From assembly GCA_021234155.1 (NCBI GenBank), contig JAJEKV010000010.1, positions 6,420,871 to 6,484,870 of the forward strand: a stretch of DNA of 64,000 nucleotides. The letters are read 5' to 3'. The DNA is from Isoetes taiwanensis (taxonomy: Eukaryota > Streptophyta > Lycopodiopsida > Isoetales > Isoetaceae). Made by a program: the position numbers and the translations under genes. Shown piece after piece: positions 1-64,000 of this stretch. Positions within the stretch are counted from its first letter, which is position 1. Each line of letters opens with the position of its first letter. The notes under the pieces were generated by a model. The model searched no databases. It was given only the letters and a program-made list of their open reading frames with translations, and was not told the DNA's origin.

Positions 1-999
1 GTATGATGCCTACATTTCCCCCAGGACAGAAAAGCCCCAATAGCTATTATAACAGATGCAAAACATGCTCCAACCACTCCGACTATAAAGCCAATCTTAT
101 TTTTATGTTTGCTTGTAGCTGTAAACATCGATATCATTACCACATGACAAAAAAATAAGACATCAAAATATTGTTCCTAGCGACCATCAACGTACCCAAG
201 TTGCCACTGCACAGAATATGGTGTTCATTAGTTATTTTAATAGCTTGTAGATGACATTAACTGAATGTTTACCTAAAAGCTCGATAGCTCCCATTTTTTT
301 CTGAGCGTTAAGAAGATAGCTCAGTAAACAAAAATTTGCACCATTGAACCCAATCGTATAGGAGTGTATCGTACCTTGTGCTGGAAAATATATAAGGTCC
401 TTACCCACAGTTAAATTCCTCCAATCAACATCACCATTGTAGTACTCAAGCAGTGTTTTTGTTACGTTATATGTTGATGAAATATTATCCTCTGTATCAT
501 TCTGTCGAATGGCATATGTGGCAAACAGTCCGTAACTGGAATTAATCTTTGGGTTCCCACATGAACAATTGACAGGAACTTGGACACTCCCGCCATCTTT
601 AACGTTGTTTTCATCAACCTTAGAAGCTATAGCAATCCAACCAGATTGTGAATAATGCTGAAACAACGTGTCAGCAATATAAGCTAGCGTATCTCCAGCA
701 GTAAGGGTGTAAGCAAAGTGATGTCCTAACATGCCATTATCAAGGCAATTGCACGGGAAGGGAATCCTAAGATTGGCACCAGTCAAAATCAAGTTGACAT
801 TTGAAAGATTGTTGTATTTGAGTATCTCAGATTGGTTGGTATTAAAACGCTGCGAGATATTGTTAACTGTATCACCTTCTATGATGTTATAGATCAAAAG
901 AGCTGCAGAACATCCATCTCTTGGAATACAAGAACAACCAACGTGAAAAGCAATTGCAGAACATAAAGCCCAAACAAAAATAGCAGATGTGGGCTTCAT
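1..999 (-). CDS. LysM domain receptor-like kinase, 5' part (exon 1 and partial exon 2)
   Basis: The product is expected at the plasma membrane, binding chitin-type or related glycans outside the cell. Exon 1 runs 999 to 375 and encodes 208 residues. It starts with a signal peptide (about residues 1-21), followed by three LysM repeats near residues 37-80, 97-143 and 162-206. The CxC pairs typical of plant LysM kinases (C22/C24, C83/C85, C145/C147) lie before and between the repeats. A GT donor at 374-373 and an AG acceptor at 120-119 define a 256-bp phase-1 intron. Exon 2 (118 to 1) then reads a short basic stretch and a hydrophobic membrane span beginning IGFIVGVVGA. The kinase domain would lie beyond the window edge. 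Reading through the intron gives an open but non-homologous tail ending at 232, so the spliced model is preferred. Family assignment is confident; LYK or LYR subclass cannot be told without the kinase. Confidence 0.9.
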
Positions 1000-1136
1000 T
1001 TATAAGAATAGCATAAGAAAACTTGCAAGATAGCTGAAGGAAAACCAGCAGAACCTGATCTTGCTCGAATTCGTTGTGGGTTTCATAAACAAGTGGTGTT
1101 AGACGAACAAAATTACTGCTAAGATAAATATTGCTG

Positions 1137-1490
1137 GAATTTGCGCCCTGAGCTGTGGAAGACTTAAGCTTAGAAAGGCCTAAGATGAAGAAGACCGAGG
1201 ACGGTCGGCAGTTCATGTTCATGACATTGACATGGTAAACTGGAAGAATATAATAAGTGAGCCTCGCTACATGAAACCTATATGCGGTCGTTCTAGAATC
1301 GGTTGAATATCTGCAACGACCAGCTCCTGGAATTTGCGGCCTGAGCTGTGGAAGACTATAATAAGATTGAAGACCGAGGAGTTCATGTTCATGAAGAATA
1401 TAATAAAGAGAGCCTCGTTACATGACAGCTATTTATGATGCATTCTAGAATCCGGTTGAGTATCTTACCTGCAACGACCAGCAACTCCTC
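1137..1490. repeat. Imperfect tandem duplication (about 190-bp period) upstream of the LysM gene
   Basis: Two copies begin with the same block (GGAATTTGCG.CCTGAGCTGTGG) at about 1,137 and 1,329. They continue through shared pieces (GTTCATGTTCATG, GAATATAATAA, GAGCCTCG.TACATGA) to a shared end near 1,303 and 1,486 (TGCAACGACCAGC). The copies differ by several indels. They lie 140-490 bp upstream of the LysM start codon, so they fall in its promoter or 5' leader. Confidence 0.75.
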
Positions 1491-3993
1491 CGTCAGAATG
1501 ACAACACAGGAATCGTTGGAAACCGAATAGAAACAGATTTTAGAAACAGATTTTGGAGTCGCTCTTGCTTAAGGAACATCGTACGACACTTAATCCGAGG
1601 TGCAGAAGCCATAGCCAAGTCCGGCGGATGACCGAGCATTTACAGGCAGCAGCCAGTTTTTAGCAGTCATCAACATATGCTAGGTATATGCCAGCATATA
1701 CTTGAATATAGGGGCAACCCAAAAAATACATACAGAAGTTATGAAAAAAGAACTTATGAAACCTATCGCTGATCCTGTCCACACTACGTGCAATGGGCTG
1801 TCCCGAAAACTACCGAAGAAAATTGGTTGTAACATCAACACCTCTAGACCCTCTAGGATAGGGTCACCACTGTGGAGACAACATCGTCTCCTGGGAACAT
1901 AAAGGCCGCTGCCAGACTTCAGAGATTGGAACGAAGCTCTGTCACACACGAGACTTTGATATGGAAAAGCTATATAATGCTATTGCTCGACAAGGGATGG
2001 GTCTTCATGCTGATGCTCATGAATAGCTGTGCCATTGCATATGTGAATTGGAAAGGCAAGAGGTTCACCAGCAAGAGCTAAACTTTTAGATTCGGTGTTG
2101 CAGGCTAGTACGCCTACTGCAGGCTTTTTCCGTGATCACTTGCCCGAGACACAAAAATCTAGACAGACCCAACAACGGCCACCTGCATCATCTTGTACCT
2201 TAGCAAGGCAATACCAATAGCAGCCCCCCTCAGGTCCACAGGCATCTGCCCCGTGTAGCATCTGCCCACTGCACGACGGACATTGCAGTGCTATTCATGG
2301 AGCAACAAAAGCAGAAGCGCTAGGGCCACAATGTTGCAGTTTAATGCCTTCTTGAAGAAGCAGAAGAGAACCTCAATGACCAGGTCCAGACCATGATCCT
2401 CTCAATGATAAAATTTAATGCCCCGCTATAAATTGTCAGGGCAACTCCTCTTGGTATTCAACCCCAGATTGGCTACGTATTACGAAGTTCACAATGGGAG
2501 ACACACTGAGATACTATACTCCGTCACGGTGTGAAGTTGAAGGGCACCTCATTGTCTGCTGCAATAGAAATCATGTCGACAAGAGCTCTGCCTACGGAAC
2601 ATAAGAAGCACCAGAGATGCTGCTGTCCTGGTCCAAGACAAGGTGGGGGTTTTTTGTCCTCCCCGCTCTGAGGTCACAGATGTTGTTTATAAAGGCGCTG
2701 CAACCCCCCAGGGTGCTACGACTAGCGTTGTTGTTGATGCTGCTCCAATAGTTGCTAATGCTAATGCCACCCCTCGAGGTGATGCCACTGTTGCTCCACC
2801 AGTTGCTGCAACTTCTCAGGATGTTGCTGCCACTGCTCTTGCTATTCCTACACTGCCTAGGGAGGCTGCCTCCCTCCCTGTTGTTAATACTGTAACTCAG
2901 CGAGAGTCTACATTCGCCACCCCCAAGTAGGGATTGTACTTGCATATGATCTCCTAGAATTCTCGGGGCTTTCCATGGTAGAAGGGGGATAGTTTGAACT
3001 TATAGCCAGAGATATAGCTTTCATCTTCCTTATGAAAGCCTAGGAACATGCTCGGCATAGGCTACTGGATCTGTCGAGCTATTAGCACTACTCATTTTTT
3101 AATGAATGCATGACAAGCAGGGACATGTGGCATAGCTTGTTGCGACCGGACTGCCGTAGCAACTTCAATCTCCTCCCTTCACAAAACAGATAAACATAAT
3201 TGTTACATGTGGATACATGTGCAGAATCGCAATGGGGATTTTTCGTGTTATTTCCTGCATGTGGACTCGAACTTCTATCATCGCCACTCCGACATGAATA
3301 GACTGGACCCGAATGTCAATCTATATGATAACATATGATAGCACAAATAGTTGGAGCATGTGATGCTAGTTGAAGACTTTAACATATGCACTCGATAGAA
3401 CAATTAATGAAGTTCGACTCCCTGACTGAGGATATATTACAGCTCTGCTTAACAGAGACTTCTTGACCACGTACATCAGATGATAGAGCACACAAGTCAA
3501 TGCTATAGCAGATAGTTTCTTCAAATATGAAACATCTTTGACTTGATTATCTGCAATTGCCTCACAGTGTGGCCATCCTCCTCTGTCTGCTTTATCAATA
3601 GAAGATCCCAAATGAAGGAATGTAATCTGGTAAAACATAACAAGTCTCATCTTCATCTATGACATTGTGAGCAGCATCATTAACATCATGGTCGGGTCAA
3701 CCACATCCTCCCAATCCCTCATCCTCCCACCCAGTGGTTCTAGAATGCTTTCCTTCTTTGCAAAGCCAATGTAAAGCTCCCTTTATGAGCTTTCCTGGTA
3801 ATCCAGGGCGGGAGACCTGGGTTGTCTCATTGCTACATAGGACTGTAAGTGAATCAATAACCCATGTAAGGGCATTAGCGGTATGGTTAAGCAGGTGGAC
3901 CAGAGGCCTGACCGTTCATTAATATTGGGGGAAGAAGTGGAGGCTACCTCCCTTAGTACAGGCTGGAAAAGTGAGGGAACTCCGTCTAGTAGC
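1491..3993. other. Stretch without a recognisable gene
   Basis: No known family was recognised. Short open frames exist (for example 1,702-1,902 and 2,643-2,930 plus; 3,366-3,656 minus). The one at 2,643-2,930 is strongly biased to Ala, Thr, Val and Pro, and a Ser/Asn-rich frame lies opposite it, as expected from repetitive sequence rather than a gene. The minus-strand frame at 3,366-3,656 (96 codons) is the least biased but matches nothing I know. Confidence 0.4.
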
Positions 3994-4330
3994 TCAAAAT
4001 AGTTGGATTTCTGGCCAAGTTAACGCGCAGGGTTGAAGCCTGCTTGCTGTTGCTGCTGTTCTTACATCTTTCGGGAGTGGAGCATAGGTGATTATTGATT
4101 CATCATCAACGAGAACTCTTCTTTTGATGCCAATGGAATAGGCCTCATCAGTTTCAGCTGCTGATCTTGAGCATATGGGCTTCAAAGCTTGATCTGGTCT
4201 TGAAGGACAACAACAACTTTTTGGCATTGGAGCAGATGCAAAGGGGTTCAGGAAACTGAGGAACCCTGCTCCTGTAGTACAGCTTTGAGCGGGAAGAGGG
4301 CGATCGCTTTCTCTAGTACTGCATAGGAAT

Positions 4331-4780
4331 TGTTAAATGGTGTCATGTTATTTGGGAGACCTATGAGAAGTAGTGGCAGTAGGTCAAAGTCAAAGTCAAA
4401 GTCAAAAGTGGCGGGCACCCCCTACCCGGGTGTTGCTGGGCTCGCTAGAAACACACAGACACCCCCTGCCCGCCACTTAGGGTTTGCGTTGACCAGTCAA
4501 AATCAAAGTCAACTAGGGCCGAATTTTAAGGAAGGCAAGTCTATCTACTCCTGATTTTTAGGCAAGTTGGAGAACTTTCTATATGAAGGGGATGAACAAT
4601 TTGACAAGTGGATGCACCCGGATTGGAAGGTAAATATGGAGATAAATACTGGAGTAAGGCATAGACAGGTGAGCTTGCAGGTCGAGATATGAAGCAGGAG
4701 ATTGTTTGAGCGCCTGATTGATCTTGTTATCAGTGTATTGAGTATCAGTTTATTGAATACATTATCTTCAAATTCTAACA
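4331..4780 (+). repeat. copia-1 5' LTR
   Basis: It begins TGTTAAATGG and ends AATTCTAACA, directly before the primer-binding site. It contains the motif CCTATGAGAAG(T/C)AGTGGC at 4,360 and a GTCAAA run at 4,383-4,405. Its near-identical partner is at 9,029-9,478. Confidence 0.95.
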
Positions 4781-4781
4781 G

Positions 4782-4794
4782 TGGTATCAGAGCC
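4782..4794 (+). promoter_or_regulatory. copia-1 primer-binding site
   Basis: TGGTATCAGAGCC follows the 5' LTR by one base and is complementary to the 3' end of initiator methionine tRNA, the usual copia primer. Confidence 0.95.
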
Positions 4795-7700
4795 ATGTCA
4801 AGCAGGTTTGGAGCAGGGTTGTTGAACTCTATTGCAGTGTATGAAGGGGACCAGGGCTTTGATTTGGAAGGAACAAATCAAAAATGTTCTTGAAAATGAA
4901 GGGCTCGGGAATTAGTTCAAGGAACTAGTTCAAGTGGGGATGCAATCTGTGTGGGCGCAAGAAGAAGTTCTACCTCCGAAAGTCCGGTGAAACTTCAAGA
5001 GTCCGTGAAGTAGACTCAAGTAAAAGTGGTAAGGATGAAGTTGTTAAACTTCGTGAAGCATATGGTATTTTGACCAAAGAAAGTTGGGGCTTCAATTTTG
5101 TCAAGATAAGGGAAAGTCCCCTAGTGATATTTGGAAGTTCCCCTCAAAAACTATGAGGAAAAACATCATCTCGATTGATGTTCTTGATAAAGCACTTAGG
5201 ATGCTAAGGGTAAAAGAAGGTGATGACTTACCAAAGTTTTTCTCTAAGTTTGATAACATTGTGGCGCACTTAGAAGGTCTTTGGGGTGTTCTTGACCGAG
5301 CAAAGAAAAATTATTGCATGTGGCAAGAGCAAATTGAGGGAACAAGCGGTTGTCAACTCTTATTAGGAATGTGGCCAAAACCGAGAGAGGCAAAGAAGAG
5401 AAATGATTCGAACAGAGTTTGAACAAAATAAGGTATTGTATGATGATGACATTGAAGATAATGTTGAAGTGTTGTATGCGTGTAAGGGCAAAGCAAAGTT
5501 TTCGTGAAAAAGTGCTAAAGATAAGAGTGAAATAGGTCCTTGTTTTCACCGCAAAAGCAAAAAGGGCATTTAAAGATAAGTTGTCCTAAATTGAAAGAGG
5601 TTGAGTGCTTTAACTGTGGAGGCAGAGGTCACTTCGCAAAACAAGTGCTCAAGCAAAGAAAATGAATAGAGGCGACCAAGTAGAGGAAGAAATTATTCTA
5701 GAGGTCGAGGAAGAAATCTCGATACACAAAGGTCTGGCCAAATTTGGTGCAAGATATTGAAGAAGAATCAAGTGAAGAGGATGAAGATGCCGAGGTAAGT
5801 AATTATGACATTTTGGTTGTTTCAAAAGAAAAATCTAATAATGATGATGAAATGTTAATATTAGATAGTGGAGCGAAAAAATCCGTGACCGCCCAAACGC
5901 CAAATTATTCAAGGAGGAAAAAGAAGGAAGAATTAAGCATATCAAGTTAGGAAATGGGAAGTTGCAAGATGTTCAATGCACGGAATGTTAGAATTGTTTG
6001 ACCTTCAAGGAAAGCAAGAAACTTGAAGGATGTTTTGTGTGTACCTTCACTAGTCGAAATTTAATTTCTATTGCACGCTTAGTAGACATGGATTACAATC
6101 GTTGTTTTTTTGACAAGTATCAATGTAAAGTGCTTTTGAATAATGAGATCAAATTTCTTGGAAGAAGATTTGGTAATTTGTTTGCATTGGATAGTGGTTG
6201 TTTGCCCAAGCAGTTAACTCTGTTATGATTCCGTGATATGGACACTTGGCATCCGAGGTTATGTCATGTTAATCATAGCACCATAGATACTATGATTAAA
6301 CAAAAAATAATCAAAGCAAAAAATGAAGTTGATGAGCCAAGAATGCTTTTAGGTTGCATGCTAGGAAAACATGCAAGATTGCCTTTTAAAGGGCAAAGAG
6401 AAAACCAAAGGGGTGTTGGAGCTAGTGCATACAGATCTCTGTGGCCCTCTTAATGTTAGAGGAATATCGAAAAAGGTATTTCATTACCTTTTATTGATGA
6501 CTTTAGTAGAAAGACAACATGTATGTGTCTTAGAACTAAAGATCAAGCCTTTGAGGCTTATAAAATGTTTGTTAGCAGAAGGGAATTAGAAACAGAAAAA
6601 AAGTGAAATGTATTCGATCCGACCGTGGGTGGAGAGCTCATGTCATCCGAGTTTATCAAGTTTTGCAAGGTAAGGGGAATAAAGAGACAGGTTTACATGT
6701 AGTTTTTCTCCACAAACTAATGGCATTGCTTTGAAAGGAAAAATAGGACAATTTTAAATGTTTGTCCGAGCTATGATAAAACACAATGTGGCTACCCAAT
6801 TATTTGTGGGAGGAAGTCGCCTTAACAAAGAAGAAAGTTCGAATATGTTACCAAATAGAGCTGTCCGCTGGAATGATCCCGATGAGCTATGGTCGAGTTA
6901 AACCAAACTATGAGACACCGAGAGTTTTGGTTGTCTAAGCTTTGTTCATGTACCAAAGCAACAAAGGTTAAAGTTAGATGATCGAGCAAGAATAGCCTTT
7001 CTTGTAGGATATGATCAAGAATCCAAGGCATACCGATTATTTGATCCACAAAGGAAAAAGATTTTGATCAAGTAGAGATGTGACGCTTGATCGAATCTCA
7101 ATCTTATAAAAACATAAAGTTTTTCTCTGTTAATCCTAAAGAAAAGGAAGTTCGAAATTGAATACTGAACTTTATTGATGATGATGATGAGCGGGATGCC
7201 AACAAACTCTCCTCTCAACAAGTTGGTGCTTTGAAGACGCCTGATATAGTGTGGCGGATACTATAGAAAAGGAGGTAACACGACCAAAGGCTGGGTAGAA
7301 GAACTACAGCTCGATCTTGCAACAAGAGGCTAATGTTGATCATGAAAGATTTGGAAGAGATAACACGTAGAAGTAGGAGAATACAAAGTGAAGCAAAGAG
7401 GTGTAAACCTTATTGAAATCCTTGCCTTGCTGGATACTGAAGTACCAAAATCTTATAGAGAAGCTATAAGTGTGGTTGATGCAAAAGAATGGAAAATTGC
7501 CATGAATGATGAGCTGGATGCATTTAAGAGAACAGGGGGGCGTATGAGCTTGTAAACTTACACGAAGGTAGACATGCGAGTGGGGTGTAAATGGATATTT
7601 AAAATCAAGCGAGGAGTACAACCTCACTCAATTAAGTATAAAGCTCGATTAGTAGCACAGGGATATACACAGAAGAAGGGAATTGACTATGAGGAAACTT

Positions 7701-8978
7701 TTTCCCCTATAGTAAAAATGACAAGTATCAGGATGTTGTTAGCAGTAGCAAATGCAAAGAATTTTGAGGTACATCATATGGATGTCTCTACTGCTTTCTT
7801 GAATGCTGACTTGGAGGAGGATATCTTTATGATGCAACCTCCTGGCTTTGAGCAAGGGAAAGATAAAGTGTGGAAACTTAAAAAGGTCAGATATGGGCTT
7901 TTGAGACAAATACCAAGACAATGGTATATTTGCATGGACTCATATTTAAGGGAACAAGGTTTTATAAAACTAAAGGATGATGGAAATATTTATTTATTTA
8001 AGGATGGGAATGAAGTATGCTATATTGCATTATATGTGGATGACAATGTGATGGTTAGTAGCAATCTTGATGTGCTACAAAAATGCAAAGACATTCTCAA
8101 GAATCGGTTTAAAATGACAGACTTGGGCGAACTTAAAAAGTTTTTAGGAATTGAAGTCTTCAGAGATAGAGACAAACAGGTTCTTACTTTGACACAAGGT
8201 GAGAATATTGCAGGCATGCTCAAAAGATTCAATATGGAAGATTGTAAGGTGGTAAAAACTCCCATGGTTCCAGGTAACAAACTAACCTTGAATTTGAATG
8301 ATGACAGTCGAAAATGGAAAACATTCCATATCAAGAGTTAGTTGGTCGCTACTATATTTATCTAGTCGCACAAGACCCGATATTTCATTTCATTTCAAAT
8401 ATTCTCTAAGTAGATACCGTCATAACTTTGGAAAGAGCACCGGCAAAAGCAGCTAAGAGGGTTCTAAGATATTTGAAAGGAACTGTAGATTATGGGATAC
8501 AATTTAATTCTGATAACATGGAGTTGCTATCATACTGTGATTCAGATTGGGGTGGAGACCCTGATGAAAGAAAATCAACTTCAGGAATTATTTGCATGCT
8601 AGGAGGAGGGCCCATCTCATGGAAATGCAGGAAGCAAAAGGCAATAGCAATCATCATCCGCAGAAGCGAGAATATGCAAAATGCAACCCTTGCGCTAAGG
8701 AAATAGTATGGAGTGAAAGGTTGCTACAAGAAATAGGTATAGAGCAAAGAAAACCTTTGAAATTGCTTTCGACATCCTCAGCTTGCATAGGAATGACGAA
8801 AAATCCAATACAACATGAAAGGACCAAGCATATCGAGCTGGAGATGCATTTCATAAGGGATTTAGTGAAGAAAAGAATCATTGAACTGCAATATGTTCAA
8901 ACTGAAATGCAGTTGGCAGATATTTTGACAAAGGCTTTGGCAGAGTTAAAATTTAGTAGACTGAGACATAAAATTTAG
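4795..8978 (+). pseudogene. copia-1 gag-pol, broken by frameshifts
   Basis: The gag start (MSSRFGAGLLNSIAVY) is at 4,795. A zinc-knuckle remnant lies near 5,600, the protease motif LDSGA near 5,860, the integrase zinc region (WHPRLCHVN...CMLGK) at 6,245-6,370, the start of the integrase core (HTDLCGPL) near 6,430, reverse transcriptase at 7,574-8,341 with [10 protein letters not shown], and RNase H at 8,428-8,978 (DSDWGGD). Each domain sits in a different frame from its neighbours, with stops and indels throughout, so no polyprotein can be made as written. Several breaks fall at CTG or CAG sites, for example near 4,905, so some may be sequence errors rather than mutations. Confidence 0.9.
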
Positions 8979-9028
8979 TAGACTGGGACATATGATCAGT
9001 TGCAAGGAAAAATAACATGAAGGGAAAG

Positions 9029-9478
9029 TGTTAAATGGTGTCATGTTATTTGGGAGACCTATGAGAAGCAGTGGCAGTAGGTCAAAGTCAAAGTCAAAGT
9101 CAAAAGTGGCGGGCACCCCCTACCCGGGTGTTGCTGGGCTCGCTAGAAACACACAGACACCCCCTGCCCGCCACTTAGGGTTTGCGTTGACCAGTCAAAG
9201 TCAAAGTCAACTAGGGCCGAATTTTAAGGAAGGCAAGTCTATCTACTCCTGATTTTTAGGCAAGTTGGAGAACTTTCTATATGAAGGGGATGAACAATTT
9301 GACAAGTGGATGCACCCGGATTGGAAGGTAAATATGGAGATAAATACTGGAGTAAGGCATAGACAGGTGAGCTTGCAGGTCGAGATATGAAGCAGGAGAT
9401 TGTTTGAGCGCCTGATTGATCTTGTTATCAGTGTATTGAGTATCAGTTTATTGAATACATTATCTTCAAATTCTAACA
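9029..9478 (+). repeat. copia-1 3' LTR
   Basis: This is the 450-bp copy of the 5' LTR, preceded by the polypurine tract and followed by target duplication GGAAT at 9,479-9,483. Confidence 0.95.
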
Positions 9479-11569
9479 GGAATTTGTTAGAGGTCCCCAT
9501 AGTACTTGCTTTTAGAGGGAAGAAGTTGAGCAGGGCTTCCAACGGAATATTGAACCCTTTTGTATCTAAACTACTGTCATCATAGTTGTTATGGGTTAAA
9601 TTCTTCCTATCTAGCCCTTTGAGGGGTCCAAATAAGGTCTCTGTACCATTCATTATTATTAATATAAAAACTTGCCTTCAACAAAAAAAAAAAAAAATCC
9701 AGTCCACCCTAGCCTTAGCAACAGCCCACTAGCAATGACATCTACAGAGGTCAATCCCTACTGTAGTCTTATCAGTCCATACTAGGATCGAAATCCTTGA
9801 TGGCACCCCCAAGTCTTTAATCCAAAAACAATCAGCCTCTGGAAACAAGAATCAGAAATAAAAAATTGACGCATCCAAGTAGGACACATATCAATAAGCA
9901 TCGTATTTAATCTTGCCTTCCGTTTACAAGGCTTCAAATATGAACCAGATATCAGCTGGTTAGACCCTAATCAAGCCAAATTATCTTGAATTAACGTCCA
10001 TATTCATCAATGTGTATACCAAGTAGTGTATGAAGAACAATGATATTATATAATCGGGCTGAAAAAGTACTACAACCAGTGTCGCCATATGTATATACGA
10101 TACTTCTAATGTGAACTGAAACAAATTCCAATAATCTTGACTTAAAGTAGATATACAAGCTTCCCGATATAAACTAAGTAATAATTAGAGATCTTAGCAA
10201 ATGCAGGTCGAAAACAATCAGGCTTTTCATTAATTACAAAGTTTATAAGGTCTATCTTTACGACCAATGTGGTTAAGACTATTTTTTAGCGCATGTAGAA
10301 TTACAAATAAACTTTATTTATCATGTAGCCTTAAGATTTACACCATGCATGCTTATCTTTACAATTATGCATGCTAAGACCACTATTATTATGTCCACTT
10401 AGTTTTCCATGCACATGATGGTCGCTATCGTTTGCCTATGTAGTCGAATTCCATTTTATGCTTCTTCCAACTAGCATTCAGCCAATGCATGCCTCACTTG
10501 CTTTCTTTTATCATAATCTACATGTGTACTCAATGAATTTATGGAGACTTTAAAAGAACCCCGACACATAGAACTCGAATATATTAGTATGCCATTACAT
10601 TGTTTGACCAAATTTTGGACACATTTCGACATGGTCAAAAAATCTCAACATGCTTGCCATTATACATGTCTTTATGATGATCAGTATTTCTATACTTATA
10701 ATTTGAGCCACCAAACAGGCAAAGATATGCGTAAATGAAAGAAAAAAGTTCGGGATTTGCATTATCGAAAAATGAATAACACCGCTAGCTTGATCCATGG
10801 AAACAATATCCTATTTAAAGCGTAAGCATGATATAGTAGTTCTTCCCTGCTTTTAAAACCAGATGTAATCTTCACAAGAGTCGATTCCGTCACGTACTCC
10901 ATGGCCAATCCTTTCTTTCTCGGCCAAAGATATGAAAATGAACACAAAAAAGACGACAATAAGAGGGGAAACCGTTACTGCAGACCAAACAACACAACAT
11001 TAGCATAAGAATGGTAATGAGTGAAGGGCCAAAAGGTACATAAGGTTTCTCGACTCTTCGATCACCTATTGTAGCCTTCATGCCTTCAAATCCATTACCA
11101 AAAAAAAAAAAAAAGAAAATAACTATTTAAGAAGGTCCAAGCCTCCATACATTTTTATATTATTTAGAACCAAGTGGAAAAGCATTTATATCTTCTTGTT
11201 ATGCCACAAAGACCCAGGCCGTGGATTTGCAAATGCAAGAGATTAAGGGTATACATGTATTATAATGCAAGAACTAGAGGATCAATCAAGAATTTCCATA
11301 CAATATTGAAGCACTAGGCTTATATTCAAATTTTCAAATTGCTTGTCATGTGCCATTCGTAACCAACCGCTATGCAACAAAGAAGAAGAAATACCGTGGT
11401 TATTTAAAAGAATGAATATGAATATAAGAACCTCGAGCAAAGTATTTTAAGCTAAAATACGCTTACAACTTAATCAAACCTGAATGTTCCCAAGTTCCCA
11501 TTCAAGGTCGTGTGTCACAAAGATTCTTGAAGCGGGATCCAACTTGTTTGCTTCCATCACTATTCCTTT

Positions 11570-12956
11570 TGCCCGTATATTTCCATTTGTGCCAAAGGTG
11601 CTTAAGTCCAAAGATTTCTCTCGGTATTCATGTCTACATTCTCTAACTTATTGATTTCCGGGGGAACCCGGAATAGCGACAAAACCGAAAGTAACGATCT
11701 GTATGATATTCATCCGAAGAATCAAACGTCTTGTCCAGGGCATTTATTCCCGCCCATTGCTTATACCACAATAATAATAAATACTTGATTCCGGCATGTG
11801 GACTTACCAACTCCACCGTTATCTTAAACCAAGGCCATAGCATAGATTTACACTCCATGTCTAAGGTCTATTTATGTCGAATACCACACCTCAAACACCA
11901 ACTATCTTGCACTAGAATAAGACGTTTTGCACATAATCCTTTACCACCGTGGTGCTCGATCGGGGTTAAAGGCCGTGAACCCGCCCTTGCTCGTGTAGAG
12001 CATCTCCATAGCCCATCGGTCTCCGTACCTAAACCCGGCTTTGATAATGTGGAGTTGAGTACTAAAACAAATTTCTGGCACTACAAGAAGAGCCATTACA
12101 AAGGCTAAATCACAATTAAGTTAAACCCATATACTAGTGTGTTCACCAAATATTGTATTAAAAGCTTGTAAAAGTTAAGTCCAAGTGAGCCAAGTCCCTG
12201 CCCAAGTTAGGTTAGTCTTTCAAGTTATGACTAACTGTCAAGCAAGGTTACACTTAGCTGATCTGCCCGTATATTTCCATTTGTGCCAAAGGTGCTTAAG
12301 TCCAAAGATTTCTCTCAAGATTCATGTCTACATTCTCTAACTTATTGATTTCCGTGGGAACCCTAATAGCAAAGCAGCCGAAAGTAACGATCGTATGATA
12401 TTCATCCAAGAATCAAACGTCTTGTCCAGGGCATTTATTCCCGCCCATTGCTTATACCACAATAATAACAGTCACTTGATTCCGGCATGTGGACTTACCA
12501 ACTCCACCGTTATCTTAAACCAAGGCCATAGCATAGATTTACACTCCATGTCTAAGGTCTATTTATGTCAGAATACCACACCTCAAACACCACCTAATGT
12601 GACTAGAATAAGACGTTTTGCACATAATCCTTTACCACTTTGTGGTGCTCGATCGGGGTTAAAGGCCGTGAACCTAGCCTTGCTCGTGTAGAGCATCTCC
12701 ATAGCCCATCGGTCCGTACCCTAAACCCGGCTTTGATAATGTGGAGTTGAGTACTAAAAACAAATTTCTCGGCACTACAAGAAGAGCCATTACAAGGCTA
12801 AATCACAATTAAGTTAAACCCATATACTAGTGTGTTCACCAAATATTGTATTAAAAGCTTGTAAAAGTTAAGTCCAAGTGAGCCAAGTCCCCTGCCCAAG
12901 TTAGGTTAGTCTTTCAAGTTATGACTAACTGTCAAGCAAGGTTACACTTAGGCGAT
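11570..12956. repeat. Internal 694-bp tandem duplication inside array unit 1
   Basis: The block starting CCCGTATATTTCCATTTGTG occurs at 11,573 and again at 12,267. Both copies run on through the same sequence to the GTTACACTTAG region. Units 2-4 have this block once. It explains why unit 1 is about 690 bp longer than the others. Confidence 0.9.
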
Positions 12957-15900
12957 AGAAGATGCATTCAAGTCCATCTCGCTAGCCAAAAGCCAAGTGT
13001 CTATCCCGCTTCAAAGAAAATGCCAGCCAATGATTTATTATTTAATAAGGGAGAATATCTTCAACTTCAAAGGAGAATATCTTCAACTTCAAGGTATTAT
13101 ATTTGACACTTTTCACATTACGTCCATCTAGGTTTTATCCTAGTGTTTCATGCAATTGGCAAGTCCGACTACAAGTCCCAATATTTATTAAGACTATAAA
13201 CATGGAAATATATAAAAATCCTACCTCCAACCGTAGGAGAGAGAAGACCTCTTTGTTGGATGCTTGTTTGTAATACTAGGAAAGGCGCACCCCTACCATT
13301 ACAAAGCAGGGTCTACCCCATCCCATTGGTTCTTGAACCACGAAATATGTTGCAACATTTGGTCTTATATTCCGTGAATACAAGTACCCGGTAGAAAGTG
13401 GCATTATAAGACGTCTGACCCCAGTGGCATTGTAAGATATGAAGCTCGATGGCAAAGATGCGTAACCCTTGTATCCAAGTAAACCCCAATCGCATATGAT
13501 GGACTTCAAACTTAAAATTGCTATATCCAATAGCGCGTAAAGATTGTTGTTCTATATCGGTGATACCAGTTCATGGACCACTTTTTTTTTTATATAAAGG
13601 AAAACTTACAACCATTGTTAGTACAAAACATGTCTATGAGACAAGTTAGAAATGGAAAAAGTCAATTGTTACCGGACTAAAAACTAGGTTCGAGAGATCG
13701 TAAGACCGTAGAACCGAAATTCCTAAAAAATCCAAATCCACCCTAGCCTTAGCAACAGCCCACTAGCAATGACATCTACAGAGGTCAATCCCTACAGTAG
13801 TCTTATCACCATACTAGGATCGAAATCCTTGATGGCACCCATCATCACCGAACCACAAGTCTTTAATCCAAAACAATCACCTCTGAAACAAGAATCTGAA
13901 ATAAAAATTGACGATCCAAGTAGGACACATATCAATAAGCCCTCAGTATTTAATCTTGCCTTCCGTTTACAAGGCTTCAAATATGAACCAGATATCACCG
14001 GTTAGACCCTAATCAAGCCAAATTATCTTGAATTAACGTCCATATTCATCAATGTGTATACCAAGTAGTGTATGAAGAACAATGATATTATAATTGGGCT
14101 GAAAAAAAGTACTACAACCAGTGTCTGCCATATGTATACGATACTTCTAATGTGAACTGGAAACAAATTCCCAATAATCTTGACTTAAAGTAGATATACA
14201 AGCTTCCCGATATAAACTAAGTAATAATTAGAGATCTTAGCAAATGCGGGGTCGAAAACAATCAGGGCTTTTCATTAATTACAAAGTTTATAAGGTCTAT
14301 CTTTACAGCCAATGTGGTTAAGACTATTTTTTAGCGCATGTAGAATTACAAATAAACTTTATTTATCATGTAGCCTTAAGATTTACACCATGCATGCTTA
14401 TCTTTACAATTATGCATGCTAAGACCACTATTATTATGTCCACTTAGTTTTCCATGCACATGATGGTCGCTATGCGTTTGCCTATGTAGTCGACCCATTT
14501 TAATGCTTCCAACTAGCATTCAGCCAATGCATGCCTCACTTTGTTTCTTTTATCATAATCTACATGTGTACTCAATGAATTTATGGAGACTTTAAAAGAA
14601 CCCGACAAATAGAACTTCGAGAATATATTAGTATGCCATTACATTGTTTGACCAAATTTTGGACACATTTCGACATGGTCAAAAAATCTCAACATGCTTG
14701 CCATTATACCGTCTTTTATGATCAGTATTTCTAGACTTATAATTTGAGCCACCAAACAGGCAAAGATATGCGTAAATGAAAGAAAAAAAAGTTCAGACTC
14801 GCATTATCGAAAAAATGAATAACACTTGCTAGCTTGATCCATGGAAACAATATCCTATTTAAAAGCGAAAGCATGATATAGTAGTTCTTCCCTGTCTTAA
14901 AAACCGGATGTAATCTTCACAAGAGTCGATTCCGTGAGTACGTTACTCCATGGCCAATCCTTTCTTTCTCACAAAGATATGAAAATGAACACAAAAAAGC
15001 GACAATAAGAGGAGAAACCGTTACTGCAGCCAAACAACACAACATTAGCATAAGAATGGTAATGAGTGAAGGGCCAAAAGGTACATAAGGTTTCTCAGAC
15101 TCTCTTCGCCCGATCGCCTATTGTAGCCTTCATGCCTTCAAATCCATTACCAAAAAAAAAAAATAAAAGAAATTAACTATTTAAGAAGGTCCAAGCCTCC
15201 ATACATTTTTATATTATTTAGAACCAAGTGGAAAAGCATTTATATCTTCTTGTTATGCCACAAATGGACCCCGAACCGTGACTGCAAATGCAAGAGATTA
15301 AGGGTATACATGTATTATAATGCAAGAACTAGAGGATCAATCAAGAATTTCCATACAATATTGAAGCACTAGGCTTATATTCAGCTTTCAAATTGCTTTG
15401 TCATGTGCCATTCGAACCAACTGCTATGCAACAAAGAAGAAGAAATACCGTGGTTATTTAAAAGAATGAATATGAATATAAGAACACGAAGCAAAGTATT
15501 TTAAGCTAAAATACGTTTACAACTTAATCAAACCTGAATGTTCCCAAGTTCCCATTCAAGGTCGTGTGTCACAATATTCTTGAAACAGGATCCAACTTGT
15601 TTGCTTCCATCACTATTCTTGCTTTGCCCAGTATATTTCCATTTGTGCCAAGGGTGCTTAAGCCCACATTTCTCTCAATATTCATGTCTACATTCTTTAA
15701 CTTATTGATTTCGGGGAACCCTAATAGCGACAAGCCGAAAAACGATTCGATCGTATGATATTCATCCAAGAATCAAACGTCTTGTCCGGGGCATTTATTC
15801 CCGCCCATTGCTTATACCACAGTAATAACAGTCACTTGATTCCGGCATGTGGACTTACCAACTCCACTGTAATCTTAAACCAAGGCCATAGCATAGATTT

Positions 15901-18900
15901 ACACTCCATGTCTAAGGTCTATTTATGTCGAATACCACACCTCAAACACCGACTCTTTGCACTAGAATAAGACGTTTTTGCACATAATCCTTTACCATTG
16001 TGGTGCTCGATCAGGGGTTAAAGGCCGTGAACCCAGCCTTGCTCGTGTAGAGCATCTCCATAGCCCATCGGTGCGTACCCTAAACCCGGCTTTGATAATG
16101 TGGAGTTGAGTACTGAAACAAATTTCTGGCACTACAAATGAAGAGCCATTACAGGCTAAATCACAATTAAGTTAAACCCATATACTAGTGTGTTCACCAA
16201 ATATTGTATTAAAAGCTTGTAAAAGTTAAGTCCAAGTGAGCCAAGTCCCTGCCCAAGTTAGGTTAGTCTTTCAAGTTATGACTAACTGTCAAGCAAGGTT
16301 ACACTTAGCTGATAGAAGATGCATTCAAGTCCATCTGCTAGCCAAAAAGCCAAGTGTCTATCCTGCTTCAAAGAAAATGCCTGCCAATGATTTATTATTT
16401 AATAAGGGAGAATATCTTCAACTTCAAAGGAGAATATCTTCAACTTCAAGGTATTATATTTGACACTTTTCACATTACGTCCATCTAGGTTTTATCCTAG
16501 TGTTTCATGCAATTGGCAAGTCCGACTACAAGTCCCAATATTTATTAAGACTATAAACATGGAAATATATAAAAAAATCCTACCTCCAACCGTAGGAGAG
16601 AGAAGACCTCTTTGTTGGATCTTGTTTGTAATACTAGGAAGGGCGGACCCCTACCATTCTGCAGAGGTCTACCCCATCCCATTGGTTCTTGAACCCCGAA
16701 ATATGTTGCAACATTTGGTCTTATATTACGGTGAATACAAGTACCACCGAAAGTGGCATTATAAGGCGTCTGACCCCATTGGCATTGTAAGATATGAAGC
16801 TCGGTGGCGGCATCATGCGAACCCTTGTATCCAAGTAAACCCCACTGCATATGATGGACTTCAAACTTAAAATTGCTATATCCAATAGCAGAAAGATTGT
16901 TGTTCTATATCGGTGATACCAGTTCATGGACCACTTTTTTTTTCTATAAAAGGAAAAATTACAACCATTGTTAGTACAAAACATGTCTATGAGACAAGTT
17001 AGAAATGGAAAAAGTCAATTGTTACTGGACTAAAAACTAGGTTCAGAGACTGGTAAGACCAGAGAACTGAAATTCCTAAAAAATCCAGTCCACCCTAGCC
17101 TTAGCAACACCCACTAGCAATGACATCTACAGAGGTCAATCCCTCATGTAGTCTTATCAGTCCATACTAGGATCGAAATCCTTGATGGCACCCATCATCA
17201 CTGAACCACAAGTCTTTAATCCAAAAACAATCAGCCTCTGGAAACAAGAATCAGAAATAAAAAATTGACGCATCCAAGTAGGACACATATCATAATCTTG
17301 CCTTCCGTTTACAAGGCTTCAAATATGAACCAGATATCAGCTGGTTAGACCCTAATCAAGCCAAATTATCTTGAATTAACGTCCATATTCATCAATGTGT
17401 ATACCAAGTAGTGTATGAAGAACAATGATATTATCTTGGCTGAAAAAGTACTACAACCAGGTCGCCATATGTATACGATACTTCTAATGTGAACTGGAAA
17501 CAGTCCCAATAATCTTGACTTAAAGTAGATATACAAGCTTCCCGATATAAACTAAGTAATAATTAGAGATCTTAGCAAATGCGGTCGAAAACAATCAGGC
17601 TTTTCATTAATTACAAAGTTTATAAGGTCTATCTTTACACCAATGTGGTTAAGACTATTTTTTAAGCATGTAGAATTACAAATAAACTTTATTTATCATG
17701 TAGCCTTAAGATTTACACCATGCATGCTTATCTTTACAATTATGCATTCTAAGACCACTATTATTATGTCCACTTAGTTTTCCATGCACATGATGGTCGC
17801 TATGCGTTGCCTATGTAGTCGACCCATTTTAATGCTTCCAACTAGCATTCAGCCAATGCATGCCTCACTGTTTCTTTTATCATAATCTACATGTGTACTC
17901 AATGAATTTATGGAGACTTTAAAAGAACTGACAAATAGAACTCAGAATATATTAGTATGCCATTACATTGTTTGACCAAATTTTGGACACATTTCGACAT
18001 GGTCAAAAAAATCTCAACATGCTGCCATTATACTGTCTTTATGATCAGTATTTCTAGACTTATAATTTGAGCCACCAAACAGGCAAAGATATGCGTAAAT
18101 GAAAGAAAAAAAAGTTCAGACTGCATTATCAGAAAAAATGAATAACACTGCTAGCTTGATCCATGGAAACAATATCCTATTTAAAGCAGAAGCATGATAT
18201 AGTAGTTCTTCCCTGTCTTAAAAACCAGATGTAATCTTCACAAGAGTCGATTCAGTCACGTACTCCATGGCCAATCCTTTCTTTCTCACAAAGATATGAA
18301 AATGAACACAAAAAGACGACAATAAGAGGAGAAACCGGTACCTGCAGCCAAACAACACAACATTAGCATAAGAATGGTAATGAGTGAAGGGCCAAAAGGT
18401 ACATAAGGTTTCTCAGCTCTTCATGATAAGCCTATTGTAGCCTTCATGCCTTCAAATCCATTACCAGCAAAAAAAATAAAAAGAAATTAACTATTTAAGA
18501 AGGTCCAAGCCTCCATACATTTTTATATTATTTAGAACCAAGTGGAAAAGCATTTATATCTTACTGTTATGCCACAGCAGACCCAGAACCGTGACTGCAA
18601 ATGCAAGAGATTAAGGGTATACATGTATTATAATGCAAGAACTAGAGGATCAATCAAGAATTTCCATACAATATTGAAGCACTAGGCTTATATTCAGCTT
18701 TCAAATTGCTGTCATGTGCCATTCAGAACCAACTGCTATGCAACAGCAAGAAGAAATACCGTGGTTATTTAAAAGAATGAATATGAATATAAGAACCTGA
18801 AGCAAAGTATTTTAAGCTAAAATACGTTTACAACTTAATCAAACCTGAATGTTCCCAAGTTCCCATTCAAGGTCGTGTGTCACAAAGATTCTTGAAACAG

Positions 18901-21658
18901 GATCCAACTTGTTTGCTTCCATCACTATTCTGCCTGCCCGTATATTTCCATTTGTGCCAAGGGTGCTTAAGCCCAGCATTTCTCTCAGTATTCATGTCTA
19001 CATTCTCTAACTTATTGATTTCCGGGGAACCCGAATAGCAACAAGCCGAGTAACGATCTGTATGATATTCATCTGAAGAATCAAACGTCTTGTCCAGGGC
19101 ATTTATTCCCGCCCATTGCTTATACCACAGTAATAACAGTCACTTGATTCCGGCATGTGGACTTACCAACTCCACTGTAATCTTAAACCAAGGCCATAGC
19201 ATAGATTTACACTCCATGTCTAAGGTCTATTTATGTCAGAATACCACACCTCAAACACCAGCTACTGCACTAGAATAAGACGTTTTGCACATAATCCTTT
19301 ACCACTGTGGTGCTCGATCAGGGTTAAAGGCCGTGAACCCAGCCTTGCTCGTGTAGAGCATCTCCATAGCCCATCGGTCTGTACCCTAAACCCGGCTTTG
19401 ATAATGTGGAGTTGAGTACGAAACAAATTTCTGGCACTACAGTAAGAGCCATTACAGGCTAAATCACAATTAAGTTAAACCCATATACTAGTGTGTTCAC
19501 CAAATATTGTATTAAAAGCTTGTAAAAGTTAAGTCCAAGTGAGCCAAGTCCCTGCCCAAGTTAGGTTAGTCTTTCAAGTTATGACTAACTGTCAAGCAAG
19601 GTTACACTTAGCTGATAGAAGATGCATTCAAGTCCATCTGCTAGCCAAAAAGCCAAGTGTCTATCCTGCTTCAAAGAAAATGCCAGCCAATGATTTATTA
19701 TTTAATAAGGGAGAATATCTTCAACTTCAAAGGAGAATATCTTCAACTTCAAGGTATTATATTTGACACTTTTCACATTACGTCCATCTAGGTTTTATCC
19801 TAGTGTTTCATGCAATTGGCAAGTCCGACTACAAGTCCCAATATTTATTAAGACTATAAACATGGAAATATATAAAAAAATCCTACCTCCAACCGTAGGA
19901 GAGAGAAGACCTCTTTGTTGGATGCGCTGTAATACTAGGAAAGGCAGACCCCTACCATTACAGCAGAGGTCTACCCCATCCCATTGGTTCTTGAACCCTG
20001 AAATATGTTGCAACATTTGGTCTTATATTCTGGTGAATACAAGTACCAGCCGAGTGGCATTATAAGACGTACAGCCCAGTGGCATTGTAAGATATGAAGC
20101 TCAGTGGCAGCATGCAGAACCCTTGTATCCAAGTAAACCCCACTGCATATGATGGACTTCAAACTTAAAATTGCTATATCCAATAGCAGAAAGATTGTTG
20201 TTCTATATCGGTGATACCAGTTCATGGACCACTTTTTTTTTTCTATAAAAGGAAAACTTACAACCATTGTTAGTACAAAACATGTCTATGAGACAAGTTA
20301 GAAATGGAAAAAGTCAATTGTTACTGGACTAAAAACTAGGTTCAGAGACTGGTAAGACCAGAGAACTGAAATTCCTAAAAAAATCCAGTCCACCCTAGCC
20401 TTAGCAACAGCCCACTAGCAATGACATCTACAGAGGTCAATCCCTACTGTAGTCTTATCAGTCCATACTAGGATCGAAATCCTTGATGGCACCCATCATC
20501 ACTGAACCACAAGTCTTTAATCCAAAAACAATCAGCCTCTGGAAACAAGAATCTGAAATAAAAAATTGACGCATCCAAGTAGGACACATATCAATAAGCC
20601 TCGTATTTAATCTTGCCTTCCGTTTACAAGGCTTCAAATATGAACCAGATATCAGCTGGTTAGACCCTAATCAAGCCAAATTATCTTGAATTAACGTCCA
20701 TATTCATCAATGTGTATACCAAGTAGTGTATGAAGAACAATGATATTATACTGGCTGAAAAAGTACTACAACCAGGTCTGCCATATGTATACGATACTTC
20801 TAATGTGAACTGGAAACAGTCCCAATAATCTTGACTTAAAGTAGATATACAAGCTTCCCGATATAAACTAAGTAATAATTAGAGATCTTAGCAAATGCGG
20901 GTCGAAACAATCAGGCTTTTCATTAATTACAAAGTTTATAAGGTCTATCTTTACAGCCAATGTGGTTAAGACTATTTTTTAGCGCATGTAGAATTACAAA
21001 TAAACTTTATTTATCATGTAGCCTTAAGATTTACACCATGCATGCTTATCTTTACAATTATGCATGCTAAGACCACTATTATTATGTCCACTTAGTTTTC
21101 CATGCACATGATGGTCGCTATGCGTTTGCCTATGTAGTCGACCCATTTTAATGCTTCCAACTAGCATTCAGCCAATGCATGCCTCACTGTTTCTTTTATC
21201 ATAATCTACATGTGTACTCAATGAATTTATGGAGACTTTAAAAGAACTGACAAATAGAACTCAGAATATATTAGTATGCCATTACATTGTTTGACCAAAT
21301 TTTGGACACATTTCGACATGGTCAAAAAATCTCAACATGCTGCCATTATACTGTCTTTATGATCAGTATTTCTAGACTTATAATTTGAGCCACCAAACAG
21401 GCAAAGATATGCGTAAATGAAAGAAAAAAAGTTCAGACTGCATTATCAGAAAATGAATAACACTGCTAGCTTGATCCATGGAAACAATATCCTATTTAAA
21501 GCAGAAGCATGATATAGTAGTTCTTCCCTGTCTTAAAAACCAGATGTAATCTTCACAAGAGTCAGATTCCAGAGTACGTACTCCATGGCCAATCCTTTCT
21601 TTCTCACAGCATATGAAAATGAACACAAAAAGACGACAATAAGAGGAGAAACCGGTAC

Positions 21659-21764
21659 CTGCAGCCAAACAACACAACATTAGCATAAGAATGGTAATGA
21701 GTGAAGGGCCAAAAGGTACATAAGGTTTCTCAGCTCTTCGCTGATCGCCTATTGTAGCCTTCAT
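21659..21764 (-). other. Possible membrane-span exon in the array unit (unknown product)
   Basis: The minus strand reads from ATG at 21,764 (MKATIGDQRRAEKPYVPFG) into a hydrophobic stretch (PSLITILMLMLCCLAA) and ends at a donor (GCAG then GTACCG) at 21,659. Equivalent sequence lies in the other units (10,890-11,081 in unit 1). No family was recognised, and the splice model is inference. Confidence 0.3.
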
Positions 21765-22162
21765 GCCTTCAAATCCATTACCAGCAAAAAAAAATAAAAA
21801 GAAATTAACTATTTAAGAAGGTCCAAGCCTCCATACATTTTTATATTATTTAGAACCAAGTGGAAAAGCATTTATATCTTACTGTTATGCCACAGCAGAC
21901 CCAGAACCGTGACTGCAAATGCAAGAGATTAAGGGTATACATGTATTATAATGCAAGAACTAGAGGATCAATCAAGAATTTCCATACAATATTGAAGCAC
22001 TAGGCTTATATTCAGCTTTCAAATTGCTGTCATGTGCCATTCAGAACCAACTGCTATGCAACAGCAAGAAGAAATACCGTGGTTATTTAAAAGAATGAAT
22101 ATGAATATAAGAACCTGAAGCAAAGTATTTTAAGCTAAAATACGTTTACAACTTAATCAAAC

Positions 22163-22345
22163 CTGAATGTTCCCAAGTTCCCATTCAAGGTCGTGTGTCA
22201 CAGTATTCTTGAAACAGGATCCAACTTGTTTGCTTCCATCACTATTCTGCCTGCCCGTATATTTCCATTTGTGCCAAGGGTGCTTAAGCCCAGCATTTCT
22301 CTCAGTATTCATGTCTACATTCTCTAACTTATTGATTTCCAGGGG
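22163..22345 (-). other. Possible exon in the array unit (unknown product)
   Basis: On the minus strand of each unit a stretch reads ...NKLENVDMN.ER then STLGTNGN, RIVMEANKLDPVSRIF and THDLEWELGNIQ, ending at a good donor (CAG then GTTTGA) at 22,163-22,161. In unit 2 (minus, from 15,769) the first two parts are in one frame. In unit 4 a single extra base at a CTG shifts them. I do not recognise the protein. Similar pieces occur in all four units, so if real this is a tandemly amplified gene fragment. Confidence 0.3.
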
Positions 22346-23223
22346 AACCCGGAATAGCAGCAAGCCGAGTAACGATCTGTATGATATTCATCTGAAGAAT
22401 CAAACGTCTTGTCCAGGGCATTTATTCCCGCCCATTGCTTATACCACAGTAATAACAGTCACTTGATTCCGGCATGTGGACTTACCAACTCCACTGTAAT
22501 CTTAAACCAAGGCCATAGCATAGATTTACACTCCATGTCTAAGGTCTATTTATGTCAGAATACCACACCTCAAACACCAGCTACTGCACTAGAATAAGAC
22601 GTTTTGCACATAATCCTTTACCACTGTGGTGCTCGATCAGGGTTAAAGGCCGTGAACCCAGCCTTGCTCGTGTAGAGCATCTCCATAGCCCATCGGTCTG
22701 TACCCTAAACCCGGCTTTGATAATGTGGAGTTGAGTACGAAACAAATTTCTGGCACTACAGTAAGAGCCATTACAGGCTAAATCACAATTAAGTTAAACC
22801 CATATACTAGTGTGTTCACCAAATATTGTATTAAAAGCTTGTAAAAGTTAAGTCCAAGTGAGCCAAGTCCCTGCCCAAGTTAGGTTAGTCTTTCAAGTTA
22901 TGACTAACTGTCAAGCAAGGTTACACTTAGCTGATAAAAGATGCATTCAAGTCCATCTGCTAGCCAAAAAGCCAAGTGTCTATCCTGCTTCAAAGAAACT
23001 CCTGCCAATGATTTATTATTTAATAAGGGAGAATATCTTCAACTTCAAAGGAGAATATCTTCAACTTCATGGTATTATATTTGACACTTTTCACATTACG
23101 TCCATCTAGGTTTTATCCTAGTGTTTCATGCAATTGGCAAGTCCGACTACAAGTCCCAATATTTATTAAGACTATAAACATGGAAATATATAAAAAAAAA
23201 AATAAAAAAAAATCTCCCTTTGC

Positions 23224-25729
23224 ACATGTCTATGATAGTGAATCAACTTTAAGTTAGCACTCACAAACACCAAATTTGACGTCCTTGATGGAAGAAACCT
23301 TATTCTTTTCTTGCTTGCTACATGGTTAAAGACACTGAAAAGCCTCTCAACTGGAGAAGAGGATGCCCCTTGGCTAAGAATGCAAACCGCCATTTCTTGC
23401 AATTCTGATGTCTCTCCTCCATACTCCTCTCACCAAAGAGCGGATGCAAACTTAAAGCGAGTTGCTTGTGCATCCATTGTTCCAAACCCCCCTCCCTTCT
23501 GCCTATAGATTCCATATTGTTCTCTTATGATGTGAGTTTTATCCACATCTCCAATCATCATGTCAAGCACCTTGTCAAAACGACTACATACTTATGGATC
23601 CTGCCATTGCTTGTTTTCTTGGAACTCGAGATCCAAGTAAAATGCTGCAGCTTGAATTGGAGCATTGTACTCATCCCATCTTTTTGCACACAATTCATTC
23701 AATTGCTCAAACTTTTTCTCATTCTTCTCCAACTTCTTGATGTGCCCAATCATCCTATGAAAGCCCTCATAAACCTTGCCAATGCAAGGAACATTGCTAT
23801 CAACAAGGCGTAGCATCAATATAATTGGCTCTACAACTAGAATGTGATGCTCAACATCAGCCCAAAAATCATCATCAAATGCTATCTGAAAGCAAGCTTT
23901 ACCTGTGGCTGAACGTGTAAGTTTAGACTTGTGATAGCCTTCATCAACAAATGACATTTCAACACCAAATGCAATTCATGCAACCTTCCTAGCATAATGA
24001 AATTGTAACCAAAGCATATCTCCCAATACTTAAGCAAACCCTTACGATTGTGGTTTTCTTGTGTCAGCTTCAGGAATTGTATTTTGATTGCTGAATGCCC
24101 ATTCACATACATAACTAGTAATTTTCCTTTATGCACCAAGGTTGCAACATCTGATATGGTTGCAACATCCTTCAACAAGTTATTAAGACAATGACCAATG
24201 CATGGAGAAAAGAACATATGTGGATATTCCTTCTAAATTTCTCTTCCTGTTGCACGGTTTGCATTCTCATCGTCGGCCACTATTTGCACAACATTAGAAG
24301 CACCAACATATAATTACTTTCCTTCCAAATTGAAGCTAGATTTGGAGCTGACTTACCTGTGGCTGAAATGTCATGTGACATAAAAAAGTAGGGCCTGCCT
24401 CTACAATAAGCAATTGATCCCTCAATGTGATGTCCTTTCTTGTCTGTCCATCCATAAAAAATTAACGTAACTACAAAATCAGCCCATTGCCCTCTTATTT
24501 CAGTTAAAAGATCCATCAAACTGCTCTTTTCCTTCTCCAAAAACTTGGTACAGAGATCATTATACTTAGATGGCTCATATCCAGGACTGTATTTTTCTAT
24601 TTCTTTTACCATAGCCTTAAAAATTCTGATCTAGCAACTCGAAAAGGGATATGGTCATCTGGCAACTTGTCTATCCATCATTTCCTTCACTGGTCATTAT
24701 CATGCACACATAAATCCCACCTTGGCACCAGGGCCCCAAGCTTATCTGCTTGCTTCATTGTCCAGGAACAAGCTTGTAGCTATTGCATCAATTCGCACGG
24801 GGTCCCACAGGCTACGGATTGAGACAGGTAGATGGGAGCGGCCGCAATTGCCGCGAGAAGCGAGACTATGTGCCTGTTGCCAGTTACAGGTTATTGAAGA
24901 TGAAAGCCATACTCTTCTGAGTTGCCCTGCTTTTGAGATAGTCGGAATCATTTTTTGACCTTAGCATTCCATTCCACGCTTCCACAACTTCTCAGGGCAC
25001 CATCTGTGCATGACTTGGCATTATACATACTTGAGGTACTAGATAAACGTCTGCAATTACTGAGCCCTCAGTAGTCATTATCTCCGTTTGTCTAGTATCA
25101 TCATTACTGCAAAGGTTTTTCCCTTGAAAACCTTTCGAGGCAGGGGTTTTTTAATCCTAATAGTAATGATTGTACTAGCCCATTGTATGGGTCCCATGAC
25201 CTATTGGTCTCCGTGGACGTTAAAAAAACTATTCTATTCTATTCTATTCTTCTTGCGTTGATCCATTAGCTTTTTGATCTCTTGCTACCCTATCTTCTTA
25301 GACTTCTTTCCAGATGCAATAAACTTCCTAATCCCACTATTAGAAGCCAAAGTGCTTTCTTCAATGTTCTTTTCCTTTGTGGTTTCTTCTTCCTCGTAAT
25401 CTGAATCATCATTGTTACTGGGCATTGAAAAATTGATGCCAAATGAGGTTGCCTCCCTAGAACAAGCTTGCATTTCTTTCCTCCCTGTTCTTTGCAATTA
25501 TCCTCCAAAATGGATAGACAAGGTGGAACATCGCATTCCTCCTCCCCAAGCAAATGACCTCTCACTTTTTTCATCGAAGAAATCCGAGTCTCTCTACAAT
25601 ACGCACAAATCCATTCTCTAGCACCTCCTGCAAGTTTATTACCACTATGAACTAGTTCCACCTCTTTCCACCAATCTCCTGGTTTAAGCCTTGATGCCCC
25701 TTTGATGGTTTTCTTTTTCTAGTAGACAT
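23224..25729 (-). pseudogene. hAT-superfamily transposase pseudogene, split by a LINE fragment
   Basis: Read 25,729 to 23,224 on the minus strand, the pieces follow hAT order. A BED-like zinc finger (REWICAYCRETRISS...RGHLL) comes first at 25,661-25,550. A DUF659-like part (FYGWTDKKGHHIEGS) is at 24,612-24,280, then VADDENANR and YPHMFFSPCIGHCLNNLL near 24,250-24,160, a KRWDEYNAPIQAAAFYLD block near 23,650, and the hAT C-terminal dimerisation region (ILSQGASSSPVERLFSVF...KKR) near 23,390-23,260. There are frameshifts near 25,690 and between later blocks, and a stop near 24,235. A plus-strand LINE fragment interrupts it at about 24,722-25,252. It cannot be functional as written. Confidence 0.88.
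24722..25252 (+). mobile_element. 5'-truncated LINE 3' end inserted in the hAT gene
   Basis: A plus-strand frame at 24,722-24,958 encodes the end of a non-LTR retrotransposon protein: RTGSHRLRIETGRW followed by a Cys/His knuckle (LCACC...EDESHTLLSCPAF). It is followed by a 3' untranslated region and a short terminal microsatellite (TATTC repeats) at 25,234-25,252. The same 3' tail occurs, reversed, at 45,571-45,737 and 27,350-27,412. Short tandem repeats at the 3' end are known for RTE-type LINEs; clade is not certain. Confidence 0.85.
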
Positions 25730-26757
25730 GATTCCTGCACACAAACAATAACAACTTCATTACTAATAACAATTTGGCCCCTTTTTATGAATAGCAATTA
25801 TGGATAACAATTCTTATTGTTAAGAATCTGACCTTTTTTGTTATGACAGAAGCATACAATATTTAAGTATTTAAGCATTCAAGAAGCTTTTGAGCCTATT
25901 CTTCAACCATCTTATTCGCCATTTTAATTCACATCTAAATTTTACATGCAAGTCCCACAAATAGCAGAAACTCTGGAGATAATTATCAGATTAAGAAGCC
26001 CATTCTGTAGCAAGGAGCAAAATAAATTATCGAATGAAGCAACTCATTTTGTAGCCCCTAAGCATTGTTTAATTTGACATTTTTGCCTTCGTTTCTTTGT
26101 TAGTTGGGAAGTCTCTAAATTCAAAAGGCTTCGATGTATACTTTCTCCATATGCTCCCTAGACCATAAGCCCTTAAAATGTCCCAGCTATATTCAATTTT
26201 AGGCATTCTCCCAATCTCATATGGCTCAGCTATAATGCCAAATTTTGGTGGATTTATCCCTTCCCAATTCCAAGTCAATTGAGCTTCAAGTGTATTGAGA
26301 GATGCCCATGTTCATTCCACTTATGACCGTATGCCATGTAATTATGTTGGTTGTGTTGATCACAGTCAGCTTGACTAGATTTTGCTCCAAACATGAAACA
26401 TCCTCCGTTCTGATCTATTAGCAAGGATCTGTGTGATCCTGGACCGAATTGGAAAATCAGAGCGAAACTTTATGGTATGCCTTTCTACATCTTTTTATTT
26501 TGAGTGCATGCTGGCAGAAGTTGAAACAGGTAATATCAGCAGAATGGATTTGGTAGCACTATTATATCAAGAGGGATCAATGGATGAGGCTTTCCAAGCA
26601 AAGGTACTCCGTATCTAGATATTCCTTGCTCTCTTTTGGAGGGGTGTGAACAAGACTTTTGGAGATCAATCTCTAGAAAGAAGCAAGAAGGAGATATGGC
26701 CAGAATGCTTGAGCACGAGATTGTAGCAGGACAGAAAGGGTTTTGTAAAGCTATACT

Positions 26758-26922
26758 GAAACGACCATTTTTTGAACGTTTTTCTAAAAAAAAAAACGTC
26801 GTTCTTTATCCGTTTTTAGTGCCTCCATTTTCGTAGGTGCCATTTTCCGTTTTCAAAACAGCAAGTAAAGAAAGTCTGTTTTTTTCTGAGAAAAAATGGA
26901 CAAAACGGCCGTTTTTCGTAAC
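26758..26922. mobile_element. MITE-like element with inverted ends (about 165 bp)
   Basis: The left end (GAAACGACCATTTTTTGAAC from 26,758) is an imperfect inverted match to the right end (ACAAAACGGCCGTTTTTC up to 26,917-26,922), each arm about 45 bp with A/T-rich inner parts. No clear target duplication was seen, so this could be a simple imperfect palindrome. Confidence 0.35.
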
Positions 26923-27349
26923 TATGTCATAGAGTGATATTGGAATTCTGTTTGCACAAGGAAGCTGAATAAGGAAAAGATAAAAGTGGCAGTATGCAAA
27001 GGAGCATCTTCAAGAGAAGTTGGAAACACTCTGCCGAAAAATCTACAAGATTGTCACAACAAAGAAGTAAGAAAGCAACTGGCCTTTGCTTTTGCATTTC
27101 GAAATTGCACTAGATCAATAGTTACACCTGAAGTACACAACTGAAATGAAGCCAAAGGCAAAGGTGGCATGTCCAAATGAGAACAAAGCATGTGATGAAA
27201 ATATAAGGACCCTAGAGAATACAGTGCAGGAGATTGGAAAAACAGTTTTACTTGTCATAGAGAATCTGGAAGCAATAAGATGTGAGTTGGAAGGTAATGA
27301 AAAGGCCTTTGAAGTACAAAAAATGGTGTTGGAAGATACTAAGAATAGT

Positions 27350-27412
27350 TTAAGAATAGAATAGAATAGATTTTTTATCGTCCACGGAGACTGATAAGAC
27401 AGACCATAAATG
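27350..27412 (-). mobile_element. Very short LINE 3' tail, reversed
   Basis: AGAATAGAATAG repeats at 27,350-27,370 are followed by TCGTCCACGGAGACTGATAAG. The reverse complement matches the last 50 bases of the LINE tail at 25,205-25,250. This is a severely 5'-truncated insertion. Confidence 0.7.
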
Positions 27413-28221
27413 ATTTGGCCACAAAATAGGAAGAATTTAAGCTTAATCTAAACTATGAGTTGGTGGCAGAAATTAAAAATTTGAAGCAGACTGTCCAGAT
27501 GGAAACTTGGCATAAGAACAAGGTACAAAAGGCAACGAACCCTACATCTACTAATGAGTAGGTCACATGTAAAATAACTTGAGAAGGAGTTAAAAGATGA
27601 GGAAGAACAATCACTTTTGCATTTCTACATAAAATGAATATTGCTGCAACATTTAGCATCTCTACTATTATACGAGGTAAGTTGTTAATGCAAGATTCTT
27701 TTATACATGCACAACATGTGATCTAGAATCCTCTAAAGCTTACGTGTTAAGTTTAGCATTGAATCACCAACATGAGTATCATATAGCTTCTTGTTTGTTA
27801 TTGAGAGTAGAGCAATATATTTATGGTTGTAATGGAAAGGTGTTAAAGAGCTAGGCCTTGCCATCTTTATAACATTCAAGGTGCTTCAAACAGTACACCA
27901 AAACAAGATATGCTAAGCCATCTTGCAATTGAGATCTCACCCTATAGGGTTTAAAGAAGGACAATAGTCCCATTTGAAGATGCACAACCTTTACAAAGTC
28001 CTATAGGAGTACAATCAATTGTGACTGATTTGAATGTAACAATAGAAAAGCCATTGATTGATGATAAGATGGAAGCAGTTGCCCTGGAAGCTGATGTGCT
28101 ACTAGCATAAAAAACAACACACCGCTACCAGTTGAGGTAAATACATCACCAGTTGTAGTAAAGACAACATATCCTACTGTCCACACTGAAATACTTAAAG
28201 GAAGTTGAGGGAGTAATTCCC

Positions 28222-28518
28222 TTGGATGAGAGCAACTTGAGTGATTTTTTGGTAAAACATAAGGGTAGAAGAACAAAGAGGAGAAAGGTGGAGGAATGCA
28301 AAGCAGTTGTTCAAGATATAAGAAAGAGAACAAGAAGCCAGGTGAAATATACAACAAGCAGTCTCAATCTTGATACCACACCTATCAAAGTGCTTTCTAA
28401 AGAAAATGCAGAATCAAGCCCTCAATTTTCGGATGATCCTAATGTTCATCAAGTGATTGATTCTCTTATAAAAACTGGAAATTTATTGTGGGATGTGTTG
28501 GCCCAGGCCATAGCTTAG
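28222..28518 (+). other. Coding-like open frame, basic N-terminal half, unknown product
   Basis: A 98-codon frame with a basic cluster (KHKGRRTKRRKVEE) that resembles a nuclear localisation signal, then a Ser/Asp-rich part and a helical end (VIDSLIKTGNLLWDVLAQAIA). The frame is open upstream of the ATG for only a few codons. No family was recognised. It could be an exon of a decayed mobile-element gene. Confidence 0.35.
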
Positions 28519-28689
28519 TATTGCTTAAAATATTGAATATTCTTGATTTTATTTTTTGCATTCACAGTAGGATTACAAATTAATTCTGTTATATCAGAGA
28601 ATCCTGCTATTGAAACATAACATCTATTTATTCATGTAGGAATTCTTATTGGATAGATATTCAGAATGTTTTAATGTACTAAAAACGAT

Positions 28690-28962
28690 TTGGCTGCAAA
28701 AGACAAACTCAATGTCTTGGATTTAAATTGTGTGTTAAAGAAAACTTTTCATGGTAATGAACACATACGCTTGGAATCAGGGTTCACAATGCAATGCACT
28801 AGTAGAAAAAAAGTGAGATTCAGACTAGATGCAGTGTTGTTCCTTCAAACTTTGTTATATAAGTGTGGTGTTGGTATATGGCCATCAACACAGCTCTCTG
28901 ACATGGAAGATGTGCTTCAAGTACTATGTTCAGATTCGAGGGACAAATTTCTATTTATTTAG
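28690..28962 (+). other. Coding-like open frame, unknown product
   Basis: A 90-codon frame including CVLKKTFHGNEHIRLESGF and VLFLQTLLYKCGVGIWPS. It ends with a stop just before 28,965. A further open segment (28,999-29,048) reads straight into sequence on the far side of copia-2 (40,046-40,110) once that element is removed, which hints that this region was coding when the element landed. The product is unknown. Confidence 0.35.
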
Positions 28963-29048
28963 GGATATATGTCAAGACGACTTTTCCCCATCAAACCAAA
29001 CCTGACTGTCCAAATATGATGAAGCCACTTGAGAAAGTAATGGACTTA

Positions 29049-29930
29049 TTGATGGAAATTCATCTCATAATCCTGCAAGGTCTAGGTTAGTACATGCAAA
29101 CAATAATATAAGTTGAGTACAAGGTTATCATGTGAAGAGTACAGGGTTATCATTTGTATGATCTAACTATGAGAAGCAGTGGCAGTAGTGTAGATCAACA
29201 TGATTTCAAGTTGTCTGCATAATTTACCTATGAGAAGCAGTGGCAGTAGGTTACCTTGCAGACCATGACCTAATCTAATGTGCAAATGAGAGAGGAGCTT
29301 ATGCCAGGAGCTAATGCCAAGTTGTTTAATGCTCAAGGTCATCACAAAGGTTAAGAAAATGATTGAAATGTTAACATGAATTTCTAATAAAGAAAAATTG
29401 GTTCAATGGTCAAAAAGCCAGTTTATGTCGATTGTCCTGTGGGATATTTGTGAAAGGCTAGTTTCGTGGACTTGTCCTGTGGGATATTATCGACGGATTG
29501 AAATACCCAGATTGGAAAGAAAAGTCGTTTTCCATAATCGTCGGAGTGATGCATATAACTTAAAGAACCCTTGCAGTATTGTATACACTGAAGGAGGAGA
29601 TCACATTCGTGGTCGAAGATCTGCAATGGCCGGAGTCAACTATTCTACAGTGATCGGGTCAATGCCCGATGAACAGTGATTTAATTGCTACAGTATTCAT
29701 GGTTAAATCATTATTTTATTATTGACAATGATCTTATTGTCCTAAGGCTATTCTAGAATGTTTTTCTAGAACCTTGAATGATGATGATTTGGACATGGTC
29801 TAGTGAAAATTAGTGACCACCTTTTGGCTTTTCACTAGATCATCATTGTAACTCTATTGTTATAGAATTTGCAAATCTTGCTAGACATCTATATTCATTA
29901 TCTTGAGTGCATTATCTTTAAACTCTATCA
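29049..29930 (+). repeat. copia-2 5' LTR (start inferred from the target duplication)
   Basis: The right end is certain (ACTCTATCA before the primer site). The left end is inferred from the CTTAT duplication. It contains two copies of CTATGAGAAGCAGTGGCAGT (29,167 and 29,228), a motif also present in the other copia LTRs here. Confidence 0.65.
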
Positions 29931-32387
29931 GTGGTATCAGAGCCATTCAATATGTCTAGCAGATTTGGTGCATCATTATTAAATACTGTGGATGTATGCA
30001 AAGGAGGTCCAGGTTTCCAAGTCTGGAAAGATGCTATAGCTCACATATTAGAGGTGGAGGACCTTTGGGAGCTGGTAGATCCAGCAGGAACAGTAGGTAC
30101 AGGAGTACTTACAAGGACTGGTTCATCTAGTTCTGTTGTTGGAGCAGCAGGGAAGGCTGCAACAGGGACTGAAGCATCAGGAGATGCAGGAGCAAGTGCT
30201 GGAGCATCTGGAGCAGGAGGTAAATCATTGCTGGGCAAACCAGGGAAGCACAAGGCATTATTACATGCAAGGTTAGTCCAACTATACGCTTGAAATTAAG
30301 GTCATTAAGTCCTAGAGAGATGTGGAAGTTTTTGCTTAAACACTATGAGGAAAAGACATCCTCACAAATTGACCTTCTTGAGAATGAATTAAGGGGTTTA
30401 AAGCTTAAAGAAGAAGAGGATGTAACAGAATTCTTCAATAAGTTTGATAATCTTATTGCTGACCTAAATGGAGCAGGAGTTGTCATTTCTGAGAGGTCAG
30501 GTGTTGCAAATATCTAGGGCAATTGGTGAAAATGAGACATTGGCCTTATTTATAAGAAATTCGTGTAAATCAAGAGAAGAGGCAGAAAATATATTAAGAA
30601 CTGAGTGGGAGCAGAAGAAAATCTTAAGGCAGAATCAATCTGATGAAACTCCTGAAATTCTATTGCTTAAGAAAAAAGATAAAGTGATATGTTATAATTG
30701 CCATGAGAAAGGTCATTATAAGAATGAATGCCCAAAATTAAAAAAGGATTTCAATTGCTACACATGTGGTGGCAGAGGACATGTAGCTTCAAAATGTCCT
30801 ACCCCTAAAAATTATGGTAGATCTGCAAGAGGCAGAGGTGAAGCTAGACCTGCAAGAGGTGGCAGAGGACGTGGCACTGAAAAGGCCTATGTGGCAAGGG
30901 AACAAGAAGATAAGACAAATGAAGAAGATGAGGATGAGGTATCTCATGAATTTGCAATTGTTAATGAGAGTATGTCAACTAACAATTCTGATCATTTGAT
31001 AGTTGATAGTGGAGCTGAAAGATCAATAGTACAAACTATTGACCTTTTGAAGAATATAACCAATGCAAGTTCAAGGAAGATTCAAGTGGGAAATGGAGCT
31101 CTTCAAGAGGTTCAAGGAAGAGGGTTATTGCAGTTAACAGATTTGGCTGGAAATGTTATAAACATTCAGAATGTTTTGTGTGTGCCTGGAATTATCAAAA
31201 ACTTAATCAGTTAGTCAGTTATGTGATTTGGGATATAAAGTTGTATTTGATGCTAATCAGTGCAATATTATGATGGATAATGAAATAAAGTTTTATGGTA
31301 AACGTGTGGGGAACTTGTATGGATTGGAAAATATTGTTCATCATTCTATTAATGCAGTTCAGGAAGTTGGCTTAGATACTTGGCATAATAGACTTGCCCA
31401 CACCAATTATAAAAAATTAGAATCACTACACGAGCAAGGTCATATAAGCTTTGAAAATGCAACTAGACAAGATCTCATATGTGAGGGATGTGCTTTGGGT
31501 AAGCTAAGCAGGTTGCCATTTCATAAAAGGAAAACTAGAGCACAACAAAAACTTGAGCTGATACATTCAGATTTATGTGGCCCCCTAAATGTCAAAAGCA
31601 GAACAAATAAGAGATACTTCATAACCTTCACAGATGATTATAGCAGAATGTGTACCACATATTGTTTAACCAGGAAGTCACAAGCAATAAATGCATTCAA
31701 GCAATATGTTGCAGAAAAGGAACGAGAAACAGGTGTCAAAATGAAATGTATCAGATCAGATAGAGGAGGAGAATACCTTTCAGGTCAATTCAAATCTTTT
31801 TGCATATCACATGGAATCAAGAGATAATTAACCTGCAGACACTCACCTCAGCAGAATGGAGTTTCAGAAAGAAAGAATAGAACCTTGTTGGATGCTGTTA
31901 GATCAATGTTAAAGGAAAGTGGATTGCCTAACTATCTATGGGAAGAAGCACTTTATACAGCTGTTGAAATTCAGAACATGCTTCCATCAGTAAGTTTACA
32001 AGGAAATATTCCTATGTTGTTATGGGATTCAGGAAATAAGCTAAACTATGAAAAGTTCAAAGTATATGGCTGTATGGTCTATGTGCACGTGCCATCTGAA
32101 TTAAGGAAAAAGTTAGATAACAGGGCAGAAAAAGGTTTTTTGGTAGGATATGACAAAGAATCTAAAGGGTACAGAATCTACTTCCCTGAGTCCAAGGAGA
32201 TCAGAATTAGTAGGGATGTATTATTTAATGAAGAAGTGTTATACAAACATAAATTCAAGAAAGGCATCAAAATTCAACCAGATAAACCTGAACAACAAAG
32301 TGGAATTTGAAGAAGAAGATTATGAGGAATTAGAAATACCAGAAATACCAAAAGAAACAAATGAGCTGGAACAACCAAGATCTGAAG

Positions 32388-33028
32388 TGTTAGAACTAGA
32401 CAACATGTTTAATCTTATCCTAGCAAAGATGTCATTCAACTTCACTCTTATGATAATTCAGGCTTATCAAATCTTATTTATGCTTCACAACACCATTAGC
32501 ATTTCAATCAAACCCTTCACACCAGCAAGGAAGCCACATTATGGTCAATAATTCCTTGCTCAAATCAATCTTCAAAGAACCAACAAGTAAGCACTATGTT
32601 GACTGCCTCCATTCGATCGTATATGAGACGGATCAAACCATCCTTGGACCCGAATACTTCTTTAAGGCTCTGCTTCACCTTATATAGAACTGTCCGGCGG
32701 TTAAGGCATCATTCATGCTTTCCAATCTGACTATTGAACTATATCCCACAGGCTTGGCTAAGGAAATCTGCTACTTTCGATTTATCCCACACATACCTGC
32801 TTTAGGAAAGCACATAAAGCACATAAAGCACATAAAGCACTTATATGTATAAAGCACTTATATGCATTCGTTTGCATCTTCAACTGTTCTTGACTTTACA
32901 ACCTACTGCCACTGCTTCTCATAGGTTGTTTTTGTAGCTACAATATATTCACTGCCACTGCTTCTCATGAATATAAGATGACAATTTTCTAAATTCCTTA
33001 TAATATGACATGACTTACATTTTCAACA
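32388..33028 (-). repeat. copia-3 3' LTR (641 bp)
   Basis: It is longer than its partner because of an extra segment after 32,450 (ATGATAATTCAGGC...) and extra copies of the CACATAAAG repeat near 32,810-32,850. It carries two reverse-complement copies of the CTATGAGAAGCAGTGGCAGT-type motif, at 32,902 and 32,951. Confidence 0.95.
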
Positions 33029-33051
33029 CTTCCCCTTCATGTCATATCTCC

Positions 33052-36000
33052 TTATGTCATATCTGAATCTGTATGCATGATTTGCTTTCTGAGCTCAGTG
33101 AACCTTTTCTCTGCCAGAACCTTTGTCAAAATATCTGCTACCTGTTTATCTGTACTAGTATAATTAACTTGGATCAATCCTTTGCATACTGCATCCCTAA
33201 TGAAATGCATTTCTAATTCTATATGCTTCGACCTTTCATGCATTACTGGATTTCTGGTCATGGCTATGCAGCTTGTACTGTCACATAGCATCTCACTAGA
33301 GTTTGGCTGCTCAATTCCAAGTTCCAAAATTAACCTCCTTTCCCATATTAGTTCTTTTGCACATAATGTGGCTGAGGCATACTCAGCTTCTGCAGTAGAC
33401 AATGCTATAGATGATTGTTTTTTGCACTTCCAAGCTACAAGCCTCCTCCAAGCATCATAAGGTATCCTGATGTTGATTTTCTTGCATCTAAATCTCCTGC
33501 CCAGTTAGCATCACAAAATGCAGTCAATATTAAGTTTTTTGAATTGTATGCAATTCCCATATCAATAGTGCCTTTCAAATATCTCAGAACACGTTTTGCA
33601 GCAATCCAATGATCCTTTCCTGGATCATTGTTGTATCTACTGAGCATGTTTACACTATGAGCAATATCTGGCCTTGTGCAATTAGCAACATAGGCTAGGC
33701 ATCCTGTTAAAGATCTATATGGAATTTTCTCCATGATTTTCCTTTCTTCATCATTCTTAGGACACATGTCAAGAGAAAGTTTACATCCTGGTGCAGTAGG
33801 AGTTTTACTAATGTTGCATTCTTTCATTTTAAATTTTTCAAGCATACCTCTGATCTGCCCTTTTTGAGTTAAAATGATGGTACCTTTATCTCTATTTCTT
33901 GACACCTCAATCCCTAAAAACTTTGTAAGTTCTCCAAGGTCTGACATTTCAAATCTGCTTTTCAACAACCTTTTGCACATCAATAAACATTTTTTCCCTT
34001 TTGCCACCATAATGTTGTCATCAACATATAAAGCAATAATACACCAACCGTCTTGACATTCAAATTTATACAAATTCCCATCATTCAAAAACTTAACAAA
34101 TCCTTGTTCAATAAGATAAGAATCCATGCATTTGTACCATTCTCTAGGAGATTGTCTTAGCCCATAAACTGCCCTTTTCAATTTCCAAACCTTATCTTCC
34201 CCTTGCTCAAATCCTGGTGCTTGTTTCATGAAAATTTCCTCATCTAATTTTGCATTTAAGAAAGCAGTTTTTACATCCATGTGATGCACTTCTAGATTCC
34301 ATGCATTTGCCAAAGCCAGTAGCATTCTGACACTGTTCATTTTTACTAAAGGAGAAAATGTTTCATCAAAATCCTGACCTTTTTTCTGTGAGAACCCCTG
34401 TGCAACCAGCCTGGCTTTGTATTTAGGTGATTTACCATCTGCTCCAGTTTTGATTCTGAAAATCCATTTATTGCCTACTATATTCTTACCCTCTGGAGTG
34501 TTCACTGTTTCAAAGGTGTCAGTCCTGACAAAAGAATCCATTTCCTCTTTCATAGCATTTAGCCACTGCTCTTTGTCATTTGAAACTAGAACATCATCTA
34601 AGGTTTTTGGCACTTCTGGGTTTAGATGCATTAAAATTTCAAAAATATTGTTTACCTCATGCTCCTGTTCAACTTGCAATCTCTTACTCCTTCCAGCTTC
34701 ATCACGACCATGCATCTCAGTCTCAAATTTCAAGCCTGCTTGAAGTTTTTGCACTTCTGTCATTCTTTTCTTTTTTACTTGAGGTTGTTGTTGAATTACA
34801 GGTACAGACCTTTCAACCTGACTTGTATCTATTGATTCTTCTTCACCTTCCCCTAAGGAGTCTTCAATTTCTTCCTGAATTTCTGTTTGTGTTTCAGCCT
34901 CAGTCTCAGCATCATCATCTGTATCAATCTCATTTACTTTGTTAGTAGATACAGCCTTAGCATTCTGTTCAGTCAACTTAACATTTTCGAGCTTTTTTAT
35001 AGGTCTAGATAATACTTTGTAAACTTGTCCCTCATCAAAGGAAACATCTCGACTAATAATTACCCTTCTTGCTTTAGGATCATATAACCTATAAGCCTTG
35101 GACTGATTATCATATCCTACTAGATATGTAATTAGAGCCCGATCATCTAATTTTTTTCTGTTTTCCTTTGGTATATGAACAAATGCTAAGCATCCATATA
35201 CTCTCAAATTTTCATAATTTGGTTTCTTTCCCCACCAAAGCATATCGGGAATTCCACCATGTGTACTAGCGGATGGCAACATGTTTTGAATAGTCACGGC
35301 GGTTTGAACTGCCTCTTCCCATAAGAAATTTGGTAATCCTGCTGATTTTAACATGCTCCTAACAAAGATTTAAAATTGTTCTCGTTCTTCCTTTCGGCTA
35401 CACCATTACATTGTGGGGAATGACTACAAGTTAGTTGCCTTTTAATGCCTTTATTCTTGCAAAACCTCTTAAATTCTCCTCGATAGGAACTCACCTCCTC
35501 TGTCCGGACCTCAAACATTTGATCCTTCTTCCCGTTTGAGGTCTCCATCTCATTAACAAATTGTTTAAACTTTTCAAAAGCTGCATCTTTAGTTTTAATG
35601 CAATACACTTTAGTTTTTCTACTGAAATCATCTATTAGTGTCATAAAGTATCTTTTCCCACTCAGACTAACAACATTAAGTGGTCCACACAAATCCGTAT
35701 GTACCAAATCCAAAATACCCTTTGCTCTTGCACCTTTTTTCTTAAAGGGTAATCTGTTGTGTTTGCCAAGCATACATCCCATGCATACTTGTTTTTCAGA
35801 TTGAGATGTGCTGATATTAAGAAATCCTTCCTTGTTTAATACCTCAATTGTAGCAGGATTAACATGACATAATCTTTCATGCCAATTTTTCAGAGATGGA
35901 TAAGTCAGCAAATTGATACTGGACATCAAATGTTGTCTGTTTAATCCATATAAATTTCCAACTCTTTTTCCCACAAACATTTTTTTATTACCAAGAAAAA

Positions 36001-37327
36001 TATTACAATGAAGTTTTTCAAACACCACTTTATAGCCAAGATCAACTAACTGACATATTGAAATAAGATTTCTTATCAATCCTGGTATGCACAACACATT
36101 TTTTAGCTTTACAGCTTTGCCTTCTAGGTCAAACAACTCCAGAACTCCAGCACTCTCAATTCTTCTTAATTCCCTATTTCCAAACTGTACATGTCCTCCT
36201 TCTTTTCTCTGGCATTTTTTTAGCATTTCTGAGCTTCCTATCACGGATCTCTCAGCTCCTGAATCTAAGATAAGAGCATCAGTGTCAAATTTTGTATTAA
36301 TCTTAGAACAAGCCTTAGACATATTTACCTCAATGTCTTCATCCTGCTCATCTTCCTCTTGGCTTGTTTCTCGAGCAATATTTAGGCTAGGCTTAGCCTT
36401 GGATCCTTTACCTTCAAATTTCTTCCCTTTCCCTCTTTTTGGACTTGAGCAGTTGGTTGCTATACGACCTTTACCCTCACAATTATAACAAATAACTTCT
36501 TTTCCAAGTTTAGGGCAATTTATTTTAAGGTGACCATAAGCATCACAGTTAAAGCATGGGCCAATTTGTTTTTTACTAAACACCTTCTTGCCTTTTTTCT
36601 GTTTGACAAACATGGCCTCTGAATCATCATCATCATTTCCTTTGGTCTGCTCAAATTCTGTCCTGATCATTCTAATTGCATGTTCTTTTGATTTAGCCAC
36701 ATTTCTTAACAAAGTAGCTAACTGTGCATTATGGGAGACTGCTCTGGAAATAGCTAGAAGTTGATAGTCCTCATTTAACACAACTCATGCTCCCTCTAAG
36801 TCAGCAATTATTGATTCAAATTTTTCCAGAAATTCAGTAATGTTGTCTTTCTCATACAATTTTAATTTTCTCAACTGTTTTTCCAATACATCTATTTGAG
36901 AGGAAGACTTTTGCTCATAATTATCTAACATAAATTTCCACATTTCTGCAGGGGATTTACCTCTGAGTTTTAGCTTGATAGCTGTCCCCACCTTTTGGCA
37001 TATTATGGATTGAGCTTCCATTATTCTTGCCTTCTCATCCACACTAGCCACTGAAGTAACTCTTCTTGCTGCATTAGTTCCAGAGTTAGTTCCACCTTCA
37101 CCACTTGCAGCTGTTCTAGCTCCACCACCTGCAACAGAGGTTGAAGTACTTGATTCTTCTCCTCCAGATACCACGACTGCTGTATTAACCACATTAGGAT
37201 CAATCAAGTACCATAATTTTTCAAATTCTAACACCTCCTGAATGCCTTGCTTCCAAATCTGGAAACCTGTTTCCCCTTTGAAGACCTCTATGGAGTTTAA
37301 GAGATTAGCTCCAAATCGAGTAGACAT
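33052..37327 (-). pseudogene. copia-3 gag-pol, nearly intact but with few inactivating changes
   Basis: gag starts at 37,327 (MSTRFGANLLNSIEV). An in-frame TGA at 36,787-36,785 interrupts gag. The next block (36,781-35,348) holds one canonical zinc knuckle (CFNCDAYGHLKINC), a second knuckle with Arg in place of His (CYNCEGKGRIATNC), protease (LDSGAERS) and integrase. In the integrase core the first Asp is kept (HTDLCGP), but the expected RSDxGGE site reads RTEE. A frameshift near 35,350 separates the reverse transcriptase block (35,354-33,435; ALYVDDNIMV). Another at about 33,430 separates the RNase H end (33,402-33,052; STAEAEYASATLCAKE). These changes would block transposition on its own. 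Confidence 0.93.
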
Positions 37328-37361
37328 CTTGCTTTCCTGGATTTATTGGCTCTGATACCAC

Positions 37362-37949
37362 TGTTAGAACTAGACAACACGTTTAATCTTATCCTAGCAA
37401 AGATGTCATTCAACTTCACTCTTATTTATGCTTCACAACACCATTAGCATTTCAATCAAACCCTTCACACCAGCAAGGAAGCCACATTATGGTCAATAAT
37501 TCCTTGCTCAAATCAATCTTCAAAGACCCAACAAGTAAGCACTATGTTGACTGCCTCCATTCGATCGTATATGAGACGGATCAAACCATCCTTGGACCCG
37601 AATACTTCTTTAAGGCTCTGCTTTACCATATATAGAACTGTCCGGCGGTTAAGGCATCATTCATGCTTTCCAATCTGACGTTTGAACTATATCCCACAGG
37701 CTTGGCTAAGGAAATCTGCTACTTTCGATTTATCCCTGCTTTAGGAAAGCACATAAAGCACTTATATGTATAAAGCACTTATATGCATTCGTTTGCATCT
37801 TCAACTGTTCTTGACTTTACAACCTACTGCCACTGCTTCTCATAGGTTGTTTTTGTAGCTACAATATATTCACTGCCACTGCTTCTCATGAATATAAGAT
37901 GACAATTTTCTAAATTCCTTATAATATGACATGACTTACATTTTCAACA
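37362..37949 (-). repeat. copia-3 5' LTR (588 bp)
   Basis: It lies next to the primer-binding site. It pairs with 32,388-33,028 and has reverse-complement motif copies at 37,823 and 37,872. Confidence 0.95.
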
Positions 37950-39387
37950 TGAAGACCTTTCAGATCTAAGACAAGAAAGTGCTGAGCCCATCAAGGAACA
38001 TCATGAAAAGAAGAAAAGGAAAACCCAGGCAGAAAGGCTTGTTGAAGAAGCTAAACTGGAAGATCAAACTTATGGCAGAAATGAAAGGGGAAGAAGTAGA
38101 AGAATTGAAGCAAAGACAGTTGAACATGAATATATTATGGCAATATTAGAAGATGAGATAATTCCCCAAAGTTATGAAGATGTACAAGAAAGCATTGACA
38201 GAGATAAGTGGATAGCAGCTATGAATGATGAACTCAAATCATTTGAGGACACTAAAACATATGAACTTATAAAATCAGATGGTAAGCATAATATCATTGG
38301 CAGCAAATGGTTATTCAGAATTAAACTAAATCCAGATGGGACAAAGAAATATAAAGCTAGATTGGTGGCACAGGGTTATACACAGAAAAAGGGAAGAGAT
38401 TATGATGAAACATATTCTCCACTGGTCAAATTGACAAGCATCTAAATATTGTTGGCCATGGCAAATGCTATGAAACTGGAAATACATCACATGGATGTCA
38501 AAACAGCATTCTTAAATGCAACATTGGAAGAAGAAGCATTTTTGAGGCAACCTTCAGGCTATGAACAAGGCAAGAACATGATCTGGAAACTAAATAAAGC
38601 AATGTATGGATTGAAGCAGTCACCAAGGGAATGGTACCTTTGCATGAATCAATTTTTGCAAGAACAAGGCTTTAACAGACTACATAATGATGGTAACCTT
38701 TACAGATTGGAACAAAACAAAGAATATTGCATTATTGCCCTTTATGTAGATGACTGTATCATGGTGGCAACTTCACTGAACATTCTAAACAAATGCAAAG
38801 GCATTTTAAAGTCCAGGTTTCAAATGACAGACTTAGGGGAGCTAAGGAAATTTTTGGGGATTGAGGTGGTCAGAAATAAGGAAGAAAAATGGCTCAAATT
38901 GCATCAAAACAAGCATATAGAAAATATGCTTAAAAGGTTTAACTTGGTTGAGGCCAAACCTGCTAAAATACCCATGATTCCAGGACATAGATTGACTGAT
39001 CTTCAGCAAACCACGGATGATGATATTACAAAGATGGAAAATGTACCCTACCGAGCATTGATTGGCTGTCTACTTTATTTAGCAAATAGCACTCGACCTG
39101 ACATTGCTTATGCTGTAAATATTCTAAGTAGGAGAAATCATGATGCTACAAAGGAACATTGGGAGGCTGCTAAACGTGTATTGAAGTATTTGAAGGGCAC
39201 TCAAAATCAAGGAATATGTTATGACTCAGAAGATCTCACTACGTCATGCTTTAGTGATGCAGATTGGGGAGGTGATCTCTCCACTAGAAGATCAACCTCA
39301 GGATATGCTATTTTCTTTGGTGGTGGAGTAATTACCTGGAGGTGCAAGAAACAAACAGCTATAGCCATGAGTTCTGCAGAAGCAGGA

Positions 39388-40040
39388 GAGGCGCTTATGC
39401 CAGGAGCTTATGCCAAGTTGTTTAATGCTCAAGGTCATCACAAAGGTTAAGAAAATGATTGAAATGTTAACATGAATATTGAAGAAGAATTTCTAATAAA
39501 GAAAAATTGGTTCAATGGTCAAAAAGCCAGTTTATGTCGATTGTCCTGTGGGATATTTGTGAAAGGCTAGTTTCGTGGACTTGTCCTGTGGGATATTATC
39601 GACGGATTGAAACACCCAGATTGGAAAGAAAAATCGTTTCCATAACCGCCGGAGTGATGCATATAACTTAAAGAACCCTTGCAGTATTGTATACACTGAA
39701 GGAGGAGATCACATTCGTGGTCGAAGATCTGCAATGGCCAGAGTCAACTATTCTACAGTGATCGGGTCAATGCCCGATGAACAGTGATTTAATTGCTACA
39801 GTATTCCTATGGTTAAATCATTATTTTATTATTGACAATGATCTTATTGTCCTAAGGCTATTCTAGAATGTTTTTCTAGAACCTTGAATGATGATGATTT
39901 GGACATGGTCTAGTGAAAATTAGTGACCACCTTTTTGCTTTTCACTAGATCATCATTGTAACTCTATTGTTATAGAATTTGCAAATCTTGCTAGACATCT
40001 ATATTCATTATCTTGAGTGCATTATCTTTAAACTCTATCA
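39388..40040 (+). repeat. copia-2 3' LTR, 5'-truncated
   Basis: It matches 29,295-29,930 with few differences, including a 13-bp insertion at about 39,478-39,490. Upstream similarity stops at about 39,388, inside RNase H coding. Confidence 0.85.
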
Positions 40041-40045
40041 CTTAT

Positions 40046-41040
40046 ATCCAAGATTGAAAAGCAAAACTTTGCATCTTGATGATTCATTGTATAAGGCCTA
40101 CCTTGGCAGCCCTTGCTAGTACCTGCATTGAAAATATATGTCTGTGATAAAGAGCTAACAGTCCCTGCACAAAAGATTAAACAAATATTGCAGGCCAAGT
40201 TGAGGCAAAAATGAAGTTACTAGTGAAGAACACATATAATTGCAAGCCTTGGCCTATCACAGATAAAAAAATTATAAATTATGCTTGGAAAAGCTTTCTG
40301 AAAAATAGCAGCAGTGATGCACCCTAGTGAATGAGGAGTTGAAGAAAGTTTATGGTGATGAAGATTATCATCCTCCATTAGTGTAATGCCCGAGATATTA
40401 TGACATTTATTTAAGCCTGTGAAGGAGGCCTACACTTTTTTATGTACAATCATTATCTTATATGAAATTAACAATGTTTATGCTTTATTATCGAATTGTT
40501 TGTAATGCTGAATTGCAAGGTAGTCATGTGCTTGTGTGATTGTTTGCACTAATAGTAAGTCACATGAGCCCTATTGTTATTAAGCGCTTATTGTTATTCC
40601 ATTATGACAAACATACATTTTTAAACATTATTTCAATTCTTATCTCAATACGTGTATCCATGCATATCACTCTTATGCATGTAAAATGAATGTGTTACGT
40701 ACTTAGATGTTGAAAAAAACAAATCACTTGCAAAACACTAAATCAATTTGATTAGGTGTCAAAGAATTACAAGGTTATTGGGAGACTGGCCATGATTTGT
40801 TCATGGATCTTCTGTGGAAGCTTGTACATGTCTGTGCCTTCTATTTTTTCCATATCAATTTTAGGATATCATACCACGTGGCTTTGCACAGAGGCTTCGA
40901 GTTGTTTAGTAAGCAATATGTACTTGCAATTCCCCAAGAATTAATAATGCTGTCCACTTAAGGTAACATCATTGACTCCAAATTTTTGACGCCATCCATC
41001 TTTACATGGATCTTCAAATGTGCATTTAGATTATGTGCGC
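40046..41040. other. Unassigned flank continuing the sequence interrupted by copia-2
   Basis: The first 65 bases extend an open frame from 28,999-29,048 across the removed element. A plus-strand frame at 40,756-40,944 is open but hydrophobic and unrecognised. No domain was identified. Confidence 0.35.
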
Positions 41041-41829
41041 TTGAAGATATAGAAGTCCATACCCTATGAATTGTCTATTTCAGGATTCACTGCAAAATTA
41101 ACACCTACCTCAACTAAATTACTAATCCATTCATTAGTCTGTTTACGAGTCTCCTTTCTCTTCTCAACTCCTGGTTTTAAGCCAGTGACATCCCACTTTT
41201 CCAATCTACCTATATTGATGTAGGAGTCTCAATTTTGATCCATGCAAAACAAGCAAAAACATGAGATGCATCTATAAGCAAGCCTGTTTGGTCTACTCCT
41301 GCTGGCAAGTCTGATATAATGAATCTTCATTGTGCTCTTAAGTGTCTCAAATTCATATTCCTTCATGTTTGCCACACGTTCAACTTCTCAAAAATATCTT
41401 TTGATTTCATTTGTTCCATCAATTGGTATACTGTTGAAATATGTACGCAGAAATTTTACAATATCTTTAGCATATTTTAGTTGTGCGCCATTGGGTATGA
41501 GCTATTCTTTGCTTAGCAGCTTGTTGATAACAACACCTGCACCATCATGTTCACCTTTACCATGAGCAGTGGCAAGTAGTTCCACACTACTTTCTTGTCA
41601 ATCATTGTTTAATACCTGCCTAAGAAAAAAAAGGTTTTGCTGACCTGAATTATGATGAGCAGCCATCATTCCATCCCAATCTTATACTCTATTTCCTATC
41701 CCTTAAGCCATGCAGCATGCTTTTGTAGGCAGTGCTCCACAAATCACTTTATTATCAGAAATGTAAAAATGAGTCTCTTTTATAATCTTCCTACTATTGT
41801 TGCGTCATTTTTTATCTGCTCCAATCTTG

Positions 41830-41855
41830 TTTTTTTTTTTTTTTTTTTTTTTTTT
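41830..41855. repeat. Poly(T) run, 26 bases
   Basis: An uninterrupted T run inside the transposase-like relic. It could be the reversed poly(A) tail of a short insertion or slippage. Confidence 0.9.
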
Positions 41856-42289
41856 GGACAGTCTTCCTCTGTCTGCATAGGAACATAATATCAGCACTCT
41901 CTCATGTCCATATGTTATATGAACAAGTATAAAAACTTGGTCTGTCTTCTAGTACATTGACTGGGGCTTATTCTGGACCTTTATGCTACAATTTTCATTG
42001 ACAGATGCAATTGTATCTTCTAGAAATGATGACACACACTGTTTAAATTGATTGGTCTGCCAATGTACTATGTAATTCTGTGGAATAATCTGATATTACC
42101 TTCACATCCTCTTAAAACTCTCTGGAACTTCTCTCTTTCTATAATAATCGTAAGATAGATTTGTTCCTCAAAGCCTTTCTTAAATCTCTGAACTTTTTGT
42201 CTTGGTCCACATGTTGCTTTTCAAATCCTCACCTTTATTGCGGACCACTTGTCTCCATAAATCACTTGTGCACTGGAACTAGGCACCAT

Positions 42290-44720
42290 GTGTCAGATGA
42301 AAATACTCAATGGAGTGATGTCGTTCAGACATTCTGGGAAATTCACATACTATAATCATGCAGGTGCCAGTACCATAGATTATCTTATTGCAAGAAATAA
42401 GGATCTGATTACAGAATTTTTTGTCGGAGATAAACCGCATGAATCGGATCATGCACCATTGCATATGGTACTAAGAATTCAGGGATGCAAATGCAAAGCT
42501 TTCATCCCAAGTTGAAAGTACGTTATGAGCATAACCTTGCATATAAAAAATTAGTGGAAGAACTCCTTATACAAGCGAACTGGTCAGGGATATTAGAAGA
42601 AGATGCACAGAAATTTAAATGCTTGTTGTTTGAGGCAGCTAAAAAAGTATTTGGTCTATCTAAAAAAAGGATGCAAGGTAAACCATGCAACTCATGGTAG
42701 GATTCAGAATGCCAGGAGGCAAGGAGCAGACTGCAAAAGAATTGAATATGCAAACCTAAATGGTATAAGCAACTGATCAGACAGAAAAAGCGTGAGTATT
42801 ATGCACAACAGCAAATAAAGTTATCTGAGCAATTTATGAAAAATCCAAAAAGCTTTTGGAACACGCTAAAAGGTAAACCTGAACAGGCTGCACAGAAGCA
42901 TTGGCTAAACTGGTCAAAGATATTTATGAGAAGAATGGCACTGATGGCATGCCAAAAATAGTTGATGGCTCAGAAATCTTCACTGAAACAGACGTCATGG
43001 AGTGTTTATCTAGAACCTCCAATAATAAAGCTCATGATGCAGATGGTCTTTGTGTAGAGCTGCCCAAATGGGGAGGGGATGAAACTGTTTCTGTCCTGAC
43101 AGATTTGTTGAACAAAGCCATCATGCAAGAAATGCCAGAACATGGCAAATTAACCGTGTACACCCAATTCACAAAGGCGGTAACAAAAAAGTAGCAAGTA
43201 ATTACAGAACAATTCTAATTGGTAGTATCTTTGCAAAAATCATAGGCAGTCTACTGGAAAAGAAACTAAGCTGATGGGCAGAGCTGCAGATGTGCGCTCT
43301 AAATGCCAAGCAGGCTTCAGAAGTAATCATAATACTTTGGATCATGTGTTGACTCTCAGAACTCTGATTGAAAAAGCCAAAGCTCCAAATGCATCCCTGT
43401 ATGTGGCGTTCATAGATTTTACAAAAGCGTTTGATACTGTACCTCGCAAAGAGCTTAGCGATAGAATGATCCAGATTGGTGTCCCCAGGATATAAGGGCA
43501 GCAGTCTCGCGACTGTATGAGGAAGTGTTGATCAAGGTCTCATAGAATTTGGACACAAAAATCAAGAGTACAATTGGGGTATGCCAAGGCTGCCCATTAT
43601 CTCCGATTCTATTCGGAATTTTCATAGATGAGCTAGACAATTGGTTAAGAGACAGATCTCTAGTAGGCATGAAGCTAGGCATATATATCATTTAGTTACT
43701 TCTTTATGCGGACGATGTAATATTGCTGGCAAGTAAAAGCAAAGTATTGCAAGATCATCTCTACAGCTTGGAGGCCTTCTGTGAAACAAAGAAGATGGCT
43801 GTAAACCTGACTAAATCTAAAATTATGTTATTTGGCACAAGAGACAGACCGGAATTCACATATAAAAGACATGCTTTGGAGATTGTGGACAGCTATAAAT
43901 ATCTGGGGATAGATATAGCATCCAATTACAGCTGGAAAAACTGTGTGAACAGAAGGGTATCACAGGAGGTAAGGCCGCCCTGTATAGCATGCTGGCGAAA
44001 TGTAGCAGGGCGAGGGCATCACTCACAGATTGGGGATTAAAAAGAATTCTGTTCAAGATGCTAATCCAAACAGTTCTGCTATACGGCGTTCCAATTTGGG
44101 GACCCAGAATCTCTACCCAAACATGAAACCAAATAGAAACAGTTCAATTTTTTTTTATAAAGGTGGAGCTTGGAATCCGATCCCAAATCCCTTATGCAAT
44201 AATGCTGGCAGAAGTGGGCATGTTCTCGCTTGAGCTTGAAGGGCTCTTTCAAGCTAACAATTTCTACAATCGAATTAGAGAGCAGGACACCAGCCGCCTA
44301 TCTGATCTTGCCTTCATAGAATCTGAAGGATGGAAAAAGGACCTAATGCAATAGGCAAACAAATGGGGGGTAAACAGTCTGAATTGGCCAACAGAGAAGC
44401 AAGAAGCAAGAGATTTGTTAGAAAAGCTAGCAGTGGATCACATTTGGTCTGAACCAGGGAAAAGAATGATACATTATCAGACCAACGTGAACCACCTAGA
44501 TATCTATGAATGCCAACGGTTTTGAAAAGCATGCCTACCAAAAGTGTATAAGCAGCTGATAGCAAGATACAGAACAAGGTCTCATAAATTGGAAGTAGAT
44601 ACAGGAAGCCACCAATGTTATTGGGATCATATATAAGGGCAGTGGATGCACACCGTTCCTTAATACTAAAGTTGTAAAGCTGAGTTTCATGTGCTCCATG
44701 GTCTCTCAAGGCCCAAGTGA
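42290..44720 (+). mobile_element. 5'-truncated LINE with endonuclease and reverse transcriptase remains
   Basis: On the plus strand the end of an AP-type endonuclease (FTYYNHAGASTIDYLI, SDHAPLHM) at 42,340-42,470 is followed by a linker. Reverse transcriptase motifs come next: KAHDADGL near 43,030, CQAGFRSNHNTLDH and VAFIDFTKAFDTVPRKE at 43,310-43,450, CQGCPLSPILFGIF near 43,580, and LLYADDVILLAS at 43,700-43,735, followed by LNLTKSK-like residues. The C-terminal RYRTRSHKLEVDTGS near 44,560 matches the RTGSHRLRIETGRW end seen at 24,790. Stops, for example just before YADD, and frameshifts show it is dead. Exact ends are uncertain by tens of bases. Confidence 0.88.
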
Positions 44721-45570
44721 GCAATAGACATAAAGTAAAAAATTAAATTATTTGCTCCTTGGCTACACATTCTGGGCCAGGGCCACAATGGCAGTTCCAA
44801 TTTTCATGAACTCAACCTGAGTTTCTCATGCTGACCCCTGCATGTGTATTCAAACTTCAAGTGGTAGACGCAACAACATGTATATCTTTCGCACATCCTC
44901 CTTACAAAAATGGGTTTCAACCTCTCAAAACTCTGCAATGTAATTTTGATACTAAGATTCTCCTCTCTGAACCTGAGGTAGGATTGCAACTACAGGGAAT
45001 TTGTGTGAATGCCAAATAATTCAAGAATACTTACTTGGCTAACTTCAAGTAGGTGAACTGGGTATTCCATCTTTATCTTGTCTCTGATATATACTTCCTC
45101 GCGTCTTTCTTGTATGGATATACTCTTGTATTCTCTGTCCAAAACTTGATAATAGTTTCTCTATTATAATCTAACATGCTATCCATCCGCTTCGTCCTCC
45201 AGAACATTGATCAAGTCCTTCCCCTTTGTTAGCTTCCATCCTTTTTTGAAAAGCATTTGAAATTATTTTTCTAGGGATTCTGAGCAATCTGGCCACTTTT
45301 GTTCAGTTCATAGGCTTGGTACCATTTGTACCTATTGCTGCCATTACCGGGGTGGACTTTCTTGCACGAAGCATGTCATGATTCTTCTCATACTTATGTT
45401 CTTGCATTATTTCCTTCAAATTCTTCACCATTTGCTCGGCCACAGTAACCTGATTAGATTTCTATAATAGAAGCATTTGGTAAGTCCCTTGCCCTCTAAA
45501 GAAGACTGTCAAAATCAATATTTGTCACTGTTATGAACACTTGTTGTAATTTGGTTCCAAAAATTAGAAA

Positions 45571-45737
45571 GAATAGAATAGAATAGAATAGTTTTTTAAC
45601 GTCGACGGAGACCAATAGGTCAGGGGACCCATACAATGGACTAGTACAATCATTACTACTAGGATTAAAAAACCCCTGCCTCGAAAGGTTTTCAAGGGAA
45701 AAACCTTTGCAGTAATGATGATACTAGACAAGCGGAG
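45571..45737 (-). mobile_element. LINE 3' tail, reversed and 5'-truncated
   Basis: AGAAT repeats at 45,571-45,590 and the following 145 bases are the reverse complement of the tail at 25,085-25,250, with few differences (for example GTCGACGG against GTCCACGG). It contains no coding part. Confidence 0.9.
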
Positions 45738-46604
45738 AAAAACAAAACTGCAAAAAATGATCATGTGTGATAACCTACTATATGCAAGTCAACTTGACCA
45801 AGACCAAGGTTTTAGTAGTTTCCACCTCTCATGGGAGCCTAGGTCACCCCAATTCTCCTACCAAAATCAATTAGTGGAGGTGGTGCAAACAGACAAGTGC
45901 ATAGTCTACTGGCGATGGAGAGAACCAACTCCGTTTACCGATTCAAAAATTGTTGAAAAGTATGTAGGTAAGTACATAAACTACTTTAGTACTTAGTTGA
46001 CTAGGGACATCCCAAAGATTTTTCAAGATACAAGGGCTATTTTAATAAAATACATAAAACATAGAGGCACTTGGTGATTTTCCCATATCGGCAAAAATGG
46101 GACGCAATAGTGTGGCCTTGCTCCTTGCAATGGTACAAAAACCTACCATGATTGACTAGACAACTGGATAGACAACTGGATATGGTATTAAATCTGCTAC
46201 ATTTAAATTGATTAGCAATGACCTGCTCTTTGGCCAGACAAAATAGGATAAAAAACTTGTAAAACGCTTTCATTTGCTCGAAAGTTCGGAAGGAACTTTT
46301 ACATCAAACATGGAACGATTATTGGATGACTATGGAACGATTATTTGGATGACTATGCTTAGGCTTCAGACATGATGGAATTTTGTTTGCAATATGGGAA
46401 GAATGGCTGAAAATCTTTTGATTTATGTGCTCCACATGTTGCAGGTATGCTGAGGTATTTGTTGTAATATGAAGCGCGCCAGGTGACATAGCAGATGTAA
46501 AGCCTTTTGTAGTTGTTGATGGTGAAGTGTGGCAGTATATGTTTACATGCACCTTGTGGTGCACGAGAATTAGATAAAGGAGGAGAAAAAAAAGCAAAAG
46601 GCAT
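45738..46604. other. Unassigned sequence upstream of the MULE-like insertion
   Basis: A plus-strand frame at 45,754-45,996 is open (ends VGKYINYFST) but unrecognised. The rest shows no gene. Its right end is the original upstream flank of the galactokinase promoter before the MULE-like insertion. Confidence 0.35.
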
Positions 46605-46756
46605 GGATGGAGGGGAACAAAATATTTCTACCCCGGTTATTGTGATTCCATCGCAAAAAATTCCATCCCGTGGAATCACCAGGCCGGAGACCCCGTTATC
46701 TGTACCAGAGCCCCCGTTATCCGTACCTGACAGGGTCGCTTTCAGGTCATTTATAC

Positions 46757-47158
46757 CTTCCGGCGGAATCACAACTTTGCTATTCCGCCAGATAGAATCA
46801 CCAATTTACGATTCTTCGAGATGGAATCACCGCTGATGTATTCCACCAGACGGAATCACAACCGTATTATTTATTCCGCGAGACGGAATCACAATCGTGT
46901 TATTCCGCTAGACGGAATCACAACCATGCTATTCCGCCAGATGGAATCACGAATGTCTGATTCCGTGAGATGGAATCACCACTTACGTATCCCGCCAGAC
47001 AGAATCACAACATTGCTATTCCGCCAGATGGAATCACAACCATGCGATTCTGCCCGGTGGAATCACAACCATGCGATTCTGCCCGGTGGAATCACTCCTG
47101 CGTGATTCCACCAGATGGAATCACTCCTCCGTGATTCCACAAGATGGAATCACTCCTC
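46757..47158. repeat. Array of about 14 short hairpin repeats near the left end of the MULE-like element
   Basis: Units about 26-30 bp apart each read like ATTCCGCCAGATGGAATCAC: ATTCC and GGAAT arms around a 5-7 base loop. Two units are identical (ATTCTGCCCGGTGGAATCAC). Arm substitutions are often compensated on the other arm or restricted to the loop. Three further units lie at the other end (48,566-48,650). Such subterminal repeats are typically transposase-binding sites; that role here is inference. Confidence 0.85.
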
Positions 47159-47270
47159 CGTTAAGCGAGCTTTAAGCGAAGCCTATGTTTACTTGAAGAT
47201 CATGAATGAAATTAACACTGAACCAAGCTAGGCTACTTCATTTTGTGTGTGCATGTCCATTATTATGCCC

Positions 47271-47349
47271 TGCCAGAACATTTCTGGTTGGGGATTTGAA
47301 CCCCTTGCACTGCCCAGAACATTTCTGGTTGGGGATTTGAACCCCTTGC
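47271..47349 (-). repeat. Twofold 39-bp repeat with a tRNA T-arm-like B box (SINE-like)
   Basis: Two copies of a block (47,271-47,309 and 47,311-47,349). On the minus strand each reads GGGGTTCAAATCCCC, which fits a tRNA T arm and an RNA polymerase III B box. No convincing A box at the right distance was found, so a full SINE or tRNA is not claimed. Confidence 0.45.
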
Positions 47350-47498
47350 CATTATAGGCAATGCCATGGGCTGCTTCAAACAAGAACAAGAAACAACAAA
47401 CATGCCTGTTTTTAAAGCAAGAACAAAAAACGTGCCAAAAAAGGAATAGAAACCCATTTCTCTAGATTCAACACAAACAGAACTTCAAACACGGATTT

Positions 47499-47934
47499 GT
47501 GCAGTATGAACCAGTAGCTGAGGAATTAACAGCAAAAGCATGGAAAACAATGCTGCAGGTGCCAATACTTTCTCAAGCAATTCATGTGATAGCACCTCCT
47601 ACTCTGTATGGCATGGAAAGGATGAATGACTTGATTGCAGCTTTTAAACAGCACAGTTTTCCGCTGGCCTCCTATATGCCCATGATGCCTGTGCAGAAGC
47701 TTGAGAGTCTTGTTTCTGCCCATCAGGCCTGATGCCTATGCTGCAAGCGATCTTTTTTCCCTTACAAACTTGAGGGAATCTCCCCTGTTGACTTCGATGC
47801 CATCCCACTACACATACCAAAACCTTAGCTTCAATGATACGCTGGAGAAACACATCGCCATAGCTGCGCTTCAACTTGAAGATTCGGAGCCTCTCATACT
47901 CATAACAGAAAAATCTTCAACAGAAATATCTTGA
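47499..47934 (+). other. Coding-like frames inside the MULE-like element, possibly captured host exons
   Basis: The frame at 47,499-47,732 reads EELTAKAWKTMLQVPILSQ and then PPTLYGMERMNDLIAAFKQ. A second frame at 47,701-47,934 overlaps it in another phase and includes HYTYQNLSFNDTLEKHIAI. No known family was recognised. Their presence in a non-autonomous element suggests a Pack-MULE, but this is inference. Confidence 0.35.
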
Positions 47935-48841
47935 AGAAGAAGAGAAGGAAGAACGCCACCTCTTTTCGGCCATATCTATACTGCCGGATCTGCACAAGAA
48001 AATAACGAGAACAAGAAAAAAGAAAGATCCCCTGAAACCGGAACAGAACCAAAAGCTACCGGAACAGAACCAAAAGCTTAAAAAACCTGCATAAACCCTG
48101 CTGAAGCCATGCCGGATTTGCAGAACCCGCCCTTTTTGCCGGATTAATGCAGAATATGGGCTATGGCCGAATAGGGGCTATGCCAAAGATGCTGAGCTAT
48201 GCCAAAGATGCTGAAGAATGCCGAAGATGCTGATGCTGCTGCCGAAATGAGCTGCCGAAATGCTGAAGAATGTTGAAGATGCATGGAATAATAGGAGTTC
48301 AGTGCCGTCCTACAGCAGAACAGCGACACAGAAAGAAAGACAACAGAACAAAAAACTTTTCGTTGGCTTAAAAAAACCTGCATAAACCCTGCTGAAACCA
48401 TGCCGGATTTGCGTCAACAAGAACAAGAAAAGAAGAAAGATAGCCATCGCCTGTTCAATCGCCATCGCCGGAGCAAGCGGCCATAGCCGGCACTAGCTGA
48501 AACACTCCCACAACAATAAAGAATAGAACGTAAAAAATTTGAATTTTTACTGGAATATTCTAGATGGTGATTCCGTCACATGGAATAACACATCGGTGAT
48601 TCCGTCCCGCGGTATTTGACAGACGTGATTCCGTCGGAAGGTATAAAATGGACGGCCAAGATGGACCCTACAGACGGATGGCTGGGATCCATCAGAAGGT
48701 ACACCTGACGTTGTCAGGTACGAATAACGGGGCCTCCAGAACGGATCCCGTTCCCGGAGGGTCTGTGATTCCGTGGGAGGGAATATCTTGCGATGGAATC
48801 ACAATAACCGGGGTAAAAATATTTTCACGCGGATGGAGGGG

Positions 48842-48849
48842 TATATATT
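48842..48849 (+). promoter_or_regulatory. Probable TATA box of the galactokinase gene
   Basis: TATATATT lies 126 bp upstream of the start codon and directly abuts the right target duplication of the MULE-like element. A TTGAC core is seen just after it. The insertion therefore separates the core promoter from former upstream sequence, which now lies beyond 46,604. Confidence 0.5.
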
Positions 48850-48974
48850 TGTTGACGTATTTCAGTTTAGGATAGAGATGTCCCATTTTTAGGCCCGTGT
48901 CCCCTATTTTAAGGGTCCACCTAACTAGTTCAAACATAAACTGAGCTGTTGCTCCTTTAGTTCAGTCAGATACG

Positions 48975-51900
48975 ATGGACGCAGATGAGCACCTACCTGT
49001 CTTTTCCTCTCTTGAAGATGTCTACCATGATGAATCTCTTCTGGACGAAGCGAGATTTAGATTTGATAATTTGCGCTCCGTTTTCATTCGGCTTTATGGA
49101 AAAGAACCAGAGTTCTATGCTCGAGCACCTGGCGAGTTTTCCTCTGTTTATTATCTTATTTGGACGTTTTTAGAATTGCTCGTAATACTTCCTTCTGCAT
49201 CTTTTTGGTGAATGAGATCCAGAATTCATGCGCTTTTATGCTTAAATGGCTCTGTTAGAGTATTTTTTGAGTGTTTAGAAGAGATACTGAGCTTGCTGTT
49301 AGGTGTTCTCAGGGAGAGTAAACCTGATTGGGGAGCACATAGACTATGAAGGCTATTCAGTTTTGCCAATGGCAATTCGTCAAGATACAATAGTTGCCAT
49401 AGGAAAGCGTGATCATAGTGAGGACAAACCTGTTCTGCGCATAGCAAATGTAAATACCGATGCCTTCAGACCCCACGAGTTTAATGCAGATCCGTATCAG
49501 GTAATTGGAGCTCTCTATGATATGTTTTATTGCATTGTCCATCTACCACTAAACAAGTCATTGACTAATCAAGATTGCTCTTACCTTCAAGATCTCTGTA
49601 AAGATTACCGGTATATTTTAGAATGATTATTTCTTCAAATTTCTTGCAGGAAGTAGATCGTAATAATCATACATGGGCGAATTATGTTCTTTGTGGGTAT
49701 GATGCACATCCCTTTCTGAACATGCGTTATCTCTATTAGTCAACACAAATCCCTTTTTTAACATCACCGGTCTACTTTCTTCACATATTTCCAACGTGTC
49801 TAAGTTCTTCAATTGTTGAACTATTAATGTTAAATTTATTTAATTAAATTGTTGGTCCTCCATTCTCACGCAGTATTTAATGCTAACGTTGGATGTTTCC
49901 TTAGATACAAGGGCGTGTTTGAGCATTTGTTGTTTGTTGATCCTCCATTCCCAAGCAGTATTTAATGTTAACGTTGGATGTTTCCTCAGATACAAGGGCG
50001 TGTTTGAGCATTTGTCATCAAAAGGCCAATCATGTGCTTCGCGGATTGGTCTAGATATTCTTGTTGATGGCACAGTTCCAATGGGTTAGTTCTCTATAAA
50101 ACTGTTGCATCAGTCATAATGGATGTTAAGAAACATCGTGCATATTCAAACTGTTTTGAAGCTGTTCATACATGACAAGCTTCAAAGCTCTAAGTATGGT
50201 TGCACTTGATGGAATTGGCAGAACAGTATAGATACACTTTTGATGCAATTGTCATAAAATACACATGCACTGCATTAAAGCAAGTTCTTATATGTGTAAC
50301 ACTCTTTTTGATATTTTTAAATATGAGTTATGATTTCAGGTGCTGGTTTATCAAGTTCTGCAGCTATTGTCTGTTCTACTGCAATTGCTATTATGGTGGC
50401 GCTTGGTTTAAATTTTTCTAAGGTGCTGCTTTTGTTCCTTTTATGAATGTCAATTTCACAGGGGGGAGGGCTTTCCAGTTCTTCTGCATTGGTGTGTGCA
50501 TCAATTGTTGCTATTTTAGCTCTCTACAGATTTGTCTTCCCTAAGGTACTTGGGTAGGATTTTTCAAGGGTTATGTGATGTATCTTTGTAGGATTGCTTT
50601 CTTTTCACTGTCACTATTGGGTAGTGAAGGTCCAGTTCAATAGAGTTAATATGGTGGTTGTAAACTCCGGGGATGGTTCATGTGACTGTTGCACCAATTC
50701 AGTTTTGTAAGAACACATCTGATTGCGTACTATCTTATCTGGCAGAAAGAAATATCAGAGTTTGCTTGTAAGTGTGAGAGGCATGTTGGGACGCAATCTG
50801 GTGGAATGGATCAGGTACCACAAATTAGGTTTTAAGTACCATGGCTTTTAATATCATCAGATTAGGCCAGTTAACCATGGGCAACTATATGAATGTGCAG
50901 GCAATTTCTATTATGGCAAGACCAGGAGTAGCATTGCTGATTGATTTTAACCCCATCAGGGTCAGGAATGTTTGTCTTCCAAAACGTGGTACATTTGTGA
51001 TAGCAAACAGTTTGACAGAGTCAAATAAAGCTGTCACTGCTGCAACAAATTACAATAACCGTGTTGTTGAATGTAGATTGGCTGCGGTGAGTTTTGATTT
51101 ACTTTCAATGTTGCTTCCAATGGCAATATCTTATGCATTGTAGTCTTTGTCGAAATTGAGATTAATAATTTGGAGATGCCTCTTTGCAGATGATTCTTGG
51201 TGTAAAGCTGGGAATGTCAGTTGAAGCAGTTAGGACAGTGTCAACCCTGTCCGATGTTGAAGGAATGTGTGTTTCATATTCAGCTTCCCATGGGTCTATG
51301 GATCCAATAATTGCTGTAGAGGCAGGCCACATAAACCAGAGTTGCTTTTGATGCAACAACATTCTATAGAGCTGTGGCTCAGTAATCTATATGGGCTTTA
51401 CAGGAATTCTTACACAAGGAGCCATTTACAGTTGAAGAAATTGAAGAATGTCTGAAGGAAAAACTTGATATAGTATTAGGGAAAGTGCCAAGTTTCTTGG
51501 CAGTGCTATCTGTGGCTAAACATTACAAGTTATATCAGGTCAAATAGTCTCTGCATGCATCCAACTCCTCAATTCTGTCAATTAATCTATATTTCGTGAT
51601 TTGTAGAGAGCAAGACACGTATACTCTGAGGCGAAGCGAGTATACCAATTTCAAGAAACTGTTCAGTCTGGTGACAGGTATTTGTCTAACTTGTCAATTT
51701 CGTATCTGTGAAGGTTCAGAGAGCAAGTGCATTTTCTGTTTTCATGTTATACTCAAAAAGTTGTACAATGGTTCCTATGCTGCAGTGACGATGAAGTGCT
51801 GCAGAAATTGGGAAAGCTCATGGATGAAAGTCATACCAGCTGCAAGGATTTATATGAGTGCAGGCATGTTTAATTTAAAGATGGCTATCTAGTAAAATTT

Positions 51901-52256
51901 GTTGTGATTTCTTGGCGGAACTTGTGGTGAAATAGTTGTCCAGAATTAGATGAGCTGGTTCAAGTCTGCCGATCTAGTGGAGCATATGGAGCAAGGCTTA
52001 CTGGGGCTGGATGGGGCGGATGCGTGGTTGCTCTGGTACAGGAGGATGTGGTGCCTGCCTTTATATTGTCTGTAAAGGTGAGCACAAGCTTTTGTTGGGT
52101 ACTTTATCAGAAAAGTAAACATTGGTTTTTGTTTCAACTTTGCAGGAGGGCTTCTATTTATCTCGCATCCACAAAGGTACCATCAAGTCTGACGAATTGG
52201 GGCGTTTCCTTTTTGCCTCAAAACCATCAACTGGGGCATTTATCCTTAAGCTATAA
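48975..52256 (+). CDS. Galactokinase (GHMP kinase), 13 exons, 497 residues
   Basis: It phosphorylates galactose at C1 with ATP in the cytosol, feeding galactose salvage. Exons: 48,975-49,131; 49,313-49,500; 49,650-49,696; 49,990-50,084; 50,340-50,422; 50,746-50,814; 50,901-51,086; 51,190-51,321; 51,404-51,538; 51,607-51,677; 51,786-51,863; 51,936-52,077; 52,146-52,256. All join in frame with no internal stop, giving 497 residues, the usual plant length. Motifs: [12 protein letters not shown] (residues 53-64), the ATP loop GAGLSSSAA (163-171), and TGAGWGGC (436-443). The protein ends [14 protein letters not shown]. Introns 1, 8 and 11 need GC donors (49,132; 51,322; 51,864); the other nine use GT. 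A duplicate of exon 5 lies in intron 5, and an 85-bp duplication covers the exon 4 acceptor. Arabinokinase is unlikely because it carries a large extra N-terminal domain. Confidence 0.93.
49850..50016 (+). repeat. 85-bp tandem duplication over the exon 4 splice acceptor of galactokinase
   Basis: Two copies contain TTGGATGTTTCCT(T/C)AGATAC and the first coding bases (AAGGGCGTGTTTGAGCAT). The first acceptor is at 49,903-49,904 and the second at 49,988-49,989. Only the second leads into the complete exon in frame. Use of the first would read into duplicate sequence. Confidence 0.9.
50462..50545 (+). other. Duplicate of galactokinase exon 5 (possible alternative exon)
   Basis: It reads [20 protein letters not shown] and ends at a GT donor after an AAG Lys codon, exactly like exon 5 ([20 protein letters not shown]). 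Twelve of 27 residues match. With the AG at 50,460-50,461 the exon is 84 nt, one more than exon 5, which breaks the phase from exon 4. The AG at 50,467-50,468 keeps the frame but drops two residues. Inclusion after exon 5 as an extra 28-codon cassette is also in frame. The run of six G at the start makes a one-base length error plausible. Confidence 0.6.
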
Positions 52257-53390
52257 TGAAAAAGCTTTCTCATTTTTTCAAAATTTACTACCAAGATGTG
52301 TACGTTCCATGACCTATATTGCTGCTCTCTAGATGCGTGCATGATGGGCCATATCATGACCGTAAATAAATCTACCTACTCTCTAGATGTTCACATTCTT
52401 GTAGTGTGTTGATTGATAAACAACTTTAACTGCTGAACAGCTTTGACTAAAAAAGAAGGGAAAAGTACGCGAACAAAAGCCGTTGGTGGGTGACGGAAAC
52501 TACATACTCGCAAAGAGTTGGAGGATTGGTTGCCGACGAACTCCAACAAGATAAAGGAGAAACAAGTTGCATGTGTCTCTGTTCAATGTTTGAGTTAAGT
52601 TTCATAGTGTTTCTTTAATGAAGCAATATGTTTGCAACTATAAATCTACATCTGATATAAAAGACATCTCATAACATCTCTTCGTAATTTACGTACCTAT
52701 GCAATGCTCGACTAACAAAATCATACCAAACAAGCTGTTAAGTCATGCATAAATCAAAGCCATAAACAAATAACCTTAGCTATTTTCAAGGGTTATTTTA
52801 ATGCTCGACGAACAAAATTATACCAAACAATGTTAAGTCATGCATAAATCAAAGCCATAAACAAATAACCTTAGCTATTTTCAAGGGTTATTTTAATCAT
52901 TTTTTTTTTTTGCACTTAGGGAGCATGTCCTTCCTTAACTGGCAGGTTCCTGGTGATCTCAGATCCTGGCCGTTGGATTTTGCATGATTATTAACCATAA
53001 TTTCCCTAATAAACATCGTGATAAACAAGCGAGACACTTATTAGCCGTGATAAACAAGTTGTGGCATGCTGTAGCCTGTAGCAAAGTTTTATCTTCAAGA
53101 TTCAATCCCTGCTTCACAAGTTCAACCACCAAATTTAAGCCCCATTTAGATAAATTTTGCAAAATGAAGCTGCATTTTGTGTGCCATGTGAAAACCCTGT
53201 AAGAACGCAACAGGAATGGGCAGCCTCCAATGATAGAAGAAAAATTCTACCTTTACATCTATGGGCACAATTTCTATAATGAATGCATGGAAGGTGATTT
53301 CTATAATATAGGAATGCCTGGAATGTGATAAAGTCATCACTCATTATAATATTGGCTCCGTGTTGTTCAAGAAGGGGTTAAACCACAATG
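52257..53390. other. Intergenic stretch after galactokinase
   Basis: No gene was recognised. It includes the 97-bp tandem duplication annotated separately. A minus-strand stretch at 53,210-52,959 has a 60-codon open part (LVVELVKQGLNLEDKTLLQA) that faintly resembles helical-repeat proteins such as pentatricopeptide repeats, but a stop and the short length leave it unassigned. Confidence 0.35.
52703..52897. repeat. 97-bp tandem duplication
   Basis: Two copies start AATGCTCGAC(T/G)AACAAAAT and end CAAGGGTTATTTTAAT, with period 97 (52,703 and 52,800). They are nearly identical, so the event is recent. Confidence 0.92.
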
Positions 53391-53420
53391 TGAGGCCATG
53401 CAAATAAACGGGCGGGCCCG

Positions 53421-53475
53421 TTTATTCTGTCATAATGGCCGAGCCCGCCTGTTTATTCTGTCATAATGGCCGAGC
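53421..53475. repeat. 31-bp tandem duplication
   Basis: TTTATTCTGTCATAATGGCC followed by GAGC occurs at 53,421 and 53,452. Confidence 0.9.
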
Positions 53476-54084
53476 ATTGGGGTTTGACCCCTTTAACCGG
53501 CAAGTTCAAGGTGATGGATGCTTTCTAATGGCGCTCCAAAAACTCAGTTACCGTGGCGTTCGACTGCAGACAATGGCTTAATCCATGCTAAAAATGGCGC
53601 TACAGACAATGGCACTGCTGCAAACAAAAGCTTAACCCATGCAAAAACACTCTTCTTTCTTCTATTATTGCTGGAGTGGGCAAAACAGTGTGATAAAACA
53701 GAAACACCATCAAGAAAGCAAATGGCAGCAGTGGCCTGGGAGCAACACCAAGAGACAGAATAGAAAAACCAGAGCAGAGAATGCAGCTAGGGATGAAGAA
53801 CAAAACAACAAACAAGCACGAAAACAAGCTCCAGTTGGTTTTTGGGATCAGATCTTCAAGAGCACCACGATCCATAAGGAATGGTATCTTGGAGCCCAAT
53901 CCATCTGAAGAAACTAACAAACAAGTACCTGAATGAGAGAATAAGCACTCCCTAATACCTCTACGTGCTTCAAAAGGGAGACATTTTCCTATCATTTTTT
54001 GTGATCTTGCTCCTTTTATACATCAGTGACATAGGACCATGGTCTATTCCATTGTATTCATTTCCCCACGGACCCCCCCTTCTT

Positions 54085-54122
54085 CCCCCCCCCCCCCCCA
54101 AAAAAAAAAAAAAAAAAAAAAA
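54085..54122. repeat. Homopolymer junction: 15 C then 23 A
   Basis: An uninterrupted C run at 54,085-54,099 is followed by an A run at 54,100-54,122. Its length is likely unreliable in any assembly. Confidence 0.95.
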
Positions 54123-54269
54123 TTATTTTTATGCTTATTCGCACTTGTCCCACCCAACACCCCATGCAGCCGTCAAATTTGCCCATCCTACAGCTCCCAT
54201 ATGTCCAGCGCATGACCTGTGCGAATAGTCTTAGAAATTATTGGTTGCACTGTATTTGTTATCAAATAC

Positions 54270-54395
54270 CCCATGATTTGCAATGGTTGGCAAACCCCAC
54301 AAGGACTCGAACCCCCATGAAAGAGGAACTAAATCTTCGAGTCCCCCCATAAAAGAGGAACTAAATCTTTTTGAGGGGTCCTCTAACCAACACTC
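54270..54395 (-). mobile_element. SINE-like sequence with a B box
   Basis: On the minus strand GGGGGTTCGAGTCC matches the tRNA-type B box (GGTTCGANTCC). Further 5', TGGTTAGAGGACC at about 54,384 resembles an A box. An internal duplication (AGATTTAGTTCCTCTTT) lengthens the spacing. No acceptor-stem pairing was seen, so it is not a tRNA gene. Confidence 0.45.
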
Positions 54396-54525
54396 CCTAA
54401 TACCTCTACGTGCTTCAAAAATGAGATATTTTCCTACCCTTTTTTCGTGATCCTGCTCGTTTTATACATCCGTGGCATAGGACCATGGTCTATCTCACCG
54501 TATTCATTTCCCCCATGGAGCCCCC

Positions 54526-55662
54526 AATCATTTTTATGCGTATTGCTATAAGATACTAAAAAGATCCTAAAAGACTTAAACTACATGTGACTTACCTATT
54601 TTATACTCAACTTCATATTACTGCACAAAAATAAAGTAGGTTATTATAAAACTTTAGAAAAAAAACAACTATTCACGAGTTACCAAGCCAAAAGCGAACC
54701 TTCTATCGATTCAAAGGCAAATATTTCCTGTCCTCGACTTCATACGCTGGCGAATTTGGAATTAATAGAAAAACTTACTATAACATTTTGGCCATTTTTT
54801 TGTTTTTGAATTAATGGGAAATCTTTCTATAACATTTGGGTGATTTTTTATTTTCTTGTGTTTATGCATCCTAACAAACCATCAAATTTGAAGTTTTAAA
54901 TTTTCGCTAAAGTCACCACCCTAAGATTCAGGAATGATCTTTTTTATTATTATTTTTTAGTGAAAAAGGCCATAAAGCCTTTTCCAAGGTCCGTATTGGC
55001 ATGCGGCATCCGACAAGTTTCTTGGCAAAAAATGTCCAAGAAGCTCAAGATCACATTGCTAAGTCGTACCGATGTTCTTCACTTGCCCCTCGTAAGAGGC
55101 GGTTGATGTTTGAGGGGTATTTTTGGATGTGCGCTCTTATGCTTAGGCAGGTTGCTTTACTCATTGGGCCTCTGCTTGTCCGCTGAGTTTTTATTCTTAT
55201 CTTTGCACTTATACTTGTATTTGACTCTTTGATTAAATAAAGTTTGACGTCCTCCAGTAAGAAAATAAAAATAAACATGTGACATCAGTAAATGACATGT
55301 TTCTTGGCAGAAAATATCATAAACAAGTTTTTCTGACATGTTTAGAATATTGAATTTTCATAGCGTCTGGGTTTGATTCTGTGGTAACACACTAGTCTTA
55401 GAATAGCTATGTCCTGGATTTGAGACTTCGCAGACTCGCACTATGTATAGTTCCACGTAGTCCTAGAACACATATATCTTGAATTCGAGATCCCTAAAGA
55501 GTCATACTATGTATAGTTCCGTACTATGGCATCTATAAAGTTATCCATTGGAATATGTTTTGTATGTCATTAATCAATGGCAACATTATTTGCTTTCTAG
55601 ATTTTGGGGAAAAAACCTAAAAAAAAACACTGTTTTTTCATTTCTGGATTTCTGCCAAAAAA
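54526..55662. other. Unassigned A/T-rich stretch
   Basis: No gene was recognised. A 61-codon plus-strand frame at 55,001-55,186 is short and unsupported. Near 55,380-55,530 two similar blocks (CTAGTCTTAGAATAGCTATG and GTAGTCCTAGAACACATATA) recur, each followed by a GAGA and CACTATGTATAGTTCC-type segment, so a small local duplication is likely. Confidence 0.4.
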
Positions 55663-55924
55663 ATGCATGCATGTTAAGTCCCTTTCGTACTTATCACCAT
55701 GCAAGGCATATTGCATACTTTCTTTTGCGGCCATATAGGTATTTTCACATACAACATTCATCTTCAAGATAAATTTGCAGATTAGCTTTGTTTGTATGGG
55801 AGCTAGAATTCACAAATCCCCAGTTTATACAGATATAGCTTATTATGCTCATGCTCGAGTAACAAGCTGTGATATTGTGTTCATGCAAACAACAAGGTCC
55901 AGTACTATGTTCAAGAGAATCTCG

Positions 55925-56124
55925 TTACTTTTGCTTGTATTTTAGTCCTTCAAAGAAGAAAAGAAGGATATACATCTCAAAGCATAATTTACAAGCCTCT
56001 TTGTCATGTGCATCCACCTGAAGAAAGCTTTGAAGTAAGTGTTACGAAGTTGTATAATCGCATAGTTGTGATTCACGTGTTGGGCAAGGGTTATTCCACA
56101 GGAGATCAACGTTGCAAGTTGTAA
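55925..56124 (+). pseudogene. Plus-strand copy of the small open frame in the left inverted-repeat arm
   Basis: It reads in frame with the minus-strand copy: ACILVLQRR, GYTSQSIIYKPL, HVHPPEESFEV and IHVLGKGYSTGDQRCKL, with the stop at the same place. The region before ACILV differs in length from the other copy and lacks an in-frame ATG equivalent, so the start appears broken. Confidence 0.45.
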
Positions 56125-57208
56125 TAAGCTAACTTGCTTCAATGGATAAACTTATTTATAGGATGTTTTGAAATGTAACTCCAATTTGTATCCTGAATAT
56201 ATAATAATATTATTATGCATATATTGACATACATTTATTATTATTTATGCATTTATTTGTCAATTTGTAATGTAAGCGTAACATTCATGATTGTTATTGC
56301 TTTCCTTTATTTGTTCGTTCTATTATTTGCTACAAGGTTGCCTTCGACTCGAAACATATTTCAATGGTCTGGGAGGCCATGGTATATTTCTAAGATATTT
56401 GAGGCTGCAAGGCAACCTATCAAAGAAGAAGGTGTGCTCGACTAGGGATATTTACACTTCGTTGTATTCTACAATATATGGTATTCCATGTTCTTTACTG
56501 TATTAATATATATTATTTTATACCCCATGACCCATTTTCCATGTAGTTCCATTGCAACATTTTCTAAGTATGGAGCTCGTGTTATATAAAACCACCCTTA
56601 GGCCCCGAGGGAACCAAAAAAAAAGTTTGGACCCATGCACACCCCTAGGCCATCTTTGTTTTTTTTAGCGCAACAGCCTAACCTCGGGTGACACATTATC
56701 TCAAAGCCTAGCCTGTCCACGTGTCCTGAAAATTGACATGGACTTATTCTAACCCATTAGATCTTGATCTATGGAAATGGACGATTCAGAAAATTAAAAC
56801 ATTTATTGTTTGAAAACGTTGCTACTATCTTCTTTTTGGCATCGGCATGACCCTTTAAAAAAGCTTTGCATGCGCCTAGATGCCTTTGTGTTTCTTCTGT
56901 AGCATTATCAGCTCGTCTCAGATTTTTTTTGTTTTTTACCCACACTGTTGTAGATGAGCAGAATTGAAGGAGCTAGCGTTTTAGTTTTCTGATCAATTTA
57001 TCAGGTTGTTTTGAGATTGTAGAATTTTGTTTGCCCATAAGTATTTGGCAGATTGGCACTGCGTGTTATGGGTTTGGGTTTGCCTGAGGCTTCTCTGCTC
57101 CGATTTGAATCTCAACGAATTTATGCTTTCCAGTTCTTTGTCCTGTAGCTAGTTTCGAGCTTGTGATATGCTTGTTCTGCTCAAAATTTGAGAAAGAGAA
57201 AAGATTAT

Positions 57209-57603
57209 AGGCAGGATTGTCCCATCCAAGGCTTGGATGTGTAAAAAGAATCTGGAAGTTGGTTTTCATTGAAGTTACAGACTGAAACATACATCTGAGA
57301 TCCTTAAGAATTGAAGAATCTATGTGCATTAGGTCTTTGGTAAGATATATTTGGAGGACATGAATAATGTTTGGTGTTTCCCATGTCAAGGAATATAACT
57401 CTTTTACAAGAATCATAGGCAGGGTTGCCCCGGCTTGGATGTGTAAAAAGAATCTGGAAATTGATTTTCATTGAAGTTACAGCTGAAGCATACATCCTTA
57501 AGAATTGCAGAATCTATGTGTATCAGGTCTTTGGTAAGATATATTTGGAGGACATGAATAATGCTTGGTACTTCCCATGTCAAGGAATATAACGTTTTTT
57601 TGA
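57209..57603. repeat. Tandem duplication of about 190-208 bp in the inverted-repeat spacer
   Basis: Copies at 57,209-57,416 and 57,417-57,603 share long identical blocks (GGCTTGGATGTGTAAAAAGA; AGGTCTTTGGTAAGATATAT; TTGGAGGACATGAATAATG). The second has small deletions. Confidence 0.92.
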
Positions 57604-58555
57604 AGAATCAATGGTTAACCATGTGTGGTTATGGCACAACATCCCTATAGAATAGAATAGGAAGTTCTTCTCCTTGCTGCTTCTGAAGACCTTGACCTGA
57701 CTTTAGAGCACCTTCATGCTAAAAAATATCATTGCCTGCCCAACGGCGCAATTGATGTGGACTAGCATGGGGTGTGCATCATTAGCAATCACTGTTGAAC
57801 TTGGTTCCCCAACCAGGCCAACACCCATATAAATTCAATTGAATACCATAGCCAGAAATTAAAAACTTGCACTAAAATTTCATCTTCAATTAACAGACAT
57901 CAAATACAAATCATTCCCTTGCAAGGAACTTTTGAGTTCAAATATGGAGGGGGCTGCCACACCCCTCCTTGAGCACTGCCACCATGCTCCAATGAAGAAC
58001 GTGAAGGGAAGAGGAGGAGCTTTTGCTCCTCAAAATACTTATAGTTTTCACAACAAAATCTAGACTATCCAATTTCACCCCTTCATCTAAACCATTAAAA
58101 TCACCTCTTCATCCTCGCCCTTCAATTCTTCACCTCTTCATCTCCACCATACAATATCCCATTATAACATTCTAACACTGCCCCAAATTACATTTTTTAA
58201 CCATTGCCCCAAATAATATCTTCTCCGTGAACTCTGGTCCGTATCGAATTTCGGTGCTCCCTTCCTTTCTAGGGATGCTCCTCAGAAGAGATGGAAAGCT
58301 TAATCCAGTTATCGGACAAAAATCGAAACCCTATCATCCAGTCGAACAAACACTTTTACCTCAATTGAGCCAGTCAAAATAACTTGTGTTCATAAAAGTG
58401 CCTCTTCAATCGCTAAAGAAACACCTTATGAATCAGAACGGAAAAAATCACGCACACGCATGTTGGACCACTTGTGGTTCAACATTATGCCCCAAAAAAA
58501 TAATGAGCCGGTCCCCTCGGCCCTCATACCAACATAAAAGAAAAAGAAAAAAAGT

Positions 58556-58665
58556 AATGTGAGTTTTTAAAGTGCCTCCTAGGCACTGAAAAGTTTAACG
58601 TGTATTCCAACACAATGTGAGTTTTTAAGGTGCCTCCTAGGCACCGGAGTTTTGGTTTAGGTGTG
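58556..58665. repeat. 58-bp tandem duplication with a short palindrome
   Basis: AATGTGAGTTTTTAA.GTGCC begins at 58,556 and 58,614. Each copy contains GTGCCTCCTAGGCAC, a 6-bp stem with a 3-base loop. Confidence 0.85.
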
Positions 58666-59176
58666 ACTCCAACACCTTTGTGCCAGAAAGACCTTGGAAC
58701 CATAGCTTCAATCCAATAGAGAAATCCATACCATGGGTGCCCCAAAAATAATTGGTTATATGATTTCTAGAGGCAATGGTCGTGGAAAGCTAGAAAAGGC
58801 AATGATAAAAAAAAGAATGAAATCTTTAGGGTTAGGGCATGCAACAAGCTGGAGCAGAATGCATCAGAAATATCAGAAATGCAGGCAGTTTGTTACTGCA
58901 AACCCGCAAAAAGAGTGTGCCTGGTCTGATGTGCTCGGGTTAGGGCAAGAATAGAAGCTACATTTATGGCAGTAGGAGAATCGTTCCTTGTCGGTTTTTT
59001 CATTCCTTATCGGTTTTTTCCTCATCTTACCATTTTTTGCCAAAAATTCGTCCGCCACTTCCAATGGTCCAAACGCCACACATAGAAGATTAAAAAAAAA
59101 AAAAAAGGTGAAGGCGTGCCTCTGCTAGCATCGCATCCGGAACCAGCATGAACCGGGAGCCAAGGCCATGAGATTC

Positions 59177-59271
59177 GGCCATAAGATTCGAAGCTCCAGG
59201 CCCAATTCGACTGATTCGAAAGGCCCAAAGAAGAAAAACTTTGGCCATAAGATTCGAAGCTCCAGGCCCAA
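59177..59271. repeat. 65-bp tandem duplication
   Basis: GGCCATAAGATTCGAAGCTC plus CAGGCCCAAT occurs at 59,177 and 59,242. A weaker third copy (GGCCATGAGATTCGG) precedes at 59,164. Confidence 0.88.
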
Positions 59272-59761
59272 TCCGGCAAGACTCATGAAGAAAAACCCAA
59301 GCACTGAGCCATGCAGAACTCAAGAAGAACGAAAACCCAAACACTGAGCAAATGCAAAACTGGCATGCCGAAACCGAAGAAAAACTGAAGGCATGCCGGA
59401 CCTTCGCCACCGAACACAACTGACAGGGCCCTAAGCAACCCAGCTGGAATCATACTGGACTTCGAGCCATCCTGGGTTGCCTTGCAGCTTCAAATATCTT
59501 AAAAATATACCATGGCCTCTCAAACCATTGAAATATGTCTAGAGTAGCAAGTAATAAAACGAACAAATAAAGTAAAGCAGTAACACATCATGAATCTACC
59601 CTTACTTACAAATAGATAAACAAATGTGTAAATAATAAGAAAATGTATGACAATATACATAATAATAATATGTATTCAGGATACAAATTGGAATTATATT
59701 ACAAGCAGACATTTCAAAACATCCTATATGTAGTTTATTCATTAACAACAAGTTAAGCTTA

Positions 59762-60010
59762 TTACAACTTGCAACTTTGATCTCCTGTAGAATAACCCTT
59801 GCCCAACACGTAAATCACAACTATGCAACCATACAACTTGGCAAAGCTTACTTCAAGGCTTTCTTCAGGTGGATGCACATCACGAAGAGGCTTGCAAATT
59901 ATGCTTTGAAAGGTATATCCTTCTGTTCTTCTTTGAAGGACTAAAATACAAGCAAAGGCAACGAAAATTTTCATGAACACAGAACTGCAACCTGCTGCCT
60001 GCATGAACAC
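59762..60010 (-). CDS. Small open frame, hydrophobic N-terminus, possible secreted peptide (unknown)
   Basis: An 82-codon frame. An internal ATG gives MKIFVAFACILVL, a signal-like hydrophobic start, followed by GYTFQSIICKPLRDVHPPEE and a tail ending YVLGKGYSTGDQSCKL. A diverged copy in the other arm of the inverted repeat keeps the last 52 codons open with no indel, but about 11 of those 52 residues differ, so there is little sign of purifying selection. No family was recognised. It may be a repeat-borne frame rather than a gene. Confidence 0.35.
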   Translation of the reverse strand: MFMQAAGCSSVFMKIFVAFACILVLQRRTEGYTFQSIICKPLRDVHPPEESLEVSFAKLYGCIVVIYVLGKGYSTGDQSCKL

Positions 60011-60828
60011 AGTATCACAGCTTGCAACTCGAGCATAATAAGCTATATCTCTATGAATTGGGGATTTTTAGATCCTAGCTCTCATAGAAACTAAGCTAAT
60101 CTGCAGCTTTATAGTCCAGATGAATGTTGTATGCCTCCTATACGGAAATACCTATATGGCCATAAAAAAAAAGTAAGCAATGTGCCTTGCACGATGTTAA
60201 GTACTAATGGACTCAACATGCATGCATTACATCAATATCTCTCCAACCAAGAAGAGATACTATAGGAGCCAAGTATCAATTATCCAAAACACATGCTTAT
60301 TTGAGTTGTCTTCTTTAACACTTCTTTAAGACAATATAACTTGAAGATTCCAACTCCGTTTTAGACGATTCTCTTGTTGTTGAATAGTCTCACTCTCATC
60401 TATAAGTTTCATGAAGTGCACTTTTATATTTGTTCGATCACAAATTTTTTATCGCCATTCAAGACAAATACCTTAGTTCTGGGGGGGTATATTTGGAATA
60501 TTTGCAAACTTGAGGGTAAAATTGGATTTTTTCCTTATCTAAGTGACCTTGACAACATGATATATCAAAATCATGGATTTAGATGTTTTTATTTTTGGTG
60601 GCTCTTGAGTTTTCTACGACATGTAAAATAGAACATATAAATATGCAAAAACGGGGGGGGGGGAAGGGTTAACAAAATCAAGATCTCCATTGTGTCATTC
60701 AAATGAAAGCAATGCTTTGAAACGCTTCTGCATTAAATCTAGCCACGAACCCCTTTTTTTTTTTTTAGCGACAAGAATATGTAAAACTATAACATCATTT
60801 ATTAAGTAGTGCTTTGATTAGGATCGTC

Positions 60829-61190
60829 GTATTTAGATTCCGGGATGTGGTATTTTCAGACCTTTTTGGTGGTATTTCCGGCCACCCATTTTCAGCCACT
60901 GTACACTTCGCAGTTTCAAGCCCAGGACCAACTGTTTTAGGGCACCTTTGGATCGATCCGGCTCTATCTGAGCTCAAATCGCTTCCTCTTTTCATCAAAC
61001 CAACGTTAAAGAAGGCAGTTAAAGTGATTAGAAGGGTTTTTGAAGCAGTTCAAGCCGCCCATGAAGCTGCAAGAATGATCTGACAAAAGATTTCAGCTCC
61101 ATCGCGTAGTTTCGCGCTTGGTTTTTGGCTAGAAATACCATCTTTTTTGCCCGGAAATACCACATCCTGAACTCTAAATACGGACGTCCG
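60829..61190. mobile_element. MITE-like element, about 360 bp, with inverted ends
   Basis: The left end (CGTATTTAGATTCCGGGATG then TGGTATTTTC) matches the reverse complement of the right end (CGTATTTAGAGTTCAGGATG then TGGTATTTCC), over arms of about 55-60 bp. Each arm contains TGGTATTT twice. A 90-codon plus-strand frame (60,814-61,083) spans its interior but matches nothing known. No target duplication was confirmed. Confidence 0.6.
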
Positions 61191-63240
61191 TTTTGATACA
61201 CTTGTAAACCTATCTAGGCAAAAGCAATTTTGATCTCATTGGTTTATATTGCTGCTATGAAGATAAGCAAGCATGCAACAACAATTAATGTTGTAATTAT
61301 TGGATGCAGAAGTTAATTCATTTTTGTTATTGCATTGCATGTGAGTACTTTTAAAAATTGAAAAGCAAGCTAGTCGAGAGGTTTCAAAAGAGTCGTTCTA
61401 TTGCACAAGGAATTTGGTGAATATTGATGATATCCACAAGAATTTCAGAGAATCTATGTGAATATTGATGGACTCCAATGGGATCTTGAAGAACCGGAGG
61501 ACCTCAAGAACCTTGAGAGAAATTAAGGAAATCTTTGATATTCTTGAGGAGTTTTGATGGAAGCTTGGAGAATCAACAAGGATCTTAAGGGCATTTCTAG
61601 ACAATATTGAAAGAATCTTATGGTAGCTAGAGGAATCTTAAAAAAATCTCCAATGTAACTGGCAGCCAAAATGCTAACAAAACATGACACAAATATATGT
61701 CGAAATCCTGTGTGTCTAAGGATCTGAACAGACACAAGATCAGAACATCAAGTAAATCCTACTTCTACGAGGGGGCATCACTCTAGTCATTCCTGAGAGC
61801 ATAAATAAAAGACCAACTTTCTCTGCATAACATAAGAAAATCTGCTCTTGGATCCAAGGGTGCTATGAAGCTTCAAGGGTGTTATGAAGCTTTCAAGGGC
61901 ACGTCTAATATGTTCCTGCATTTTCCATGCATGTGAAGGAATTGTTGACAAATGATCTTTATAGAAATTTTGAAATCTGAGGCTAAAGCCAATTTCCACA
62001 AACAATGGTCATAATACTGGCAGCAACAACTACCGTTGCAACTAACATTAGGTTGAAACATTTACAGATTCATAAGGCAATGTCAATAAGAGCCCAAACA
62101 GGTCTTTCTCTAGAAGAAGCCTAACAACAACATTTTTTATCTGAATCTGCAACATTTTAATAAAAAAAAAGTTTAAACAAATACATTTTTTGACAGCAAA
62201 AGGGTCATCTCTGGCACCACCAGTTTGTGTCTTTTAGTGGACTTACAGTAATCTCTACATGCCAATTGAAAGGTCTAAAAAAACCCAAAACTGCAAGAAA
62301 TCTCATCCTGCTCCAGAATTCTAGTAAATATTCTTCAAGCTTTCTCATGTCATCATCACAACATGATATGCATTGATTGATCATATTAACATTAAGAATG
62401 CATCACTCTGTTATTGCGCACTGCATACTCGTTCAGATTATTATGATTTTCTGTTTGGCAAGAGCATTTTTTGCACAAAGTCATAATTCGTACTGTGGTA
62501 ATAGTATTGAATGTGATAAAACAATGGATTGTCTTTCTAGACAAGATCAAAGCTTCTGGTGGATGAGTGGCAACTTTTACTGGTTGAATGAAAGCATCAC
62601 TCAAATTTGCACAGAACTTAAATCGTGTGTTTTGGGCATGCCTTCGATTTTGTGTTATACTTCTGATGCAAAAGCAAAGTATGCTTTCCAGCATAAGCAA
62701 AGTATGTTAGTCATACGTTTTGCTCAAGAGTCTTGAAACCTGATCCAGAATTAACAGAAGACCTGTCTCTGTCATCCCTGGCTAGGCTAAATAAACGATA
62801 TGCAGAGCAAGAATGGGGGCCTATGGCACAACTCTGAAATTTCTGTCCAAGAAATATCTGACGCATTTCCATGAGCATCCACCAGCAAATAGTTTTTGAA
62901 TCAAAATTAAACGCAAACAAAACATCATATGCGTCTGTTGCGCTGTTTTTCTTTCACGAAAATGTGCTATGGAATCCTGAAGGATTACAGGAAAGTACCT
63001 GTGTGGATGAATGAAGACGGCGCCCCATATTCGAGCGGCTTACAGCTGACCATGTCTGCCCTAAACAGACTTGACGCTCCGCCTTACACGCCACGTTGTC
63101 AACATGACTCTACAGCAGACTTTGACCTTCATGAGACCCAACTTTGCGATTGTCTTTTTGTCGCCTGGTCCCCGTCAATTTCCATATAATGGGACCTCAG
63201 GGTCCTCACCTCTCTTGCCTTAGTATCTTCTTCATCATGT
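61191..63240. other. Intergenic stretch before the EG45-like gene
   Basis: At 61,400-61,660 a purine-rich stretch has degenerate repeats such as GAATCT, CTTGA and GATGG words. Frames at 62,377-62,736 (plus) and 62,392-62,700 (minus) overlap on opposite strands and neither was recognised. No RNA gene was seen. Confidence 0.4.
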
Positions 63241-63281
63241 CGGGTCGTTCACGTACTTTGACGGGCTATTCTATCTATGCG

Positions 63282-63288
63282 TATAAAA
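63282..63288 (+). promoter_or_regulatory. TATA box of the EG45-like gene
   Basis: TATAAAA lies 73 bp upstream of the start codon. TTGACC (63,122-63,127) and TTGACG (63,259-63,264) upstream fit W-box-type cores bound by WRKY factors; function is inference. Confidence 0.65.
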
Positions 63289-63354
63289 GAGCACGCATGC
63301 AACAAGATTGGAGCATAACAGAGTCTCAAGCACACATTGCCTCACACAATCACT

Positions 63355-63819
63355 ATGGCAATTGCAAAAGTGCACCTTGCAGCTATATTTGCTTTCATGC
63401 TCTTCATCCTCGGCACTCAAGCCGACTCTGGGAGATCCACGTGGTACGAGGGCAATTATAGAAGTAAGTTTCTAAAGCTAACACTCCTAAGACTACATCT
63501 CTAAACCAATTGATCTTTTACAGATAATGCTTGTAATATGGATGTCCCTGGCAACTACATGTTTGCCGCAGGAAGTAAAGCCATCTATAATAATGGAAAC
63601 GGATGTGGTGCCAAGTACCAGATCAAGTGTGTTCGTGCCAATAATTTAGGGGCAGGTTGTTATAACCATGACACTCACACCTTCATCCTGCTTATTGACT
63701 ATTGCAATGAAGCCGATGGCCCTTGCAATGCTGAGCTTGACCTTCCAAAGGAGCTCTTCCAAAGGATGGCACCTCTTGACACTGGAAACATCATCATTGA
63801 ATACAATCGCATATATTAG
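63355..63819 (+). CDS. Plant natriuretic peptide / EG45-like domain secreted protein, 2 exons, 134 residues
   Basis: The protein is expected in the apoplast. Relatives share the first, double-psi beta-barrel domain of expansins but lack the cellulose-binding domain, and some act in ion and water balance or stress. Exon 1 is 63,355-63,463 and starts with a signal peptide (MAIAKVHLAAIFAFMLFILG). A GTAAGT donor and TTTTACAG acceptor define a 60-bp phase-1 intron. Exon 2 is 63,524-63,819. The mature part has STWYEGNYR, an ACNM... segment, NGNGCGAKYQIKC, LIDYCNE and GNIIIEYNRIY, with six cysteines placed as in the family. The domain looks complete and the reading frame intact. Expansin proper is excluded by length. 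Confidence 0.88.
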
Positions 63820-63825
63820 CTTCAA

Positions 63826-63853
63826 ATCATAAATAAATAAATAAATAAATAAA
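63826..63853 (+). promoter_or_regulatory. Polyadenylation signals of the EG45-like gene
   Basis: Overlapping AATAAA motifs (AAATAAATAAATAAATAAAT) lie 10-30 bases after the stop codon, suitable as a near-upstream polyadenylation element. Confidence 0.6.
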
Positions 63854-64000
63854 AAGATAAGGAAAGACCATTATGGATGGAGCTTCTTCTGGAGAATGAA
63901 AGAGGTTTTCCAAATTTCAAGTATAGGATTACGTCCATAATATATATAGCTTACAATGACTCTTGTTGGTTATGGATGGTTTGGATGTGGTGAAGTTCCA

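Follow-up and report, generated by a model that had tools for sequence, protein, structure and literature searches.

The galactokinase gene of the quillwort Isoetes taiwanensis carries two versions of the exon that encodes its ATP-binding loop, as had been proposed from the DNA alone. In the 64,000-nucleotide stretch analysed here (the window), the usual exon, 5a, is followed in the next intron by a second segment, 5b, of similar length, with AG and GT ends and an open frame. These letters give good support to the reading of 5b as an ancient copy of exon 5 that arose in tandem, was long constrained and is apparently laid out as an exclusive alternative to 5a. The best explanation overall, which we hold to be evenly balanced against all others together, would be that the two form a mutually exclusive pair in which 5b is spliced in place of 5a. 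Likewise, we put the chance that 5b is a working alternative exon in this species at about one in two, the remainder being divided mainly between an exon that lately became a relic and a non-productive one.

The galactokinase gene and its two loop exons

Features of the galactokinase gene around exons 5a and 5b (positions within the window).
Feature	Start	End	Strand	Description
Galactokinase gene	48,975	52,256	+	13 exons, 497 residues (5a form), spliced frame open
Exon 4	49,990	50,084	+	ends in phase 1 (one base into the codon), donor GTTAGT
Exon 5a	50,340	50,422	+	83 nt, GHMP motif 2 loop, donor GTGCTG
5a-5b gap	50,423	50,461	+	39 bases, in-frame TGA when retained
Six-G run	50,461	50,466	+	first G is part of the acceptor AG, the other five open 5b
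Exon 5b	50,462	50,545	+	84 nt as assembled, GHMP loop, AG acceptor, donor GTACTT
Exon 6	50,746	50,814	+	starts in phase 0, accepts 5a or 5b after Lys

In the assembly, the ordinary (5a) form of the gene is intact, given its open spliced frame and its matches to family models, domains and structures. The whole protein of this form scores 313.3 bits with the NCBIfam model TIGR00131 gal_kin (curated cut-off 226.65) and contains the Pfam domains PF10509 (80.7 bits), PF00288 (64.8 bits) and PF08544 (58.1 bits). It bears the galactose-binding signature together with the GHMP N and C domains, the combination by which a galactokinase is recognized. In the PDB, its top match is N-acetylgalactosamine kinase 2a2c, which we take to be human GALK2 (380 bits, residues 30-495 aligned), ahead of galactokinase 2aj4, presumably yeast Gal1 (257 bits). 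Six short galactokinase peptides compared with bacterial and archaeal contigs returned one distant bacterial relative.

Some irregularities were seen elsewhere in the gene. Three of the 12 introns of the 5a form, at 49,132, 51,322 and 51,864, start with GC instead of GT, and the first of these starts is GT in two of the genomic copies described below (L011 and L012). GC-AG introns are put at about 1.2% in plants (PMC6310983). A tandem duplicate at 49,849-50,015 lies in intron 3 and the beginning of exon 4, and comparison across copies shows its units to be about 90-95% alike; an additional acceptor and the 25 bases that open exon 4 are included in it, and hence a decoy exon start.

Taken alone, 5b matches PF00288 (GHMP_kinases_N) at 22.7 bits, above the cut-off of 22.3 (E = 1.1e-4 in a one-protein scan), and fits this model better than 5a alone (19.7 bits). 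When PF00288 was scanned over the whole genome (1,658,258,908 bases in 1,110 contigs), neither exon was significant by itself (E = 0.50 for 5b and 0.78 for 5a), as would be expected for a segment of this length. In PDB searches with single exons as queries, 5a gave three weak matches (best E = 0.02) and 5b gave none at E = 10. A GHMP loop pattern, modelled on the family motif and with a trailing Cys added after inspection of both exons, was found at two sites only in the six frames of the window, namely 5a and 5b; the control rate was 0.017 per 64 kb (60 Markov controls). When the Cys was dropped, the pattern still hit just these two exons, with a control rate of 0.067 per 64 kb.

The two exons share 12 of 27 residues, the same count as in the original prediction, and 43 of 81 bases. 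Six of the 12 common residues are encoded by different, synonymous codons, and the divergence between the pair amounts to a pS of 0.76, which is saturated, and a pN of 0.37. When 5a was allowed to drift neutrally down to the observed base identity in 20,000 simulated runs, 47% of the runs retained an open frame, so that the open frame by itself says little. Runs that kept both an open frame and 12 shared residues made up 0.3%, and those that kept an open frame and the motif 0.005% (1 of 20,000). The simulation used substitutions only, without indels and with a simple transition bias, and is thus generous to drift. Apart from one extra G, the 28 codons of 5b contain neither a stop nor any other lesion.

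Hence, on the grounds of Pfam match, divergence and motif control, 5a and 5b are adjacent homologous exons, one of the features by which mutually exclusive exons are recognized, and the earlier interpretation holds in part: 5b is an old duplicate of the exon in which motif, frame and splice signals have survived. Because motif, frame and splice ends were kept while synonymous sites became saturated, we conclude that, through most of its history after the split from 5a, 5b was a constrained coding exon.

Layout of the pair and the run of six Gs

Both exons finish in phase 0 after a Lys codon and can be followed by exon 6. The 39-base gap that separates them is shorter than any of the gene's 12 introns (68-323 bases) and is probably too short to be removed as one. 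In spliced translations, retention of the gap introduces the TGA, and skipping of exon 5 shifts the frame. The layout therefore favours the choice of one exon, the gap being both shorter than any intron of the gene and interrupted by a stop. Such an arrangement would suit two exons that exclude each other sterically, and the short gap thus offers a ground for exclusivity that was absent from the original account. Still, were the gap spliced, 5a and 5b together would remain in frame as assembled. Removal of such an intron could occur, since human introns of around 30 bp, or even shorter, are among the reports cited in the paper that gives a figure of 56 bp. The predicted RNA fold of 50,085-50,745 was unremarkable (z = -0.82, with 6 of 20 shuffles as good).

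The mechanism that we propose follows from this arrangement. The spliceosome would join one of the two, 5a or 5b, to exon 4 before continuing to exon 6, steric hindrance imposing the mutual exclusion; 5b would once have been spliced in place of 5a, and probably still is. In the resulting protein, the phosphate-binding residues Gly-Leu-Ser-Ser-Ser would be kept and the helix behind them altered. The GHMP loop binds the phosphates of ATP. Of the two consequences first suggested for a loop swap, a change in kinetics is thus possible and a change in substrate doubtful: with the phosphate-binding residues kept, the helix changed and the loop touching ATP, an effect of 5b on ATP kinetics is the likelier.

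The junction on the 5' side is less regular. The two exons join exon 6 in the same phase, while on the side of exon 4 they differ by one base as assembled: 5a fits the phase of exon 4, and 5b is one base longer. The phase problem noted earlier at the six Gs is borne out by the assembly, in which splicing of exon 4 to 50,462 runs one base out of phase and meets a stop at the end of 5b. An acceptor 7 bp downstream, at 50,469, does restore the frame as foreseen, at the cost of two residues before the LSSS stretch; it is preceded by a run of Gs, without a pyrimidine tract. We infer that an in-phase 5b would measure 83 nt like 5a, and that the sixth G of the window copy would be either a single-base error of the assembly or a lesion that this copy acquired recently.

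Homopolymers tend to be called too short in nanopore data. None of the seven aligned genomic copies, which are rich in errors, has six Gs at this place; L010 and L012 come closest with five. These seven cannot settle the G count, owing to errors at a neighbouring CAG, to the homopolymer bias of the caller and to the shared descent of several copies.

Genomic copies and base-calling noise

A DNA search placed at least nine further matches to the gene among its best candidates. Eight of the nine reach into 5b and the ninth ends within 5a, which makes 5b older than the gene copies. With the 5b protein as query, seven places were found in the genome, including the window, and the matched part is free of stops in all of them. 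Nine pieces (L009 to L017), representing eight copies, were compared with the window. In L017, the match to the gene does not begin until 50,488, within 5b. L009, L015 and L016 share a deletion of about 49,886-50,384, by which exon 4 and the front of 5a are gone; as they are spread over two contigs, this truncated copy seems to have been multiplied.

Differences between the copies and the window are concentrated at CAG and CTG. CAG/CTG neighbourhoods account for 22 to 27% of the sequence, yet in seven noisy segments (L009, L010 and L012-L016, compared with 48,989-52,600 of the window) 329 of the 549 difference events are found there, as against 7 of 32 events in L011 and L017. L012, the longest segment, differs from the window at 37 of 57 CAG and 38 of 62 CTG sites, compared with 5 of 82 CAA and 5 of 75 AAG. 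No such excess is seen in L017 (2 of 25 and 2 of 16) or L011 (0 of 8 and 0 of 13). The changes also have a direction: among 336 altered CAG/CTG sites in six noisy segments, a CG arises at 173 and disappears at 8, whereas 217 substitutions away from CAG/CTG (eight segments) comprise 16 gains and 32 losses.

These differences are probably due to a nanopore caller writing CG at methylated C, in places where short reads cannot be placed. An artefact of the base caller is favoured because CG is gained, whereas deamination of methylated C removes it. The Isoetes taiwanensis assembly is described as built from nanopore reads (v9.4.1 flow cell, Guppy 3.1) with miniasm and polished with racon and pilon (PMC8566536), and low-quality nanopore genomes have been ascribed to modification types outside the training of the caller (PMC10687267). 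A literature search over titles and the starts of abstracts found, among the papers listed, no report of such miscalls at plant CHG sites. Sparing of CCWGG, considered as a check in case the caller had been trained on E. coli, had no power: six of seven sites were altered, and sparing was not shown. Copies with CAG/CTG miscalls could be misjudged as pseudogenes. The copies also suggest that, where duplicated genes seem damaged in this nanopore-based assembly, the damage is not to be taken at face value.

Away from CAG/CTG, exons and introns diverge alike in eight of the nine segments pooled (95 of 4,141 exon sites and 129 of 5,803 intron sites). L015, the noisiest segment, at 14 of 318 exon and 45 of 326 intron sites, was left out of the pool on account of its densely clustered, noise-like differences and the deletion that it has in common with L009 and L016, two segments only about 2 to 4% diverged. 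L016, which was kept, leans the opposite way (20 of 462 in exons, 10 of 500 in introns). Given this likeness of exons and introns, the copies look unconstrained, with no sign of present constraint on 5b. As a test of selection on 5b they were rejected: CAG/CTG noise dominates, and the remainder lacks an exon/intron contrast. The copies neither confirm nor refute the use of 5b.

Alternative explanations and known systems

The extra G may be a real frameshift, 5b having lately lost its use in this copy so that only 5a is spliced, a reading that we consider rather unlikely although it has several points in its favour. The frame shift is present in the assembled window copy, where polishing seems to have been good, since each of the 13 exons in the 5a form is in frame, and the clean segments L011 and L017 mostly match the window at CAG/CTG (0 of 21 and 4 of 41 sites altered). 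Moreover, 5b ends in RFVFPK where 5a has LNFSK, an end unlike those of the chains matched in the PDB search with 5a. A decaying exon is harder to reconcile with 28 codons devoid of stops and other lesions, with a Pfam fit better than that of 5a, and with the shorter G runs of all seven aligned copies. The same frame shift could instead have a function. If the choice of 5b led to a premature stop and mRNA decay, the alternation between 5a and 5b would set the enzyme level and no second enzyme would be made. The stop falls right at the end of 5b after splicing to 50,462, and 5a gives the full length, as such a poison exon requires; yet it would have no need of a conserved GHMP motif in another frame, and the presence of the motif in 5b leaves this explanation improbable.

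Two in-frame uses of the assembled letters, namely entry through the acceptor at 50,469 or addition of 5b after 5a as an extra 28-residue cassette, are both very unlikely. Gs rather than pyrimidines precede that acceptor and two residues are lost before the loop, while the cassette would demand removal of the 39-base intron and place two loops in one fold. A chance resemblance within the intron is scarcely conceivable, given the Pfam match above the cut-off, the motif control and the neutral simulation; nothing was found in its favour. The mutually exclusive pair, with 5b taking the place of 5a, would accommodate the kept motif, frame and splice ends, with the sixth G as an error or a recent lesion.

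Mutually exclusive exons derived from tandem exon duplication are well known in animals. The candidate pair of the quillwort resembles them in that 5a and 5b are adjacent, homologous and nearly equal in length, separated by a gap that probably cannot be spliced, and in that double skipping breaks the frame. It differs in the one additional base of 5b as assembled. In plants, mutually exclusive exons appear to be uncommon. Choice among alternative splice sites is described as more prevalent than such exons in angiosperms, and cases of mutually exclusive exons have been reported in spruce MADS-box genes (PMC6243048). The spruce cases described there include alternative first or last exons, whereas 5b sits in the catalytic loop of a metabolic enzyme. 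A search of open-licence literature by title found no report of a galactokinase 5a/5b pair among the matches listed, which does not prove that none exists.

At the protein level, the ten loop letters of 2a2c are identical to those of 5b, while those of 5a differ. After the tenth loop residue, 5b departs from both 2a2c and 5a. Yeast Gal3 is a galactokinase relative that acts as a sensor. It varies in the same loop, two residues being missing there in the alignment with Protein GAL3 chains; it is, however, a separate gene rather than an alternative exon, and a sensor role is not indicated for the quillwort gene. Tentatively, a lycophyte galactokinase might yield two enzymes by exchange of its ATP-loop exon, through a splicing switch in the catalytic site of a primary-metabolic enzyme, possibly an active kinase and a weak or sensor-like form. 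If this were true, the switch would be comparable to that of animal pyruvate kinase M1/M2, and the rewriting of a sugar-kinase phosphate-binding loop by exon choice would offer a clean, testable case from a vascular-plant lineage that branched early. If 5b is no more than a relic, it would still record a long-lived exon duplicate in a plant enzyme.

Upstream of the gene, at 47,000-47,180 and 48,560-48,800, clustered short repeat units around GGAATCAC and GTGATTCC were observed by eye.
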